Of a DNA stretch of 64,000 nucleotides, positions 1-64,000 are shown one piece after another. Every line of letters starts with the position of its first letter. Position 1 is the first letter of the stretch. The notes under the pieces were generated by a model. It was not told the origin of the DNA. It saw only the letters and a list, made by a program, of their open reading frames with translations, and searched no databases. Where the stretch lies: contig NZ_SNXO01000008.1 in assembly GCF_004362975.1 (NCBI RefSeq), positions 1 to 64,000 of the forward strand. The letters are read 5' to 3'. The translations under genes were made by a program, and so were the position numbers. The DNA is from Aminicella lysinilytica. Its GTDB lineage: Bacteria > Bacillota > Clostridia > Peptostreptococcales > Anaerovoracaceae.

Positions 1-40
1 TACACAGGCTTTTATTTTGCTTTTTGTTTGTTTTTTGTAT

Positions 41-100
41 ACAAAAGGGGCCTCGTCATTAACGAATCTCTTATTCGTTAATGCGACAGCCCCTTTTGTT
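41..100. terminator. Bidirectional hairpin terminator before the pilus operon
   Basis: Two 11-bp arms (ACAAAAGGGGC paired with its complement, and CATTAACGAAT with its complement) are separated by a small internal loop and close on a 5-nt loop near 68-72. The A-tract and T-tract lie inside the stem ends, so the hairpin could end transcription from either side. It insulates the pilus promoter, whose -35 box begins at its last bases. The upstream gene is outside the window. Confidence 0.65.
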
Positions 101-127
101 GAAATTTTAATGCTTTATTGTTATAAT
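99..127 (+). promoter_or_regulatory. Sigma-A promoter of the type IV pilus operon
   Basis: TTGAAA (99-104), a 17-bp spacer and a perfect TATAAT (122-127) put the start of transcription near 134, about 30 nt before the first prepilin gene. Nothing comparable was seen inside the 14 kb that follow, so this may drive most of the locus. Confidence 0.75.
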
Positions 128-163
128 TAGGTTATATCAAGTGTGTGTAGGAGAGGTGGAGCA

Positions 164-775
164 ATGTTGACAAATAGAATGAAGTCTGAAAAGGGCGCTA
201 CTATTTTGATTGCATTGCTGTTTTTTCTTTTATGCGCCGTAGCGGGATCAGTAGTACTAGCAGCTGGAACAGGTGCTTCGGGTAGAGTAAGTAACCTGGT
301 TACGGATGAGCAATCATATTATTCAGCCACATCAGCTGCCAGAATGTTTAAAACTGAGATAATGGACAAGACCTTTGATTGTGTATATAACAGTAAGACT
401 GATGAATACACTACCACGGTCACAGAGGGTAAACCGGACACCAATTTTGATAAGTTCCTTAAGGATAACGCCCTTACGGTATTCAAGGTAAATCAGGAAG
501 TGGCAACTACATTGCCATCGAAAGATCTGACAATAACTCCTTCCAGCAGTGTCGGAGAAGATAATATAAAAGATGTGACCAGTCAGTTTACTATGGATAA
601 AAATTATAACATATCGGTCAGTTTCAACTGTGGAGATTTCACCTGCTATGTAAGCGGGACGGCAACCTTCATAAATGATAAGAAGCAGTATAAGACAACG
701 CTGTCTGACGGCAGTACTCAGATAGAGACCAACCTGACCTGGACAGATGTCAGGATCAGCAAGCAGATGCAGTAG
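164..775 (+). CDS. Minor prepilin-like protein lacking Glu5 (PilX/GspK-like position)
   Basis: Product of 203 residues with a short basic leader ending in KSEKG, followed by a long hydrophobic segment (ATILIALLFF onward) that resembles a class III prepilin signal. The residue at mature position 5 is Ile, not the Glu that nearly all pilins carry. In type II secretion and type IV pili the Glu5-less subunit (GspK, some PilX proteins) sits at the filament tip, so a priming or capping role is an inference. ATG 164 was chosen over an in-frame GTG at 143 because AGGAGAGGTGG lies just before it. The rest is a Ser/Thr-rich soluble domain I do not recognise. First gene of the pilus operon. Confidence 0.65.
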   Translation: MLTNRMKSEKGATILIALLFFLLCAVAGSVVLAAGTGASGRVSNLVTDEQSYYSATSAARMFKTEIMDKTFDCVYNSKTDEYTTTVTEGKPDTNFDKFLKDNALTVFKVNQEVATTLPSKDLTITPSSSVGEDNIKDVTSQFTMDKNYNISVSFNCGDFTCYVSGTATFINDKKQYKTTLSDGSTQIETNLTWTDVRISKQMQ

Positions 776-798
776 GGTAGATTTCGGGAAGTGTTTTT

Positions 799-1125
799 AT
801 GGCAGATATGATCAGAGAAAAATTAATAAGCAGAAAAGGCGAGTCTCTGGCAGAGGTGCTGATATCAGTTCTCATAATAGCCGTAGGGCTTGTAGTACTG
901 TCGACTATGATCATGGCATCCAGCCGTATGGTTGACAAAGGTCAGACTAAGATGACTACTCAGTATAATGGCGAATCGGCTATGGAAAGCCAGAACGCCG
1001 GCAAAGCAACTGTCAGTACAGGGAAAACCATAAGCATCAAGGAGGGTAGCTCTTTGGTATCGGATATTACCGTCAGTGTCTACAGTGATGCTGATTCGAA
1101 GCTTATGTCATATGCAGTAGAGTAA
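799..1125 (+). CDS. Minor prepilin (PilV/GspI-like)
   Basis: A 108-residue protein with the leader ending RKG and mature N-terminus ESLAEVLISVLI, so Glu5 is present although residue 1 is Glu instead of the usual Phe. One hydrophobic helix (about residues 16-38) and a small C-terminal domain fit a minor pilin. It lies 23 bp after the first prepilin and 5 bp before the next one, as is typical of minor-pilin clusters that prime pilus assembly. Exact subtype cannot be fixed without structure comparison. Confidence 0.7.
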   Translation: MADMIREKLISRKGESLAEVLISVLIIAVGLVVLSTMIMASSRMVDKGQTKMTTQYNGESAMESQNAGKATVSTGKTISIKEGSSLVSDITVSVYSDADSKLMSYAVE

Positions 1126-1130
1126 TAGCT

Positions 1131-1643
1131 ATGAAATATTTGTTTGAGAAAAAAATGAATAAGAAAGGCTTCACCTTATCGGAGACGCTGGCCAGTGTCC
1201 TGATACTGATACTGGTAGTGACCATAATAGGCGGAGGCATAGTAGTCGTGAAGAACGCATACCAGCGCATCACCCTTAAGGCCAATGCTCAGGTGCTCAT
1301 GTCAACAGCCATAACCAAAGTCAGCGATGAGTTGAAATTTGCCGAAGACATAGAGGGCACAGACACGCCGACATTCGTCAGCGGCAACAACAGCTACAAG
1401 ATGTCTTTTGTTAACGGGGACGGCACAGCTGATAACCTCGGCATTATGGAAGCCTATGCGACGGGAGACAGCACACAGAACATACAGCTTTTGTCAACTA
1501 AGACCATGACTGACGGGCTGGTACCGTCGATAACATACAATTACAGCAGCGATGATAAACTCTTCACTGCGACTATAGAAGTTAAGAAGGACGGCACTAC
1601 AGTGTCGAAGCAGACTATAACAGTCAGACCTCTGAACGAGTGA
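1131..1643 (+). CDS. Minor prepilin (PilW/GspJ-like)
   Basis: A 170-residue protein with the canonical leader and processing site NKKG|FTLSETL (Glu5 present), then a hydrophobic helix through about residue 40 and a beta-rich C-terminal part. ATG 1131 has only a weak ribosome site; an ATG at 1155 would shorten the leader to four residues. Third of three adjacent minor prepilins placed directly before the extension ATPase gene. Confidence 0.75.
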   Translation: MKYLFEKKMNKKGFTLSETLASVLILILVVTIIGGGIVVVKNAYQRITLKANAQVLMSTAITKVSDELKFAEDIEGTDTPTFVSGNNSYKMSFVNGDGTADNLGIMEAYATGDSTQNIQLLSTKTMTDGLVPSITYNYSSDDKLFTATIEVKKDGTTVSKQTITVRPLNE

Positions 1644-1664
1644 TCTGACCTGAAGGAGCTCAGG

Positions 1665-3338
1665 ATGAAGTACAAACGTCTTGGAGATATGCTGTTGTCG
1701 GTAGATCTGATAACAGAGGAACAATTGAATGAGGCTTTGGCCAAACAGAAGGAGTCCAAGGACAGACTGGGTAAGGTGCTGGTCGATAACGGGTACATTA
1801 CAGAGTCACAGCTGATCGAAACTCTCAGAATGCAGCTTGGTATCGATTTCATCGACCTGACCAAGGTGGATATCCCGCCGGAAATGTCATCCTATGTGCC
1901 TAAGCACATAGCCAGAAAAGACAACATCGTTCCGGTGAAACTTGTGAAGGATACTTTATTCATGGCTATGGCAGATCCAATGAACTTCATGGCTATAGAA
2001 GAGGCCAGGAAAACCTCCAAGAAGAGGATAGTTCCGATGATCGCTTCTTCCACAGCTGTAGATCACGCCATCAATACGTTATATGGAAACGAGGGCGCGG
2101 CAGAGGCTATGGCTCAGATGAGAGCTGAGGCCGGCATCAGACAGGATGAGGCTGAGGAAATCAACGAGGGCAACGCCAATGCGCCGACTATCAGACTGGT
2201 GAACTCCATTGTAGAGAGAGCATATACCGAGAAAGCCAGCGATATACACTTCGAACCTTCCAGTGGAGACATGAACGTCAGAATGAGAATAGACGGAAGA
2301 CTCCACAACATTCTGAAGATCCCGGGAGACCTGAAGGATCCTGTTATCTCAAGGCTGAAGGTCATGGGACACCTGGATATCGTCGAGAGACGTATACCCC
2401 AGGATGGCAGAGCTGAAATGAAACTTAAGAGCAAGGACATCGATATGAGAATGTCGACCCTGCCGACAATATACGGCGAGAAGGTAGTAATAAGACTTCT
2501 GGCCAGAGATGAGAACATGCTGGATCGCAGAGGCATCGGCATTATGGATGCGGATTCAGACAAACTCGATAAGATGATGGCTAATACCAGCGGCGTTATA
2601 CTCATAGTAGGACCTACTGGAAGCGGTAAATCATCGACTATGTACACTCTTATCAAAGAGTTGCTCAATGAGTCCACCAATCTCATAACCCTGGAGGATC
2701 CTGTAGAGTACAATATCGACGGGGCCACACAGGTGCAGATCAACGAGAAGACAGGGCTCACCTTCGCCAGCGGACTGAGGGCCATCCTGAGGCAGGACCC
2801 TGACATAATCTGCGTAGGCGAGATCAGAGATGGAGAAACGGCAGAAATCGCCATGAGGGCCGCAATGACAGGACATCTGGTAATATCTACCATACATACA
2901 GAAGACGCAGTATCGGCTATAGACAGACTTCATGACATGGGAGTCGAGCCGTACCTGATTGCAGGCGGCCTGCGGGGCATAATATCACAAAGGTTAGTTC
3001 GCGTCATCTGCAAAAACTGCAAAGAGGAATACGAGCCTGACAAAGAGAAACTTAAGATGGCCGGCATCGACGATGTGCCGGGGAGGAAATATTATCACGG
3101 CAGCGGTTGTGACATGTGCTTCCACTCAGGCTACAGAGGCAGAACAGGAGTCTTCGAATTCCTGCCTGTAAATGACAAACTGAGGAAATGCATCAACGAT
3201 GGAGCCAACAAACAGGAGATCAAGCAGATCATCGGCGAATCAGGATTCGTGACCATGCAGCAGAATGCCGAGGCACTGGTATCAGAGGGCGTTACAACGG
3301 TAGAAGAGGTCTGCAGGACATTGGGCATGGTCGAATAG
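1665..3338 (+). CDS. pilB: Type IV pilus extension ATPase PilB with MshEN domain
   Basis: A 557-residue secretion ATPase that powers pilin polymerisation at the cytoplasmic base. The N-terminal 150 residues hold two consecutive 24-residue MshEN motifs (RLGDMLLSV... and RLGKVLVDNG...), each ending LxxxLxxQ, separated by five residues; this arrangement is the known c-di-GMP-binding signature of MshE/PilB proteins. The ATPase core has Walker A GPTGSGKSS near residue 316, an Asp box, Walker B with DPDIICVGEIRD, a His box, and a C-x2-C ... C-x2-C zinc site (CKNC, CDMC) near residues 447-485. AAGGAG precedes ATG 1665. pilT follows 9 bp later. Confidence 0.93.
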   Translation: MKYKRLGDMLLSVDLITEEQLNEALAKQKESKDRLGKVLVDNGYITESQLIETLRMQLGIDFIDLTKVDIPPEMSSYVPKHIARKDNIVPVKLVKDTLFMAMADPMNFMAIEEARKTSKKRIVPMIASSTAVDHAINTLYGNEGAAEAMAQMRAEAGIRQDEAEEINEGNANAPTIRLVNSIVERAYTEKASDIHFEPSSGDMNVRMRIDGRLHNILKIPGDLKDPVISRLKVMGHLDIVERRIPQDGRAEMKLKSKDIDMRMSTLPTIYGEKVVIRLLARDENMLDRRGIGIMDADSDKLDKMMANTSGVILIVGPTGSGKSSTMYTLIKELLNESTNLITLEDPVEYNIDGATQVQINEKTGLTFASGLRAILRQDPDIICVGEIRDGETAEIAMRAAMTGHLVISTIHTEDAVSAIDRLHDMGVEPYLIAGGLRGIISQRLVRVICKNCKEEYEPDKEKLKMAGIDDVPGRKYYHGSGCDMCFHSGYRGRTGVFEFLPVNDKLRKCINDGANKQEIKQIIGESGFVTMQQNAEALVSEGVTTVEEVCRTLGMVE

Positions 3339-3347
3339 GAGATAGAT

Positions 3348-4400
3348 ATGAAGGTAGAAGAACTCGTCAGAAAAGCAGCTTCTATGGGAGCTTCAGATAT
3401 TCACCTGATCAAGGGCATACCTGCCATGTGCAGGATAGACGGCCAGCTTACAGAACTTGAGCCGGTGGCTCTGTCAGATGATAACTGTAAGGCTATAGCC
3501 AAGGAACTGGCAGGGAAGTACTATTATCAGATAGAGGAGATCGGCCAGTTGGATCTGGCAGCTACTATAGCAGACGAGCGTGTGAGGATAAACCTTTTCC
3601 GCCAGCAGAACAGCATATCGGCGGCATTGAGAATACTCAGCAACAAGATACCTAAGTTGTCTGATCTTGGACTTCCGCCGGTAGTGGATGAATTTCCTAC
3701 CTGGCAGAAGGGCATAGTCCTGGTGACGGGAGAGACCGGAAGCGGTAAATCCACCACACTGGCGGCTATACTGGATGAGATCAATCACACCAGAGGCGAG
3801 CATATAATCACTTTGGAGGATCCTATAGAGTATATCTACACTCCTGATAAGAGCATAATAAATCAGAGAGAAATAGGCAAGGATACAGAAAGCTACGCAG
3901 ATGGTCTGAGGGCCATACTGAGAGAGGATCCGGATATCATCCTCATAGGTGAGATGAGAGATCTGGAGACTATAGAAACAGCTTTGACAGCAGCAGAGAC
4001 AGGTCATCTGGTCTTCGCTACATTACATACTAATTCCGCGGCAGATTCCATAGACAGAATAGTGGGAGTCTTCCCGGAGGCAAAGCAGGGGCAGATAAGA
4101 CTGCAACTGTCCACCACATTGAAGGCAGTACTTGCTCAGCAGCTTCTGGTGAGAGCATCAGGAAAGGGCAGAGCAGCAGCCTGCGAGGTCATGGTAGTCA
4201 CATCGGCTATCAGAAACCTCATAAGAGAGGGCAAGACACCGCAGATGCAGTCATCTATACTGGCGTCGGCCAATGTAGGAAGTCTGACTATGGATAATTG
4301 CCTGATCAACATGAGCAAGAGAGGGATAGTCAGTCCGGAAGCGGCTTTCGAGGCGGCTATGGACAAGGATTATTTCAAAAAATATATCTCAATAAGATAA
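3348..4400 (+). CDS. pilT: Type IV pilus retraction ATPase PilT
   Basis: A 350-residue hexameric motor that depolymerises pili, giving twitching motility. It shows Walker A TGETGSGKSTT near residue 127, the Asp box with GEMRD, a His box (ATLHTNSAADSIDRI) and the PilT-diagnostic AIRNLIREGK motif near residue 285, which separates it from PilB. The N-terminus (ASDIHLIKG...) is the PAS-like PilT domain. It sits between pilB and pilC in the same operon. Length matches the family. Confidence 0.93.
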   Translation: MKVEELVRKAASMGASDIHLIKGIPAMCRIDGQLTELEPVALSDDNCKAIAKELAGKYYYQIEEIGQLDLAATIADERVRINLFRQQNSISAALRILSNKIPKLSDLGLPPVVDEFPTWQKGIVLVTGETGSGKSTTLAAILDEINHTRGEHIITLEDPIEYIYTPDKSIINQREIGKDTESYADGLRAILREDPDIILIGEMRDLETIETALTAAETGHLVFATLHTNSAADSIDRIVGVFPEAKQGQIRLQLSTTLKAVLAQQLLVRASGKGRAAACEVMVVTSAIRNLIREGKTPQMQSSILASANVGSLTMDNCLINMSKRGIVSPEAAFEAAMDKDYFKKYISIR

Positions 4401-4439
4401 AACTACAGCAAGAGCGAAAGGAAAGGAAGTGAGGCAGGC

Positions 4440-5648
4440 TTGATAACATATCAATATAAGGCTGTGACCGCTGACGGTATCAATACCAGAGGCATAGTCC
4501 AGGCGACCGATGAGTTCGCTGCAGTAGCCAAGATCAAGGCTACCTGCCCCGTAGTCACCAAGCTTACCCCCGTCAAAGAAAAGACAGGTTTCCTGTCCAT
4601 GGAGGTGGGAAGCAAGAAGGTCAACGCCAAGAACCTTTCGGTCATGTGTTCCCAGTTCGCCATCATTCTCAGATCCGGAGTCAATATCTCCCGATGTATG
4701 ACAATGATAGCCGAACAGACAGAAGATAAGAAGCTGAAGAAAATGCTGGAGGGAGCTGCCGACGATGTGGCAGAAGGAAACGGCGTAGCAAACAGTTTCG
4801 AGAAGAACGCCAAGGGCCTGCCGGTTACTTTCCTGGAGACAGTGAGAGCCGGAGAAGAATCAGGAACCCTGGAAAATTCATTCAGCCAGATGGAGAAGTA
4901 CTATGAGAAATCATATAAAACTTCTCAGAAAATAAAGAGGGCCATGACATACCCGGCCTTCGTCCTGGCAATAGCCGTCATCGTGCTCATAGTGGTAATG
5001 GTCAAGGTCATACCGACCATAGCGGTTACCTTCAGCGATCTGGGAGGGCAGATGCCTGTAATGACCAGAATGATGATAGCCATGTCAGATTTCTTCGCCA
5101 GTTACTGGATATTGATCATAGCAGTTATTCTGGCCCTGGTGGTAGGGCTGAAGATCTACTTCAATACAGAGAAGGGCAGAACCTTCTGGGCGGGAGTCCA
5201 GTTGAAGATGCCTGTACTGGGTAAGATTAATGTCCTTAACGGAGCCAGCCAGTTCGCCAATACCATGGCGGTGCTTCTGGCCTCGGGACTGACAGTCAAC
5301 AAGGCTGTGGAAGTCACGGCAAAGGTCATGGACAATTATGTTCTGGGCATGGAAATATCATCTATGTCGGGGAAAATCGAAGAAGGAAGGCCACTGGGTG
5401 AGTGTGTCAAGACCAGCGACCATCTTCCGAAGACCCTGAAGGAGATGTGTGCCATAGGCGAGGAAACAGGAGAACTTGACGAGACTCTGGACAACATCGG
5501 CGACTACTTCGACAATGAAGCAGAACACGCCACGGCCCAGGCAATAGCCAAGATGGAACCGACCATATTGGTGGTAATGGCCATATTCGCGGGATTCATA
5601 GTGATCTCCATATATCTGCCGATATTCACCATGTATAATCTCATGTAA
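4440..5648 (+). CDS. pilC: Type IV pilus inner-membrane platform protein PilC
   Basis: A 402-residue GspF/PilC family protein. Two repeated GspF cytoplasmic domains are each followed by membrane helices (about residues 175-200, 222-240 and 373-398). The repeated ETGELDETL / EESGTLENSF motifs are typical. It anchors the PilB and PilT motors in the membrane and receives pilins. Translation begins at TTG 4440 behind a purine-rich GGAAGTGAGG; no better in-frame start is visible. A 122-bp gap separates it from the major pilin gene. Confidence 0.9.
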   Translation: MITYQYKAVTADGINTRGIVQATDEFAAVAKIKATCPVVTKLTPVKEKTGFLSMEVGSKKVNAKNLSVMCSQFAIILRSGVNISRCMTMIAEQTEDKKLKKMLEGAADDVAEGNGVANSFEKNAKGLPVTFLETVRAGEESGTLENSFSQMEKYYEKSYKTSQKIKRAMTYPAFVLAIAVIVLIVVMVKVIPTIAVTFSDLGGQMPVMTRMMIAMSDFFASYWILIIAVILALVVGLKIYFNTEKGRTFWAGVQLKMPVLGKINVLNGASQFANTMAVLLASGLTVNKAVEVTAKVMDNYVLGMEISSMSGKIEEGRPLGECVKTSDHLPKTLKEMCAIGEETGELDETLDNIGDYFDNEAEHATAQAIAKMEPTILVVMAIFAGFIVISIYLPIFTMYNLM

Positions 5649-5770
5649 GTGAGTATGAAATTATCTCTATACTTTATGATTGCATGCCAAACCGACTACA
5701 ACCCGATCGGAAGGCTGTAATATAACAGTATGTAAATTGATTTAAACGATTAAAAATAGGAGGAAAGAAT
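5649..5770 (+). promoter_or_regulatory. Leader of the major pilin gene, content unassigned
   Basis: This gap is the longest in the first part of the operon. It contains small hairpins (CCGA/TCGG at about 5692-5711 and CTGT/ACAG at about 5715-5729) and ends in a strong AGGAGGAAAG ribosome site. No clear -35/-10 pair was found. It may carry an internal promoter or RNA stability element giving extra pilin expression, but that is inference. Confidence 0.3.
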
Positions 5771-6178
5771 ATGTATAACATGATTCAAGAAAACAGACAG
5801 AATGGTAAGAAGGGTTTCACCCTTGCAGAACTTTTGGTAGTAGTTGCTATTATAGCAGTGCTGGTAGCGATTTCCATCCCTATCTTCACTTCTCAGCTTA
5901 CAAAAGCTAAGGAATCTACTGATTTAGCCAATGAAAGAGCTGCAAAGGGCGCAGCAGTTACTATGTACCTGAGCGCAGAGGATACCAACGGAGCAGTATA
6001 TTACTACAATGCAGATAAAGGCGTTGTCACAGAGACAAATTCCGGAATCACAGGATATGGTAAATACAAAGACGGTACTGTCGATCATGAAGGCAAGATA
6101 GTAGAAGTTACTATCACTCAGACCGCGGGTAAGGATGACAGTTCAACTGCTACAACTTGGGTTGCACCAGGCAAATAA
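5771..6178 (+). CDS. pilA: Major type IV pilin (PilA)
   Basis: A 135-residue prepilin with a 15-residue leader ending GKKG and the mature start FTLAELLVVVAI, including Glu5. The hydrophobic alpha-1 helix runs to about residue 42, continuing into an amphipathic helix (TKAKESTDLANERAAKGAA) and a short beta-sheet domain, as in Gram-positive and T2SS-like major pseudopilins. No cysteine pair is present, so there is no disulfide D-loop. The strong ribosome site, own leader and following stable hairpin all fit a highly expressed structural subunit. Assigned as the major pilin from size and context. Confidence 0.85.
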   Translation: MYNMIQENRQNGKKGFTLAELLVVVAIIAVLVAISIPIFTSQLTKAKESTDLANERAAKGAAVTMYLSAEDTNGAVYYYNADKGVVTETNSGITGYGKYKDGTVDHEGKIVEVTITQTAGKDDSSTATTWVAPGK

Positions 6179-6216
6179 CCCTAATTACCTAATTCACAGT
6201 TTTGACATTTTTCCTA

Positions 6217-6240
6217 AGGGGCCGTCGGGTTGCGGCCCCT
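6217..6240 (+). other. GC-rich hairpin after the pilin gene
   Basis: AGGGGCCG and CGGCCCCT form an 8-bp stem with an 8-nt loop, 38 bp after the pilA stop. It has no T-tract (AAAACC follows), so it is a poor intrinsic terminator. It more likely protects the 3' end of a processed pilin mRNA or partly attenuates read-through. Confidence 0.5.
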
Positions 6241-6324
6241 AAAACCATAATATAAGATAAGTTATCTTGACATTTTACAATGGGCCTACAGGAGGGCTTG
6301 TTGGAAAGTATCAAGGAATGAGAT

Positions 6325-6762
6325 ATGAGAAGTTTGAGTGACAAGAGAGGATTTTCAGTACTGGAAGTGTTCTGCATCACGGTCATCTGCATTCTGCTGG
6401 GATTCATAGTCTATATGGGAGTCAGTACGCTGGACAATTATCTGGACAACGGCAATGACGCCATGATGGCTAATACCGCTGAATCTGTGGCCAGAGTAGA
6501 CCTTGCTTCCAGTGATTGCGTCATCAGCGACTGCGACGGCAGGAAGGATGAATGCTATCATAAAGACAGTTCAGGCTGGACCGTCGGATATTACGACAGA
6601 GTCACTCATGACATAGTATCGAACAAGATGAAAGGATACAACGAATACGGCCTTCTTAGAATAGGCAGCACCTATTACAGAGGCAACAAGAACAGTATGA
6701 TAATCAAGGTCGAGGGAAAGAATATGACCATTAGACTCAGTTGGGTACAGGGAGCGAATTAG
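6325..6762 (+). CDS. Minor prepilin
   Basis: A 145-residue prepilin-like protein with leader SDKRG and mature start FSVLEVFCITVI (Glu5 present). The hydrophobic helix spans about residues 10-35, followed by a short domain with three cysteines (CVISDCDG and DEC near residues 66-76). AAGGA lies about 8 nt before ATG 6325. Its stop codon overlaps the GTG start of the peptidase gene (TAGTG), which implies translational coupling. Confidence 0.75.
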   Translation: MRSLSDKRGFSVLEVFCITVICILLGFIVYMGVSTLDNYLDNGNDAMMANTAESVARVDLASSDCVISDCDGRKDECYHKDSSGWTVGYYDRVTHDIVSNKMKGYNEYGLLRIGSTYYRGNKNSMIIKVEGKNMTIRLSWVQGAN

Positions 6763-7538
6763 TGCTAGGACAGAGCTTGTTTTTAACAATATACATATTG
6801 ACCATCGCATTTATTCTGGGAGCCATATTCGGCAGCTTCATAAACTGCATGGCCTGGAGGATCGCTAACGGAGAAAGCGTAACCAAGGGACGCAGCCACT
6901 GCGCAGTATGCGGACATCCACTGGGAGCCTTAGATCTGGTGCCCATATTCAGTTACATTTTCCTTCAGGGCAAATGCAGATACTGCGGCAAGAAGATCTC
7001 GCCCAGATACATGATAATAGAACTGGTCATGGCAGTAGCCTTCGTGGCTGTAGTCGTCAGGTTCGATGTGACCTTCGAGGCCATGAGATATCTGGTGCTC
7101 ATCTGTATACTCATGGGATTATCCCTTGTAGACCTGGACAAATATATCATCCCGGACAGATTCATCATCGCCGGCATAGTCTGGTGGGCGGTGACTTTGC
7201 CCCTCATGGAAGAACCCTGGCAGATGCAGTTGAAGCTGGGCCTCATAGGAGCCTTCGCCATTGCAGGCGGAATGCTTGTGCTGAGCCTTTTGTTCGACAA
7301 AGTGATGCACAAAGAAAGCCTCGGCGGCGGCGATATCAAGCTCTTTTTCATGACAGGCCTTTACATAGGGCCGTGGATCGGACTTTTCAACCTGATCCTG
7401 GCATGCATTGCAGGCATAGTATTCGTGATCGTGCTTAAACAAAAGAAAATTCCTTTCGGACCGGCAATATCTCTGGCAACATTTTTCAGCATATTGTTCG
7501 GCTGCGAAGTTGTAAACTGGTATTTTACTTTATTGTAG
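6762..7538 (+). CDS. pilD: Prepilin peptidase / N-methyltransferase PilD
   Basis: A polytopic membrane protein of about 258 residues that cuts prepilin leaders after Gly and methylates the new N-terminus. The N-terminal methylase part has the paired C-x2-C motifs (CAVC and CRYC, about residues 39-68). The aspartyl protease motifs are LVDLDKYIIPD and GGGDIK. About eight hydrophobic segments are visible. GTG 6762 was preferred over the upstream TTG 6741 because it overlaps the preceding stop and follows GGGAG at 8 nt. Confidence 0.92.
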   Translation: MLGQSLFLTIYILTIAFILGAIFGSFINCMAWRIANGESVTKGRSHCAVCGHPLGALDLVPIFSYIFLQGKCRYCGKKISPRYMIIELVMAVAFVAVVVRFDVTFEAMRYLVLICILMGLSLVDLDKYIIPDRFIIAGIVWWAVTLPLMEEPWQMQLKLGLIGAFAIAGGMLVLSLLFDKVMHKESLGGGDIKLFFMTGLYIGPWIGLFNLILACIAGIVFVIVLKQKKIPFGPAISLATFFSILFGCEVVNWYFTLL

Positions 7539-7553
7539 TGAGAGGACAGAAGA

Positions 7554-8558
7554 ATGGCTAAGAAAAAACTCATCGGATTCGAAATAGGCAGCTACAAGAT
7601 GAAGATGGCTCTTTGCGAAAACGGCGTAGTCGAGGATTATGTCAACGTGAAGGTGCCGGACAATCTTGTGAAAGATGACGAGATCGTATCATGGGAAGCC
7701 ATGGCGGATTTTATTAAGGAAACTCTGGAGGAGCATAAGATGGCGGCAAAGGAAGCGGCTATAGCGCTTCCTGACAAGCTTACATACATAGCACGTATGA
7801 CTATGCCCCTTATGACCATAGATCAGCTTAAGGTGAACCTGCCTTTTGAATTTCACGATTATATAACAGAAGACATCGATAAATACTACTACGATTATTC
7901 TGTAATAAGCATCGATCATGAGGCGGTCAACGGTAAAGGCGAGATGGATCTTATGGGCGTAGCTGTCCAGAAGGAAACTATAGATAAGTATAAGACCATG
8001 TTCAGGAGAGCAGGATTGAGACTTACTCTGGCGGCTCCGGAAGCGTCGGCTTACAGGAATATAATCAAGGATTATGAAGAAGTCCATAATATTACGGAGA
8101 AGAAGGACTACGCTATTCTGGACCTGGGCCATCGGACTATCAAACTGTATTTTTTCACTAAGGGAGAGTTCGAGGTCACCAGATATATGGAACCGGGCTG
8201 CAGTTCTCTTATAACTGCGGCGGCAGATAAGGATGCTGTGGATGAACACATAGCTCAGATCAATGCGGAGAATAATAAGGACGGCGTACTGAGCAGCGAT
8301 CCTCTGAACGATATATATGGCCAGATAGGCGTGGAAATAATGCGTGTAATGAACTTCTACGGATTCAACCATCCGGATAATGATCTGGATAAGATATATT
8401 ATTGCGGAGGAGGAGCAAATATCAGGCCTCTCATAGATTCCATATCAGAGGCGGCAGGATATCAGATGGTCAGCATAGGAGAGCTCATAACTGATGATAC
8501 AGCTTTGAAGAATGAGATAGTGCAGGGGCCGCAGGCTCTGGGAATAGTTTGGGAATAG
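7554..8558 (+). CDS. pilM: Type IV pilus assembly protein PilM (actin-like)
   Basis: A 334-residue ASKHA-fold cytoplasmic protein, with GFEIGSYKMKMA as phosphate-1 motif, AILDLGHRTIKLYFF as the second ATP-binding loop near residue 182 and YYCGGGANIRPL near the C-terminus. PilM binds the cytoplasmic tail of PilN and links the motor to the PilN-PilO alignment complex. The gene order pilD-pilM-pilN-pilO supports the call. The sequence is diverged from proteobacterial PilM. Confidence 0.85.
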   Translation: MAKKKLIGFEIGSYKMKMALCENGVVEDYVNVKVPDNLVKDDEIVSWEAMADFIKETLEEHKMAAKEAAIALPDKLTYIARMTMPLMTIDQLKVNLPFEFHDYITEDIDKYYYDYSVISIDHEAVNGKGEMDLMGVAVQKETIDKYKTMFRRAGLRLTLAAPEASAYRNIIKDYEEVHNITEKKDYAILDLGHRTIKLYFFTKGEFEVTRYMEPGCSSLITAAADKDAVDEHIAQINAENNKDGVLSSDPLNDIYGQIGVEIMRVMNFYGFNHPDNDLDKIYYCGGGANIRPLIDSISEAAGYQMVSIGELITDDTALKNEIVQGPQALGIVWE

Positions 8559-8567
8559 GAGGAGCTT

Positions 8568-9155
8568 ATGGATCTTAAAAGTCTTGGAAGCAAACAGATA
8601 GGCAAGAAGGAAAAGTATCCGGAAAAGACCTCCATCAACCTGGTCGTCAGAGAGAAGGATCACAATGATCCTAAATTCCAGATAGCGATTTTCGTCGTGT
8701 TCCTGATCATACTTGCAGTGTTTGTAAAATTCATGGTAATAGATCTGATTTCAGATTCTGTCAAGGCTCAGAACAATTATGAGACTATGCAGTCTCAGAT
8801 AAGCACTTTACAGGAAAATAACAAGGACTATGCCAAAATCAGAAAAGAATACAGCAAATATGGAAACGGATATCTTAACGATGACGAGAAAATAGAAGCA
8901 GACAGAGCCACTGTCATGAGCGTTATCAACGATAATGTTTCAGATAAGGCAAATGTTACTGCCATAGATATTTCCGGTAATGTTGCCAAGGTAACAGTTG
9001 ACGACGTCAGTCTTAAGACTGTATCAGGCATAGTATCAGATCTGGAAGACAGCAGTTCCGTATCCTACGTGAATGTGTCCACGGCAGGTTCGACTGATAA
9101 CACGGTTTCAGCCACACTGTCCGTGAATTTCAAAGAAGCGGGAGGTGACCAGTAA
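8568..9155 (+). CDS. pilN: PilN-like pilus alignment protein
   Basis: A 195-residue bitopic membrane protein: a cytoplasmic N-terminus with TSINLVVREK near residue 22 (the place of the PilM-binding INLLP motif in classical PilN), one membrane helix at about 38-58, a coiled coil (about 62-95) and a ferredoxin-like extracytoplasmic domain. AGGAG precedes the ATG. Its stop codon overlaps the next start. The assignment rests on topology and position more than on strong sequence identity. Confidence 0.75.
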   Translation: MDLKSLGSKQIGKKEKYPEKTSINLVVREKDHNDPKFQIAIFVVFLIILAVFVKFMVIDLISDSVKAQNNYETMQSQISTLQENNKDYAKIRKEYSKYGNGYLNDDEKIEADRATVMSVINDNVSDKANVTAIDISGNVAKVTVDDVSLKTVSGIVSDLEDSSSVSYVNVSTAGSTDNTVSATLSVNFKEAGGDQ

Positions 9156-9748
9156 TGATGAGCAGAGAATTTACTAAGAGAGAAAAGATATTGCTCCTTG
9201 TTATGTGTGTTCTTCTCGTAGGAATATTATACTTTGAATTCGTATATAAGCCTGTAAAGGCTAATATCAAGAAATATGACACAGCCAAGCTGGAGACTAC
9301 ATTGCAGACAGAGCAGACCAAGTCCATGAGCATCAAGAAAATGGAATCGGAAATGGCCACTAATAAAGCCGGCAACGTAGGCGTGGTCTACGCATATAAC
9401 AATGTGAAAAGAGAACTTAAGGCACTTAACAGTATATTCTCGGGAACCAGCAGTTTCAATCTGGAATTTGCTGATCCTGTCAAGGATGGAGACGCCGTAA
9501 GAAGGAACGTAACCATTACATTTACTACAGGCAGTTACAGCTCGGCCAAGGCCATAGTCAAGGAGATACATAACTGCAAATACAGGTGCCTTATCAGGAC
9601 TATCAGCCTGACTTCCGCAGACAGCACAGTCAATGGAACCATGCAGGTAACATTCTTCGAGACTCTCTACGGAGCTAAGAATTCCGATGGCTTGCAGGAA
9701 GCGGATTCTGCTACTACAGGCACTACATCCACTACGACAACCAACTGA
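9155..9748 (+). CDS. pilO: PilO-like pilus alignment protein
   Basis: A 197-residue bitopic protein with one membrane helix (about 11-30), a coiled coil and a C-terminal ferredoxin-like domain, ending in a Thr-rich tail. It is expected to heterodimerise with PilN. ATG 9155 overlaps the pilN stop, with GGAGGTGA upstream; a second ATG directly follows. No PilP, PilQ or lipoprotein genes are present, as expected for a cell without an outer membrane. Confidence 0.72.
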   Translation: MMSREFTKREKILLLVMCVLLVGILYFEFVYKPVKANIKKYDTAKLETTLQTEQTKSMSIKKMESEMATNKAGNVGVVYAYNNVKRELKALNSIFSGTSSFNLEFADPVKDGDAVRRNVTITFTTGSYSSAKAIVKEIHNCKYRCLIRTISLTSADSTVNGTMQVTFFETLYGAKNSDGLQEADSATTGTTSTTTTN

Positions 9749-9799
9749 TTGGAGTATAGGCAGGTACAGTACGGGTCAAGGGAAGAATAGAGAAAGATA

Positions 9800-12700
9800 A
9801 TGTTTAGGGAAAGTAGTGTAAAATTCAATAACAAGAAGGGTTTTACTCTTGCGGAGCTGTTAGGCACTCTGGCCATTACGGTGATTTTACTCGCCATAGG
9901 CATGGTCGCCATACTTCACTATTCTAATGTCCTTAAACTGACGGAAATGGACAATAATTCCAAGGAAATATTTATCGCGGCCCAGAACCACCTGACCCAA
10001 GCTCAGGCATCAGGCGCTTTGAAATCCTATGATATTGCCAATAACGCTGACGGCAGGCTGGGCACGGCTATGACTAACGAACCGTCTGATTTCCAGGAAG
10101 CCACCGGCAAGACATGGCCGGAAAACGGTAAAGATGCTGATAACGCATATTATTACATAGTCTATAAACCGGGAGACACTTCTACCCGGAACGATACCAT
10201 TCTCAAGGATATTCTGCCTTTCGGTTCAATTGACGAGAACCTGAGGACAGACGGATATTACATAATCGAGTATAACATCAGGACTGCCACAGTCTATGGT
10301 GTGTTTTATAATGATTCTAAAACTCTCAGCGTAAACGACGAGGGTGCCGGATCGTATCTGAACAGCACGGCCGCAGGCAGTAAGGTCAGAGCCGACAGCG
10401 ATAGCGGGCAATCTGCCAGGATGGGCTATAAAAGCGCCACCGGCGATGATTTTGTGCTGGGCTATTACGGCGGGGCCATGGTCAACGTTCTGGGAACAAA
10501 AATAACTGCGCCGACTATCCAGGTGAGCAACGGCAACAAGCTGCAGGTAAAGGTCACGGATCCTAACTATTTCAGGTCCGGCGGCGGCACCCAGCTGAAG
10601 ACCTACATAAATCTGACGGTCACAGGCCTCCAGAGCGGAAGTACTAAAACTCTGACTCTGGATCTGACATCATCGGGGGATAAGGGCGCCAAGACCAATG
10701 ATAATAAGATCTACTATGACAGCTGGTCTGTCAAATCCGACGATGGCAATACAGCCAAGGAATATACCATAAATCTGGACGACATCACTCGTGATGGCGG
10801 GCATTTCGCTGAAATGTTCACATCATTCATACCGGGGGAGGACATTACGGTCAAGGCCACATGCTCAAGCAACAATGTGCTTACTCAGGTCATAAGCAGC
10901 GATAGCATCAAGACCAACAGCCTTTTCGAATCAGTAACGCCAGACATGAATGGTCTGACTACTTACGCGGGAACTGCAACGGCTGATGTTACCTGCATAA
11001 GACACATAGAGAACCTGGACAAGAATGTATCGGGTCTGCCGATGGCTGAGAATACAGCTCCGGCAGTGACTACTTCTGATACGACTAAGAATAAGTATAT
11101 AATCACGGCAGTCAATCAGAGTAAAAACATTGATTACAAGGACTTCACCAATAAGGTGGAAGATAGTTCCGGCGCCTTCAAGATATACAAGAGCGGTACC
11201 TCGAACAGCCTTGCGACCACCAGTTATTATGGCATATACAACTATAATCTGGAAACCTATACAGGAAACAAGAAGACCATCAGCAACATCGTGATCGATA
11301 ATAAAACAGAGAGTGAATCACCGGCAGGAGACAGTAACGGAGCACTCTTCAGATTGGTGGCTGCAGATTTCACTGTTTCGGATATTACATTGAAAGATTT
11401 CGATGTTTATTCATATAAAAATGCTGCGGCTCTGATTGCTGAAGCAAATAAAGATGGCAATCATTTAGTTGTAAATATTACCGTTAAGAATGTTCTGGTG
11501 GACGGCGGAACATTTGAGGCTACTATGAATAAGGGCAATGCCGGAGGTCTTATGGGTTATTGCAAGTCTAACAATGGTGGTATAATAACTGTAACAGACT
11601 GCAGTACATCTCCTGATTCAGTAAAAACAGAAAATGGTGATGCAGGTGGTTTCATTGGAGAAATCGGAAGCACTGCAAATATTACCAATTGCTATTCTGC
11701 AGGCAGGACTAAGAATGGTGAATATTCTAAGGATGATTATAATGTTACAGGCGCTTCATCCGTAGTAAACAGCAATAACGATGTACCGGCAGCAGGAGGT
11801 TTCCTTGGAAAAATAGGTAATGCGAGCAAAGTCGATATAGAGAATTGCTATTCCACATGTTCCGTCAAGGGTTATCACACAGGCGGATTCATAGGGTATG
11901 ATGGATATAATGGCGGTAACAAGGACTGCGTAAATTGTTATGCTACTGGTCTTGTCAGTGGTTCCACCGGCAAGACAGGAACCTTTGCTGGAACATCCCA
12001 GAAAACTGAATTCGATGATTGCTATTATCTCAAGGGCATAAACAGCGATTCACTTAGCTGGATAGCGAATAATAATAATGCCAAGGGTACAGTAAGCGGT
12101 GTTTCAGGCGATGATGTGAGCTCAGGTAACATTGGTTCCAAGACAACTGCTTCAGAATCATATCCGGAAGACGGGACACTGACTACAGATCCTTATCGTA
12201 TGGTCAATAAGACAGGGGCAGTAAATACGGACAACTACGCTCACTATGGCGATTGGCCAGTAGCGGAAAAGAATATTATAGGGACTAACCTTATGGCCTA
12301 CAGAGAAGGCAATAAGAACGATGGATATCAGTGGTATATTAAGGGTGCTACAGTCAAGAATGGCAAAGTTGTAGTAGATACAGTCTACGATTCACTTATC
12401 AAGACCCATAACCAGGGCGACTATATAAGCGACAGCGAGGATACGCCGGTCTATGGTATGCTGGCTAAGACTAATATAGTGCCGGATTCATATAATGGGC
12501 GTTATTACTTCCGTGCGGATACGGATAACCCAAATGGTATTAAAATAGGAAATGAAACATATTACTTCTTTATATGTACAAGTAATACTTGGGGCGATAC
12601 AGGAAGGTGGTATCTTGATACAGAAAAGAAATATAGTGTTTCTTATAAATTCAATGTTAAGTTTGGAGCTGCAATCAGCGCCAACAACGATTTGGGAACA

Positions 12701-14056
12701 AAGAACTGTCCGTATCATGTAAGAACTGAAGCTCAATTGAATAACATAGAATATTACTCAAGTGGATATTACTCAAGTGGATATTACTACAAACAGTCCT
12801 GTGATATAGATCTAAGGAATAATGCTTATTCAGAATCGGTAGTATATGCTAATTTCAATGGCGTATATGATGCCACATATGAAGGAAACACCGGTTACAA
12901 TATTACCAGGATGAACATCAGCGACAGCAATGGCGGTGGCAGTCTGGGATTATTCAGGTCAAATTATGGAACTATGAAGGGTGTCACCATCACTGATAGC
13001 AACATAAATGTAAGCAGTTATTCCGTAAGTGATGTTGGTATGATTGCTGGAACAAACACAGGTACCATGGAAAACTGCAGTACAGCAGATAAAGATAATA
13101 AATTGTATGTAGACATAAGCAGAACATATGATACAAGCGCATTATATACTGATACTACGGGAGGCAACTATGATACTATAATGATGAATATAGGTGGACT
13201 TGTTGGAAGGGTTAACGAAAATGGTGTGTTGACCAACTGTTCAGCAGGCGGAAGTGTTGTCTGCTACGGACGTAACGGATATGGAGACATCAATGTTGGT
13301 GGTATGGTAGGCTTGGTATCTCAATATAAGCAAAATGAACCGGATATAACCAAGTGTGCTTCAAATACAGATATAAAGACATACTATGAAACGACATACA
13401 ATACTACAGCGCATATGAACGTAGGAGGATTTGCAGGATATCTGCTGGGATGCAACATCTACGACTCCAAGGCGGAAGGCACTATGGACTGCAGGTCTGC
13501 TGAGACTAATCTCGGAGGATTTATTGGAAAGGCAGCCACATACTTCAATTATGGATACGGAAATTCTTATTATCCGCTTATTACAGGGTCATTCAGCAAG
13601 ATGGACATATTGTATATGGATATACAAAGCACCAGCAATATAGGTGGATTCATTGGAGAAGCAACGAGAACCATAGAAACAGATGACAAGTGGATATGTA
13701 CTAACTGTTATGCTTCGACTTATTTTGACAGTACCAGCAGATCAGATGCAATTCCGGCGCTGTTTATAAAAGAAAACCACGGAAACACGAGATCCCATTA
13801 TAATCATGCCGTCGAGAGGGATGCTGACGGAACAATTGTATCGAAGAATTGCTTTGACGGTCACCATGATATTGCTCAGAATAGTTCTTTGCAGAATTAT
13901 GCATTGGCGGCACCTCTTTGGAACGATGATATTGTTTACATTAAGAGTGCTGACGAGTATAAACTGCCGACTACATTTACAGGATTCGACTTCGATAATA
14001 TATGGGAGATCAAGGATGGCGCATCCTACCCAACACTACAGGATAATCCGGAATAG
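9800..14056 (+). CDS. Giant modular type IV pilin with GLUG repeats, probable tip adhesin
   Basis: A 1,418-residue protein whose N-terminus is a full prepilin signal (NKKG|FTLAELLGTLAI, Glu5 present) and pilin helix. The remainder is an enormous extracellular region. Two blocks of GLUG-type repeats (xxGGFIGxxx...ITNCYS...) lie at about residues 570-740 and 1075-1300. The second block is introduced by PYHVRTEAQLNNI, a typical GLUG-domain opener, and the protein ends with W...SYPTL. GLUG repeats are known from bacterial adhesins and surface peptidases. Such grafting of a large module on a pilin stalk is known for streptococcal tip pilins; a tip-adhesin role is inferred. The part from about 11.3 kb looks more AT-rich than the first 1.5 kb. 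A 1,349-residue paralog follows 5 bp later. Confidence 0.8.
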   Translation: MFRESSVKFNNKKGFTLAELLGTLAITVILLAIGMVAILHYSNVLKLTEMDNNSKEIFIAAQNHLTQAQASGALKSYDIANNADGRLGTAMTNEPSDFQEATGKTWPENGKDADNAYYYIVYKPGDTSTRNDTILKDILPFGSIDENLRTDGYYIIEYNIRTATVYGVFYNDSKTLSVNDEGAGSYLNSTAAGSKVRADSDSGQSARMGYKSATGDDFVLGYYGGAMVNVLGTKITAPTIQVSNGNKLQVKVTDPNYFRSGGGTQLKTYINLTVTGLQSGSTKTLTLDLTSSGDKGAKTNDNKIYYDSWSVKSDDGNTAKEYTINLDDITRDGGHFAEMFTSFIPGEDITVKATCSSNNVLTQVISSDSIKTNSLFESVTPDMNGLTTYAGTATADVTCIRHIENLDKNVSGLPMAENTAPAVTTSDTTKNKYIITAVNQSKNIDYKDFTNKVEDSSGAFKIYKSGTSNSLATTSYYGIYNYNLETYTGNKKTISNIVIDNKTESESPAGDSNGALFRLVAADFTVSDITLKDFDVYSYKNAAALIAEANKDGNHLVVNITVKNVLVDGGTFEATMNKGNAGGLMGYCKSNNGGIITVTDCSTSPDSVKTENGDAGGFIGEIGSTANITNCYSAGRTKNGEYSKDDYNVTGASSVVNSNNDVPAAGGFLGKIGNASKVDIENCYSTCSVKGYHTGGFIGYDGYNGGNKDCVNCYATGLVSGSTGKTGTFAGTSQKTEFDDCYYLKGINSDSLSWIANNNNAKGTVSGVSGDDVSSGNIGSKTTASESYPEDGTLTTDPYRMVNKTGAVNTDNYAHYGDWPVAEKNIIGTNLMAYREGNKNDGYQWYIKGATVKNGKVVVDTVYDSLIKTHNQGDYISDSEDTPVYGMLAKTNIVPDSYNGRYYFRADTDNPNGIKIGNETYYFFICTSNTWGDTGRWYLDTEKKYSVSYKFNVKFGAAISANNDLGTKNCPYHVRTEAQLNNIEYYSSGYYSSGYYYKQSCDIDLRNNAYSESVVYANFNGVYDATYEGNTGYNITRMNISDSNGGGSLGLFRSNYGTMKGVTITDSNINVSSYSVSDVGMIAGTNTGTMENCSTADKDNKLYVDISRTYDTSALYTDTTGGNYDTIMMNIGGLVGRVNENGVLTNCSAGGSVVCYGRNGYGDINVGGMVGLVSQYKQNEPDITKCASNTDIKTYYETTYNTTAHMNVGGFAGYLLGCNIYDSKAEGTMDCRSAETNLGGFIGKAATYFNYGYGNSYYPLITGSFSKMDILYMDIQSTSNIGGFIGEATRTIETDDKWICTNCYASTYFDSTSRSDAIPALFIKENHGNTRSHYNHAVERDADGTIVSKNCFDGHHDIAQNSSLQNYALAAPLWNDDIVYIKSADEYKLPTTFTGFDFDNIWEIKDGASYPTLQDNPE
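12751..12790 (+). repeat. 15-bp tandem repeat inside the giant pilin gene
   Basis: ATATTACTCAAGTGG occurs twice in a row and a third, partial copy follows, encoding YYSSG-YYSSG-YY. The unit is a multiple of three, so slippage would change length without breaking the frame. Confidence 0.85.
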
Positions 14057-14061
14057 AGAGT

Positions 14062-17000
14062 ATGTTTAAAGAGAAAACCAAAAACAGAAGAAAATCAGGG
14101 AACGCGGCGCTGATAGCCACTATAGGGATCAGCGCCGCCCTTATTATAGTTGCAGTGATCCTTATCTCCGGGGCTGTGACCAGAGCCAGCCGGGCAGATT
14201 CACTGGACAACTGCGCCAGAGAAATTTTTGTTACGGCTCAGAACCAGCTTACCCAGATAAGCGAATCCGGGGGGCTGTCGGAATATGACAGTAGCAACAG
14301 CCGGGGATACCTGGGGTCTGAAATCAGCAATGTCAGCGGTTCAGCCGCTTCATATTACTGTCTTTCCTATGTGCCGGGCGGCGCAGCAGACCTGAAAGAC
14401 ACCATACTGAAAGATATTCTGCCGGCAGGCTCTATTAAGAGCAGCCTGAGGACAGGTGGATACTATATAATCGAATATGATTTCGCCAAGGCTAAAGTTA
14501 AGAGTGTTTTCTACACTGACAGTAAAGAGGGCCTCAACGAGATGACTCTGGGAAGCGAGGTCAGAGGAAACAGCAGCAGCGCACAGAAAGAGCGTAGAAA
14601 GTATGTTACCAACAGCGGCGGCGATGCCCACGTTATCGGATACTGCAACGGCAGCGGTATAAGTAAGGTAAACACTACTCTGGAAAAGCCTCGTCTTCTG
14701 GTAAACAACGGAAACAAGCTGACTGTGACAGTCACGGACCCGAATTATTTCAGGAAAACCAAGAAGGGCGTGCAGTTTGACACTCATATAGCTCTGAAAG
14801 TAGTTGGCGCAGACAGCGGCAAGGTGGCTACATTGGACCTGACTTTGAACGATGACGGCACAGAGGCCGCAGACAGGGATGAAAACTTCTGGACAGTGAA
14901 GACCATTGGCACAGGCAAAGACAAAACTCTGCAATATACCATAACCCTGGACGACATCACCAGCCAGGGCTGTCATTTTGCTGACCTTTGCGGAAACCTG
15001 ATCCCAGGGGAAGACATAGACGTTTACGCGACCTGCGGCACATCGGCTGCTTTTGGTATCAGTGTCACCAGTAATGTAGGCGTCAGCAATAGCCTTTTCG
15101 CCGGTGTTTCGACAGGCCAGGAAACCAATGACTACGGCGCTACGGCGGAGATCGCCAATATCAGACATCTGGAGAATCTGGACAACAGTGTTTCCAATCT
15201 TCCGAGGCGAACCGGAGATTCCGGCGCCAGGTATGCCATCAGTTCCGTATATCAGACTGAAGATATAAGCTGGGACAATTTTATCGGCGGCGATAATGTG
15301 AATATTTACGGATATGAGAAGGACAAGGACGGCAAGAACATAGTTCTGGCTTCTAACAGTTATTACGGAATCAGCAATGACGCCATCACGGCTTTCGATG
15401 GCAAGGATCATAAGATCAGCGACCTGGTAATCATGAACAACGGCCTCCGCACTTACATCAAGGACGAAGCCGCCGGTAATGCCGGGCTTTTCCGCAGGAT
15501 ATCATCGTCGACCAAGGTCAGCAATCTGACTCTGGAGGATTTTCACGTGACTGCGCCGGAAAATGCCGGAGCTCTGGCTGGGGATGTTGCCACGGCTAAC
15601 GGCAACGGGTACTCTGCAGGCGATGTGGAGATTTTCAATGTTCTCGTCAAAGGCGGAACTGTAAATACTTCTACGACTAAAGGCGGCAATGCCGGCGGCC
15701 TCATTGGCAATTGCAATATGCCCGGCACAAAGGTAAGCGTGGATTTCTGCGGCGCTTCGGCGATCGTCAGGGCGGCGTCAGGCAATGCAGGCGGTCTGAT
15801 CGGAGCTATAGACTCTCAGGCTACTGTGGATAGCTCCTATGCCGGCGGTCACACGAAGTCCGGGAAATATTCATCTGTAAATATGAATGTAACTGCTGAT
15901 GAGGGCGATTTACTGACTGAAGATACTAAATCAAATGCAGGCGGGCTGATTGGTAAGATAAAGGCTTTCGATGATCAGGTGACTGTATCTAACAGTGATT
16001 CTACATGCTCAGCTAAGGCCGTTAATGCAGGGGGACTTATAGGAAGTGATGTGGGCAGTAACGGTGGCCACAGTTATTCCGGCTGCTATTCAACAGGCCT
16101 TGTAAGGGGCGCACATAAGGGAACATTTGGTGGCATGGCAAAGAACATATCCCTTAGCAATGTTTATTATCTCTCCGGCATCAGCGGGAAGACGAAGGCT
16201 ATAGGTAGTTCAGCAAAAATCACGGGAAAAGCTGAGAAGGCCGGTTACTACGACAGTAGCAGGATCGCCCGCGACAATTCCACAATAACTCATGAGACAG
16301 GAACCTTCGACAAGACCATAAATGGAGAAAAGTATCCTTTTGTTATGGTTAATAACGCCGGAGCCAGAAGCACCTCAGCCAACTACGCCCACTACGGCGA
16401 CTGGCAGAAGCCGGATGGCCTGGGCGAAGAACTCAATGGCAAGGCCATGTTCACCTACAGAGAGGGATCCAGGGGCAATTACAGATGGAAGATATTGAAA
16501 GGCGTCCTGACCGGAAATAAACAGGTCAGCGTCAGTTCGGTTTACAATAATTTAGATACAGTAAACAGTAGCGGCAAGCCTGTTTATGGACTTCTCACAG
16601 AAAACAAGATTGAAACATCTTCGTTTTACAGGGCTCCGGAAAAGGTGACCATAAGCGGAAAGACTCTGTATTTCTATGAAGTCAGAGATGTCAGCGGCAG
16701 CAAGGATAAGATCACAGGCCCGACTATATCTCTAAAGAAGGGCAACTGGACTGGCACATTCCGCTTCAGCTTTAACCGTGCCTTCGCCGGAGCTATTGGC
16801 AAGGCCGGATCATGGCAACCGGGCACTGAGGACGATCCTTACGAAGTCCGGACAGCCAGTCAGTTTGAGAATGTCAATAAATATACGACATCAAGCTTCT
16901 GGCAGTCATGCAATATAAAGCTGACAAAGAAATACAATGGACCGGTAATCAGCGGCGATTTCGACGGTACATATACGGCGGCGAAAACCGATGGTGCAGG

Positions 17001-18111
17001 CGGATATACTATCAAAGGCCTTAGCGAAACAGTGAAGAATGAAGCCTCTGCCGGGCTTTTCGAGAGCGTAAGCGGCAAAGGGACAATAGTCGGACTCAAG
17101 CTGGAAGGCAGGGTCAGCTTAGTCTTGAACCAAACTGTTGGCAAGGCGTCCAGCAAAGTGAATATAGGAGGTCTGGCAGGAAGCAACAAAGGTTGCATCA
17201 GAGATTCTTCGACTGACATTTCCATTAATGTAAACTACAGATCCACATCTAACGTAATCAACGCAGGCGGACTCATCGGATCATCTGAGAACTTTGGATA
17301 TCTGGACAGCTGTAAGTCAGAAGGTAAACTGACATGCAAAGGTAAGGGCATGAATCATATGCGCATAGGCGGACTCTCCGGCGCCTGCGATTCTGCCGCA
17401 TTCCAGCAGGACGCCAGCGTTATCAACAACTGCACAGCTGAAGCAGACGTGACTGCAGACTGCAGCAACGGCGGCGTCAACAGCAATAATACCCTTTGTA
17501 TCATCGGCGGTCTGACAGGCTATCTGAAGGGCGGGCATGTTAGCGCCAGCGGAGCAGAGGCCAGCATAAGCAGCACATCAGCAAACAATTACATCGGCGG
17601 ACTCATAGGCTACACGGGCAGTTACGAGAAGACTGTCGCCAGCAATGATACAAGAATCGAGAAATGCTACAGCAGGACATCCATAGACAGCAGTGCCCAG
17701 GGAGGCTGGACCAGCGGATTCATAGCCCACAGCGTATATAGCGATAAGAGAGCATTGACCATAAACGATTCCTACGCGGTCACAGATTTCAACAGTAAGA
17801 CAAAGGGTACGGCCATATTGTTCCTGGGAGGAAACAACAAACGAAACACCATAGATAATTGCTATGCAATAGAACTGGACAGTCATGGGGACATCGTCAC
17901 AAGCCAGCGGACATTTACGGCAGGCGCTGTTCTCAAGAGTGATTCCTACTGCTATACCTGCGCCAACAAGACATTGGTACAGGAAGGAGTCAGATCACTG
18001 AAGGCAGCGGATTTCGCCGATATCACCAGCTTCAGCAACTGGGATACGGGGACCTGGCAGGTAGCAAACCAAAAATATCCTACGCTGAGCATCGAAACAG
18101 CAAATAAGTAA
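14062..18111 (+). CDS. Giant GLUG-repeat pilin-like paralog without Glu5
   Basis: A 1,349-residue paralog of the preceding protein. It shares the post-helix motif (EIFVTAQNQLTQ against EIFIAAQNHLTQ), the IPGEDI block, both GLUG blocks (about residues 500-665 and 1030-1190), the YEVRTASQFENV opener and the W...YPTL ending. The N-terminus is altered: leader RRKSG, then NAALIATIGISAALII, with Ile at mature position 5 and no Phe1. It may be processed by PilD but should pack differently, as tip subunits that lack Glu5 do. Codon usage looks more uniform and GC-richer than in its twin. Last gene of the pilus operon. Confidence 0.75.
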   Translation: MFKEKTKNRRKSGNAALIATIGISAALIIVAVILISGAVTRASRADSLDNCAREIFVTAQNQLTQISESGGLSEYDSSNSRGYLGSEISNVSGSAASYYCLSYVPGGAADLKDTILKDILPAGSIKSSLRTGGYYIIEYDFAKAKVKSVFYTDSKEGLNEMTLGSEVRGNSSSAQKERRKYVTNSGGDAHVIGYCNGSGISKVNTTLEKPRLLVNNGNKLTVTVTDPNYFRKTKKGVQFDTHIALKVVGADSGKVATLDLTLNDDGTEAADRDENFWTVKTIGTGKDKTLQYTITLDDITSQGCHFADLCGNLIPGEDIDVYATCGTSAAFGISVTSNVGVSNSLFAGVSTGQETNDYGATAEIANIRHLENLDNSVSNLPRRTGDSGARYAISSVYQTEDISWDNFIGGDNVNIYGYEKDKDGKNIVLASNSYYGISNDAITAFDGKDHKISDLVIMNNGLRTYIKDEAAGNAGLFRRISSSTKVSNLTLEDFHVTAPENAGALAGDVATANGNGYSAGDVEIFNVLVKGGTVNTSTTKGGNAGGLIGNCNMPGTKVSVDFCGASAIVRAASGNAGGLIGAIDSQATVDSSYAGGHTKSGKYSSVNMNVTADEGDLLTEDTKSNAGGLIGKIKAFDDQVTVSNSDSTCSAKAVNAGGLIGSDVGSNGGHSYSGCYSTGLVRGAHKGTFGGMAKNISLSNVYYLSGISGKTKAIGSSAKITGKAEKAGYYDSSRIARDNSTITHETGTFDKTINGEKYPFVMVNNAGARSTSANYAHYGDWQKPDGLGEELNGKAMFTYREGSRGNYRWKILKGVLTGNKQVSVSSVYNNLDTVNSSGKPVYGLLTENKIETSSFYRAPEKVTISGKTLYFYEVRDVSGSKDKITGPTISLKKGNWTGTFRFSFNRAFAGAIGKAGSWQPGTEDDPYEVRTASQFENVNKYTTSSFWQSCNIKLTKKYNGPVISGDFDGTYTAAKTDGAGGYTIKGLSETVKNEASAGLFESVSGKGTIVGLKLEGRVSLVLNQTVGKASSKVNIGGLAGSNKGCIRDSSTDISINVNYRSTSNVINAGGLIGSSENFGYLDSCKSEGKLTCKGKGMNHMRIGGLSGACDSAAFQQDASVINNCTAEADVTADCSNGGVNSNNTLCIIGGLTGYLKGGHVSASGAEASISSTSANNYIGGLIGYTGSYEKTVASNDTRIEKCYSRTSIDSSAQGGWTSGFIAHSVYSDKRALTINDSYAVTDFNSKTKGTAILFLGGNNKRNTIDNCYAIELDSHGDIVTSQRTFTAGAVLKSDSYCYTCANKTLVQEGVRSLKAADFADITSFSNWDTGTWQVANQKYPTLSIETANK

Positions 18112-18325
18112 AATAATATAATTAATTTTATTATAGATGTCACAAAACGCTCCTGAATCACCTTTACTATTATATAGGATAGCACAAAAGGGTATTTTAC
18201 AAGGGGAGTGATTCATTTTAAAAAATTATAAGCCATGAGAAATTCAAGTAGAATCAATTATTTATTTTGACAATGCATAGCCCAAAGATGGGATAGCATT
18301 ACTTATTTACAGGAAGGAGAGCGTG

Positions 18326-19222
18326 ATGTCTATAATATATAGATGTTTCGCGACGAAAAAAATGAGAAAAATCATTTCATTGGTTATATGCTTTGCACTA
18401 TGTAACATAATGACAAGTATTGCATTTGCAAACTGTGGGGACAATTTAGCGCATGAAGATAACACTTTGGCTAACAAAATATGCGACTTATCAAATACAG
18501 AACTTAATGGCTTTAAGTTTGATAATGTACAGTCAGACTTATGTGAGTTGGATGTGGTTGGAATAAGTAGTAGTAACCTAATGCAAATAGACGTTAACAA
18601 TAATGCCTATAAGTATAAATACCAGATTGGTGATGATGGAGTTATAACATATGCAAATGTTGTAAACAACGGAGATGGTAGCATTGACTATTACTTTAAA
18701 GAGGGAGCCGTTGAGGATATTGTTACAATTGATGGTGATAATAATTTGTTTATAAATGGTAAAGAAGTACATTATAATTATGAAATGGGATCAAATCCTG
18801 ATGTTATATTCAAAGCAGCTGGAAATGTACATTATCATGACTCGACAAGCCCTAGTTATGGCCAGCCTTCGGATTATACACAGGGGCCTACTATAATAAA
18901 TTATAGTGATATTGAATTAGAGCAAAATATTGCAAAGTATACAAAGGCAGCGCTTTCTGCGGTTATAGTTTGGGCAGTTCCAGCATGTAAATTAATTGCC
19001 TCTGTACTGGCAGGGTACATAATAGAAAAAGCAACTACAGATGAAAAAAAGGCCAAGTCTTTGTCAGTAAAAACAGAAATTAATTATCATAAAAAGTCTA
19101 AAGCCGGTTGGCTAAACGGGGATTATTGCAGACAACTGAAAGCTAAATGGTACTATGAGAAAGGTTATAAAAAATATGCCACGAAAGGTACGGTGTATAA
19201 ATGCGGATATGTGATTAACTAA
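18326..19222 (+). CDS. Secreted protein of unknown function, AT-rich
   Basis: Not recognised. The 298-residue product has an N-terminal signal peptide (hydrophobic stretch about residues 16-34, likely cut after SIAFA), an Asp/Asn-rich middle, a hydrophobic segment at about 212-235 (AVIVWAVPACKLIASVLAG) and a basic, aromatic C-terminal 45 residues with two Cys. The hydrophobic plus basic tail could be a membrane-active or surface-anchoring part, but no family is evident. ATG 18326 follows GGAAGGAG; a GTG lies directly before it. Base composition is clearly more AT-rich than the pilus genes, and an IS110 remnant follows, which suggests transfer. Confidence 0.6.
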   Translation: MSIIYRCFATKKMRKIISLVICFALCNIMTSIAFANCGDNLAHEDNTLANKICDLSNTELNGFKFDNVQSDLCELDVVGISSSNLMQIDVNNNAYKYKYQIGDDGVITYANVVNNGDGSIDYYFKEGAVEDIVTIDGDNNLFINGKEVHYNYEMGSNPDVIFKAAGNVHYHDSTSPSYGQPSDYTQGPTIINYSDIELEQNIAKYTKAALSAVIVWAVPACKLIASVLAGYIIEKATTDEKKAKSLSVKTEINYHKKSKAGWLNGDYCRQLKAKWYYEKGYKKYATKGTVYKCGYVIN

Positions 19223-20300
19223 ATTGAATCTTAATTAACTAACGAAGCAGATTTGGATCATATTTAACGTTTTGCGTTTCCAAAGTGTATATCACACGGA
19301 TAAGCTTTTTAGCAACGTGTGACAATGCAACTCTGTGAGGTTTTCCTTCACTACGTTTCTTGTTATAGTATGCAGCAAACACGGGATTGAACCTGATCAG
19401 CGGAATGCAAACATTCATAAGTGTAAATCGCAAATGTGAGGAACCTCGCTTAACCATTTTCCCGGTATGTTCGGAGATCCCGGATTGATAATACACTGGT
19501 TCCATTCCTGCAAAAGAAAGCATCTGAGCAGGGGATTTGAACCGAGAAATATCACCGAACTCCGAAACAATAACGGCAGCTGATAACGGCCCCACACCAT
19601 AAATAGACAGAGTGGGTTTATCGAGGGCTGTAATCAAATCAATGATTTGAGATTCAAGTTCATCAACTTTGGCGGCGATTGTCTTATGCAAATCAAGCAG
19701 CACAGACAGTTCTGAATCCAAAATCTCGTTTGTTTCACCAACGGTATTCGTTGCAAGATCCTTGAGGTTAAAGAATTTTGCCAATGTGAAGCGATTACGC
19801 TAGATTTTGCGAGCAGTCACAGAGAATTTATTGCCAAAGAATGGCTTAAATTCAGGAAAAACGTGATCAAGTACATTGGTGATCTTGACAAGATAGAAGC
19901 TACGTTGACGAACCAAAGCATCACGCAAGCGAGTTAGTGACTTTAAAGAGTAAAGGACAGAAAGAAGTTTGGAGAAACCGTCAGCATCGTTTTTAACGAC
20001 AAGGTCGTTAGCAATCACTTCACCATCAGAATTGATGATGTAACAATCGTGCTTGTACTTGGAAATATCAATTCCTACATAGTACATAAAAACCTCCTTA
20101 GGTTATGGGTTATAACGAAGCACTGCATGTTTGCCACAGGATCTTCCGCTGTGTAGACTCGTAAATAAAAACATCAAAGTGTTAACTAACTCATTACCAG
20201 TAAAACGAAAAGACTGTGGTCTGTGTCTCCTTGTAATAGTCAAAGCTATAGAATTATAGATACAAATCCACAGTGCAAATATATTATATCGTCGGAATAT
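19223..20300 (-). mobile_element. Decayed IS110-family insertion sequence
   Basis: The element is recognised by its broken transposase (19239-20087, minus) plus about 200 bp of noncoding sequence upstream of it. IS110 elements have no terminal inverted repeats, so the ends cannot be fixed by eye and the limits given are approximate. In the IS110 group the noncoding end before the gene encodes the bridge RNA; 20088-20300 is in that position and may be its relic. Confidence 0.6.
19239..20087 (-). pseudogene. IS110-family transposase, internally deleted
   Basis: Two open pieces remain. The N-terminal piece (20087 down to 19800, 95 residues) starts MYYVGIDISKYKHDCYI, the DEDD/RuvC-like start, and ends at a stop after VTARKI. 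The C-terminal piece (19784 down to 19239, 181 residues) has the Transposase_20 region with GVGPLSAAVIVSEFGD, FAGMEP and SGISEHTGKMVKRGSS. Intact relatives are about 400 residues, so roughly 100-130 residues are missing, both inside the first piece (after SVLYSL, directly joined to KSLTRLRDALV) and at the junction. The catalytic acidic set is incomplete, so it should be inactive. Confidence 0.85.
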
Positions 20301-20384
20301 GTCCGACGCTACAAACAAAAAATGAGAAAGGAGAAGTATGACGATTATCAACTGATATTTGATAATTAGATTATACGAGAAAGT

Positions 20385-20552
20385 ATGAAGATAAATAAAC
20401 CAAAAAGAAAGTATGCCTGGGGATTACTTATTTTAGCAATCATGGGACTCATAGCTAGCGTTCAGATAAATAATGAGGATAATGTTACTGTATTTATTCG
20501 AATAATTTTTGCTGGAATGATAGGCATAGCTGTCTGCGATATCAAAGAGTAG
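20385..20552 (+). CDS. Small two-helix membrane protein (55 residues)
   Basis: An ATG-initiated 55-codon frame begins MKINKPKRKYAWGLLILAIM and has two hydrophobic segments (about residues 11-25 and 36-52) with a basic N-terminus and an acidic end. AGAAAG upstream is a weak ribosome site. It lies between the IS remnant and the CIRCE element and shows AT-rich composition like the secreted-protein gene. No family recognised; it may be a genuine small membrane protein or a chance frame. Confidence 0.4.
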   Translation: MKINKPKRKYAWGLLILAIMGLIASVQINNEDNVTVFIRIIFAGMIGIAVCDIKE

Positions 20553-20614
20553 ATTTGTGCAATACTTGAAAGTAAGTGAGTATCAAGTGGTAATTGTGCT
20601 GTCCTTTGAGATTT

Positions 20615-20641
20615 TTAGCACTCTTATAGCGAGAGTGCTAA
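20615..20641 (+). promoter_or_regulatory. CIRCE operator (HrcA binding site) of clpB
   Basis: Exact CIRCE consensus: TTAGCACTC, nine bases, GAGTGCTAA. The symmetry extends to perfect 16-bp arms at 20608-20648. HrcA, the heat-shock repressor, binds this element, so clpB should be derepressed on heat or protein-folding stress. It lies directly upstream of a -35 box. Confidence 0.95.
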
Positions 20642-20648
20642 AAATCTC

Positions 20649-20677
20649 TTTACTTTTTGTATTCACAGGTATATATT
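20649..20677 (+). promoter_or_regulatory. Probable clpB promoter
   Basis: TTTACT (20649-20654), 17-bp spacer and TATATT (20672-20677) give a start near 20684 and a leader of about 37 nt. The CIRCE palindrome abuts the -35 box, so a bound repressor would block polymerase. Confidence 0.5.
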
Positions 20678-20720
20678 ATTACTTAGAGATTGATAATATA
20701 ACCGAAGGGGAGTGAAAATA

Positions 20721-23312
20721 ATGAATATAGAAAGATATACACAGAATGCGCAGAATGCGGTCATGGACTGTCAGAACATAGCCATTTCAGAAGGGCATCA
20801 GGAACTGGACGGCGAGCACCTGCACCTGGCGTTACTTATGCAGAAGGACGGGCTTATACCTAAGCTCGTAAAGAATATGGGCGGAGATCCGTCACTTATG
20901 ATAGCAGATCTGGAGGCAGTAATGGAGAAACTTCCTAAGGTTTCCGGAAATGCTGCCAATGTTTATGCTACAAGAAGGCTGAATCAGCTGTTCCTTAACG
21001 CTGAGAAGGAAGCCGACAATTTCAAGGATGAATATGTCAGCGTCGAGCACATGTACCTGGCTCTTCTGAACGAGAAGGGTACGCCGTCGACTAAGATATT
21101 TGCTAAATACGGCATAACCAAGGAAAAATTCCTGGAGGCTTTGTCCAAGGTCAGAGGTAATCAGAGGGTCACAAGTCAGAACCCTGAGGAGAATTACGAC
21201 GCCCTGGAAAAGTACGGCCGCGACCTGGTAGATATGGCTCGTGAAGGCAAGCTTGACCCTGTCATAGGCAGAGATGCCGAGATAAGGCACACCATAGAGA
21301 TCCTGTCACGTAGAACAAAAAATAACCCGGTTCTCATAGGCGAGCCCGGCGTTGGCAAGACTGCCGTCGTTGAAGGCCTGGCCCAGAGGATACTAAAGGG
21401 TGATGTTCCGGAAGGACTTAAGGATAAGACCATCTTCGCACTGGATATGGGCAGTCTGATCGCAGGTGCCAAGTTCAGAGGCGAGTTCGAGGAAAGACTG
21501 AAAGCCGTAATCAATGAAGTGGAGAAATCCGAGGGCAGGATAATACTGTTCATCGATGAGATACACAACATAGTTGGAGCCGGAAAAACTGAGGGCTCTA
21601 TGGATGCAGGAAATATCCTGAAACCTAAATTGGCCAGAGGAGAACTCCATTGCATAGGAGCTACGACTTTGGACGAGTACAGAAAATACATAGAGAAAGA
21701 TGCAGCTCTGGAACGTAGATTCCAAAAGGTATTCGTAGACCAACCGACGGTGGAGGACACTATTTCCATACTCCGTGGCCTCAAGGAACGCTTTGAGATC
21801 CACCACGGCGTAAGGATAACCGATAACGCTCTGATTGCCTGCGCCAAACTGTCAGACAGATACATCTCAGACAGATTTTTGCCCGACAAGGCCATAGACC
21901 TTATGGATGAAGCGGCAGCCAGGATCAGAACAGAAATCGACAGCATGCCATCGGAACTGGATGAAATATCCAGAAAGATCATGCAGCTGGAAATAGAGAA
22001 GCAGGCCCTTTCCAAGGAGACAGACAAGGGCTCCAGGTCCAGACTGGAAACTCTGGAGAAGGAACTTGCCCAGCTGAAGGATGAGAATGCATCTATGCGC
22101 GCTCAGTGGGAAAGTGAGAAGGCCGCCATATCTCAGGTCAAGGACACCAAGCAGCAGATTGAAGATGTGAAGCAGCAGATGGAAGAGGCCGAGAGAAATT
22201 ACGACCTGGAAAAGCTGGCTGAGTTGAAATACGGGCAATTGCCTGATCTGGAGAAGAAACTGGAGGAAGAAAAGGCCAAGGCTGATACTGCCGAGGAAAA
22301 CCATATCCTTAAGGAGGAAGTCGGCGAGGAAGAAATAGCCGATGTAGTATCCACATGGACAGGAATACCTGTAGCCAAGCTGGTAGAAACTGAACGGGAG
22401 AAGCTTCTGAAACTGCCGGAGATCCTTCATAAGAGGGTCATCGGTCAGGATGAGGGCGTTCAATCGGTGGCAGAGGCCATACTCCGCGCCAGAGCCGGAC
22501 TGAAGGATGAAAACAGACCGATAGGTTCATTCATATTCCTGGGTCCTACAGGCGTAGGTAAGACAGAGTTGGCAAAGGCCCTGTCAGAGGCTCTCTTCGA
22601 CACAGAGAAAAACATGATAAGAATAGATATGTCCGAATACATGGAGAAGCACTCAGTCTCAAGACTGGTAGGCGCGCCTCCGGGATATGTGGGCTACGAT
22701 GAAGGCGGACAGCTGACCGAAGCCGTAAGACGCAGGCCTTACAGTGTCGTTTTGTTCGACGAGATCGAGAAGGCTCACCCGGACGTTTTCAACATACTGT
22801 TGCAGTTGCTGGACGACGGACGCCTGACGGACAATCAGGGCAGGACAGTAGACTTCAAGAACACTATTATAATCATGACTTCCAACATCGGAAGCGCGGA
22901 TCTGATAGACAATCTGAAGGACGACGGGACCATCGACTCGGCAACCAAGGAAAAGGTAGAGGGCCAGCTGAAGAATCACTTCAGACCTGAGTTCCTCAAC
23001 CGTATAGATGACATAGTTCTCTTCAGTCCGCTGACAGAGACTCAGATAGTGAAGATAATCGAGTTGTCAATGAAGGCGCTGGAATCGAGGCTGGCAGAGC
23101 GCGACATCAAGCTGGAACTTACCGATGGGGCTAAGAAGCAGATCGCAGACGAAGCCTATGACCCTAACTACGGAGCAAGGCCGGTCAAGAGATACCTTCA
23201 GAAGCACATAGAGACAGAGCTGGCTTCAATGATCATCCGCGGCGATGTAGTCGACGGTGCTACCGTTGAAATCAACTCGGGCGACAGAGGTCTGACATTT
23301 ACGACAAAATAG
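20721..23312 (+). CDS. clpB: ATP-dependent disaggregase ClpB
   Basis: A Hsp100 chaperone of 863 residues that, with DnaK, rescues aggregated proteins. Order: double Clp_N domain (about 1-145), first AAA+ module with GEPGVGKT near 205, long coiled-coil middle domain (about 410-520) that is diagnostic of ClpB over ClpA/ClpC, second AAA+ module with [14 protein letters not shown] near 608, and the D2-small domain. Length matches ClpB. ATG 20721 was chosen over GTG 20712, which lies within the AAGGGGAG ribosome-binding stretch. Single-gene unit under CIRCE control, closed by a terminator. Confidence 0.97.
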
Positions 23313-23332
23313 GATAAATAAATGCATCAAAA

Positions 23333-23371
23333 AAGCGCATCAGTAACGAATTACTGGTGCGCTTGTTTTTT
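23333..23371. terminator. Intrinsic terminator between clpB and the GntR gene
   Basis: AAGCGCATCAGTAA pairs with TTACTGGTGCGCTT (one G-T pair) around a short loop and is followed by G and a run of six T. It ends clpB; preceding A residues make it partly useful for the convergent gene, whose stop codon starts at 23371. Confidence 0.85.
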
Positions 23372-24033
23372 CAGCGGAATTTTCTTTTCCTTGAGTTTTC
23401 CATATGTCTTTTCATAGCCAGGGCGCCACCATCTACATCCTTTGCGATGAAAGCGTCATAAATGGCTCGGTGTTCAGAAAGCACGTCTCTCAGATAATTA
23501 GGTGCGTAGTAATTGGAAGGGTTGCTGTGCCGCAGGTACAGCTGATAAGCATTCAGTTCCTGCTTAAGCATCCTGTTATGGGTGGCATCGTATATGATCT
23601 TATGGAATGCCAGGTTGATGTTGAGCATCTTAGGAATATCGTTCTTCATAGTGTAGAATTCCATGAACTCAAATGTCTCGTTGAGGGCTTCCATTTCCTC
23701 GTCAGTGATGCGCTTGATGGCCCATCTTACGGCGATGACCTCGGCTTCAGCCCGGAGTATGTACATGTCAGAAATATCCTGTTCTGAAAGACCAACCACA
23801 AAAGCTCCGCGGTTCGGAACGGTCTTTATCAGGCCGTTCATTTCCAGCTGGCGAAGTGCCTCGCGTACCGGTGTGCGACTTACGCTGTATTCATTGCATA
23901 TGCGCATTTCAGTCAGTTTATCTCCGTTTTCCAGTTTTCCTGTCAGGATATCTTCCTGTAGTTTGGAAAACAAATCACTGGAAAGGGGCTGATTAGTATC
24001 TTTAGCTTCCTCAAGATATTGATTGATCGACAT
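23371..24033 (-). CDS. GntR-family transcriptional regulator, FCD (FadR) subfamily
   Basis: A 220-residue repressor-type protein. The N-terminal winged helix-turn-helix (about 17-80) has CNEYSVSRTPVREALRQLEMNGLI, the GntR signature. The C-terminal all-helical FCD domain carries the likely metal ligands in NLAFHKIIYD, LSEHRAIYDAF and KRHMENS, so the effector is probably a carboxylic acid seen through a bound metal. ATG 24033 follows GGAGGTAAT; 18 codons of open frame upstream were discarded. It sits divergently from nth. Ligand and targets are unknown; a palindrome on its own start site suggests autoregulation. Confidence 0.88.
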   Translation of the reverse strand: MSINQYLEEAKDTNQPLSSDLFSKLQEDILTGKLENGDKLTEMRICNEYSVSRTPVREALRQLEMNGLIKTVPNRGAFVVGLSEQDISDMYILRAEAEVIAVRWAIKRITDEEMEALNETFEFMEFYTMKNDIPKMLNINLAFHKIIYDATHNRMLKQELNAYQLYLRHSNPSNYYAPNYLRDVLSEHRAIYDAFIAKDVDGGALAMKRHMENSRKRKFR

Positions 24034-24045
24034 GAGATTACCTCC

Positions 24046-24057
24046 GTTTATGTAAAC
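24046..24057. promoter_or_regulatory. Probable GntR operator
   Basis: GTTTA-TG-TAAAC is a 12-bp inverted repeat lying on the predicted transcription start (about 24052) of the gntR gene and just before its ribosome site. FCD regulators commonly bind short palindromes at their own promoters. Confidence 0.5.
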
Positions 24058-24058
24058 A

Positions 24059-24087
24059 ATTATACTTTCATTAAAGATACCTGTCAA
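24059..24087 (-). promoter_or_regulatory. Consensus sigma-A promoter of the GntR gene
   Basis: On the minus strand TTGACA (24087-24082), 17 bp and TATAAT (24064-24059) match the consensus at all twelve positions. Such a strong promoter fits a gene held down by its own repressor. Confidence 0.85.
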
Positions 24088-24100
24088 GGAAGTAGATAAC

Positions 24101-24129
24101 TTGATTTTTACCCCTTCGGAATATATAAT
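24101..24129 (+). promoter_or_regulatory. Sigma-A promoter of nth
   Basis: TTGATT (24101-24106), 17-bp spacer, TATAAT (24124-24129). Only six bases separate the -10 box from the nth ATG, so the transcript should begin at or next to the start codon. Confidence 0.75.
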
Positions 24130-24135
24130 GTACCC

Positions 24136-24759
24136 ATGGATAAAAAGATTGTAAAGAAGATATTAGATGCTTTGGATAATGAATATCCTGAAGCAAAATG
24201 TGCGCTGGATCATGTAGATGTGTTCCAGCTGATCGTAGCCGTAGCACTGTCTGCTCAGACGACTGATGTCAGCGTGAACAAAGTAACGCCTGCGTTGTTT
24301 GCGGCTTACCCGGATGCTGCTGCCCTGGCGGCGGCTGACACAGCGGATGTGGCTGAGTTGATCCGGACTATAGGCATGTATAGGACAAAGTCTAAGAATA
24401 TCGTGGCTATGGCGGCTCGCCTGCGCGATGATTTCGGCGGTCAGGTGCCTAATGATTATGACAGTCTGGTTTCGCTGCCGGGGGTAGGCAGGAAGACTGC
24501 CAATGTGGTGCTTTCTGTTGGTTTCGGTCAACAAAGGATAGCTGTAGATACTCATGTTTTCCGTGTTTCTAACCGTATCGGCCTGGTTCACGAGAAGGAT
24601 GTGCTGAAGACGGAGCTCGCTCTTATGGATTGTATTCCTGAGTCGCGCTGGTCACGGACTCACCATTCGCTGATTTTCCACGGCCGCAATTGCTGTACAG
24701 CTCGCAAACCTAAGTGTGAGGAATGCTGCATACAGGAGTTTTGCGAGAAGAACCTGTAG
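24136..24759 (+). CDS. nth: Endonuclease III (DNA glycosylase/AP lyase)
   Basis: A 207-residue base-excision repair enzyme that removes oxidised pyrimidines and nicks abasic sites. Helix-hairpin-helix LPGVGRKTANVV supplies catalytic Lys120, VDTHV gives Asp138, and the 4Fe-4S loop C187-x6-C194-x2-C197-x5-C203 is complete. All these residues fall on the same numbers as in the E. coli enzyme, which fixes the start at ATG 24136. No Shine-Dalgarno sequence precedes it and the promoter -10 is 6 nt away, so the mRNA is probably leaderless. Confidence 0.95.
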   Translation: MDKKIVKKILDALDNEYPEAKCALDHVDVFQLIVAVALSAQTTDVSVNKVTPALFAAYPDAAALAAADTADVAELIRTIGMYRTKSKNIVAMAARLRDDFGGQVPNDYDSLVSLPGVGRKTANVVLSVGFGQQRIAVDTHVFRVSNRIGLVHEKDVLKTELALMDCIPESRWSRTHHSLIFHGRNCCTARKPKCEECCIQEFCEKNL

Positions 24760-24768
24760 GTCTATACC
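24741..24768 (+). promoter_or_regulatory. Possible promoter for the structured RNA
   Basis: TTGCGA (24741-24746), 16 bp and TATACC (24763-24768) overlap the end of nth and predict a start near 24775, a few bases before the first strand of the closing helix. Each box matches the consensus at four of six positions, so support is modest. Confidence 0.35.
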
Positions 24769-24774
24769 TGACCT

Positions 24775-25210
24775 AGCTACTTGTCCTCGTGCGCGAACAG
24801 CCCATTACGATTCATAAAACCAAGAATAGAGTACCATGCAAACTTGTTGAAGCGTGGAAGCCTCTTCAAGGCTTTAAAGGATGATTACTTGATAAGACCA
24901 TACTAGTATGGTCTTATCATCGTATTCACCCTTTGCTTCAACTTCATACAGTGCATGGTACTTCGCTATTCTTGCTGTTTTACTTCATCGTGGTCTGTAT
25001 CTGCTCCTGCGGAATCGTAGCGGGTCAGGTTAGCCTACATACTTGAAAGAATCTTAGGTTTTGGCTTGGATGTTTGATCAATAACGATGTTGAAATGGCA
25101 TTTGCATGGCAGTAAAAGACTGTGAGGCCTGAACGATTCCGCAGTGACAGGTACAACCATAGTCGCGGACGAGTAACAAGAACAGACAAATGTGCGACGC
25201 TGTCTGAGTT
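24775..25210 (+). ncRNA. Candidate large structured noncoding RNA, unassigned
   Basis: This 630-bp gene-free gap has far more base pairing than chance. A closing helix joins 24781-24796 with 25163-25179 (14 bp, one mismatch, one small internal loop). Inside it, a rod pairs 24807-24853 with 24935-24991 (blocks of 5, 6, 9, 10 and 8 bp) and is capped by a 13-bp perfect palindromic hairpin (24891-24918) and a small AAGCC/GGCTT hairpin. A third helix pairs 25007-25029 with 25128-25144 (12 + 5 bp). CAGACA/TGTCTG forms a hairpin at 25182-25205 and a strong terminator follows. It does not resemble tmRNA, 6S, SRP or RNase P RNA. Strand is inferred from the candidate promoter and terminator. Confidence 0.55.
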
Positions 25211-25215
25211 GAAAT

Positions 25216-25277
25216 AAAAAATAGAATCCCGTAGAGTAAATCTTACTTGTATGATTTACGAAGGGATTCTATTTTTA
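25216..25277. terminator. Bidirectional intrinsic terminator
   Basis: AAAATAGAATCCC and GTAAATC pair with GATTTAC and GGGATTCTATTTT across the loop TTACTTGTAT, with T-runs on both strands. It can end the candidate RNA on the plus strand and the hom-SEC-C operon on the minus strand. The 112 bp from here to the SEC-C stop hold no recognised feature. Confidence 0.85.
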
Positions 25278-25389
25278 AAGGCTCCGAAGGAGACTTTAGA
25301 TATTTCAACGAGTTCGTCACACATTCTGTTCTTGACGAGTGAGACTATATGGTTCTCTGTTATGAGGACCAGTGAAGGCTTCACAGCTT

Positions 25390-25890
25390 TTACAAGTTCT
25401 TGCCGCAGCAGTTCTTATACTTCTTGCCACTTCCGCATGGGCATGGATCATTGCGGCCAGGTTTCTTAGGAGCGTGATAGACCTTAGACTTGTTATACTC
25501 CTTAACAATAGAAGCACGTTTTTCCTCATCCAGGACCTTCTCCCACTGAGGAAGCTCATAAAGATGAGCAGCATCAGCCTTATGCATGTTATAATACAAT
25601 TTCTCGAAGTCAACAGATAGATCAATCTCCGAATCCTCATCTATGGATTCTACATCGATATCCTTCTTCAGGCTGGATGTGATGCCATCCAAAAAACCCT
25701 CGAATATTACAGGACGGCAACTGAACTTCTCAGCAAGCTCGCTGACCTTACCCTTCAGATGTGTTCTGTGGTGAGCCAGGATATAAGTGTAAATAGCTAC
25801 TTCACCATCACTGTATTCCTTCCAGAAATCCTTGAAAGAATCATCAGTCTGATTATCCAGCAGGTTTTTCCAATCTTCATATAAACTCAT
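25390..25890 (-). CDS. SEC-C motif protein of unknown function
   Basis: A 166-residue protein whose last 25 residues are a SEC-C zinc-binding motif ([18 protein letters not shown]), as at the end of SecA, where it binds zinc and SecB or ribosomes. The preceding 140 residues are mostly helical and acidic, without a family I can name. AGGAGG before its ATG overlaps the hom stop, so the two are translationally linked. A link to protein export or ribosome association is inference. Confidence 0.75.
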
Positions 25891-25901
25891 TTCATTTCCT
25901 C

Positions 25902-26873
25902 CTAAGCCATAGCTTTCATGATCGATATTACATCACCGACGATGGCACTTCCAGTCGGAAGGGCGCCGGCGCCTTTTCCGTAGAACATTACTTCACCTAC
26001 GGCGTTGCCCGTAACATATATAGCATTAAATTCGTTAGACACACCTGCAAGAGGGTGACTGTACGGGATCTCCATAGGTTTGATCTCATAAGACAGCTTG
26101 CCGGCTTCGTCAATAGAAGCATGAGCGATAAGCTTGATTTTGCAATCTTTTGCCTTTGCGGCAGCTATGTCATCCATAGTAACGCCGGTTATGCCGACTG
26201 TAGGAATATCCCTAGGCGCAACATATTTATCAAAGGCCAGAGCCATTAAGATCGACAGTTTGTTTGCCACATCTATGCCTTCAACGTCTGCCGTGGGATC
26301 AGCCTCAGCGAAACCCTTTGCCTGAGCGTCTTTCAGGACAGCATCGTAAGCCAGGCCTTCATCACCCATCTTAGTCATGATATAATTGGTGGTACCGTTG
26401 AGTATCCCCATGACATCTGTGAATTCGTTGCCCGCCAGAGCCTCTGTGATAGCCGTCAGGGCAGGAATCCCACCGCCGACGCAGGCTTCGATGCGGATCT
26501 GAACACCGTGGGCCTTAGCCGCAGACGTGAGCTTCTCATAATTAGCCGCAACAGCAGCTTTGTTCGGGGTCACGACACTTTTGCCATGGTTCAGAGCCTT
26601 CAGCATGAATGATGACGATGGCTCTACGCCCCCCAGGGACTCGATGACGATATCCACATCATCTCCGGTCAGGATCGCGTCAACATCAGATGTGACGATG
26701 GCCGGATCGACGCCGTGAGCCTCGACCGCCTTCATATTTATCTCAAGAACGCGGGTGACGCAGTAATCAACGCCGGTACGTCTCGTAATGAGCTCCTTAT
26801 TCATTTTCAAAATGTCGTATGTGCCTCCGCCTACAGTTCCCAGGCCGAGGATGCCGATATTTACTTTCTTCAT
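25902..26873 (-). CDS. hom: Homoserine dehydrogenase lacking the ACT domain
   Basis: Reduces aspartate semialdehyde to homoserine, the branch point to threonine and methionine. The 323-residue product has the N-terminal Rossmann motif [24 protein letters not shown], and the catalytic region [11 protein letters not shown] ... [20 protein letters not shown] ... [18 protein letters not shown]. It stops right after this domain, about 100 residues short of the usual 400-430-residue enzyme, so the C-terminal ACT regulatory domain is absent. ATG 26873 follows AAAGGAGG; the longer open frame upstream is not coding-like. Co-transcribed with the SEC-C gene. Confidence 0.92.
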
Positions 26874-26941
26874 TGTTCCTCCTTTGCGGCTATGCCGTAA
26901 TAATCTAAAATTCATAATATCACAAAAGAAAAAATTTGTCT

Positions 26942-26969
26942 TTAACTTTTGCCAAAAAACTAGTATTAT
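26942..26969 (+). promoter_or_regulatory. Possible trmL promoter
   Basis: TTAACT, 16 bp and TATTAT (26964-26969) lie 22 bp before the trmL ATG, in the short divergent gap with hom. Confidence 0.4.
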
Positions 26970-26991
26970 GTATAGGCAAGGGGGAATAACA

Positions 26992-27462
26992 ATGGCATTA
27001 CATATAGTATTCGTAGAACCGGAAATACCGCCTAACACAGGCAATATCGCCAGGACGTGCGCGGCAACAGATTCTGTGCTGCACCTGGTCCAGCCGCTGG
27101 GCTTCAACATAGACGACAAGTCCGTGAAACGGGCCGGCCTTGATTATTGGCCGTACGTGAAGCTGGAGGTCCACGACTGTCTAGAGGATTTCATGGAGGA
27201 ATATGCGGGAAGGACCATGTATCTGGCTACTACAAAGGGAGGCCGGTGTTACGCAGATGTGGAGTTTCATGATGAAGACATGATTCTGTTCGGCCGCGAA
27301 ACCAAAGGATTGCCGCGGGATTTCATCGAGGCGCACAAAGAAAAGGCTATAAGGATACCAATGAGTGAAAGCACCAGACTGAGGTCTTTCAATCTTTCTA
27401 ATTCTGCCAATATAATATTATTCGAAGCTTTACGACAATTAGGCTTCCCAGGGTTGAAATAG
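26992..27462 (+). CDS. trmL: tRNA (cytidine/uridine-34 2'-O)-methyltransferase
   Basis: A 156-residue SPOUT methyltransferase that methylates the wobble ribose of certain leucine tRNAs. It shows the family opening HIVFVEPEIPPNTGNIARTCAAT, the motif LFGRETKGLP and the trefoil-knot end IPMSESTRLRSFNLSNSANI. ATG 26992 follows AAGGGGG. Length matches TrmL/CspR. rpoN begins 61 bp downstream. Confidence 0.92.
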   Translation: MALHIVFVEPEIPPNTGNIARTCAATDSVLHLVQPLGFNIDDKSVKRAGLDYWPYVKLEVHDCLEDFMEEYAGRTMYLATTKGGRCYADVEFHDEDMILFGRETKGLPRDFIEAHKEKAIRIPMSESTRLRSFNLSNSANIILFEALRQLGFPGLK

Positions 27463-27523
27463 TTACGCTGGATATGGTATAATATTTGCATAAGCGATAC
27501 GGTAGAATGTGAGGCTGATTTAA

Positions 27524-28906
27524 GTGAAACTTGGATATGAATTGACAATTGAGCAGACCCAGAAGCTGTCCATGACGCCAGAATTGATCCAGGCTATCAA
27601 GATACTGCAGCTCAGTAACATTGACCTGTCAGATTATGTTCAGAATGAATTATTGGAGAATCCGATATTGGAAGAAGATAAATCTGCAGGCGATGACGAT
27701 AGCGAACCTGTGGCAGTAGAAGTCGATATCCGAGACAAGATAGTCGAGGATGATTATGATGATGGCAATTACAGACAGTGGGAGAATTCTCCTGATCATG
27801 AGGATTATTCCTTCGAGCAATATACTTCCGCAGAGTTGACTCTGCAGGATTTTTTGTCTGAGCAAATGCAGCTGTCCAGTCTGAAAGGGTTAGATAAGGA
27901 AATAGGCAACTACATAGTTGATGCTATTGACGACAACGGCTACCTTACCGTTACTAATGAAGAAATAATGAAGGAATTCAACGTGGATGATGACAGAGTT
28001 GAGAAGGTCATCGCCTATGTTCATACTATGGAACCCTGTGGAGTGGGCGCACGGAATCTGGCCGAGTGTCTGGAAATACAGCTGGCTACCCGCGGAATAC
28101 TTACAGAGGAAATAGAATATATACTGGAAAACATGCTTCAGGATGTGGCCGATAATAAGATCGGTTTCATAGCCAAGACAGTAGGCCTGAGAAATGATCA
28201 GGTCCAGGCTATAATAGATCTTATCAGGACATTGGAACCTAAGCCGGGGAGGCAGTTTGCCAATGGCGGAGAATCTACCAAGTATGTGGTACCGGATGTG
28301 ACTCTGGAGAAAATCAACGGCGAATACATTGTCAGCAGTAATGATTCCAGCATTCCTAAGCTTATGGTCAGTTCATACTACTCACAGCTTTCTCAGAAAG
28401 CCAAGAGTGATGAGGAACTGAATAAGTATCTGGTGAGCAGATTCAATTCTGCCACTTGGCTCATAAGGAGCATAGAACAGAGAAAACAGACAATATTCAA
28501 TGTGGCCTCGGCCATAGTACATTATCAGATAGATTTCTTCGATAAAGGAGAAAAGTTTATTAAGACCCTTACGTTGAAGCAGATAGCTGATGAGTTGAGC
28601 ATACACGAATCGACAGTCAGCCGCGCAATCAACGGTAAATATATCCAGAGTCCGAGGGGAGTTTTCGAGCTGAAGTATTTCTTCAGCAGCGGCGTTCCTT
28701 CCGGCGACGGAGAAGGTTTATCTTCCAACAGTGTCAAATCTATGATCAAGGATATCATAGACAGCGAGGATCGTAAGAAACCTTTCAGCGATCACGATAT
28801 AGTTGAGATGCTGGGGGAGAAAGAAATAGTTATTTCCAGACGTACGGTGGCTAAGTACAGAGAGGGCATGGGCATACAGTCCTCCTCTAAGAGACGCCGA
28901 TATTAA
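27524..28906 (+). CDS. rpoN: RNA polymerase sigma-54 factor
   Basis: A 460-residue alternative sigma factor needed for -24/-12 promoters with AAA+ activators. Region I is present (LTIEQTQKLSMTPELIQAI onward), followed by an acidic region II, the core-binding domain, the HTH near 365-385 (LKQIADELSIHESTVSRAI) and the RpoN box at the C-terminus (RRTVAKYREGMGI). Start is GTG 27524 with GAGG upstream. It precedes the glycolytic genes, where related genomes often carry the cggR repressor; no cggR is present here. No activator is encoded in the window. Confidence 0.95.
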   Translation: MKLGYELTIEQTQKLSMTPELIQAIKILQLSNIDLSDYVQNELLENPILEEDKSAGDDDSEPVAVEVDIRDKIVEDDYDDGNYRQWENSPDHEDYSFEQYTSAELTLQDFLSEQMQLSSLKGLDKEIGNYIVDAIDDNGYLTVTNEEIMKEFNVDDDRVEKVIAYVHTMEPCGVGARNLAECLEIQLATRGILTEEIEYILENMLQDVADNKIGFIAKTVGLRNDQVQAIIDLIRTLEPKPGRQFANGGESTKYVVPDVTLEKINGEYIVSSNDSSIPKLMVSSYYSQLSQKAKSDEELNKYLVSRFNSATWLIRSIEQRKQTIFNVASAIVHYQIDFFDKGEKFIKTLTLKQIADELSIHESTVSRAINGKYIQSPRGVFELKYFFSSGVPSGDGEGLSSNSVKSMIKDIIDSEDRKKPFSDHDIVEMLGEKEIVISRRTVAKYREGMGIQSSSKRRRY

Positions 28907-28932
28907 ATGGTTTTTAATATCCGTCAAGGATG

Positions 28933-28962
28933 TTGAAATAAATAATTTAATCAATCAATAAT
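28933..28962 (+). promoter_or_regulatory. Possible promoter of gap-pgk-tpi
   Basis: TTGAAA (28933-28938), 18 bp and AATAAT (28957-28962) lie in the 94-bp gap before gap. ATCAATCA-like units are repeated around the -10 region and could be a protein-binding site. Confidence 0.3.
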
Positions 28963-29000
28963 CAATCACTACTAATTTTTAATTCGAGGAGGATACTGAG

Positions 29001-30020
29001 ATGGCAATTAAAGTTGGTATAAGCGGATTCGGAAGAATTGGCAGAGTCGTAATAAGGGCAGCAATGGATATGCCCGAGATCGAAATAGCAGGTATCAATG
29101 TTCGTAATTCAGACATTGATTACATGGTTTACATGCTGAAGTATGACAGTACTTTCGGCAGATTTCCTAAGGAACTGGGCAGATATGAGGACGGACTTCT
29201 CATTGACGGCAAGAAAGTACCTGTTTACAGTGAAGGCGAAGCTAAGAACATTCCATGGGATCGTTGTGGAGCCGAGTACATTGTAGAGGCTACCGGCGCT
29301 TATACTACTACAGAAAAGGCAATGGATCATATTACTTACGGAGGAGCTAAGAAGGTCATAATATCAGCCCCGGCGAAAGATAAGACCACGCCTACTTTTG
29401 TTTACAGAGTAAACTCAGATAACTATACGCCTGACATGGATGTAGTATCTAACGCATCATGTACTACTAACTGTCTGGCACCACTTTGCAAGGTCGTAAA
29501 CGATCACTTCGGCATCGACCAGGGACTTATGTCTACGATCCACTCGGCAACAGCCAAGCAGAAGGTAGTAGATGCCCGTTCCCTGAAAGACTGGAGAACA
29601 GGAAGATCCGTATTTGGAAATATCATTCCATCTACTACAGGCGCAGCTAAGGCAGTTGGTCTGGTTATCCCTGATCTGGCAGGCAGAATGACGGGCATAT
29701 CATACAGAGTACCTACAGCAGATGTTTCTGTTATCGACCTGAACATAATGCTGAAGAAGTCAGCTTCCTATGAAGATATCTGCAGAGCCGTAAAGAACGC
29801 TGCCGATACTGACCTTCACGGTGTAATAGAATATGTTGATGATGAAGTAGTTTCAGGCGATTTCGTAGGAGATGCTCATACATCCATATTCGATGCAAGA
29901 GAAGGTATCGAGCTTAATGACAAGTTCTTCAAACTCATTGCTTATTATGACAACGAGTACGGTTATTCCAGCAAAACTCTGGAGATCATCAAACACATGT
30001 ATGAAGTGGATCACAGATAG
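29001..30020 (+). CDS. gap: Glyceraldehyde-3-phosphate dehydrogenase, type I
   Basis: A 339-residue phosphorylating, NAD-linked glycolytic enzyme. It has the Rossmann start [15 protein letters not shown], the active-site motif [11 protein letters not shown] with catalytic Cys154, and [12 protein letters not shown] with [21 protein letters not shown] in pieces. AGGAGG precedes ATG 29001. First of three consecutive lower-glycolysis genes (gap, pgk, tpi), 19 bp before pgk. Confidence 0.97.
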
Positions 30021-30039
30021 GAGAATAGAGGAATCGATT

Positions 30040-31224
30040 ATGAAAAAAACTATCAGGGATATCGATGTCAAAGGAAAGAAAGTAATCGTCAGGTGTGATT
30101 TCAACGTACCTATGCAGGACGGCAAGATCTCCGACGATACCAGAATAAAGGCGGCTTTGCCTACCATCAATTATCTGATGGAGCACGGCGCCAAAGTGAT
30201 TCTCATGTCACATATGGGCAGGCCTAAGGGCGAGCCCAAGATGGAGTTCACATTGAAACCTGTTGCTGACAGGCTCTCTGAATACCTGAATAAGGATGTG
30301 TTGTTCATAAGCAGTCCTACAGTAGTAGACGACCGGGTAAGGAAGGCTGCAGCCGACCTTGAACCGGGCCAGGTAATGCTTCTGGAAAACGTGCGCTTCA
30401 GGAAGGAAGAGACGGATAACGGAGCAGACTTCGCCAGGGAACTTGCGTCACTGGCAGAGATATTCGTTCAGGAGGCTTTTGGCACGGCTCACAGAGCCCA
30501 TGCTTCAACGGCCGGCATAGCGGATTATCTTCCGGCAGTATCGGGCTTCCTTATAGAAAAGGAAGTGAAATTCCTGGGCAGCGCTGTGGAAGATCCTAAG
30601 AAACCGTTCGTTGCAATTATGGGCGGAGCGAAGGTAGTAGATAAGATCCCGGTTATCAGGAATCTCATCGGCAAAGTCGACACGCTGATCATAGGCGGAG
30701 GCATGTCATTCACATTCTTTAAAGCGATGGGCCTGGAAATAGGCAAATCACTTTTGGATGAAGAAAACATCGGACTTGCCGGCGACCTTATGAAGGAAGC
30801 CGAGGCAGCCGGAGTGAAAATGCTCTTGCCTGTAGATGTAGTCTGCGGCAGGGAATTCGCCAACGATACAGAAATAGTAACTGTAGATAATGATAAGATT
30901 CCTGCGGATATGATGGGCATGGATATAGGTCCTAAGACAGTTGCAATGTATGCGGATGTTATCGCAAAGGCTGCGACAGTCGTATGGAACGGTCCTATGG
31001 GAGTCTTCGAAATGTCTAACTTTGCTGAAGGCACAAAGGCTATAGCAAAGGCTATGGCAGAGTGTAAAGGCATAACGATCATAGGCGGCGGAGATTCTGC
31101 AGCTGCAGTGGAACAGTTTGGATTTGCAGACAAAATGACACATATTTCAACAGGCGGCGGCGCTTCACTGGAATTCCTTGAAGGCAAGGTTTTGCCGGGA
31201 ATCGCCGTAATAGAAGATAAATAG
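30040..31224 (+). CDS. pgk: Phosphoglycerate kinase
   Basis: A 394-residue enzyme making ATP from 1,3-bisphosphoglycerate. Motifs: [32 protein letters not shown], and the nucleotide site ILGGAKV-like [12 protein letters not shown] with WNGPMGVFE and GGGDSAAA near the end. ATG 30040 was chosen over upstream in-frame codons inside gap because GAATAGAGGA precedes it and it aligns with the family start. tpi follows 14 bp later. Confidence 0.97.
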
Positions 31225-31238
31225 CAGGAGGTTTAGCT

Positions 31239-31994
31239 ATGGCATTGAGAATACCCTTTATAGCAGGAAACTGGAAAATGTTTAAAACCAATAAAGAAGC
31301 GCTTGAATTCGCTGAAGAGTTCAAGAAACTGTATCAGGATACAGATGTGAAGACAGCGATCTGCGCGCCTTTCACACAACTTGAGACACTGAAGAAGGCT
31401 TTTGCCGGTACCTGCATAGGCGTCGGAGCTCAGAATATGCATTTTGAGGACGAAGGTGCTTTCACAGGGGAGATATCTCTGCCTATGCTGAAGGAAATAG
31501 GCGTGGATTACTGCATAATCGGTCATTCCGAGAGAAGGCAGTACTTCGCCGAAACAGATGAAACAGTAAATCTCAAACTCAAAAAGTTATTAAACGAAAG
31601 CGATATAGTCCCTATCCTCTGTGTAGGAGAAAACCTGGAGCAAAGGGAAGCCGGGAAAGAATCAGAAATAGTGGAAAATCAGATCAAGGCAGATCTGGAT
31701 GGACTCTCAGCTGATAAGGTAGCAAGGATGGTCATTGCCTATGAACCGATATGGGCTATAGGCACGGGCAAGACAGCTTCCGCTGAGCAGGCAGGAGAAA
31801 TGTGCGCCCTTATCAGAAGAGTATTAGAAAAACTTTATGACGAAGACGTTTGCGATCAGGTCACTATCCAGTATGGCGGCAGTGTCAAACCGGAAAACGC
31901 CACAGAAATCATGAATATGGGAGAAGTGGATGGCGCCCTCGTAGGCGGAGCAAGCCTTAAACCCGATAAGTTTATGGGCATCATCAACTTTTAG
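31239..31994 (+). CDS. tpiA: Triosephosphate isomerase
   Basis: A 251-residue TIM-barrel enzyme interconverting dihydroxyacetone phosphate and glyceraldehyde 3-phosphate. Catalytic residues lie in GNWKMFK (Lys), IIGHSERRQYF (His) and AYEPIWAIGTGK (Glu); the phosphate loop is YGGSVKPENA. AGGAGGTTTAGCT precedes the ATG. pgm and eno, often next in Firmicutes, are replaced here by secG. Confidence 0.97.
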   Translation: MALRIPFIAGNWKMFKTNKEALEFAEEFKKLYQDTDVKTAICAPFTQLETLKKAFAGTCIGVGAQNMHFEDEGAFTGEISLPMLKEIGVDYCIIGHSERRQYFAETDETVNLKLKKLLNESDIVPILCVGENLEQREAGKESEIVENQIKADLDGLSADKVARMVIAYEPIWAIGTGKTASAEQAGEMCALIRRVLEKLYDEDVCDQVTIQYGGSVKPENATEIMNMGEVDGALVGGASLKPDKFMGIINF

Positions 31995-32006
31995 GAACTA
32001 AAATAC

Positions 32007-32035
32007 TTGATTTTTAAAGTTTATTGTGATAAAGT
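32007..32035 (+). promoter_or_regulatory. Possible secG promoter
   Basis: TTGATT (32007-32012), 17 bp, TAAAGT (32030-32035). A 7-bp hairpin (AGAACTG/CAGTTCT) follows at about 32051-32067 without a T-tract, just before the ribosome site. Confidence 0.4.
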
Positions 32036-32083
32036 TAGATAGTTATATTCAGAACTGTTTCAGTTCTAAGAGGAGGTTAGTTA

Positions 32084-32317
32084 ATGTATACTGCAATGAT
32101 GGTTGTCTTAGCGATCGTAAGTGCACTGATGATTCTTGTGATACTTATGCAGTCCAGTAACAGTGACGGTCTGTCCGGTTCTATCGCCGGCGGAGCAGAG
32201 CAGCTTTTCGGCAAGAAGAAGAGCCGCGGTTATGAAGCTATATTGAACAGAATTACCATAGTTCTGTCAGTAGTGTTTATAGTATTGTCACTAGTACTAG
32301 TTACCCTGGGCAAATAA
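32084..32317 (+). CDS. secG: Protein translocase subunit SecG
   Basis: A 77-residue membrane protein of the SecYEG channel: two helices (about 3-20 and 54-74) joined by the conserved cytoplasmic loop LMQSSNSDGLSGSIAGGAEQLFG, which is diagnostic. AGAGGAGG precedes ATG 32084. It stands between tpiA and hppA; the secG position next to glycolytic genes is common in Firmicutes. Confidence 0.95.
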   Translation: MYTAMMVVLAIVSALMILVILMQSSNSDGLSGSIAGGAEQLFGKKKSRGYEAILNRITIVLSVVFIVLSLVLVTLGK

Positions 32318-32352
32318 TCACTTATTAAGTGTTTATTGATAATTTTTATACA

Positions 32353-32412
32353 TTCGCTTTTAAAGAGGTGCTTTTACGAGTGCCTCTTATAACTTAATGA
32401 GCGAAGAGGAGG
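32353..32412 (+). promoter_or_regulatory. Structured leader of hppA near its ribosome site
   Basis: An outer helix (TTCGCT 32353-32358 with AGCGAA 32400-32405) encloses an inner one (AAGAGG 32363-32368 with CCTCTT 32383-32388). The same CCTCTT could instead pair with AAGAGG of the ribosome site at 32404-32409, so two exclusive folds are possible. It may also serve as the end of the secG transcript. Regulation is speculative. Confidence 0.35.
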
Positions 32413-32418
32413 TATTAT

Positions 32419-34425
32419 ATGTTGAAGTTTGTTGCTCCTATCTGCGCAATAATTGCTTTACTCGTAGCCTTTGGTTTGGCTGCCTGGATAAAGAAGTGCA
32501 GTGATGGAAACGACAGAATGAAGGAAATCTCTGGTTTTATCAGAGAAGGAGCTTTTGCTTTCCTGAAGAGAGAGTATAAGTTCATGGCCGTTGTCATAGT
32601 AGTCCTGTTCCTGGCACTTGGAATCTGTATCAACTGGACTACAGGAGTTCTCTATCTCTGCGGAGCACTGTTATCAGTATTAGCAGGATTCTTCGGAATG
32701 AACGTGGCAACGCTTGGTAATGTAAGGACAGCCGATGCCGCTATGGAATCGGGAATGCCTAAAGCATTGAAGATCGCTTTCAGAAGTGGATCAGTTATGG
32801 GTCTCTGTGTTGCAGGTCTTGGTCTTTTTGGACTAGGAATCGTATTCAGCGTACTCAATCTGGCTACTGTAGTGGAATGCGTAACAGGATTTGGATTCGG
32901 AGCTTCTTCCATGGCTCTCTTCGGAAGAGTAGGTGGTGGTATCTACACTAAGGCAGCCGATGTCGGCGCTGACCTTGTAGGTAAAGTCGAAGCAGGTATC
33001 CCTGAGGATGATCCAAGGAACCCGGCCGTTATCGCAGATAATGTTGGAGACAATGTTGGAGACGTTGCAGGAATGGGTTCTGACCTGTTCGAGTCATACG
33101 TTGGTTCTATAATTTCAGCTATTACACTTGCAGCAGTTGCTGTACAGCAGGCTGAAGTAAGCGCTATGTTTGATGAGCGCACAGCAGCCATCTTCCCGTT
33201 GATCCTTGCAGCAGTTGGTCTGATAGCATCAGTAATAGCCATTCTGTGTGTAAGAGGAAGCGATAAGGGAAGCCCGGCTAAATCTCTTAATATGGCCACT
33301 TATATAAGTGCTGCTATCGTAGTAGTAGCGTCCTTGTGGCTAAGTAAGGTCATGCTTGGAACATTTAATTATGCATATGCAATCATCGCAGGACTGATAG
33401 TAGGAGTTGCCATAGGCAAGATCACTGAGATCTACACTTCAGCTGACTATAAGCATGTTAAGAAAATTGCTGAACAGTCACAGACAGGTGCCGCAACTAC
33501 AATCATTTCAGGACTGGGAGTAGGAATGCTTTCAACTCTCTGGCCAATAATCTGCATCGTTATAGGAATCTACATTTCATATAACTTCGCAGGTGTATAT
33601 GGAATCGCTCTTTCCGCTGTCGGCATGCTGTCGATCACAGGAATCACTGTAGCAGTTGATGCTTACGGTCCTGTATCAGATAATGCCGGAGGAATTGCCG
33701 AGATGGCAGAGCTTCCAGAAGACGTAAGAAATATTACAGATAAACTTGACTCAGTTGGTAACACTACTGCAGCCATAGGAAAGGGCTTTGCCATTTGTTC
33801 TGCAGCATTGACTGCACTGGCACTGTTCGTATCCTTCGCAACAGTGTCCGGCTTACATGCCATAGACCTGTTGAGTCCAATCGTTATTATCGGTCTGTTC
33901 ATAGGAGCAATGTTACCATTCATATTCACAGCTATGACTATGAATTCAGTTGGTGATGCTGCAAACGAAATGATAGAAGAGGTAAGAAGACAGTTCAGAG
34001 AGGATAAAGGTATCCTTGCAGGAACTTCCAAGCCTGATTATGCTAAGTGCGTAGATATTTCAACTACAGCAGCACTTAAGAAAATGATCGTTCCGGGCCT
34101 TATGGCTATCGTAGTTCCTATTGCAGTAGGTTTTATCCTCGGTTCAGATGCTCTTGGCGGAATGCTTGCAGGAGCACTGTCATCAGGCGTACTGCTGGCT
34201 ATCATGATGGCTAATGCAGGCGGCGCATGGGATAATGCCAAGAAGTATATCGAAGAAGGCAATTATGGCGGCAAGGGTTCTGAAACCCATAAAGCTACTG
34301 TTGTTGGAGATACAGTCGGAGATCCGTTCAAGGATACATCCGGTCCTTCCATCAACATTCTGATCAAGCTCATGACTATCGTTTCACTGGTATTCGCACC
34401 ACTGTTCGGAGCTGGCTTGCTCTAA
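32419..34425 (+). CDS. hppA: Membrane ion-pumping pyrophosphatase, K+-dependent type
   Basis: A 668-residue protein of about 16 membrane helices that couples pyrophosphate hydrolysis to H+ or Na+ export. The substrate site is [18 protein letters not shown] followed by [15 protein letters not shown]; a second acidic motif is [15 protein letters not shown] near the C-terminus. [10 protein letters not shown] has Ala where K+-independent enzymes have Lys, indicating K+ activation. Whether Na+ or H+ is moved cannot be settled by eye. Pyrophosphate-driven pumping fits an energy-limited anaerobe. Confidence 0.95.
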
Positions 34426-34442
34426 TCAATTAAGCTAATATG

Positions 34443-34488
34443 AGGACTGCAGCACATACGAGATTTCGTCTGTACTGCGGTCCTTTTT
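34443..34488 (+). terminator. Intrinsic terminator after hppA
   Basis: AGGACTGCAG pairs with CTGCGGTCCT (one G-T pair) around a 22-nt loop, followed by TTTT. It closes the hppA unit just before the dehydratase-like genes. Confidence 0.75.
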
Positions 34489-34502
34489 AATAAGAGGTAA
34501 CG

Positions 34503-35774
34503 ATGAAAGACCTGGTTAAGAAATTTGGAGAATTTACAACAGAAGAGATACGCAGGAAGCCGCGCAGAGCCAGAAAAATCCTCATAGGAGCTTTCAGGGG
34601 TTTTGGAGTAGTCACAAGATACGCAGGAAATAAGGAAGATCTGCCTGCACGTAAGTACCTTATGTATCTGTGTAATGAGGCTATGGCAGGGCCTTTGGCA
34701 CATCCGGACGGTACGGTCATAGTAAGCATATTCACTCCCTGTGAGTTTCTGCAGGCTATGGGCCTTAAACCGGTATTTCCGGAAGGCCTCGGTTGCTATA
34801 TGACAGCCTCTGCCTGTGAAAATGTGTTCCTTGAGAAAGCAGAAGAATGTGGCGTACCGGAAACCCTTTGTTCATATCATAAGATGCTCATAGGCATGGC
34901 AGAGACAGGAGTTTTGCCAAAGCCGGCTTGCATAGTCAATACTTCAATGGCCTGCGATGCCAATCAGCTCTCTTTCAGATACCTGGCTGAGTATTTCCAT
35001 GTGCCGCATTTTCTTTTGGATGTACCTACAGGTTGCAGCAAGACCAATGTAGATTATATGGCCAGCCAGCTTCACGATATGGTGGATTTCCTCCAGGAGA
35101 CTACCGGGCGTTACATGGATCCGGAGAAATTAGCCGGAATAATGAACAGGGCGGCTGAGACCATTGGAAACTACAGGAAAATACTGGCACTTAAGGCTGT
35201 GAAACATGAGAAAACCAAGATAACCTATCATATGCTTGATATCTTCGCAACCCACGTGCTTCTGGGATCTGAAGAAGTGCTGCAGTATACAGAGCGGATG
35301 ATCAGAGATTTGAAGAAGCTGCCTGAGTCTACGCCGGGCGTAAGGATAATGTGGGTCCACACGATGCCTTACTGGCAGAAGTCTGTGGCTGATATATTCA
35401 ACTACAATGACAAGATCGAAGTTGTTAGCTGTGATATGATCTATGACGGATTCACCGAACTGGATCCTGCTAAGCCATATGAATCTCTTTCAAGGCAGAT
35501 GCTTAAGAATCATTTCAACGGTTCTGGCCAGCGGAGGATAGACAGAGTTCTGGAGTATTCCAGAAAGATGAACATAGATGGTATTCTGTATTTCTGCCAC
35601 TGGGGCTGCAAGCAGACCCTTGGATGCGGCCCTATGGCCAAGGCGGCATTTGAACAGGCAGGTTTTCCTACTCTTACTCTGGATGGAGATGGCTGTGATA
35701 GCAGAAATATTCAGGAAGGTCAGATGGTCACAAGGATAGGAGCGTTCATAGAACAGCTGGAGGCGTTGAAATGA
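34503..35774 (+). CDS. 2-Hydroxyacyl-CoA dehydratase-family iron-sulfur protein
   Basis: A 423-residue member of the HgdB/FldB-type superfamily, which includes radical dehydratases of 2-hydroxyacyl-CoA, benzoyl-CoA reductase subunits and the double-cubane cluster proteins. Cysteines likely to bind iron-sulfur cluster occur in FTPCEF, TASACENV, MACDANQ, TGCSKT, CHWGCKQTLGCGP and GDGCDS. It is encoded with a partner that carries a second HgdB-like domain fused to the activase, overlapping by 4 bp. No CoA-transferase or acyl-CoA dehydrogenase lies nearby, so the substrate is unknown and a non-dehydratase reductase role is equally possible. Confidence 0.8.
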   Translation: MKDLVKKFGEFTTEEIRRKPRRARKILIGAFRGFGVVTRYAGNKEDLPARKYLMYLCNEAMAGPLAHPDGTVIVSIFTPCEFLQAMGLKPVFPEGLGCYMTASACENVFLEKAEECGVPETLCSYHKMLIGMAETGVLPKPACIVNTSMACDANQLSFRYLAEYFHVPHFLLDVPTGCSKTNVDYMASQLHDMVDFLQETTGRYMDPEKLAGIMNRAAETIGNYRKILALKAVKHEKTKITYHMLDIFATHVLLGSEEVLQYTERMIRDLKKLPESTPGVRIMWVHTMPYWQKSVADIFNYNDKIEVVSCDMIYDGFTELDPAKPYESLSRQMLKNHFNGSGQRRIDRVLEYSRKMNIDGILYFCHWGCKQTLGCGPMAKAAFEQAGFPTLTLDGDGCDSRNIQEGQMVTRIGAFIEQLEALK

Positions 35775-37399
35775 TAGGATACACTTGTAAATATACTCCT
35801 GTGGAATTACTGGAGGCCTTTGGAGCTGAACCAAGGCTACTGAATTCTGAGGCTAGCAATTTCGATTACGCCCAATCTGTGACCCATATGAATATGTGCA
35901 GTCACATGAAGGCGTTTCTGGAGAATGTCCATAACAGTGGTATCAAAGAATTAATTATGGTAAACTGCTGCGACAGTGTCAGGCGGGTATATGATGTTCT
36001 GAAGGATGACATGGACTTTATATTCATAATGGACCTGCCCCACAACGACAACAGCTGCGCCAGGATCCACCTTAGAGATGAACTTATGCGCCTGGCGGAG
36101 GAATACGGCCGTTACAGCGGGAAAACCTTCGACAGCGAACTCTTCAGGCTGGCTTTTGTACCTGAACAAAAAATACCCCGGGAAAAGTATATTGCTTTAT
36201 TGGGCGCGAGAGTTGGCGACGGCCTGTACAGCACGGTGAATGACATGGTGCCTTTGCCGGTGAGGGATCTCACATGCAGCAGCAACAGGTCAGTACAGTT
36301 GTCGCCGGCAGACGAAGGGTTTTCCCAGTTGATGGAGGCTTACGCCGCAAAGTTACTTGGGCAGATCCCGTGTCTGCGTATGGCTGATCTGGCCGGACGG
36401 AGAGAACTTACAGAAGATCCATATCTTGCAGGGATCATATATCACACGGTGAAGTTCTGCGATTACTACGGCTTCGAATATGAGAGCCTCAGGCGGAAAA
36501 CAACAGTGCCCATGGTGAAAATAGAGACAGACTTCACTATGCAGTCTCTGGGACAGTTATCCACGAGAGTCGGCGGTCTGGTGGAAAGTATGGGCATAAG
36601 GGAGGAGAAGACCATGACAGGAAACGGTAAATATTTCGTAGGCATAGACAGTGGTTCGACTACTACTAATGTTGCGGTTCTAGACAGAAACGGCAGCCTC
36701 GTAGACAGCGCTATTGTCCGTACGGGAGCCAAGGCCAGTAAGGGCGCTGAGAAAGCCTTCCAGGCCCTTAGGGTGGCAAAGGATGACATAGCTCTTATAG
36801 TTGCTACAGGCTACGGCAGAAATAATATTGATTTTGCCGACGACAGTGTCACGGAGATAACCTGTCACGCCAGAGGGGCATTTCATATGGATAACAGAGT
36901 AAGAACTATAATAGATATAGGAGGCCAGGACAGCAAGGCCATATCTTTGGACGATATGGGCAAGGTAAAGAATTTCGCTATGAATGACAAGTGCGCGGCA
37001 GGCACCGGCAGGTTCCTGGAAAATATGGCTAAAGTCCTGGAAATGGATCTGGATGGAATTAGTAAAGCCGGGGCCATGTGGAAGGAAGATATTACTATTT
37101 CCAGCATGTGCACTGTCTTTGCGGAATCTGAGGTGGTTTCGCTCATAGCAGATAACAGACAGATACCAGATATCGTTCACGGCCTCAATAAAAGCGTGGC
37201 TTCCAAGACTATGGCCCTTGTCAACAGAGTTGGAGGCGAAAGCAGATATATGATGACAGGCGGCGGCGCCCGCAATGAAGGTGTAGTAGGGTGCATAGAG
37301 GATATGATTGGAGAGAAAGTCATAGTTCCGGAGATCCCTGATCTCTGCGGCGCTATAGGCGCGGCTCTGTTCGCTTTAGATGCTGCTGAGGGGAAATAG
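35771..37399 (+). CDS. Fusion of dehydratase-type subunit and ATP-dependent activase
   Basis: A 542-residue two-domain protein. Residues 1 to about 275 resemble a small HgdB-type subunit (GYTCKYTPVELLEAFGAEP start, NMCSHMK, VNCCDS). Residues about 285-540 are a complete BadF/HgdC-type activase with ASKHA ATP motifs (VGIDSGSTTTN, IDIGGQDSKAI, MTGGGARNEG) and the two cluster cysteines in NDKCAAGTGRF and SSMCTVFAESEV. Activases are normally separate, sub-stoichiometric dimers that inject one electron at ATP cost; fusion to a subunit is unusual. ATG 35771 overlaps the previous stop. Confidence 0.85.
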   Translation: MIGYTCKYTPVELLEAFGAEPRLLNSEASNFDYAQSVTHMNMCSHMKAFLENVHNSGIKELIMVNCCDSVRRVYDVLKDDMDFIFIMDLPHNDNSCARIHLRDELMRLAEEYGRYSGKTFDSELFRLAFVPEQKIPREKYIALLGARVGDGLYSTVNDMVPLPVRDLTCSSNRSVQLSPADEGFSQLMEAYAAKLLGQIPCLRMADLAGRRELTEDPYLAGIIYHTVKFCDYYGFEYESLRRKTTVPMVKIETDFTMQSLGQLSTRVGGLVESMGIREEKTMTGNGKYFVGIDSGSTTTNVAVLDRNGSLVDSAIVRTGAKASKGAEKAFQALRVAKDDIALIVATGYGRNNIDFADDSVTEITCHARGAFHMDNRVRTIIDIGGQDSKAISLDDMGKVKNFAMNDKCAAGTGRFLENMAKVLEMDLDGISKAGAMWKEDITISSMCTVFAESEVVSLIADNRQIPDIVHGLNKSVASKTMALVNRVGGESRYMMTGGGARNEGVVGCIEDMIGEKVIVPEIPDLCGAIGAALFALDAAEGK

Positions 37400-37500
37400 G
37401 AATTTTCGGCAAATTTGTAATAGAATTTTAATATTTAGTTAAGGTTAGATTAAGTATTGGAAGTTATAATATATTCATAATTCAAAAGGAGTATGAATAT

Positions 37501-38592
37501 ATGAATATCATGATTTTAACGGCGCGCTTCGGCATGGGGCACTATAAAGTGGCTGAAGCCATTAAAGAAGACATAGAGAAAAACGATAGTGACATTAAGG
37601 CTACCATCGTAGATTTCATGTCTTTTTTACTGCCAAAAACAAGTAAACTCATTTATACATGCTATGATCAGCTGGTATTCAGGAATGCCAGATTGTATAA
37701 CGCTATCGGCAATGCAAGTAATAAAGTTAGCGGTCTGCCGCTGAAGTATATCATAGCATTGAGGATAAGCAAGCTGGTCAAAGACAACAATGCTGATGCT
37801 ATAATAGTTGATTTTCCACTTTGTTCAAATTATATTTCAGCATATAAAGAAATGAGCGGAAACAGTATACCTATGTACACATGCATTACAGATGTTCCGG
37901 CGCACAGCGACTGGATAGCAGAGGATACCAGGTTGTATTTCGTATCATCGGAAGAGACGGAAGCTACTCTTATTGAGAAAGGAGTAGATGCTGACATCAT
38001 CAGGATCACAGGGGTTCCTGTAAGGAATGAATTCAAGTCTGATGAAACAACTAAGAAAGACATTGAAGAAAAGAGAAAACTCCTCGTTATGGGCGGTGGA
38101 CTGGGATTGCTGCCGGGCAGCGATGAACTGCTTGACAGATTGTCTCATATGGATGATGTGCGTGTCACTATAGTAGCCGGAAAAAATAAGGAACTGGAAA
38201 CAAAGATGGCTGACAAGTATCCGGGATTCCGGGTACTGGGATATACTGAAGAAATTAGTAAACTAATGAAGGAATCCGATGCTGTAATCACCAAACCCGG
38301 CGGAGTGACAATGTTCGAAGCCATAAACACAGGTACGCCGATGTATATAGTAAGGCCTTTCCTGTTGCAGGAGCTAGGCAATGCCAGATACATAGAGAAA
38401 AAACACATAGGCAGAGTTTTGTGGTATGAGAAAGATGCCACCGCAGACGACATTGAAGCATACATAAACAATGCCGGCGACATTGAGGCCATGAAAGACA
38501 ATATGTACACCATAGTAAAAAAAGATGAAAAATGTGATATAATAACAGAAATACTAAGCGATATGGGGAAAGCGGAGTTGAAATGCAGTTAA
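37501..38592 (+). CDS. Glycosyltransferase of the MGDG synthase/UgtP family
   Basis: A 363-residue GT28/GT-B enzyme that likely transfers sugar to diacylglycerol or a similar lipid on the inner membrane face. The N-terminus (MILTARFGMGHYKVAEAI) is the family motif corresponding to GHGHxxAA, and the donor-site region VITKPGGVTMFEA is typical. AAAAGGAG precedes the ATG. It starts an envelope operon; the deacetylase gene overlaps its end by 10 bp. Product could be the glycolipid anchor of lipoteichoic acid or a membrane glycolipid. Confidence 0.82.
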   Translation: MNIMILTARFGMGHYKVAEAIKEDIEKNDSDIKATIVDFMSFLLPKTSKLIYTCYDQLVFRNARLYNAIGNASNKVSGLPLKYIIALRISKLVKDNNADAIIVDFPLCSNYISAYKEMSGNSIPMYTCITDVPAHSDWIAEDTRLYFVSSEETEATLIEKGVDADIIRITGVPVRNEFKSDETTKKDIEEKRKLLVMGGGLGLLPGSDELLDRLSHMDDVRVTIVAGKNKELETKMADKYPGFRVLGYTEEISKLMKESDAVITKPGGVTMFEAINTGTPMYIVRPFLLQELGNARYIEKKHIGRVLWYEKDATADDIEAYINNAGDIEAMKDNMYTIVKKDEKCDIITEILSDMGKAELKCS

Positions 38593-39269
38593 GTAAAAAA
38601 CAAAAAGCACTGTTGGCAGTAGCGGGTACTGCAGGGCTGGCCTATGGCGTCATTCCTACAGTAGTTGGCAAGACCAGATATATGACCAGTCACGACAGAT
38701 CTGAGAAAGTGATATACCTTACTTTTGACGACGGCCCTTCTCAGTACACTGCTGATCTGCTGGATCTGCTTGCTGAGCAGGACGTTAAGGCGACTTTCTT
38801 CATGGTGGGCACCTTCGCGGCAGAATATCCGGAAACGGTCAAAAGAGTAATGGCAGAAGGTCATCAGGTAGGCGTTCATTCCCTGGAACACAGGAGCGCT
38901 CTGATCAGTACGCCGGCTTATACGAACAGAGATTTCCATGATACAGTGGCTATACTGAGAAATCTCGGAGCTGATCCGAAATACTACAGACCTCCATGGG
39001 GTGAAGTCAATCTCTGGTCCCTTATGAATATGGATGTAAACGGCCTGAAGAAGGTCATCTGGAATGTAATGGCAGAGGATTGGAGGGGCAATACTACTGC
39101 TGATATAATCGCGGAAAAACTATTGAAACGCACGAAAAATGGCGATGTAGTCTGTCTTCATGATGGAAGAGGAAAGAATCACGCGCCTCTAAGGACCATA
39201 GAAGCACTGAAAAAGGTCATTCCTATCTGGAAGGATGAAGGATATGAATTCAAACTCATCGACGATTAA
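38583..39269 (+). CDS. Polysaccharide deacetylase (NodB family), membrane-anchored
   Basis: A 228-residue CE4 enzyme with an N-terminal hydrophobic anchor (about 9-25). Catalytic motifs are complete: YLTFDDGPSQY (motif 1), HSLEH (metal His pair, motif 2), YYRPPWGEVN (motif 3), EDWRGNT (motif 4) and CLHDG (motif 5). It removes acetyl groups from N-acetylated sugars outside the membrane; peptidoglycan or the glycolipid of the neighbouring transferase are candidate substrates. Overlaps both adjacent genes, indicating tight coupling. Confidence 0.88.
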   Translation: MQLSKKQKALLAVAGTAGLAYGVIPTVVGKTRYMTSHDRSEKVIYLTFDDGPSQYTADLLDLLAEQDVKATFFMVGTFAAEYPETVKRVMAEGHQVGVHSLEHRSALISTPAYTNRDFHDTVAILRNLGADPKYYRPPWGEVNLWSLMNMDVNGLKKVIWNVMAEDWRGNTTADIIAEKLLKRTKNGDVVCLHDGRGKNHAPLRTIEALKKVIPIWKDEGYEFKLIDD

Positions 39270-40281
39270 GAAGATACTCATCAATGGAGTCGTATTTTTC
39301 ATAGTGCTGGGCCTTACGATATATGTGGTTTTCAGGCATATAAGCATCGGAGAAATAGTCACTTCGATTCGATTGGTAAAGTTCAGGTATATCCTAGGTG
39401 GTCTCCTCGCTATGGCGGTATTCGCTACCGGCGAGGGCCTTAACATCGGCAGACCTCTCAATGCTTTCGGAGATGACATATCTGTTTTTCAAGCTGTCAA
39501 ATATGCCATAGTAGGCTTTTTTTTCAGTTCGGTCACACCTTCATCGTCAGGAGGACAGCCTATGCAGCTTTATTTCATGCATGGAGACGGTGTGCCGGTT
39601 TCACATGGGACGTTGGCGTTGCTGTTTGAACTCATGAGTTTCGAGATCATAGCTACCATATATGCAGTGACAGGTTATGTTGCACAAAGGCGGTTGCTGG
39701 TGGAAACTATGGGTAGGGGAAGATTCATATTGCTAATAGGGATACTAGTGAGCGTTCTTATAGTGATATTCTTGTTTATGGCGATTTTTTCCAAGCGTGC
39801 CATATCCGTGATCTGTGCTTTCGGCGTAGGGATAGTGAGGCGCTTCAGCAAAGAAAAGGCTGATGTGCTTGAGGTGAAGGCGGATCTCATGATCCAGGAG
39901 TACAGGAGCAGCGCAGTTTATTTCAAAGAGAACAAAGGCTTGCTTGTAAAGTCTCTGGTTACTACGGCCATTCAGCTGATTGCTATGTTCAGCGTACCGT
40001 ATTTCGTATATATGGGTTTTGGCTTGGATAGTTATTCTGCCTTTCAGATAATATCCCTGCAGTCGATATTATATGTAGTAGTCGCTTTCCTTCCATTGCC
40101 GGGAGCAGTAGGCGTAAGCGAGGGAGCCTTCATAATAGCATTTCGCCTGATGTATCCGAAAAAACTGCTGGGGCCGGCTATGGTCCTTACCCGTTGCCTT
40201 AACTTTTATATCTGTGTTATAATAACTGGAATAGCAGTATGTTGTTTCATGTATAGATTAATGAAAAAGAAGGACAAATGA
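39244..40281 (+). CDS. Flippase-like integral membrane protein (LPG synthase TM family)
   Basis: A 345-residue protein with about eight membrane helices, of the family of the MprF N-terminal flippase domain, AglD and YbhN. The motif SSVTPSSSGGQPMQLYFM and the later PLPGAVGVSEGAF are characteristic. It probably translocates a lipid or lipid-linked product made by the upstream glycosyltransferase. ATG 39244 was preferred to 39235 because GGAAGG then lies at 9 nt. The start lies inside the deacetylase gene and the end overlaps the next gene by 4 bp. Confidence 0.75.
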   Translation: MNSNSSTIKKILINGVVFFIVLGLTIYVVFRHISIGEIVTSIRLVKFRYILGGLLAMAVFATGEGLNIGRPLNAFGDDISVFQAVKYAIVGFFFSSVTPSSSGGQPMQLYFMHGDGVPVSHGTLALLFELMSFEIIATIYAVTGYVAQRRLLVETMGRGRFILLIGILVSVLIVIFLFMAIFSKRAISVICAFGVGIVRRFSKEKADVLEVKADLMIQEYRSSAVYFKENKGLLVKSLVTTAIQLIAMFSVPYFVYMGFGLDSYSAFQIISLQSILYVVVAFLPLPGAVGVSEGAFIIAFRLMYPKKLLGPAMVLTRCLNFYICVIITGIAVCCFMYRLMKKKDK

Positions 40282-40727
40282 CTAAGATAATATCGACATT
40301 TCTAATTTCAATGGTTCCGGTAGTGGAACTCAGAGGAGCTATACCAATAGCAGCAGCTCAGGGCATGGATCCCTGGCTGGCCATGGTCATATCAGTTATA
40401 GGGAATATGGTTCCGGTACCATTTATCATAGTTTTCATCAGAAGTATTTTCAAATGGATGAGGACTAAAAGCGCAGGACTTGACAGATGGGTAACCAAAC
40501 TGGAAAATAAAGCTTCGCTTAAGGCCGAGAAAGTCCAAAAATACGAGAAGTTCGGTCTGTTTATTTTTGTTGCCATACCATTACCGGGAACGGGCGCATG
40601 GACCGGCGCGCTTATAGCGGCCATGCTTGATATGAGATTAAAATCCGCAGTGCCAATGATACTCCTTGGAGTCATTACTGCGGGACTGATAGTTACTTTA
40701 CTTACTGTAGGCGTAATAAGCCTTTAA
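40278..40727 (+). CDS. Small export-type membrane protein (Sm_multidrug_ex family)
   Basis: A 149-residue protein with four or so membrane helices. The conserved motifs VPVVELRGAIPIAAAQG and FVAIPLPGTGAWTGALIA define the family named for putative multidrug export; the actual substrate is not established. It is translationally coupled to the flippase-like gene and is 12 bp before the response regulator. Confidence 0.8.
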   Translation: MTKIISTFLISMVPVVELRGAIPIAAAQGMDPWLAMVISVIGNMVPVPFIIVFIRSIFKWMRTKSAGLDRWVTKLENKASLKAEKVQKYEKFGLFIFVAIPLPGTGAWTGALIAAMLDMRLKSAVPMILLGVITAGLIVTLLTVGVISL

Positions 40728-40739
40728 TAGGGAGAGAAA

Positions 40740-41435
40740 ATGAGTTATACGATTTTAGTAGCTGAAGACGACATTGATATTGCAAATCTTCTGGAACTGT
40801 ATCTGAAGAGCAATGATTATAATGTCATAGTAGCAAGAGATGGAGTGGAAGCTTACGATCTGATCACTAAACACGAGGTGGATCTGGCAGTTCTCGATAT
40901 TATGATGCCTAATATGGACGGTTATGAACTGACTATGAAAATAAGGAAGGATCATAATTTCCCTATTATATTCCTGTCTGCCAAGAATCAGGACAGCGAT
41001 AAGATATTGGGGCTGAACATGGGCGCAGATGATTATATGACCAAGCCATTCAATCCCCTGGAAATAGTGGCCAGAGTCAAATCCAATCTCAGACGTTATT
41101 ATGAGTTGAATGATAATAAGGAGACTGACGGATCGATATATACCATCAAGGATCTTACCATAGATCTGGAGAAAATGTCCGCTAAGAAAGGGGATAAGGA
41201 GATCATCCTTACGCCGACTGAATTCAAGATATTGGCCTTGCTTATGAAACACCCGGGAAGAATATTTACTAAGGCGCAGATCTGCGAAAGCACCTTCGGC
41301 GATTACTATGACACAGATGATAACTCTATGATGGTTCATATTTCCAAGCTCAGAGAGAAACTTGGCGATAATTCCAAGGATCCTAAATACATAAGAAATA
41401 TCAGGGGAATAGGTTATAAAATTGATAAAGAATAA
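40740..41435 (+). CDS. OmpR/PhoB-family response regulator
   Basis: A 231-residue two-domain regulator: receiver domain (about 1-120) with acidic pocket AEDD, phospho-acceptor Asp53 in AVLDIMMP and Lys in MTKPFNP, and a C-terminal winged helix (about 130-228) with LTPTEFKILALLMKHPGRIFT and VRNIRGIGYKI-type ending NIRGIGYKID. It is paired with the overlapping histidine kinase gene and likely controls envelope genes, given its operon. Confidence 0.92.
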   Translation: MSYTILVAEDDIDIANLLELYLKSNDYNVIVARDGVEAYDLITKHEVDLAVLDIMMPNMDGYELTMKIRKDHNFPIIFLSAKNQDSDKILGLNMGADDYMTKPFNPLEIVARVKSNLRRYYELNDNKETDGSIYTIKDLTIDLEKMSAKKGDKEIILTPTEFKILALLMKHPGRIFTKAQICESTFGDYYDTDDNSMMVHISKLREKLGDNSKDPKYIRNIRGIGYKIDKE

Positions 41436-43035
41436 GAACAAGAACAAAAGAATCAAGGGGAAGTTCTCCAATATAATCATCAGAAATTACGTAGTCTTTT
41501 CCGTTCTTTTGGTTATACTTCTATTTTTTGTGTTATATGTTACAGTCATCAATTTGGATAAATTCGATAAAAACAACAAGTTGAACGATCTCTCAAAAGT
41601 ATATAAGGAAACCACCGTCAGTAATTACGGAGATATTGATGTGGATCCCTATGTAGGTAAAGATGGATATATAGATGTGATCGACAGCAACTTAAGGACT
41701 GTTTATACCAGCAGGACCGGGCAAAAAAGCATCAAGTATACAGGCGCTTTGCTGAAGATAATTCCGTACTATAATACAGAAAAGTACTTCGACAGTGATA
41801 TTATTAAAAAGGGAAGAAACAAGGGTTGTGTGATAATATATTCAACGACTGTGGGTATGAAGGACACTGGTGTAGATTCTAATACCGATGTAGTGGATCC
41901 GGATTATGACAATGCAATAGTAATATCTACTGTTTTTTCAGATAAAGAAAGATATACTGATACTGAGTATGCATATATCAGTAAAGGAGAGTTGAACGGA
42001 TATAAATTAAACAAGATAAGGTTCACTGATACATCCGGAAACAAGTACACTATAGTCAGCCATACTAAAAAAGGGGTCAGGGGAGGCCTTGGAAAGAAAG
42101 AAAGAATATTTCTTGCGGTTGGTATAGGATTCGCCTGTATGTACATATTGATGTTGATACTATTCAGTTTGTGGATAAGCAGAAGTGTCAGAAAACCACT
42201 GAGGATCCTGGAACAGGGAATGAATGAAGTGTCATGTGGCGAGACAGGAAAACAGGTGCAATACGCAGGACCGAAGGAATTCGTCGATATATGTGATAAT
42301 TTTAACGCTATGTCAACTGCACTATATAAACTGGAAAAAAGGAATCAGCATCTGCAGAATGAAAACCAAAGGATAATATCGGATATATCCCACGATCTTA
42401 AGACGCCTATAACAGTAATCCAGGGATATACCAAGGCAATAAGCGACGGTATGGTACCGCCGGAGGAGAAGGATAAATATCTGAGCATTATCTCCGACAA
42501 GGCTGAGTCATTAGCAGAGCAGATAAACGAGATACACGATTATACCAAGCTGGATCATCCGGATTATTCCTATGATATGAAACCGGTAGACATATGTGAA
42601 TATACCAGGGAATTTTTCGCCAGGGCTTTCGACGAGCTTGAGATAGCAGGATATTTCGTCGATGTTGATATACCGGAGATGTCTATCATGGTGAATTTAG
42701 ATATAGGTAAATTCAACAGAGTCTACAGCAATCTTGTTAACAACTTCATGAAATATAATAAGCCGGGCAAGACTGTGTACTGCCGTATAGAATATGACGA
42801 TATAAGCGTTACAATCAAGATAGGCGATGACGGCATCGGTATTTCCAAGAAAATCAAAGGCGATATATTCGACCCGTTTGTAATGGGAGAAAAGTCAAGG
42901 AGCAGCGGAGGTTCGGGCTTGGGTCTGGCCATGGTGAACAAAATAGTCAAACGCCATCAGGGTACTGTAGAGGTAATGGATAAGCCTGACAAAGGCATGA
43001 AGACGGAGTTCTCTATAAGATTGTTAAGAATGTAA
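41422..43035 (+). CDS. Sensor histidine kinase
   Basis: A 537-residue membrane kinase: helix 1 at about 21-43, an extracytoplasmic sensor of about 180 residues with Asp/Tyr-rich sequence, helix 2 at about 226-252, HAMP (about 250-300), HisKA with His324 in ISDISHDLKTP, and a HATPase domain with N box NLVNNFMKYN, GDDGIGI and GGSGLGLAM. It begins at TTG 41422, 14 nt inside the response regulator gene, with AGGGG upstream; no alternative start keeps helix 1. The signal is unknown; envelope stress or an antimicrobial is plausible from the context. Confidence 0.9.
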   Translation: MIKNKNKNKRIKGKFSNIIIRNYVVFSVLLVILLFFVLYVTVINLDKFDKNNKLNDLSKVYKETTVSNYGDIDVDPYVGKDGYIDVIDSNLRTVYTSRTGQKSIKYTGALLKIIPYYNTEKYFDSDIIKKGRNKGCVIIYSTTVGMKDTGVDSNTDVVDPDYDNAIVISTVFSDKERYTDTEYAYISKGELNGYKLNKIRFTDTSGNKYTIVSHTKKGVRGGLGKKERIFLAVGIGFACMYILMLILFSLWISRSVRKPLRILEQGMNEVSCGETGKQVQYAGPKEFVDICDNFNAMSTALYKLEKRNQHLQNENQRIISDISHDLKTPITVIQGYTKAISDGMVPPEEKDKYLSIISDKAESLAEQINEIHDYTKLDHPDYSYDMKPVDICEYTREFFARAFDELEIAGYFVDVDIPEMSIMVNLDIGKFNRVYSNLVNNFMKYNKPGKTVYCRIEYDDISVTIKIGDDGIGISKKIKGDIFDPFVMGEKSRSSGGSGLGLAMVNKIVKRHQGTVEVMDKPDKGMKTEFSIRLLRM

Positions 43036-43111
43036 TAAGATAAACTTAAGACAGGTGCAAGCCCCTGTTATGATTGTATTGTTAATATGTATCATAGAAG
43101 GGGGAACGGTC

Positions 43112-43360
43112 ATGCTTTATCTGACATCATCATTTATACTGGTAGTAGCTATGGCGGGAGTGGAATTCCTTATAGGCTACAAATGCCGCAATCCGATATT
43201 CGGACTGATCATACCGATTAATCTGGTAGCGCTATATGTGTTTTTGTCTGTGAAGTCATTGATTGTCAGAGATCCGCTATTGATATTGATGTTTATCATG
43301 CTTTTGACAGGGGTGACGGGAGCATGGTTCAGTGGCCGCCAGAGCAGGCGAAATATCTAA
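43112..43360 (+). CDS. Small membrane protein, unknown
   Basis: An 82-residue protein made almost wholly of three hydrophobic segments (about 2-20, 28-48, 55-73) and a basic tail GRQSRRNI. ATG 43112 has AAGGGGG at 7 nt; a longer frame from GTG 43055 lacks a ribosome site. No family recognised. It closes the two-component operon and could be an accessory or target of the kinase. Confidence 0.6.
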   Translation: MLYLTSSFILVVAMAGVEFLIGYKCRNPIFGLIIPINLVALYVFLSVKSLIVRDPLLILMFIMLLTGVTGAWFSGRQSRRNI

Positions 43361-43381
43361 GTCTTCTACGAAGACTTTAAA

Positions 43382-43414
43382 AGAAATCCGTGTCAGCAAC
43401 ACGGATTTCTTTGG
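43382..43414. terminator. Convergent intrinsic terminator
   Basis: AGAAATCCGTGT pairs perfectly with ACACGGATTTCT around a 5-nt loop, with T-rich sequence on both sides. It ends both the plus-strand envelope operon and the minus-strand crotonase gene. Confidence 0.85.
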
Positions 43415-43429
43415 ATTCTTTAGGTTGGA

Positions 43430-44206
43430 TTATTTATTCTTCCATTCTGGGGTTCTCTTTTCAAGGAATGCGCCCATTCCTTCATTTTTGTCTTCGGAAG
43501 CGAAGCATGATGTAGTAGCTTCTACTTCAAGTCTACTGGCTGATTTCAGATCCATATCGAAGCCGTTGTTGATAGCGACTTTAGCGGTGGCTATAGCGAT
43601 AGGAGCCTTGGAAGCGATAGTCTTAGCGACTTTCTCAGCCTCAGCCATAAGTTCTTCAGGTGCTACGACTTTCTCTACCAGACCGATTCTATATGCTTCA
43701 TCAGCTTTGATCATCTCAGCTGTGTAGATCAGATATTTAGCCATTCCTTTGCCAACGAATCTTGCAAGTCTCTGGGTTCCGCCGAATCCAGGTATGATGC
43801 CTAGACCGACTTCAGGCTGGCCGAACTTTGCTTTCTCAGAAGCTATTCTGATATCGCAGGCCATTGAAAGTTCACAACCTCCGCCAAGAGCAAATCCGTT
43901 TACTGCTGCGATGAACGGTTTCTCCATCTGGTCTATGGTGTTCATTACTTTATGGCCGGCTGCCATCATAGCTCTGCCTTCAATTGCGTTGAGTTTGCTC
44001 ATCTGAGCGATGTCAGCGCCTGCAACGAAGGCTTTACCTTCACCTGTGACTATTACTACCTTGACTTTATCATCGGCTTCGATCTCAGCCAATGCTTCTG
44101 TCAGCTCGTTCAGAACGTCCATGTTCAGAGCGTTCATAGCCTGAGGTCTGTTGATGGTGATATAACCGATGTCTTCTTTAACTTCATATTTGATATTCTC
44201 GTACAT
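43430..44206 (-). CDS. crt: Enoyl-CoA hydratase / 3-hydroxybutyryl-CoA dehydratase (crotonase)
   Basis: A 258-residue crotonase-fold enzyme that hydrates short-chain enoyl-CoA or runs the reverse step in butyrate formation. The oxyanion-hole motifs are FVAGADIAQM and NGFALGGGCELSMACD; both catalytic Glu residues are in GGGCELS and GQPEVGLGIIPG. AAAGGGAG lies before the ATG. Other butyrate-pathway genes are not adjacent, so crt is a family-level name. Confidence 0.88.
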   Translation of the reverse strand: MYENIKYEVKEDIGYITINRPQAMNALNMDVLNELTEALAEIEADDKVKVVIVTGEGKAFVAGADIAQMSKLNAIEGRAMMAAGHKVMNTIDQMEKPFIAAVNGFALGGGCELSMACDIRIASEKAKFGQPEVGLGIIPGFGGTQRLARFVGKGMAKYLIYTAEMIKADEAYRIGLVEKVVAPEELMAEAEKVAKTIASKAPIAIATAKVAINNGFDMDLKSASRLEVEATTSCFASEDKNEGMGAFLEKRTPEWKNK

Positions 44207-44259
44207 TTGAAAAACTCCCTTTCTTCAAAGCATTATCATTCTGTTAATATCTTAACATT

Positions 44260-44901
44260 TTATATCTGGCTTTTCAACCCCTTAAGAGCTTTCTTGACGG
44301 GAGGAAGAGAGATGACGACTACAGTAATAGCAGCTTCCACTCCCAGGTAGGTCAGGTTGTACCAGAGTGACCATGTTACAGCGTTGAAATTTGCCGGTGC
44401 ATAGGCGCCGAAGAAAACGATCCCGGAAACCACAGCACATATATACCTGCAGAAAACGCCAAAGAGGTAACCCTTTGTTAGACCGTTTTTCTGATTGCGG
44501 AATATACCGCCCATACCCATGGCACCGAAGGCAATAGGATAGTCCAGCAAAAGTTGTAGTGGATGAATGACATAAGGTCCGAAGATCAGATTTAAAAGGC
44601 CCAGGCACATGCCGGCCATTATGCCTCTGCGAGTGCCCAGATAGTAGGAACAAAGGGCAATCGGCAGCATTGAAAGCAGCGTGATACCGCCGCCCTGGGG
44701 CATGCGGAAAAGCTGTATCTGACCAAGTACCATAGCGATAGCTACCAATAGGGCAGAAATGGTCATGGCTTTTACATCAGCCTTTTTGTTCTTCTGATCT
44801 TTCCTTGGTATAAGTATCAATAAGAAAATAACTATTATCACGCAGATAACGACTATCTGTCCGCGAGTGGATTCCATGAATCCTTGCAGATCCTTAAACA
44901 T
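44260..44901 (-). CDS. thiT: Thiamine transporter ThiT (ECF S component)
   Basis: A 213-residue membrane protein of the energy-coupling-factor type that binds and imports thiamine with a shared EcfAA'T module encoded elsewhere. It has about six or seven helices and the ThiT regions GGGITLLSMLPIAL, YYLGTRRGIMAG and a Trp/Tyr-rich end (WSLWYNLTYLGVE) forming the thiamine pocket. An extra hydrophobic N-terminal helix (about 15-32) precedes the conserved part. Expression is controlled by the TPP riboswitch directly upstream; thiN lies beyond it. Confidence 0.92.
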   Translation of the reverse strand: MFKDLQGFMESTRGQIVVICVIIVIFLLILIPRKDQKNKKADVKAMTISALLVAIAMVLGQIQLFRMPQGGGITLLSMLPIALCSYYLGTRRGIMAGMCLGLLNLIFGPYVIHPLQLLLDYPIAFGAMGMGGIFRNQKNGLTKGYLFGVFCRYICAVVSGIVFFGAYAPANFNAVTWSLWYNLTYLGVEAAITVVVISLPPVKKALKGLKSQI

Positions 44902-44930
44902 AAAAAAACCTCCTAGTTCTGTTAAGGAGG
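44902..44930 (-). terminator. Riboswitch expression platform: terminator that contains the ribosome site
   Basis: On the minus strand CCTCCT, a 10-nt loop, AGGAGG and seven T run straight into the thiT ATG. The 3' stem strand is the only Shine-Dalgarno sequence of thiT. The hairpin can thus stop transcription and hide the ribosome site at once. Confidence 0.8.
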
Positions 44931-44959
44931 GGAATGGAAGAGTATTCTTCCTGACTTTC

Positions 44960-45040
44960 TGCTTCCCTACGTCAGTATTAACTGAATCAGGTTATGAGGG
45001 TTTTACCTTGCGGCAAGTCTCAGCTCAAGCTCCCCTAGCT
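44960..45040 (-). ncRNA. TPP riboswitch (THI element)
   Basis: Minus-strand aptamer with the conserved pieces TAGGGGAGC, GCTGAGA, ACCC, ACCTGATTCAG, TAATACTGACGTAGGGAA in the right order. It binds thiamine pyrophosphate and turns off thiT when the cofactor is plentiful. AGGGGA of the aptamer 5' strand can pair with TCCCCT between aptamer and terminator, a candidate antiterminator. Confidence 0.95.
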
Positions 45041-45063
45041 AATATTTAATTGCAACGACTACA

Positions 45064-45092
45064 ATCATAATACTATCTACTGTGATTGTCAA
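45064..45092 (-). promoter_or_regulatory. Promoter of the TPP riboswitch-thiT unit
   Basis: Minus strand TTGACA (45092-45087), 17 bp, TATGAT (45069-45064). It overlaps the last codons of thiN, giving a start near 45057, so thiT is transcribed independently of thiN. Confidence 0.8.
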
Positions 45093-45708
45093 CATCAGAA
45101 GACAGAATTACCAGAAGTCTTCCCTTCCTGAAGTTAAGGTGGGCGGAATCTGAAAGGATCTCGTTACTGACGCCTAGGGTGGTGTCATCGGTGAGAAGGT
45201 GATTGACCAGAGGGTATTTGACGCCTTTGATGGTGAGGCTGGTCACTGTGCCGCCGTAGGCAATCAGACCCAGATATCTGTGACCTGACTTAGGTATTTC
45301 ATAGGTGCCCGGCTCCAACATGAACACACGGTTGCAACCGTCAACAAAGGTAAGCCCTGTGTTGCTGCCCGAGTATTTGGCCAGCATGCCGATGTTACCC
45401 ATAGTGTGGTCGAACCTGCCGCCCAGACCACCCAGTACGGTTATGTCATCATACCCCTTGGAAACAGCCAGATCTATAGCGGCTTCACTGTCGGTCATGT
45501 TCTTTTCCATAGGTAGTTTGATAAGATCTGTGTTTTCAGGCATAGCCATGGAATCATAGTCGCCAATGAGCAGATCAGGAGTTATTTTAAGTTTATTCGC
45601 TACCAGAAGACCACCATCAGCGCAAATGACGCAATCATAGTCGGCACTGTTTATAGCCAGCTTCTCTATGGCATCGACGTGGGATGTGATTATCAGACAT
45701 TTATTCAT
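45073..45708 (-). CDS. thiN: Thiamine pyrophosphokinase
   Basis: A 211-residue enzyme that converts thiamine to the cofactor TPP with ATP. Motifs: CVICADGGLLVANKL, DLLIGDYDSM, KNMTDSEAAIDLA and LGGLGGRFDHTMGNI are those of the family; the C-terminal thiamine-binding half has GLIAYGGTVTSLTIKGVKYPL and a GVSNE motif. ATG 45708 follows GGAG at 8 nt; six upstream codons were dropped. With thiT it forms a salvage route: uptake then activation. Confidence 0.93.
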   Translation of the reverse strand: MNKCLIITSHVDAIEKLAINSADYDCVICADGGLLVANKLKITPDLLIGDYDSMAMPENTDLIKLPMEKNMTDSEAAIDLAVSKGYDDITVLGGLGGRFDHTMGNIGMLAKYSGSNTGLTFVDGCNRVFMLEPGTYEIPKSGHRYLGLIAYGGTVTSLTIKGVKYPLVNHLLTDDTTLGVSNEILSDSAHLNFRKGRLLVILSSDVDNHSR

Positions 45709-45730
45709 GATAGAACTCCATTTCAATAAT

Positions 45731-45759
45731 TTGATTTGCCTTAAACCTGTTTCTATTAT
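45731..45759 (+). promoter_or_regulatory. Promoter of the DUF975 pair
   Basis: TTGATT (45731-45736), 17 bp, TATTAT (45754-45759), about 39 bp before the first DUF975 gene. Confidence 0.6.
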
Positions 45760-45797
45760 ATAATAATACGAGTTAGAAATAAATAAGGAGAATCAAA

Positions 45798-46616
45798 TTG
45801 GATAGAATAATTGTTAATGAAGAGAGCAGAGTAATGAGAGCCATAGCGAGAAAGGCTCTTACCAATAACTGGATACCGGTGGCTCTCGGAGTTTTTTTGT
45901 ATGATGTAATGATAGGTATCATTCCTGATTTCATGAATAACTTTATTTCAATAGGAACCATATCGCAGTATAATGAAGTTGTAGGGCAGAATGTGAAAGT
46001 ATCATATCTGGCGGGATTTTATCAGATGTTCTTTACCGGCGTCTTCGCAGTTGGTATGTGCAGTTTCCTGATAGCATTCTTCAGAAAGAAGGACATTAAT
46101 CCCGGTTATGTGTTTAATGGATTTGAATACTACTTCAAGTGTTTTGGCCTTTCTGTCATGGTTGCGTTGTTTACATTCTTCTGGTCATTGTTGCTCATAG
46201 TACCGGGGATAATTGCAGCCTTCAGATATAGCCAGGCTTTCTACATCTTGGCCGACGATTCATCTAAAGGTATCATGCAGTGCATCGCTGAGAGTAAATA
46301 TATGATGTATGGAAACAAAGCCAAACTGTTCTGTCTGGATATTTCATATATCGGATGGATGATATTAGGAGCTATACCGCTGGGTCTCGTTTCGAATAAG
46401 GATATAATCAGCAGTGATGTGATATCTTTCGCTTTGTCGGTCATTGCTACAGCATTTTATTGCGTAGCTGTAGCATATCTCAAGACAGGCCAGACCGTAA
46501 TGTATGATATGATGACAGGCAATCTTAAATCAAAGCCGACATTTAATGAAGCAGACCATTACTTCGTCTCTGGGTCTGATGAGAATAAAGATAACAGTGG
46601 TCAGGGTCAGTTCTGA
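45798..46616 (+). CDS. DUF975-family membrane protein
   Basis: A 272-residue integral membrane protein with about six helices. The sequence between helices (RYSQAFYILADDSSKGIMQCIAESKYMM split across it) is the DUF975 hallmark. Function of the family is not established. Start is TTG 45798 with AAGGAG at 7 nt; no ATG fits. A second family member follows 24 bp later, so the two may form one complex. Confidence 0.75.
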   Translation: MDRIIVNEESRVMRAIARKALTNNWIPVALGVFLYDVMIGIIPDFMNNFISIGTISQYNEVVGQNVKVSYLAGFYQMFFTGVFAVGMCSFLIAFFRKKDINPGYVFNGFEYYFKCFGLSVMVALFTFFWSLLLIVPGIIAAFRYSQAFYILADDSSKGIMQCIAESKYMMYGNKAKLFCLDISYIGWMILGAIPLGLVSNKDIISSDVISFALSVIATAFYCVAVAYLKTGQTVMYDMMTGNLKSKPTFNEADHYFVSGSDENKDNSGQGQF

Positions 46617-46640
46617 TCATTATCTTAGGGAGACTAGTTT

Positions 46641-47546
46641 ATGAATGACGATAAACATATTATCGTGACCGACAGCGCGGAGATCATGCGCCTGTCGGCA
46701 CGAGATAAATTAATAAATAATTGGATAAATGTTTTCTGGGGTGTATTATTGTATTTCGCAATAGTATCTTTTGCTGAATGCATTATAATGACATTTTACT
46801 CGGGGACTCTCGTAATAAGTTCAGAAGGGGAGTCAATAGATTTACCTTTACTGACTATTATTTACGGACTTCTGGTGTGTGGGCCAATGGCTTTAGGAAG
46901 AGCTGATTTCTTCATAAACTTCTCCAGAAACGGCCATGCAGAGCAGGGAAGGATAGTGAGCGGATTCAGAGACTATCTGAAGTCAGTCGGTCTGTATGTG
47001 GTTAAAACGCTGCTTATTTACTGGCCTATGATGATTGTTCTGGTATGTGCCTTTTCGTATATTTTAGTCTATGCAACTGTAGATAATGTAGGCAAGATAA
47101 TCATCTATAATCATCTGTTCTTCGTACTCATTATGATAGTGATACTGGTGGCTTTCGTAGTATCGATAGTATTCGTTGTCTATTCTGAGCTGAAGTACAG
47201 CATGGCTTACCTGATCATGGCCGATGACAGGAGCAAGAGCATATTCAAGTGCCTGAGCGAAAGCAACGAGCTTATGGATCATCATAAGGGAAAACTTTTC
47301 AGTCTTATGATGTCATTCATCGGATGGCTGATAGCGGCTTTGGTACCTTTGATAGCCCTGGTATTCTTCGTGAGCACTATTTTTCCTAATGGTTCACATC
47401 AGATGATAAGTCTTCCGCTGGCAATCACAGTAATGATAGGTTCGATACCGTTCATGCTGCTGACAGAGTACGGATATACAACTTTGGTGGGATTCTATGA
47501 AAAACTCAGAGCGGGAAGATCCGGAACTGAGACGATCGAGAAGTAA
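46641..47546 (+). CDS. DUF975-family membrane protein, paralog
   Basis: A 301-residue membrane protein with six or so helices and the same loop motif (LIMADDRSKSIFKCLSESNELM). It shares the RDKLINNWINVFWGVLLY-type opening with the upstream protein (ARKALTNNWIPVALGVFLY). AGGGAGAC precedes the ATG. Co-transcribed with its paralog; function unknown. Confidence 0.75.
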   Translation: MNDDKHIIVTDSAEIMRLSARDKLINNWINVFWGVLLYFAIVSFAECIIMTFYSGTLVISSEGESIDLPLLTIIYGLLVCGPMALGRADFFINFSRNGHAEQGRIVSGFRDYLKSVGLYVVKTLLIYWPMMIVLVCAFSYILVYATVDNVGKIIIYNHLFFVLIMIVILVAFVVSIVFVVYSELKYSMAYLIMADDRSKSIFKCLSESNELMDHHKGKLFSLMMSFIGWLIAALVPLIALVFFVSTIFPNGSHQMISLPLAITVMIGSIPFMLLTEYGYTTLVGFYEKLRAGRSGTETIEK

Positions 47547-47559
47547 ATAGATAATAAAA

Positions 47560-47586
47560 AGAGAAAGTCTTCAGCGGACTTTCTCT
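47560..47586. terminator. Terminator overlapping the end of the pseudouridine synthase gene
   Basis: AGAGAAAGTC and GACTTTCTCT form a 10-bp stem with a 7-nt loop. On the minus strand TTTTTATTAT follows, and the stem includes the last codons and stop of the minus-strand gene. It may also serve the DUF975 unit. Confidence 0.75.
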
Positions 47587-48467
47587 ATTACTTTCTGCAT
47601 ATCTTCAGGCAGGGGAGCGGTTACTGTAACAGGCACTCCCGTAGCAGGGTGCTTGAACTGCAGTTTATATGCATGAAGAGCCTGACGTTCGATGAGCCAT
47701 GGATTGTCTCCGCCGTAAAGATAATCGCCTACAAGAGGATAGCCTATATGAGACATATGTACTCTTATCTGATGAGTGCGGCCTGTCTCAAGTTTCAATT
47801 CTACCAGCGTATAACCTTTGGAGTATCTCTCTACGACTTTGGCATGGGTCACTGAAGGCCTTCCAGCTTCACTATATGTTACTTCTCTGGCAGGTTTATC
47901 AGGATCCACGCGGCCTATGGGCAGATCTATGGTGAACTGATCTTCTTTGACTATACCGTTAACGATGGCCATATAGTACTTGGAAAGTTCATTGCGTTGC
48001 ATCTGTCTTACAAGTTCGTCCTGAGCATGGGAATTCTTCGCTACTATGAGTAAACCGGTAGTATCCATATCCAGTCTGTTTACGAATCTTATCTTAAAGG
48101 ACTGGCCAGTATCATTCATGTATTTCATTATTCCGTTGGCCATAGTGTGAACAGGGTGACCCTTGGTAGGATGGACTATGTAGCCTGCCTGTTTGTTTAT
48201 TATAAGCAGATCCTCATCTTCATAAACAGCATCGATGGGGATATCCTCTGGCGGAAAATGACTGGTTTCCTCAGGCATCAGAGCTCTTACTACATCGCCT
48301 TCTTCAGGTTTCATCCAGCCCTCCAGCGGACGGTCATTCAGCAATACAAGTTTCTGGGCCCTGAGTTTGGCAAACAGTCTCGAAGAAAAATCGAAATGGT
48401 TCTTCAGGAGCTTTCTTATAGCCACGCCTTCGTCTTCTTTGGTTATTGTAAATCTAAATTCTCTCAT
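47571..48467 (-). CDS. RluA/RluD-family pseudouridine synthase
   Basis: A 298-residue RNA-modifying enzyme. An S4-like N-terminal domain (about 10-60) precedes the catalytic domain with the motif NRLDMDTTGLLIVAKN that holds the catalytic Asp, then ETGRTHQIRVHMSHIGYPLVGDYLYGG. Probable target is 23S rRNA, but RluA-family members in Firmicutes differ in target. Followed downstream on the same strand order by the NAD kinase gene upstream of it (15 bp gap), so the three genes pepF, nadK and this one form a minus-strand operon. Confidence 0.9.
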   Translation of the reverse strand: MREFRFTITKEDEGVAIRKLLKNHFDFSSRLFAKLRAQKLVLLNDRPLEGWMKPEEGDVVRALMPEETSHFPPEDIPIDAVYEDEDLLIINKQAGYIVHPTKGHPVHTMANGIMKYMNDTGQSFKIRFVNRLDMDTTGLLIVAKNSHAQDELVRQMQRNELSKYYMAIVNGIVKEDQFTIDLPIGRVDPDKPAREVTYSEAGRPSVTHAKVVERYSKGYTLVELKLETGRTHQIRVHMSHIGYPLVGDYLYGGDNPWLIERQALHAYKLQFKHPATGVPVTVTAPLPEDMQKVIEKVR

Positions 48468-48482
48468 TCAACTCTGCTTTCT

Positions 48483-49286
48483 CTACAGGAACTTGCTTTT
48501 AACTTTAGTCCAGAAATCGTAACCTTCGAAACGAAGCAGGTTGACCTTGATATCTGAAAAACTCACAGTAAGTGATCTGGCATTATCATATGTCTTTCTG
48601 AACCCGTCGTAAATGATGCTGAGAGCTGATTCCTCGTACATATCAGGTATCAGGTCCAGAGACAACTCTGAAGGAAGCAGCACGCTGGAGGTAAAGGAAC
48701 GATATGCTGTGGTGTTCATAGGAGCCATAGGCGTCACCTGAAGCAGGTTCAGCCTCGGGTCTACTATGCTTCCGCCCAGTGAATAGTTGTAAGCAGTACT
48801 TCCTGCAGGAGTAGCTACGAGTATGCCATCACCGCTGTAACGTTCAATGAAACTTCCGCCGATGGACATATTCAGATGTACTGTCCTCGCGTTGGAATTC
48901 TTGATTATTACTTCATTAAGTCCAATGTGTTCATAAGTTTCCCCGGATTTAGTATTGATCTGTATCTTAACAGTCGATAAAGGCTGTAAAGAATACTTGT
49001 TATTTGAAAAGTTGAAAATAAAGTCATCCATTTTGGCTGGCATTATTTCCTGGAAAAACCCAAGATGCCCGGTATTAATGCCTATGATGGGCATGCTTGG
49101 GAAATCAAATTTATGTATAGCTTCCAAAAAAGTTCCGTCACCACCAATGCATACCAGAAGGTCTGCATCAGGGCAATAGGAAGATGTGACAAGATAGCCG
49201 GTATTATCCAGTTTCTTGCGCAGTATACGTTCAGTATTCTTGGATGTAGCGTCATCCCTTGTAAAAATGATTATTTTCTTTTCCAT
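48483..49286 (-). CDS. nadK: NAD kinase
   Basis: A 267-residue ATP- or polyphosphate-dependent kinase making NADP. Signature motifs are CIGGDGTFLEAI (GGDGT near residue 48), GINTGHLGFFQE, LNEVIIKN and GDGILVATPAGSTAYN. Length is normal. It lies between pepF (9 bp) and the pseudouridine synthase gene (15 bp). Confidence 0.95.
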   Translation of the reverse strand: MEKKIIIFTRDDATSKNTERILRKKLDNTGYLVTSSYCPDADLLVCIGGDGTFLEAIHKFDFPSMPIIGINTGHLGFFQEIMPAKMDDFIFNFSNNKYSLQPLSTVKIQINTKSGETYEHIGLNEVIIKNSNARTVHLNMSIGGSFIERYSGDGILVATPAGSTAYNYSLGGSIVDPRLNLLQVTPMAPMNTTAYRSFTSSVLLPSELSLDLIPDMYEESALSIIYDGFRKTYDNARSLTVSFSDIKVNLLRFEGYDFWTKVKSKFL

Positions 49287-49295
49287 AAATATACC

Positions 49296-51095
49296 TTATA
49301 TCAATCCTTTGAATTCTTCAACTAATTTTTTAAACGTCTCCATAGCCATGTTTACAGGCTCTTTGCTTTCCATATCTACGCCAGCAATCTTAAGAAGCTC
49401 CACCGGGTAATCGCTGCTTCCGCTTTTAAGGAATTCTATGTAAGCGTTTCTTGCCGGTTCACCTTCATCTATGATCTTCTTGGATATAGCTGTAGCAGCA
49501 GAGTAGCCTGTAGCATACTGATAAACATAGAAACTTCTGTAAAAATGAGGGATCCTGGCCCATTCGTATTTGATATAATCATCGTGAGAAAGGGCAGGCC
49601 CGAAATACTTACTGTTAAGTTTATCATATTGTTCATTCATCCATTCAGCTGTCAGACTGCCGCCACTCTCCACCTGATCATGGGTCAGCTTCTCGAATTC
49701 AGCAAACATAGTCTGTCTGAAAAGAGTAGTTCTGAAGGCTTCTATGTACATATTCAGAATGTACTTATGCATAGCCGGATCCTTCTCTGTTTTCAGGAGA
49801 TATTTCATGAGCAGTGATTCATTGACCGTAGAAGCGACCTCAGCGGTGAATATGGAGTGATCTCCGTAGGTAAATGGCTGAGCTTCTCTGGTATAGCTTG
49901 AATGCATTGAATGTCCCATCTCGTGAACGAGAGTAAACACATCTTCCAGTTTATTATCATAGTTCATGAGAACATAAGGATAACTGTCATAAGACCCGAA
50001 ACTGTAAGCTCCGCTGGTCTTACCTTCATTTTCATATACGTCTATCCACTTCTGACTGATGCCATCGTTGAACCTCTTCAGATATGCGTCTCCAAGAGGG
50101 GCCAGTCCTTTATTTGCAATGGAAACAGCCTCTTCAAAGTCAATATTACGTTCCGGTACATCTGTAAGCGGCACATAAACATCGTACATCTTCAGCTGAT
50201 CCACCTTCAGCATTTCCTTGCGGGTCTCCATATATTCATGAAGAACAGGCAGATACTCATTGACCGAAGCAACCAGATTATCATAAACGGTCTCAGGTAT
50301 ATTGTCGCCGGAAAGGGCTGCCTGCCTGGAAGAATCATAGTGTCTGATGCGGGTAGTCACCACGTCGGTTTTGACATTGTAACTGTAGTTAGTGGCGATA
50401 GTATTGATAAGGCCTTTGTACGCCTCATAACAGTGCATATAGGCGTCTTTCCTCAGGTCTCTGTTCTGTGATCTCATGAAGTTGATATAATTACCATGAG
50501 TCAGAGTGACTTCATCACCATCTTCGTCAGTAACTGTGCCGAACTTGATATCAGCATCGTTAAGCATGGTGAATATCGTATTTGTAGCTCCTGTGACTTC
50601 GCTCATCTGAGCCATAAGATTTTCTTCCTTGATTGAAAGGACGTGCTTCTTCTCGCGCATGGCACTTTCCAGCACATGCTTATATTGGGCCAGTCGGGGT
50701 TCCTGATTCTGGAAGCCGGCAACTGTCTCTTCCGGCAGTGATATTATCTCAGGCAGTACAAAACTTAACCTGGCAGACACGGCCGCGATGGTGGTTATGG
50801 CTTTGTCATGCCTTGCCTGGCTGGCTGAGACTCTGTTGTCTTCATCCAGCTTCATCCTGGCGTAGACATATGCCCGCTCTAACCTTTGTTCGATGTGATC
50901 GCTGGCTATGAGCGCATCTGCAAGAGTAGCCGCGGAATCGCCTAAATGCCCCTGATACGCCGTGAATTCTTCAGCTGCTGCGAGAGAGTCTGCTATATCG
51001 CTGTTCCATTTATCCTCAGAGTCGTACATAGCTTCAATATCCCATTTATATTCTGAACCCAGTTCGTCTCTGCTTTTCAATTTTTTGTTTCCCAT
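49296..51095 (-). CDS. pepF: Oligoendopeptidase F (M3B metallopeptidase)
   Basis: A 599-residue cytoplasmic zinc peptidase that cuts short peptides. The zinc motif HEMGH is near residue 388-392 in LVHEMGHSMHSSYTREA, with the third ligand Glu downstream in FTAEVASTVNESLL. The N-terminal helical M3 domain and the end PVELLKIAGVDMESKEPV are typical of PepF. ATG 51095 follows AAGGAGGTAGAA; an in-frame extension of 15 codons was rejected. Divergent from murI. Confidence 0.94.
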   Translation of the reverse strand: MGNKKLKSRDELGSEYKWDIEAMYDSEDKWNSDIADSLAAAEEFTAYQGHLGDSAATLADALIASDHIEQRLERAYVYARMKLDEDNRVSASQARHDKAITTIAAVSARLSFVLPEIISLPEETVAGFQNQEPRLAQYKHVLESAMREKKHVLSIKEENLMAQMSEVTGATNTIFTMLNDADIKFGTVTDEDGDEVTLTHGNYINFMRSQNRDLRKDAYMHCYEAYKGLINTIATNYSYNVKTDVVTTRIRHYDSSRQAALSGDNIPETVYDNLVASVNEYLPVLHEYMETRKEMLKVDQLKMYDVYVPLTDVPERNIDFEEAVSIANKGLAPLGDAYLKRFNDGISQKWIDVYENEGKTSGAYSFGSYDSYPYVLMNYDNKLEDVFTLVHEMGHSMHSSYTREAQPFTYGDHSIFTAEVASTVNESLLMKYLLKTEKDPAMHKYILNMYIEAFRTTLFRQTMFAEFEKLTHDQVESGGSLTAEWMNEQYDKLNSKYFGPALSHDDYIKYEWARIPHFYRSFYVYQYATGYSAATAISKKIIDEGEPARNAYIEFLKSGSSDYPVELLKIAGVDMESKEPVNMAMETFKKLVEEFKGLI

Positions 51096-51160
51096 TTCTA
51101 CCTCCTTGTAGTATAATATTGCTAACATGTAGTATATCATAAAAATGAAAGGATTTACAG

Positions 51161-51976
51161 ATGGACAACAGACCTATCGGTTTTTTTGACTCCGGTATCG
51201 GCGGGCTGACAAGTATACCTCATCTGATGAAGCAACTGCCTGACGAGAGAATTATTTTTTTTGGAGATACAGCTAGGACGCCATACGGTTCCAAGTCTCC
51301 TGATACTATAAGACAATTCACTCTGCAGATAGGCAATTTCCTGGCACGGCAGAATGTCAAGATGATCGTGATCGCCTGTAATACTGTAAGCGCGACTTGT
51401 CTGGATGACCTTAGAAAGGCATTTCCGGAAATACCGGTGATCGGGGTGATCTCACCAACGGCCAGGGTAGTTGCAAGAGATTGCAGCCCTCAGGACAGGA
51501 TAGGCATTCTGGCAACCAAAGTCACTGTCAGAAGCGGCGCCTATGAGAAGAAAATAAGAGAGAAGAATCCTGAAATGGAACATTTGTACTCCAAGGCGTG
51601 CCCGGCATTTGTCCCGCTCATTGAGGAGGGCATAATAGATAATAAGATAATGGATCTGACGATCAAGTATTATCTGGATGACTTTATGAAAGACAATGAC
51701 ATCAATACCCTGGTTCTGGGCTGTACTCATTATCCTTTGATAAAAGATAATCTGCAGCGCATTTATCCAGGCATTAATATTGTCAACTCTTCTAAAGAGG
51801 TGGCAACTGCTGTGCATATAGAACTGGAGAAGAGGAATATGTTCGCAGGGCCTAACGGCGGAGAGAATTTCTTCTACGCCAGTGACTTATCGGAAAACTT
51901 CGTTAACATGATACAGTTGATTCTGGGCAAGGAGCAGGATGAACTGAATATAAGATTTAAGAACTTAGATATATAG
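51161..51976 (+). CDS. murI: Glutamate racemase
   Basis: A 271-residue enzyme supplying D-glutamate for peptidoglycan. Motifs: IGFFDSGIGGLTS, FFGDTARTPYGSKS, and the two catalytic cysteines Cys73 in IACNTVSATC and Cys188 in LGCTHYPL. GAAAGGAT lies before the ATG. It is followed by two genes of uncertain role in the same direction. Confidence 0.96.
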   Translation: MDNRPIGFFDSGIGGLTSIPHLMKQLPDERIIFFGDTARTPYGSKSPDTIRQFTLQIGNFLARQNVKMIVIACNTVSATCLDDLRKAFPEIPVIGVISPTARVVARDCSPQDRIGILATKVTVRSGAYEKKIREKNPEMEHLYSKACPAFVPLIEEGIIDNKIMDLTIKYYLDDFMKDNDINTLVLGCTHYPLIKDNLQRIYPGINIVNSSKEVATAVHIELEKRNMFAGPNGGENFFYASDLSENFVNMIQLILGKEQDELNIRFKNLDI

Positions 51977-51997
51977 AAATTAAAATTGGAGGTCAAA

Positions 51998-52549
51998 ATG
52001 GATAAAGAAAGATTATATGAGATGCTGGATATGGAAAACGGTGCGGATTTTCAGTATTTTGAGAATGTCGCAGATCTGTTGGAGTCCTCCGAAGATATAA
52101 GCAGCGACCTTATATATGAACTGCTTGAGGATATAGATCTGAATACATTTGCAGAACTTCTGGAGAATTATTTCGACCAGATAGAAGATTGGGTGCCGGA
52201 TGGCGAGACAGATATGTTTACGTTGCTGATGAACATCAAGCGCGTAATGATAGGCATGGCTCAGACGGTGACCGGAGATAACGATAATGATGATACAGAT
52301 GAAACGATGCTGCAGCTTGCAGACGAGTTAGGGAAATTCAGAGAGTGGTACAGCGATACGGACAATGTGGAATGCGTAGACGATGAAACAGAGGAAGTAA
52401 GCGAATTACCGGTCAGAGATGCCCTTTCATTGTGCAGGGAAGAAAAACTCGGAGGCAAAGTGTACAGATACGATTTTACTGAAGCATTGGATTATGAATT
52501 AAGCGAATTCATTATGACATTTGCTGATCTGGCAGATATGGACCAGTAG
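51998..52549 (+). CDS. Acidic cytoplasmic protein, unknown
   Basis: A 183-residue, strongly acidic, predicted helical protein without membrane segment or known motif. ATG 51998 has GGAGG at 5-6 nt; a TTG twelve bases upstream was rejected. It is placed between murI and the transporter-MBL fusion, probably co-transcribed. Reads as a normal gene by codon usage and ribosome site, but I cannot name a family. Confidence 0.6.
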   Translation: MDKERLYEMLDMENGADFQYFENVADLLESSEDISSDLIYELLEDIDLNTFAELLENYFDQIEDWVPDGETDMFTLLMNIKRVMIGMAQTVTGDNDNDDTDETMLQLADELGKFREWYSDTDNVECVDDETEEVSELPVRDALSLCREEKLGGKVYRYDFTEALDYELSEFIMTFADLADMDQ

Positions 52550-52575
52550 AGGATAATCAAGGAGGAAGGCAGTAA

Positions 52576-54558
52576 GTGGCTAAGCCCATAAGTAAAAAGT
52601 TGAATTTCATAGGAGTTGCGGCCATGTATGTGGGGTCGGTCATGGGGGCCGGCTTCGCATCCGGCCGTGAGAGCTGGCAGTTTTTCGGAGTCTTTGGCAG
52701 TAAAGCATATCTTGGAATATTCATTTCGGCTATGTGCTTTGCGGCCATTGCTTTTATGATAAACTATATTTCCATCGAAAAGGATACCACTGACATAGGC
52801 ACTATAGTATCTTTTACGGATAATAGAGTTGTCATTGAAGGCATAGGATATTCTATGGCTGCTTTTTTATTTACTACTATTATCTCCATGTCGGCGGCAG
52901 GAGGTTCTTTCCTCAATCAGGAATTCGGCCTGAGCAAGGCCGTAGGGGGCGGTATCATAGCATTTCTTGTTGCTATTACTGTCCTTGGAGATTTCGAGCG
53001 TATATCCAAACTGTTTAAATTCATAGTGCCCATGCTCTTTGCAATAGTTGTTGGCTGCAGCATCATTGTTATATTTTCAGACATAAAGCAAAGCGGCGCT
53101 ACATCAGGCTTTAAGCCAAGCGTTATGGCGCCGGACTGGATATTCGCTGCCTTCGTTTTCGTCGCGTACAATATGCTCGGCATGATACCGATGGGTGCTT
53201 CAGCATCTCTGAATGCCAAAAGTAAAAGACAGGCCTTCATAGGTTCGGTAATCGGAGGTTTCGCCCTGGGAGTCATGACATTGGTACTCGTTATGGCTTT
53301 GCAGAAGGATATGGCTTATACAGATGTTCTGGACCTGCCAATGTTGGGTTATTCTCTGAGAATATCCACAGTTGCAAATATACTCTATGGCGTTGTTCTG
53401 TATGCTGCCATCTATTCGGCGGCAACGAGCACATTCTACGGATTCACCACCAAACTGCCGGACAGACCATGGAAAAGCAAGGTCATAATCGTAGCCATAA
53501 TTATAGGATTTGCAGTGGGGCTTACGGGCTTCAAGAACGTAGTTGCTTATCTTTATCCTGTGGAAGGTTATTACGGTCTGGCGATAATCACTATGATGAC
53601 AGTGAATTTTTTCAAGGTAATGATACAAAAGAAAAAGAATGGAAGGGCAGACGATTTCTCCGATTTTACAGAGGAAGGCAGATTCGACTATCCTGAAAAC
53701 ATAGTCAGGGTAACGGCCGGCTCAGGCGGTGAGAGCCTGTTGGTTTTCGGACGGGACAAAACGGCCCTTTATGATACCGGTATGGCCTATTGTCATGAGA
53801 AACTCATAGAAAATATCAGCAAAGCACTGGAGAAAAAAGGCAGGAGCGGACTTGATTATGTGCTTATGTCTCATACCCATTACGATCATATAGGGGCGTT
53901 GCCGTATGTTCTGCAGAAGTGGCCGGATGCAATCGTTGTCGGAGCGGCCAAGGCAGAAAAAGTATTTGCCAGCAGAGGAGCCAGGAGGACAATGAAACGG
54001 CTAGGTGAGGCCGCACGGGATTCATTTGGCGATTCCAGGGAGCCGGTCCTCGTAGACGGTTTCAGGCTGGACATGGCCGTGAAAGATGGCGATACCGTAG
54101 ACCTGGGCGGGTCACATTTTGTTGTACTGGAAACGAAAGGCCATACAGACTGCTCACTGACTTATGTTCTGGAACCTCAGAGTATAATGTTCGCCTGCGA
54201 AAGCACGGGAGTGCTCCATTCGCCGGGGGATGTTCATACATCCATATTAAAGAGCTATAGCGACACTTTGCGGTCCGCTGAGAAATGCAGGGCTTACGGA
54301 GCCAGAAGAGTGATTTGCCCTCATTACGGACTTATTCCCGAGGGAAGGAACGAGTATTTCTTTCAGGCTTATGCCAGGGCGGCAGAATCGGAGAAAGACT
54401 TCATTTTGCAATGCCGCGACAAAGGACAGACACGTCAGGAAATATTTGGATCTTATTGCAACAAGTACTGGGAAAAGGACAGAAGCAAGAAACAGCCAAG
54501 AGAAGCTTTTGAAGAAAATGCCTGGTACATAATCGATCACATTCTTGAAAACTTCTGA
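52576..54558 (+). CDS. Fusion of YkvI-type transporter and metallo-beta-lactamase-fold hydrolase
   Basis: A 660-residue protein. Residues 1 to about 355 form ten or so membrane helices and resemble the YkvI branch of the APC transporter superfamily (GSVMGAGFASGRESWQFF near the start). After a short charged linker (about 358-378), residues about 380-590 form an MBL-fold domain with metal motif SHTHYDHIGAL, ETKGHTDCSL (His), and CPHYGLIP (His), followed by a helical C-terminal extension. The frame is continuous with no stop. Both halves exist separately elsewhere; their joining suggests a substrate imported or exported and hydrolysed in one unit. Start is GTG 52576 with GGAGGAAGG. Confidence 0.8.
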   Translation: MAKPISKKLNFIGVAAMYVGSVMGAGFASGRESWQFFGVFGSKAYLGIFISAMCFAAIAFMINYISIEKDTTDIGTIVSFTDNRVVIEGIGYSMAAFLFTTIISMSAAGGSFLNQEFGLSKAVGGGIIAFLVAITVLGDFERISKLFKFIVPMLFAIVVGCSIIVIFSDIKQSGATSGFKPSVMAPDWIFAAFVFVAYNMLGMIPMGASASLNAKSKRQAFIGSVIGGFALGVMTLVLVMALQKDMAYTDVLDLPMLGYSLRISTVANILYGVVLYAAIYSAATSTFYGFTTKLPDRPWKSKVIIVAIIIGFAVGLTGFKNVVAYLYPVEGYYGLAIITMMTVNFFKVMIQKKKNGRADDFSDFTEEGRFDYPENIVRVTAGSGGESLLVFGRDKTALYDTGMAYCHEKLIENISKALEKKGRSGLDYVLMSHTHYDHIGALPYVLQKWPDAIVVGAAKAEKVFASRGARRTMKRLGEAARDSFGDSREPVLVDGFRLDMAVKDGDTVDLGGSHFVVLETKGHTDCSLTYVLEPQSIMFACESTGVLHSPGDVHTSILKSYSDTLRSAEKCRAYGARRVICPHYGLIPEGRNEYFFQAYARAAESEKDFILQCRDKGQTRQEIFGSYCNKYWEKDRSKKQPREAFEENAWYIIDHILENF

Positions 54559-54606
54559 TTCCAAGGGATAGACGGATTTCACACACAGTACCTACACACA
54601 TCATTC

Positions 54607-54636
54607 TTGATTCTTTCAATATGAGCACATTATATT
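54607..54636 (+). promoter_or_regulatory. Possible promoter for the 134-residue protein gene
   Basis: TTGATT (54607-54612), 18 bp, TATATT (54631-54636), about 54 bp before ATG 54690. Confidence 0.4.
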
Positions 54637-54689
54637 GTCGAAAACAGTTGCTATACTTGGAACTGTTAAAAAGAGTTGGAGGTGACGAA

Positions 54690-55094
54690 ATGGAATACGT
54701 ACTAAATGAAACTCAATACAGAACACTGATGGCATCCATATACATGGATCTGGAATACGATAATTACAAGAAGAGCAGAGTTTTCAAGCTCATGTTCGGT
54801 AAGAAATATAATCAATTCAGCAAAAGGGTCGAGAGGTATCCGCGAGTGGTGATTTCTATGGAAAGGCTTCAGATGAGCGGACGCAACGACGATGTAATAG
54901 TAACATTCGATACTAATTTCAAATACTGGTCGGAAGGTACCGGCGCAGCGGATATGACGAGGGGCCGTTTTAATGACGGCAGCGCTGTGCGGTCACTTTC
55001 CGGTGAGTATATCATGGGGGTCAGAACTGAGGGAGACGTTCCTCGCTGGCTGACACAGGGATTGGAGGATGCAGGCATCTTCCGAAAGATTTAA
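54690..55094 (+). CDS. Conserved-looking small protein, unknown
   Basis: A 134-residue soluble protein, start ATG 54690 after GGAGGTGACGAA. The N-terminal half is charged and helical (MDLEYDNYKKSRVFKLMFGKK), the C-terminal half has beta-like stretches (RVVISMER, DVIVTFDTNF). No known motif. It has its own likely promoter and a strong terminator, so it is a single-gene unit. Confidence 0.6.
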   Translation: MEYVLNETQYRTLMASIYMDLEYDNYKKSRVFKLMFGKKYNQFSKRVERYPRVVISMERLQMSGRNDDVIVTFDTNFKYWSEGTGAADMTRGRFNDGSAVRSLSGEYIMGVRTEGDVPRWLTQGLEDAGIFRKI

Positions 55095-55115
55095 TATATT
55101 TACATAGATGAGGAG

Positions 55116-55146
55116 CAGGTCATGGCATTAGTCGTGACCTGTTTTT
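55116..55146 (+). terminator. Intrinsic terminator
   Basis: CAGGTCA, 12-nt loop, TGACCTG, then five T. It ends the single-gene unit upstream. Confidence 0.85.
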
Positions 55147-55152
55147 CATCTA

Positions 55153-55181
55153 TTGCAGGTCAAATGAAATAATGGTACAAT
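55153..55181 (+). promoter_or_regulatory. Promoter of the small protein-M16 peptidase-dut-dgt unit
   Basis: TTGCAG (55153-55158), 17 bp, TACAAT (55176-55181), start near 55188, fourteen bases before the first ATG. Confidence 0.6.
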
Positions 55182-55201
55182 GTTCAGCAGCGAGGTATTA
55201 A

Positions 55202-55390
55202 ATGAAAAAGACAGCGGTATATATAATAATAGTGGTGTTGCTGATATTCTTCGGTATAATGATGTTTACCAGCGCACTGGGAGACTATTTCGGAAAAAAG
55301 GCAGAGATGATCGCGCTAGTTGCTGTTGCAATAGCGCTGTTAGTCATGCTTATACTGAATAATAAGGATAAAGGGGATGGAGAAGAATGA
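55202..55390 (+). CDS. Small two-helix membrane protein
   Basis: A 62-residue protein with helices at about 5-25 and 36-53 and a charged tail NNKDKGDGEE. GAGG precedes the ATG. Its stop overlaps the next start (ATGA), showing translational coupling with the M16 peptidase gene. Function unknown; a membrane partner of the peptidase is possible. Confidence 0.6.
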   Translation: MKKTAVYIIIVVLLIFFGIMMFTSALGDYFGKKAEMIALVAVAIALLVMLILNNKDKGDGEE

Positions 55391-56640
55391 TCAAAACAAG
55401 GACCTTAAGTAACGGCGTCAGAGTCATTATGGAAGAAATGGCGCAGGTACAGTCTATAGCCATAGGCATCTGGGTAAGAGCAGGAGCCATAGACGAAACA
55501 GATAAAAACGCGGGGATATCACACTTTGTTGAGCATATGATGTTCAAGGGAACGGAAAACAGAACAGCAAAGGATATAGCAGCTGACATCGACCGCATAG
55601 GCGGTCAGATCAACGCTTTCACAGGTAAGGAAGCCACATGTTACTATGTAAAATCCTTATCGGAGAATTATAGAGATGCAGCAGATGTGCTGGTTGATAT
55701 GCTGGAAAATTCACTTTTCGATAAGAATGAGATGGATAAGGAACGCAAGGTGATCTGTGAGGAAATCAAGATGACCAAGGATCAGCCTGATGACCTGGCC
55801 CACGATACTCTGATCGAGCAGTTGTTCAAGGGCGGTCCACTTGGAAATTCAATTATAGGCACACCTACATCACTAAAGAGGATAACACACAATGTTATCA
55901 GAAATTATGTAGATAAACAGTACGTTCGTGACAGGATAGTAGTATCTGTAGCAGGGAAATTCGATGCAGACGATATCTGCGACTATTTCTCGGATAAATT
56001 CATGTCATTAAGGCAGACTGTAGAGGATGCGCCGCAGTTTATACCAGCGGCATTTGTAAAGTCAAATAAAGTGATAAAGAAGGATATCCAGCAGTCTCAT
56101 ATCTGTCTGGGGGCTCCTGGAGCCACTCTCAACGATGACAACTCCTTCGTATATCAGATAATCAACAATATCATGGGCGGCAGTATGAGTTCCAGACTTT
56201 TTCAGAATATAAGGGAAGAAAAGGGCCTGGCTTACTCTGTGTTCTCGTCAATGGGAACCTTTGGTAACGGAGGGTATTTCGAGGTGTATGCCGGAGTCAG
56301 CCATGATAAGATCCGGGCGGCCATTATGGGCATCAAAGAAGAACTGGACAGGCTGGCATCGGAAAAGGTCACAGCAGATGAACTTGAGTCTTCTAAAGAA
56401 CAGCTGAAATCAAGCTATGTTTTCAGCCAGGAGAGCACATCTACCAGAATGATACTCAACGGCAAAAACTATATTCTGATCGATAGAGTGTTCATGCCGG
56501 AGGAAGTGATCAAAGGCTACGATGATGTGACTATAGAGAAGATAGAAGAAGTCAAGGAAATCATGAGTGACTTCAATAACTATTCGGCTGTAGTGGTAAG
56601 TAATACGAGAACGGATCTTGGATCCATCATGGGTAAATAA
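55387..56640 (+). CDS. M16-family zinc peptidase (insulinase type, PepR/YmxG-like)
   Basis: A 417-residue peptidase related to mitochondrial processing peptidase. It has the inverted zinc motif HFVEHMMFKGT with the third ligand Glu about 75 residues on (NKNEMDKERKVICEEIKM), and the second half with the non-catalytic repeat. Bacillus relatives are encoded near dut, as here. Cytoplasmic; natural substrates unclear. Confidence 0.9.
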   Translation: MIKTRTLSNGVRVIMEEMAQVQSIAIGIWVRAGAIDETDKNAGISHFVEHMMFKGTENRTAKDIAADIDRIGGQINAFTGKEATCYYVKSLSENYRDAADVLVDMLENSLFDKNEMDKERKVICEEIKMTKDQPDDLAHDTLIEQLFKGGPLGNSIIGTPTSLKRITHNVIRNYVDKQYVRDRIVVSVAGKFDADDICDYFSDKFMSLRQTVEDAPQFIPAAFVKSNKVIKKDIQQSHICLGAPGATLNDDNSFVYQIINNIMGGSMSSRLFQNIREEKGLAYSVFSSMGTFGNGGYFEVYAGVSHDKIRAAIMGIKEELDRLASEKVTADELESSKEQLKSSYVFSQESTSTRMILNGKNYILIDRVFMPEEVIKGYDDVTIEKIEEVKEIMSDFNNYSAVVVSNTRTDLGSIMGK

Positions 56641-56641
56641 T

Positions 56642-57070
56642 ATGAAAATGAAGATAATAAGCAAAAGCGGCAGGATACCAAAGTACGAAACTCCCGGATC
56701 AGCCGGATTCGATATATCCGCCAGCTGCAAAGAACCTTTTGTTCTGAAGGCCGGAGAGCGGGCCCTGATACCTACAGGCCTGTATTTTGAGGTACCGCAG
56801 GGCTATGAAGCCCAGGTGAGAGCCAGAAGCGGACTTGCGATCAAGCACGGCATAGGACTTGTAAACGGCATAGGTACAGTAGATTCCGACTACAGAGGCG
56901 AAATAAGAGTGCCCCTGATCAACTGGAGCCGGGAAGATTTTGTCATAAATGACGGAGAACGTATAGCGCAGGTTATAATTACTGCCTGCCAGCAGGTGGA
57001 ACTGGTACAGGCTGAGGAACTGACCGATACTCAGCGTGGCGAGGGCGGTTTCGGTCACACAGGCAGGTAG
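56642..57070 (+). CDS. dut: dUTP diphosphatase
   Basis: A 142-residue trimeric enzyme that removes dUTP and feeds dTMP synthesis. All five motifs are present: PGSAGFDISA, RARSGLA, GIGTVDSDYRGEI, GERIAQVI and RGEGGFGHTG. ATG 56642 lies one base after the peptidase stop and has no good ribosome site, so translation is probably coupled. dgt-like gene follows 14 bp later, a second dNTP-pool gene. Confidence 0.96.
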   Translation: MKMKIISKSGRIPKYETPGSAGFDISASCKEPFVLKAGERALIPTGLYFEVPQGYEAQVRARSGLAIKHGIGLVNGIGTVDSDYRGEIRVPLINWSREDFVINDGERIAQVIITACQQVELVQAEELTDTQRGEGGFGHTGR

Positions 57071-57084
57071 AGCGGGGGCAGAGT

Positions 57085-58101
57085 ATGTTTAAAAGAGAAG
57101 ATCTGGAACAAAGAGAAATAGAACAGCTGTCAGAGAAGGCATGCAAGTCTTTATATAGCCGGGGCAGGGCTGTTTCTGAGGAAAAGTGTCCTTTCAGGAC
57201 GGATTTCCAGCGGGACAGGGACAGAATAATACACTCTAAGGCCTTCAGAAGGCTTATGCATAAGACCCAGGTGTTTCTGGCGCCTGAAGGGGATCACTAC
57301 AGGACCAGACTTACTCATACTCTGGAGGTGACACAGGTAGGACGCACTATTGCCAGGACTTTGAATCTCAATGAAGATCTGGTGGAGGCGACAGCTCTTG
57401 GCCATGACCTGGGACATACGCCATTCGGTCACAATGGAGAAATGGTTCTGAACGATATATTCCCGGGCGGTTTTCACCACAATGAACAGAGTCTGCGTGT
57501 GGTAGATATTCTGGAACTGCATAACGGCAAGCCGGGTATGAATCTGACTTATGAAGTCAGAGACGGCATAGTAAATCATACCGGCGCCTTGATGGCATCG
57601 ACTCCTGAAGGCCAGATCGTTAAAATCAGCGACAGGATAGCCTATATCAACCATGATATAGACGACGCCATGAGAAGCGGAGTCATCTGTCAGGAGGATC
57701 TGCCTGAGGACGCCATCGCTCTGTTTGGCGACACTCACGGCGATAGAATCAGCAATATGATAGAAAACGTAGTAATAAACAGCGACGGCAAAGACAGAAT
57801 AGTCATGGATGATATCCATGCCGAGCAATTGAATAATCTGAGAACATTTATGTTCGATAATGTCTATAAAAGCACATCGGTCAAGAAGGAAGAGGATCTG
57901 GCCAAGGTTGAAGTGGTCATAACATCACTTTATAATTACTTCGTTAAAAATCCGGAGAAACTGCCGGATGAACTTTACGCTATAGGACAAAAAGAGGGCA
58001 TGGAAGTGGCCGCCAAGGATCACATCGCAGGCATGACCGACAGGTACGCATTGAACATTTACCAGGATATTTTTGTCCCGGGCATCTCAAGATCATTATA
58101 A
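57085..58101 (+). CDS. dGTPase-like dNTP triphosphohydrolase
   Basis: A 338-residue HD-domain hydrolase of the dGTP triphosphohydrolase family, releasing deoxynucleoside and triphosphate. Metal motif: RTRLTHTLEVTQVGRTIA (His) ... ALGHDLGHTPFGHNGE (His-Asp) and a later Asp in RIAYINHDIDDA. The start has DFQRDRDRIIHSKAFRRLMHKTQVF, the family opening. Short (type 2) form. It lies before dnaG, coupling nucleotide-pool control to replication genes. Confidence 0.92.
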   Translation: MFKREDLEQREIEQLSEKACKSLYSRGRAVSEEKCPFRTDFQRDRDRIIHSKAFRRLMHKTQVFLAPEGDHYRTRLTHTLEVTQVGRTIARTLNLNEDLVEATALGHDLGHTPFGHNGEMVLNDIFPGGFHHNEQSLRVVDILELHNGKPGMNLTYEVRDGIVNHTGALMASTPEGQIVKISDRIAYINHDIDDAMRSGVICQEDLPEDAIALFGDTHGDRISNMIENVVINSDGKDRIVMDDIHAEQLNNLRTFMFDNVYKSTSVKKEEDLAKVEVVITSLYNYFVKNPEKLPDELYAIGQKEGMEVAAKDHIAGMTDRYALNIYQDIFVPGISRSL

Positions 58102-58188
58102 AACCTGAATAAATAATTCTAATGAAAAAAAGGAAATCCACCATCCGTGTAGAATAGGTAATTATAGGGGAGTGCAAGGGAGCTGTGG

Positions 58189-59952
58189 ATGAGTTTTTCA
58201 TTTTCTAATTCTTCAATTGAAAATCTTAAGAACCAGATCGATATCGTTGAGGTAATCGGACAGGTGGTTCAGTTAAAGAAGGCAGGATCTAATTTCAAAG
58301 GTCTCTGCCCATTTCATAATGAGAAAACTCCGTCTTTTGTAGTATCTGAATCCAAACAATATTTCACATGCTTTGGTTGTAGCGCTTCCGGCGATGTGAT
58401 CGAGTTTGTCAAAAGGTACTATAATCTTGAATTTGGCGAGGCTGTGGATAAACTGGCTAAGGATCATGGCATAACCATGGAACATAGCGCCAGTTATGAT
58501 GATAATAGAAAAGAATATTATGAAGCCAATAAGCTGGCGGCAAGATTCTTCTATGCTTCCTTTACACAGAGGGCCAATCGTGGCTATGCTTATATGAAGA
58601 ACAGGGGAATATCGCCTAATATATTGAAGAAATTCGGCATCGGTTACGCTGATGAAAAATGGGACAGCCTTTATGAACATCTTAAATCACAGGGCGTAGA
58701 CGAGAAAATAATGCTTGAGACCGGTTTGATACTTCAGGGGAAGGGTAAATGTTATGACAGGTTCAGGAATCGTGTGATTTTCCCTATAATCAATACTTCG
58801 GGAAAGGTCATAGGATTTGGAGGCAGAGCCATAGACCCTGAGGATAATCCTAAGTATCTGAATTCTCCTGAAAGCAAGGTGTTCCAGAAGAAGAACAATC
58901 TTTATGGACTGAATATAGCCAGACAGAGCGCCGGCAGAGAGGGATATCTCATATTGGTAGAAGGTTATATGGATGTCATATCCCTTTATCAAAGCGGCGT
59001 GACTAATGTGGCGGCGTCACTGGGCACGGCACTTACGGACAACCAGGCGAAGCTAATACACAGATATACCAAGGATGTAGTTTTGTCCTATGATGCAGAT
59101 ACGGCAGGCAGAGCGGCCGCGCTGCGAGGCATAGAGATACTTAAAGGTCAGGACTGCAGAGTACGAGTCCTTCATGTAAACGATGGAAAAGACCCCGATG
59201 AGTATATAAAGAAAAACGGACGGGAAGCTTTCCTCGACCTGGTAAGCAATGCTTTGTCCTATGGTGATTATAAACTTGAGTCTGCTAAGATCGGCCTGGA
59301 CCTGAAAACTGAAGACGGTAAGATAGACTACATGAAGAAAGCTCTGGATATGATCAACAGGATGAGCCCGGTTGAGCAGGATATTTACAAGAGAAAGCTT
59401 TCCAGAGAACTGGGTATATCTGAAGTCGCTATGGATATGGAATTGTCAGAAGAGAGAACAGAAAAAGGTGGCAACGAGGCCGCAAGGCGAAGGGAACCTG
59501 AGCAGGAAACGACAGAGGAGATATCATCTGTAGAACGTACGCTGGTCAAGTTGTTCCTGACCAATGAGAGTTTTATAAGCCAGTTGGCAGAACACAGAGA
59601 ATTGCTGGAAAGCGATTTTTCAGCCAACATATATGATATGGCTGTGAAAGAAAGAGAAAAGAATGACATTATCGATATAGAACTGATAATGGATAATCTG
59701 TCTGACAAGGACAGGACGACGTTAAAGGATATTATGGATAATGTAGTCATAGATAAAAAAAGTCAGGATCAGGTCTTTCGTGAGTGTATTGACCGTTGGA
59801 AATATGAAAAACTGTCGAAAAAAGAGCGCGATATAATCGTCAGGCTCTCTATGGCAGATGAAAACGATAATGTAGATATTGTAAAGCAATTAACAGACGA
59901 ACTGATGAAAGCCCAGAAGGAAAAAAATCAGATCCAATTGAAACTTAAGTAG
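58189..59952 (+). CDS. dnaG: DNA primase
   Basis: A 587-residue enzyme that makes RNA primers for replication. The N-terminal zinc site is CPFHNEKTPSF ... FTCFGC (CHC2, about residues 41-65). The primase core and TOPRIM domain (about 255-340) include LVEGYMDVISLYQSG and SYDADTAGRAAALRG. The C-terminal helicase-binding domain is charged. GGGAG precedes ATG 58189. It is directly before rpoD, the classical macromolecular-synthesis operon order. Confidence 0.97.
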   Translation: MSFSFSNSSIENLKNQIDIVEVIGQVVQLKKAGSNFKGLCPFHNEKTPSFVVSESKQYFTCFGCSASGDVIEFVKRYYNLEFGEAVDKLAKDHGITMEHSASYDDNRKEYYEANKLAARFFYASFTQRANRGYAYMKNRGISPNILKKFGIGYADEKWDSLYEHLKSQGVDEKIMLETGLILQGKGKCYDRFRNRVIFPIINTSGKVIGFGGRAIDPEDNPKYLNSPESKVFQKKNNLYGLNIARQSAGREGYLILVEGYMDVISLYQSGVTNVAASLGTALTDNQAKLIHRYTKDVVLSYDADTAGRAAALRGIEILKGQDCRVRVLHVNDGKDPDEYIKKNGREAFLDLVSNALSYGDYKLESAKIGLDLKTEDGKIDYMKKALDMINRMSPVEQDIYKRKLSRELGISEVAMDMELSEERTEKGGNEAARRREPEQETTEEISSVERTLVKLFLTNESFISQLAEHRELLESDFSANIYDMAVKEREKNDIIDIELIMDNLSDKDRTTLKDIMDNVVIDKKSQDQVFRECIDRWKYEKLSKKERDIIVRLSMADENDNVDIVKQLTDELMKAQKEKNQIQLKLK

Positions 59953-59966
59953 AATAGGGGAGTATA

Positions 59967-61220
59967 ATGAGCGCAGATACTAAGAAAAAGAAGACAAAGG
60001 AAGAATTCGATGATGCCTTGGATCAGGAAGCTAAGGACGAGCCGAAGACTGACGACTATACTGATGACAAGGTAGCCGGAATGACTAAGGAACAACTTAA
60101 GAATGAACTCATAGGGAGACTTGTCAAGAAAGCCAAGGAAAAGAAGAACGTCCTGACATATAGCGATATGGCTGACTTCCTTGACTCTTATGACTTGGAC
60201 AAAAACGCCATCGATGAAATATATGAGTCTCTTTTGTCAAAGGATATTGAAGTTACTTCTGAAAGTGAGCCTGAAGAATTCGGCATGATCATGGACCATG
60301 ATGATGACGATGACGATGACGACGATGCAAAAGGCGTAGTCATGACTAAAACAGGCGAGATCGATGTGGATGCTACGGTTCCTAAGGGAATCGCTGTGGA
60401 CGACCCTGTCAGAATGTATCTTAAGGAAATAGGAAAAGTGCCTCTACTGACGGCAGAAGAAGAAATAGAACTTGCTAAACGTATGGAAGCAGGAGATGAA
60501 GAAGCCAAGCAGAGACTCTGTGAAGCCAATCTGAGGCTTGTAGTCAGCATAGCCAAACGTTACGTAGGGCGAGGCATGCTGTTCCTGGACCTGATACAGG
60601 AAGGAAATCTGGGACTTATTAAAGCCGTAGACAAATTCGATTACAGAAAAGGATATAAATTTTCCACATACGCCACTTGGTGGATAAGACAGGCAATAAC
60701 CAGATCTATAGCAGATCAGGCCAGAACAATAAGGATACCTGTACACATGGTGGAGACCATAAATAAACTCATCAGAGTTTCCAGACAGTTGTTACAGACT
60801 TACGGCAGAGAGCCGACGCCTGAAGAAATATCCAAGGAAATGGGTATCACAGTAGACAAGGTACGCGAGATACAGAAAATAGCTCAGGAACCAGTATCGC
60901 TGGAAACTCCTATAGGAGAAGAAGAAGACAGTCATCTTGGAGATTTCATACCTGATGAGGATGTACCGGCGCCTGCAGAAGCAGCGGCATTCTCTATGCT
61001 GAAGGAACAGCTGGTAGAAGTACTGGACACATTGACCGACAGGGAACAAAAGGTATTGAAACTGAGGTTTGGCCTTGAAGATGGCAGATCCAGAACCCTG
61101 GAAGAGGTAGGCAAGGAATTTGATGTTACCAGAGAACGTATACGTCAGATCGAGGCCAAGGCCCTGAGAAAATTGCGCCATCCAAGCAGAAGCAAAAAAC
61201 TCAAGGATTATCTGGAGTAG
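59967..61220 (+). CDS. rpoD: Principal sigma factor RpoD (SigA)
   Basis: A 417-residue housekeeping sigma factor. Region 1.1 occupies about residues 30-90. A run of nine Asp (after DH, about residues 112-121) sits in the linker. Then come regions 1.2 ([17 protein letters not shown]), 2 ([39 protein letters not shown]), 3 and 4.2 ([21 protein letters not shown]). It recognises the TTGACA/TATAAT promoters listed here. trmK starts 4 bp after its stop. Confidence 0.97.
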
Positions 61221-61224
61221 TTTC

Positions 61225-61926
61225 ATGAAACTGAACGATAGACTAAGAAAAATAGCTAATGAGATCAAAACAGGCGAAACCATGGCGGACATAGGAACAG
61301 ACCATGGTTTTTTGCCTATATATCTGAATGAACGCGGCATAAGTCCTTATGTGGTATTCAGCGATATAAGCAAAGGGTCTTTGGAAAAGGCCAAGGCAAA
61401 TTGCAGGGAGCAGATGATCGATGATAATTATGATTGCAGGCTTGGCGATGGCCTTGGAGTACTTGCGCCGGCTGAGGTGGATGATATAGTTATCGCAGGC
61501 ATGGGCGGCAGCCTCATATCCGATATAATCGGAGAAGAACCTGAGCTATCTCACAGTTTCAAAAGGTTCATATTGCAACCGCGAAATAATATTGGCAAAC
61601 TCAGACGCTGGCTGTTGGCTAACGGTTACGAGATCACCAATGAACAGATGGCCAGAGAGGGCAGGTTTATCTGTATAATCATTACAGCCGAGTATTCCGG
61701 AAAGACTGATTCTTTTGAAGACGAATCGGATGCATTCTTCGAATATCCTACATGGCTGCTGGATCACAGAAACGAACTTACAGTAGAATATCTGCAAAGA
61801 GAATTCAAGAAAGAACAGAAAATAGTCGATAACATTAGTAAGAACAGCAGTAACGCAGGCAGTGACAGTGAACCTGCCCGTGAGTGTGTTCACGCTATAG
61901 AGCAATTACTGAAGGAGTTGAGCTGA
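61225..61926 (+). CDS. trmK: tRNA (adenine-22 N1)-methyltransferase
   Basis: A 233-residue Rossmann-fold methyltransferase of the TrmK family, found mainly in Gram-positive bacteria. SAM motif: MADIGTDHGFLPIYL; then FSDISKGSLEKAKAN, and DIVIAGMGGSLISDII, followed by LQPRNNIGKLRRWL. The C-terminal part is a coiled coil. The order rpoD-trmK-nif3-like is conserved in Firmicutes. Confidence 0.92.
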   Translation: MKLNDRLRKIANEIKTGETMADIGTDHGFLPIYLNERGISPYVVFSDISKGSLEKAKANCREQMIDDNYDCRLGDGLGVLAPAEVDDIVIAGMGGSLISDIIGEEPELSHSFKRFILQPRNNIGKLRRWLLANGYEITNEQMAREGRFICIIITAEYSGKTDSFEDESDAFFEYPTWLLDHRNELTVEYLQREFKKEQKIVDNISKNSSNAGSDSEPARECVHAIEQLLKELS

Positions 61927-61927
61927 T

Positions 61928-62698
61928 ATGAAAAAAAACAAATTCACTGAAATAATCGAATCCATATGTTCGCCGGACTTAGCTGAGGACTGGGATAACT
62001 GCGGTTATCAGGTAAACACAGAGTTCCAGGATGTGGAGAGGATACTTGTTGCACTGGAAGTGACTGATGAAGTCATAGAGGAAGCAATCGAGACAGAATC
62101 CGATATGATAGTAACTCATCATCCCCTGATTTTTGGCGGTCTCAACAGTGTCGATAATGAAGACACTACAGGCAGGTACATCAACAGATTGATCAGGGCC
62201 GGCATATCAGTGTATTCGTGCCATACATCATTTGACAAGATGGAAGGTGGGAATAATGATTACCTGGGACAGGTACTTGAACTCAACAACATAGAGCCTT
62301 TTGACAACGGAAATGATTTCTGCAGGAAAGCCGTTACGCCTTTCGAGGTGACTTTTGCCGAGTTCATACACCGCGCAGCCGAGGCCCTGGAGATCAATGA
62401 AAAATTCTTCAATGCCTGCGGTGATCTGACCAGGACTATATATTCTGTAGGCTGGTGTACAGGCTCGGGAGTTGAATTTATTGAAGACGCCGTTGATGAA
62501 GGCTGCGATCTCTATATAACAGGAGATCTGAAGTATCATGATGCCCAGAAGGCGAAGGCAATGGACATATGCGTGTTGGATGCCGGCCACTATGGCACAG
62601 AAAAAATCTTCGTGGACAACATGGCTACTATACTGAGCAGGAAAACAAACTGCGAATTAATTAAATCAAAGATTGATATTAATCCGTTTATATGTTAG
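61928..62698 (+). CDS. Nif3-like dinuclear metal-centre protein
   Basis: A 256-residue NIF3/DUF34 family protein, compact form without the inserted CutA-like domain. Metal ligands are visible in MIVTHHPLIFGG, SCHTSFDKMEGG, and LDAGHYGTEKIF with Glu. Sometimes annotated GTP cyclohydrolase I type 2, which is not secure. Its stop codon TAG forms half of the -10 box of the RNase P RNA promoter. Confidence 0.9.
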   Translation: MKKNKFTEIIESICSPDLAEDWDNCGYQVNTEFQDVERILVALEVTDEVIEEAIETESDMIVTHHPLIFGGLNSVDNEDTTGRYINRLIRAGISVYSCHTSFDKMEGGNNDYLGQVLELNNIEPFDNGNDFCRKAVTPFEVTFAEFIHRAAEALEINEKFFNACGDLTRTIYSVGWCTGSGVEFIEDAVDEGCDLYITGDLKYHDAQKAKAMDICVLDAGHYGTEKIFVDNMATILSRKTNCELIKSKIDINPFIC

Positions 62699-62701
62699 AA
62701 T
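62673..62701 (+). promoter_or_regulatory. Promoter of rnpB
   Basis: TTGATA (62673-62678), 17 bp, TAGAAT (62696-62701). Seven bases on is 62708, the predicted 5' end of the RNA. It lies within the 3' end of the nif3-like gene. Confidence 0.8.
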
Positions 62702-62707
62702 ATCAAG

Positions 62708-63053
62708 TCATGGGTAGACCAGATGATCGCGTGCGCAAGCATGAGGAAAGTCCGGGCTCCACAGAGCAAGGATGCCGAGATAACGTCCGGCGTAGGTAAC
62801 TATAGGGAAAGTGCAACAGAAACACACCGCCGAAACGGGTAATGCCGTGGTAAGGTTGAAATGGTGAGGTAAGAGCTCACCGGCGTCATGGAAACATGGC
62901 GGCCGTGTAAACCCCATCCGGAGCAAGGTCGAAAGGGCAGTAAGACGGTTGCTCGCCGTCGCCCGGTAGGTGGACCGCAAGAGCGTGCAGCGATGTTACG
63001 CCTCAGATAGATGATCGTCTAATACAGAACCCGGCTTATAGGGCTACCCATGA
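62708..63053 (+). ncRNA. rnpB: RNase P RNA (catalytic subunit)
   Basis: About 346 nt. The ends TCATGGGTAG and CTACCCATGA form helix P1. Conserved core pieces are GAGGAAAGTCCGGGCTCC, AACGGGTAATGCCGTGG, AAACCCCATCCGGAGCAAG and ACAGAACCCGGCTTATAG, in the normal order. The ribozyme matures the 5' end of tRNAs. Seven T follow P1 (63054-63060), so P1 itself probably acts as terminator. The whole space between the nif3-like and MATE genes is taken by this RNA, its promoter and the MATE ribosome site. Confidence 0.97.
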
Positions 63054-63089
63054 TTTTTTTATACAATTACGATACAGAAAGGTGATTTT

Positions 63090-64000
63090 TTGGACAAAGA
63101 GAAAAATAACAAGAATTTGGATAAGAAAAAGTATAATGAAAAACTTGATACTGAAATAGAAAATGACGCCAATAAGATGGGTACTATGCCTGTCGGTAAG
63201 CTTCTGGCATCTATGGCGTGGCCTGCAATTGTGTCCATGACCATAAATGCCTTGTACAATATCGTAGATAGTATCTTCGTAGCTATGTTAAGCAAACAGG
63301 CTCTAACAGCTGTATCATTAGTTATGCCCTTGCAGCTGCTGATGATTTCAATGGCGGTGGGAAGTGCTGTTGGAGTTAATTCCCTTATAGCCAGAAGGCT
63401 TGGAGCAAGACGATATGACGAGGCTGATCAGGCTGCCGGTACCAGCATAAGAATCGGAGTTCTTAACTTCGTGATTTTTGCCGCAATAGGTTTGCTGTTA
63501 GCTAAGCCATTTATGGCGGCATATACTGACGACACACAGATATACAATTATGGAGTGGCGTATCTCAGAATCATTACTACTATGTGCATATTCAGCATGA
63601 TACAGATACAGCTTGAGAAAGTTCTTCAGGCTACTGGAAACATGATAGCTCCTATGATTATTAGTTTAAGTGGAGCATTGACAAATCTCGTGCTGGATCC
63701 TATCCTGATTTTTGGATTACTTGGCGCACCAAGACTAGAGGTTGCCGGAGCTGCTCTTGCAACAGTTATAGGTCAGGCCGTAGGTATGACAGTAGCGCTA
63801 TTCTTATTCTTTGGTAAAAAACACGATGTTATTATTAAAATAAAAGGCTTTAAAATGGACTGGAAAGTGGTAAAAGACATCTATGGGGTAGGATTGCCAT
63901 CGATAATAATGCAGTCCATAGGCTCTTTTATGCTTTTCGGATATAACGCTATACTTGCCAGTTCAGCAACAGCTGTGGCTGTACTTGGTGTATATTTCAA
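63090..64000 (+). CDS. MATE-family efflux transporter (truncated by window end)
   Basis: About 303 codons are visible; the C-terminal third is outside the window. A Lys/Asn-rich hydrophilic head (MDKEKNNKNLDKKKYNEKL) precedes membrane helices with MATE motifs: LLASMAWPAIVSMTINALYNIVDSIFV split over helix 1, AVGSAVGVNSLIARRLGARR and QATGNMIAPMIISL with LDPILIFG. Exports cationic drugs or metabolites with Na+ or H+. Start is TTG 63090 after AAAGGTG; no upstream in-frame alternative. Substrate unknown. Confidence 0.9.
   Translation, partial: MDKEKNNKNLDKKKYNEKLDTEIENDANKMGTMPVGKLLASMAWPAIVSMTINALYNIVDSIFVAMLSKQALTAVSLVMPLQLLMISMAVGSAVGVNSLIARRLGARRYDEADQAAGTSIRIGVLNFVIFAAIGLLLAKPFMAAYTDDTQIYNYGVAYLRIITTMCIFSMIQIQLEKVLQATGNMIAPMIISLSGALTNLVLDPILIFGLLGAPRLEVAGAALATVIGQAVGMTVALFLFFGKKHDVIIKIKGFKMDWKVVKDIYGVGLPSIIMQSIGSFMLFGYNAILASSATAVAVLGVYF

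Follow-up and report, generated by a model that had tools for sequence, protein, structure and literature searches.

The gap between nth and the SEC-C motif gene of Aminicella lysinilytica, positions 24757-25396 of the window (the whole 64,000-nucleotide stretch that we analysed), consists of a dispersed element present in two convergent copies, A on the plus strand and B on the minus strand, as seen both by blastn and by alignment of the copies. Most probably these are copies of a non-autonomous mobile repeat that is recognised as a folded single strand and resembles REP and BOX elements in its behaviour. We favour such a non-autonomous mobile structured repeat because the element is absent from the nth gaps of congeneric genomes and because the sets of copies differ between genomes. 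If this is right, a repeat family uncatalogued in the libraries searched has put dozens of long hairpins at the 3' ends of genes in one clostridial genome, with relatives elsewhere, and its diverged copies are numerous enough for covariation to resolve the fold at the level of base pairs. The family would then be a natural experiment in two respects: the spread of folded repeats that lack their own transposase, and the effect of a giant hairpin at a stop codon on translation and mRNA decay.

When searched by blastn against its own genome (G000; 2.29 Mb in 91 contigs), the region produced 52 matches across many contigs, itself included. A covariance model, R1, built from 33 of the G000 copies found 38 matches of at least 116 bits there, 33 of them by construction and five from outside the model; 37 of the 38 span the whole model. 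The next-best match in the genome scored 55.9 bits, and the remaining ones were mostly opposite-strand echoes. Where the initial annotation had seen one non-coding RNA specific to this gap, there are two members of a family whose strong copies number 38 in the genome. Our per-copy counts refer to 35 of these 38, with C12:4300 (truncated), C4:93347 (short) and C21:14502 left out. A second model, R2, was built from 28 copies of 12 genomes, one of them a short G000 copy.

Read in the direction of the abutted gene, the element runs from the stop codon through the 5' strand of an outer stem of about 25 nt to GTCCTCGTGCGC and a helical rod with conserved internal loops. An AAACTCG/CTCARACAG internal loop then leads to the apex, which in G000 mostly comprises two arms (P7 and P8), and the rod returns to TGCTCCTGCGGAATC, the 3' strand of the outer stem and, in 20 of the 35 copies, a tail of the form GTTGAAAG..TCCTTGG.TTTT, a motif found in 0/35 windows of the same length on the 5' side. 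This plan is common to those G000 copies whose folds were inspected, a part of the set, and some of them differ in detail. With its outer stems the element measures about 180-290 nt; the cores of shorter versions in other species and genera measure about 130-175 nt.

Copy A abuts the 3' end of nth, which encodes endonuclease III (24136-24759, plus strand; PF00730, E 1.1e-23; PF10576, E 1.7e-6) and whose nearest relatives among named records are MAGs from ruminants, Gallibacter intestinalis and [Eubacterium] infirmum. (NCBI taxonomy places Gallibacter in Eubacteriaceae.) The whole hairpin of copy A, outer stem plus core, occupies 24757-25042 on the plus strand and begins at the nth stop codon itself (TAG, 24757-24759); its R1 match covers 24779-25019 with 208.8 bits. 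The copy-specific 5' strand of the outer stem (24757-24782) pairs with the 3' strand at 25017-25040 in a duplex of -30.4 kcal/mol, and the two enclose the core from GTCCTCGTGCGC to TGCTCCTGCGGAATC (24783-25016), delimited from two alignments (A1, A2) of 33 copies. Within the core, near-invariant columns mark both sides of the conserved internal loop, AAACTTG on the left (24840-24846; AAACTCG in the family) and CTTCATACAG on the right (24942-24951; CTCARACAG in the family). The apical arm P7 lies at 24857-24875, where other copies have different sequences that also pair, and P8 at 24876-24934, a segment that matches its own inverse in blastn. The tail of copy A (25042-25073) follows the family pattern GTTGAAAG..TCCTTGGTTTTGGCTTTGATT. 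Copy B lies on the minus strand at 25110-25396, beginning by the stop codon (25392-25390) of the SEC-C motif gene (25390-25890, minus strand; PF02810, E 2.9e-10), whose 3' end it abuts. Its R1 match covers 25132-25373 with 226.9 bits, its core, delimited from the same two alignments, runs from 25370 to 25136, and its arm P8 folds at 25218-25275.

The initial annotation had read most of this gap as a single RNA of unassigned class, closed by a stem linking sites almost 400 nt apart. It was right that the gap is large, strongly structured and without a convincing coding frame: the fold of 24767-25290 reached -200.9 kcal/mol against -133.2 +- 6.9 for shuffled sequences (z -9.8). Each copy folded alone did better still by this measure, with -122.9 kcal/mol and z -12.07 for copy A (24757-25042) and -119.0 kcal/mol and z -11.21 for copy B (25110-25396, plus strand folded). 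In the joint fold of 24757-25396 (-257.4), pairs between the copies accounted for 47.9 of 227.8 expected pairs. The helices that had been named are real as duplexes, at -18.3 kcal/mol for the closing stem (24781-24796 with 25163-25179), -43.3 for the rod (24807-24853 with 24935-24991) and -25.1 for a 17-bp helix (25007-25029 with 25128-25144), but the closing stem and the 17-bp helix bridge the two copies. The former pairs the left end of copy A with copy B, and the latter pairs the right end of copy A (CCTGCGGAATCG) with the inverted right end of copy B. Only the rod, with the 13-bp perfect hairpin contained in P8, is internal to copy A. What had been taken for a 3' hairpin followed by a terminator is the apical arm of copy B, and a scan for intrinsic terminators (a GC stem with a T run directly after it, loops of 3-8 nt) found no site in 24000-26200 against 1.4 expected.

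Energy alone has no power to exclude the single-RNA fold, and it was comparison of the copies that favoured a fold within each copy. The shared fold is internal to one copy, and 23 of the 35 copies do not belong to convergent pairs, both of which argue against one joint RNA. We therefore reject an RNA closed by pairing of 24781-24796 with 25163-25179, which is pairing between inverted copies, and with it an orphan RNA of 400 nt; the structure itself is real. For orphan large RNAs proposed from one genome, copy number is worth checking first, since pairing between inverted copies can mimic a closing stem. The other 12 copies form six convergent pairs (in the window and at loci L009, L010, L018, L019 and L022). 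The two copies in the window would have arrived independently, one behind nth and one behind the SEC-C gene, and would face each other by chance. In all six pairs exactly one member carries the tail. A complete copy is followed by a second right end, with an outer-stem 3' strand and a tail, in L012 (about 1105-1250) and in L016 (about 980-1080), as if copies could replace or duplicate one another.

The claim that the region is unclassified held up. tmRNA, 6S, OLE, ROOL, GOLLD, raiA and HEARO are all members of Rfam, and the region had no Rfam match at gathering level; at E<=1 there were three sub-threshold matches, the best with E 0.098 and all below 25 bits. Eleven loci of relatives gave no Rfam match at E<=0.05, and 16 class-level loci gave two weak matches below gathering level. 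Across the whole window, the only gathering-level matches in Rfam 15 were RNase P RNA class A (62711-63054, plus strand) and a TPP riboswitch (44947-45046, minus strand), both outside the region. Literature searches, including one with four short strings of the element, found no description of the repeat among the matches listed, all from papers outside subscription.

The helices of the element covary. RNAalifold predicted 63 pairs from the 33 G000 copies, with two-sided changes in 46 of them, and in the alignment of 28 copies from 12 genomes two-sided changes affected 44 of 49 pairs. In the latter alignment, 87.4% of cells were paired, against 32-44% when partners were slid, and the covariation score was 0.622 against 0.214 +- 0.011 after shuffling; in 500 shuffles the observed values were never reached. 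The structure had been derived from the very alignment on which it was tested, and the copies are related, so that p-values overstate independence. The covariation therefore shows a shared, maintained fold rather than a tally of independent events. Unpaired loops and core ends are near-invariant across genera. The outer stem of about 25 bp is copy-specific: in 30 of 35 copies its own pairing exceeded the 95th percentile of cross-copy pairings, a comparison in which own pairings were allowed 16 start offsets and cross pairings four. Of 769 aligned cells in outer stems, 654 are Watson-Crick, though the sequence of the stem differs between copies.

The two strands of the element are not equivalent. 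Relative to the abutted gene, the antisense strand folded better in 26 of the 35 G000 copies (the reverse in eight, equal in one), by a mean difference of 6.3 kcal/mol (Wilcoxon p 3.5e-4). Similar results were obtained with 45 other copies, oriented by the strand of the model, including the short G000 copy L191 and excluding L183, which holds an N: antisense was better in 39, the reverse in five and equal in one, with a mean difference of 6.6 kcal/mol (p 1e-7). The consensus fold was likewise better on the antisense strand (-61.2 versus -48.0; -32.0 versus -26.9), and GU-type counts leaned moderately the same way, with 30 versus 19 in the outer stem (p 0.15) and 27 versus 12 among shared core pairs. 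Internal loops of the antisense strand are GA-rich, namely CGCAGGAG/CGACGAGGAC and CTGTTTGAG/CGAGTTT, as loops of RNAs and of folded single-stranded DNA usually are. The selected form would be a single strand, either ssDNA or RNA, and its GA-rich internal loops and better folding make the strand antisense to the abutted gene the more likely one.

Placement of the element at gene ends is tight in G000. A stop codon precedes the core by 19-31 nt in 26 of the 35 copies, counting same-strand open frames of at least 60 codons at element copies alone, and in 20 of these 26 no more than 6 nt separate the end of the outer helix from the first base of the stop codon. Three copies, L019-, L026 and L029, lie well away from any stop codon and are preceded by a T run; their stems have the same length, and thus the length of the stem belongs to the element. 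It is the edge of the element that is placed at the end of a gene, or perhaps of a transcript. Spacing is looser elsewhere, with 19-31 nt in 0/14 copies of genome G013 and in 2/8 of G165. Any effect on the host would be that of a hairpin in the 3' UTR or at the gene end, and both the stop-codon spacing and the cross-genus covariation could equally reflect use by the host. We found no clear promoter belonging to the element, the 2.2 kb scanned holding seven promoter-like sites where 3.7 are expected; a site matching at 12 of 12 positions lies upstream of nth, at 24087-24059.

The initial annotation had looked to orthologous gaps downstream of nth for conservation, and the element is absent there. 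We found nth in 15 of 16 congeneric genomes, and neither R1 nor R2 had a match in the nth-downstream gap of these 15 loci. Elsewhere in the same loci, R2 detected one short form missed by R1 (95 nt, 46.3 bits; L208 1216-1310), about 190 bp upstream of nth in G013, and two further matches at chance level. Seven of the 15 loci (L206, L208, L209, L210, L212, L214 and L218) have nth and the SEC-C gene in convergent orientation, the two stop codons being 9 nt apart in G013 (L208). At L209 (G008) and L206 (G002), the nth-downstream gap lacks the element and is occupied by a different repeat, arrayed head to tail (..CGTAAACCGCCACGCACTAAAGTGCTGCGG..).

Copy number ranges from 0 to 38 among congeneric genomes, and the sets of copies differ between genomes. 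R2 gave 18 matches in G013, 11 in G166, eight in G014, seven in G009, three each in G007 and G011 and two in G008, some of them short or partial, and none in nine of the 15 other congeneric genomes searched (G001-G006, G010, G012 and G016). Three related MAGs (L053-L055, loci 91-94% identical) share one orthologous copy downstream of nth, facing it from behind the stop codon of another gene, so the element can also be inherited in place. Class-wide, R2 matched 21 of 391 genomes at E<=0.001, several of the matches being partial and weak; as at most six candidates per genome were scored, this number is rough in both directions. Some of the class-level matches fold as long hairpins built around CTGTTTGAG..CGAGTTT. 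Searched for exactly, the pattern AACTCG N{2,14} CTCAAACAG occurred in 48 of 398 genomes of the phylum, at up to 23 places in G922 (control 0). It is absent from G000 itself, where the apex is enlarged, and single matches at L269, L270 and L274, which have no long hairpin, look like chance or coding sequence. Covariance models were needed to see the family: a blastn search with copy A in 60 relatives recovered almost none of it.

We infer the dispersal of the element from this distribution and not from a mechanism. The element would have spread with the help of an enzyme whose gene lies elsewhere and which recognises the folded strand. To the initial annotation, a transposon remnant in the region would have counted against its RNA; lineage-specific dispersion does point in that direction, but a transposase of the element's own was not found. 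A candidate for an autonomous version with an open reading frame, at L035 and the end of contig C32, was rejected, as the sequence past the break recurs at the end of contig C50 behind unrelated DNA, with 132 nt at 98% identity. What follows the break therefore appears to be another repeated element, without relation to ours, that inserted into a copy; at L035 (690-898) and the C50 contig end this repeated element, which starts GGAGACAATATGAAGTGACC, sits in the apex of one copy. G000 copies gave no clear sign of target duplication, the longest string shared by their flanks averaging 5.8 nt for own and 5.5 nt for cross comparisons. Nor did any protein recur beside them: with elements masked, 28 loci gave three clusters of two loci each. 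No match was found in 50,697 phage records, though one viral contig (L292) carries the apical motif. The searches thus lent no support to a known Rfam class, to a phage origin or to a recurring neighbouring protein, nor to RAYT/REP or, as a general answer, UPF0236 MITEs.

That the copies are MITEs of a UPF0236 (PF06782) insertion sequence we consider quite improbable, and at most true of the subfamily in G013. There, arms of about 85 nt, in part one-sided, extend 11 of the 14 copies and have ends resembling those of a neighbouring UPF0236 insertion sequence, and a 9-bp flanking repeat is present in two of eight scorable copies (three of the 11 being unscorable), where mismatched flanks share at least seven letters in 7 of 56 pairings. 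At L172, L174 and L176 in G013, the insertion sequence directly adjoins copies of the element and has terminal sequence in common with their arms. G000 has an intact-looking UPF0236 frame as well, a single one of 480 aa, but the ends of its element, the sole one tested, are shared by 0/35 G000 copies, and UPF0236 matches occurred in only four of 13 element-bearing genomes searched and in one of nine without the element. Movement by a RAYT (Y1) transposase, as for REP elements, would suit a palindromic, extragenic repeat behind stop codons, yet it is scarcely credible here: PF01797 is absent from G000 and from six of seven other genomes searched (it is present in G089, and the E. coli control was positive), and the element is far larger than the 10-71 nt given for predicted E. 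coli REPs in PMC12306157. Since the search for a REP transposase and the comparison of G000 copies with the ends of the UPF0236 element were both negative, while flanking repeats pointed neither way, we file the element under no named family; on the features tested, it is a new family of structured interspersed repeats.

The strongest rival to the mobile repeat, and one that is not exclusive with it, is a family of functional RNAs, in which an antisense RNA of about 150-290 nt binds a protein through its GA-rich loops and the copies are paralogous RNA genes or 3'-end regulators. Strand asymmetry, strong cross-genus covariation, the conserved loops CTGTTTGAG/CGAGTTT, near-constant stop-codon spacing in G000 and the tail in 20 of 35 copies all suit such a family. 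It is nevertheless unlikely, given a copy number of 0 to 38 among congeneric genomes, the lack of any copy behind nth in the genus, the longer insertion-like arms that enclose the G013 copies and the want of a clear promoter. A selfish or domesticated structured-RNA element is a further reading, which we hold distinctly unlikely: the antisense strand would be transcribed, the loops CGCAGGAG/CGACGAGGAC and CTGTTTGAG/CGAGTTT would bind a protein found in many Bacillota, and the complex would copy the element and dock it at the ends of transcripts, where each copy would close its own outer stem as far as the stop codon. Covariation might also arise without selection, if template switching during replication kept long palindromes perfect while the fold went unused. 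This would account for outer stems that are mostly Watson-Crick despite differing between copies, but it fails to predict the near-invariant unpaired loops and core ends across genera, the stop-codon spacing or the strand asymmetry, and is improbable.

Viewed as a mobile structured repeat, the element has partial counterparts elsewhere. BOX, RUP and SPRITE of Streptococcus pneumoniae are, according to PMC3049150, small interspersed repeats with strong predicted RNA folds and 30 to 125 copies per family per genome, lineage-restricted and judged parasitic by the authors; BOX has a modular build (67-637 bp), and both it and RUP show terminal inverted repeats as well as target duplications. Our element likewise has dispersed copies, with a shared fold supported by covariation, and lineage-specific sets. 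In contrast to BOX and RUP, its G000 copies revealed no terminal inverted repeats and no clear target duplications, and we liken it to BOX by description. REP/BIME sequences of enterobacteria are extragenic palindromes found at the 3' ends of genes, in some cases no farther than 15 nt from the stop codon according to PMC12306157, whose reference 17 is cited there for ribosome stalling at such sites. The element shares with them its extragenic palindromic nature near gene 3' ends (a stop codon 19-31 nt from the core in 26/35), and differs in its size, with outer stems, and in the lack of a RAYT-type transposase in G000. Palindromic candidate structured RNAs of human microbiomes, with structures predicted on both strands, make up 250 of 3161 candidates in PMC8040213; the four described are of 80-132 bp and mostly or wholly from Bacteroidetes, and 230 of the 250 are predicted terminators. 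Structure on both strands is a trait of our element too, which we set apart from those candidates by description. Likeness to UPF0236 MITEs is confined to the G013 arms, and G000 copies share nothing with the ends of their own genome's UPF0236 element.

Several minor observations accompany these results. The apical hairpin motif occurs outside Bacillota, at three places on the Ilyobacter polytropus plasmid pILYOP01 (NC_014633.1; L309), as 30 nt at 93% with no annotated feature under the match. On a viral contig (L292), the apical motif lies within a long hairpin of -82.6 kcal/mol. Beside a copy of the element in G501, positions 1307-1408 of L243 match the C. difficile sRNA n00280 below gathering level (39.1 bits against a cut-off of 65.2). 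In the window itself, a 95-aa frame on the minus strand (19800-20087), upstream of a clpB-like frame, matches the N-terminus of IS110-type transposases with residues 4-43 (PF01548, E 2.2e-13) and is a probable remnant of an insertion sequence.
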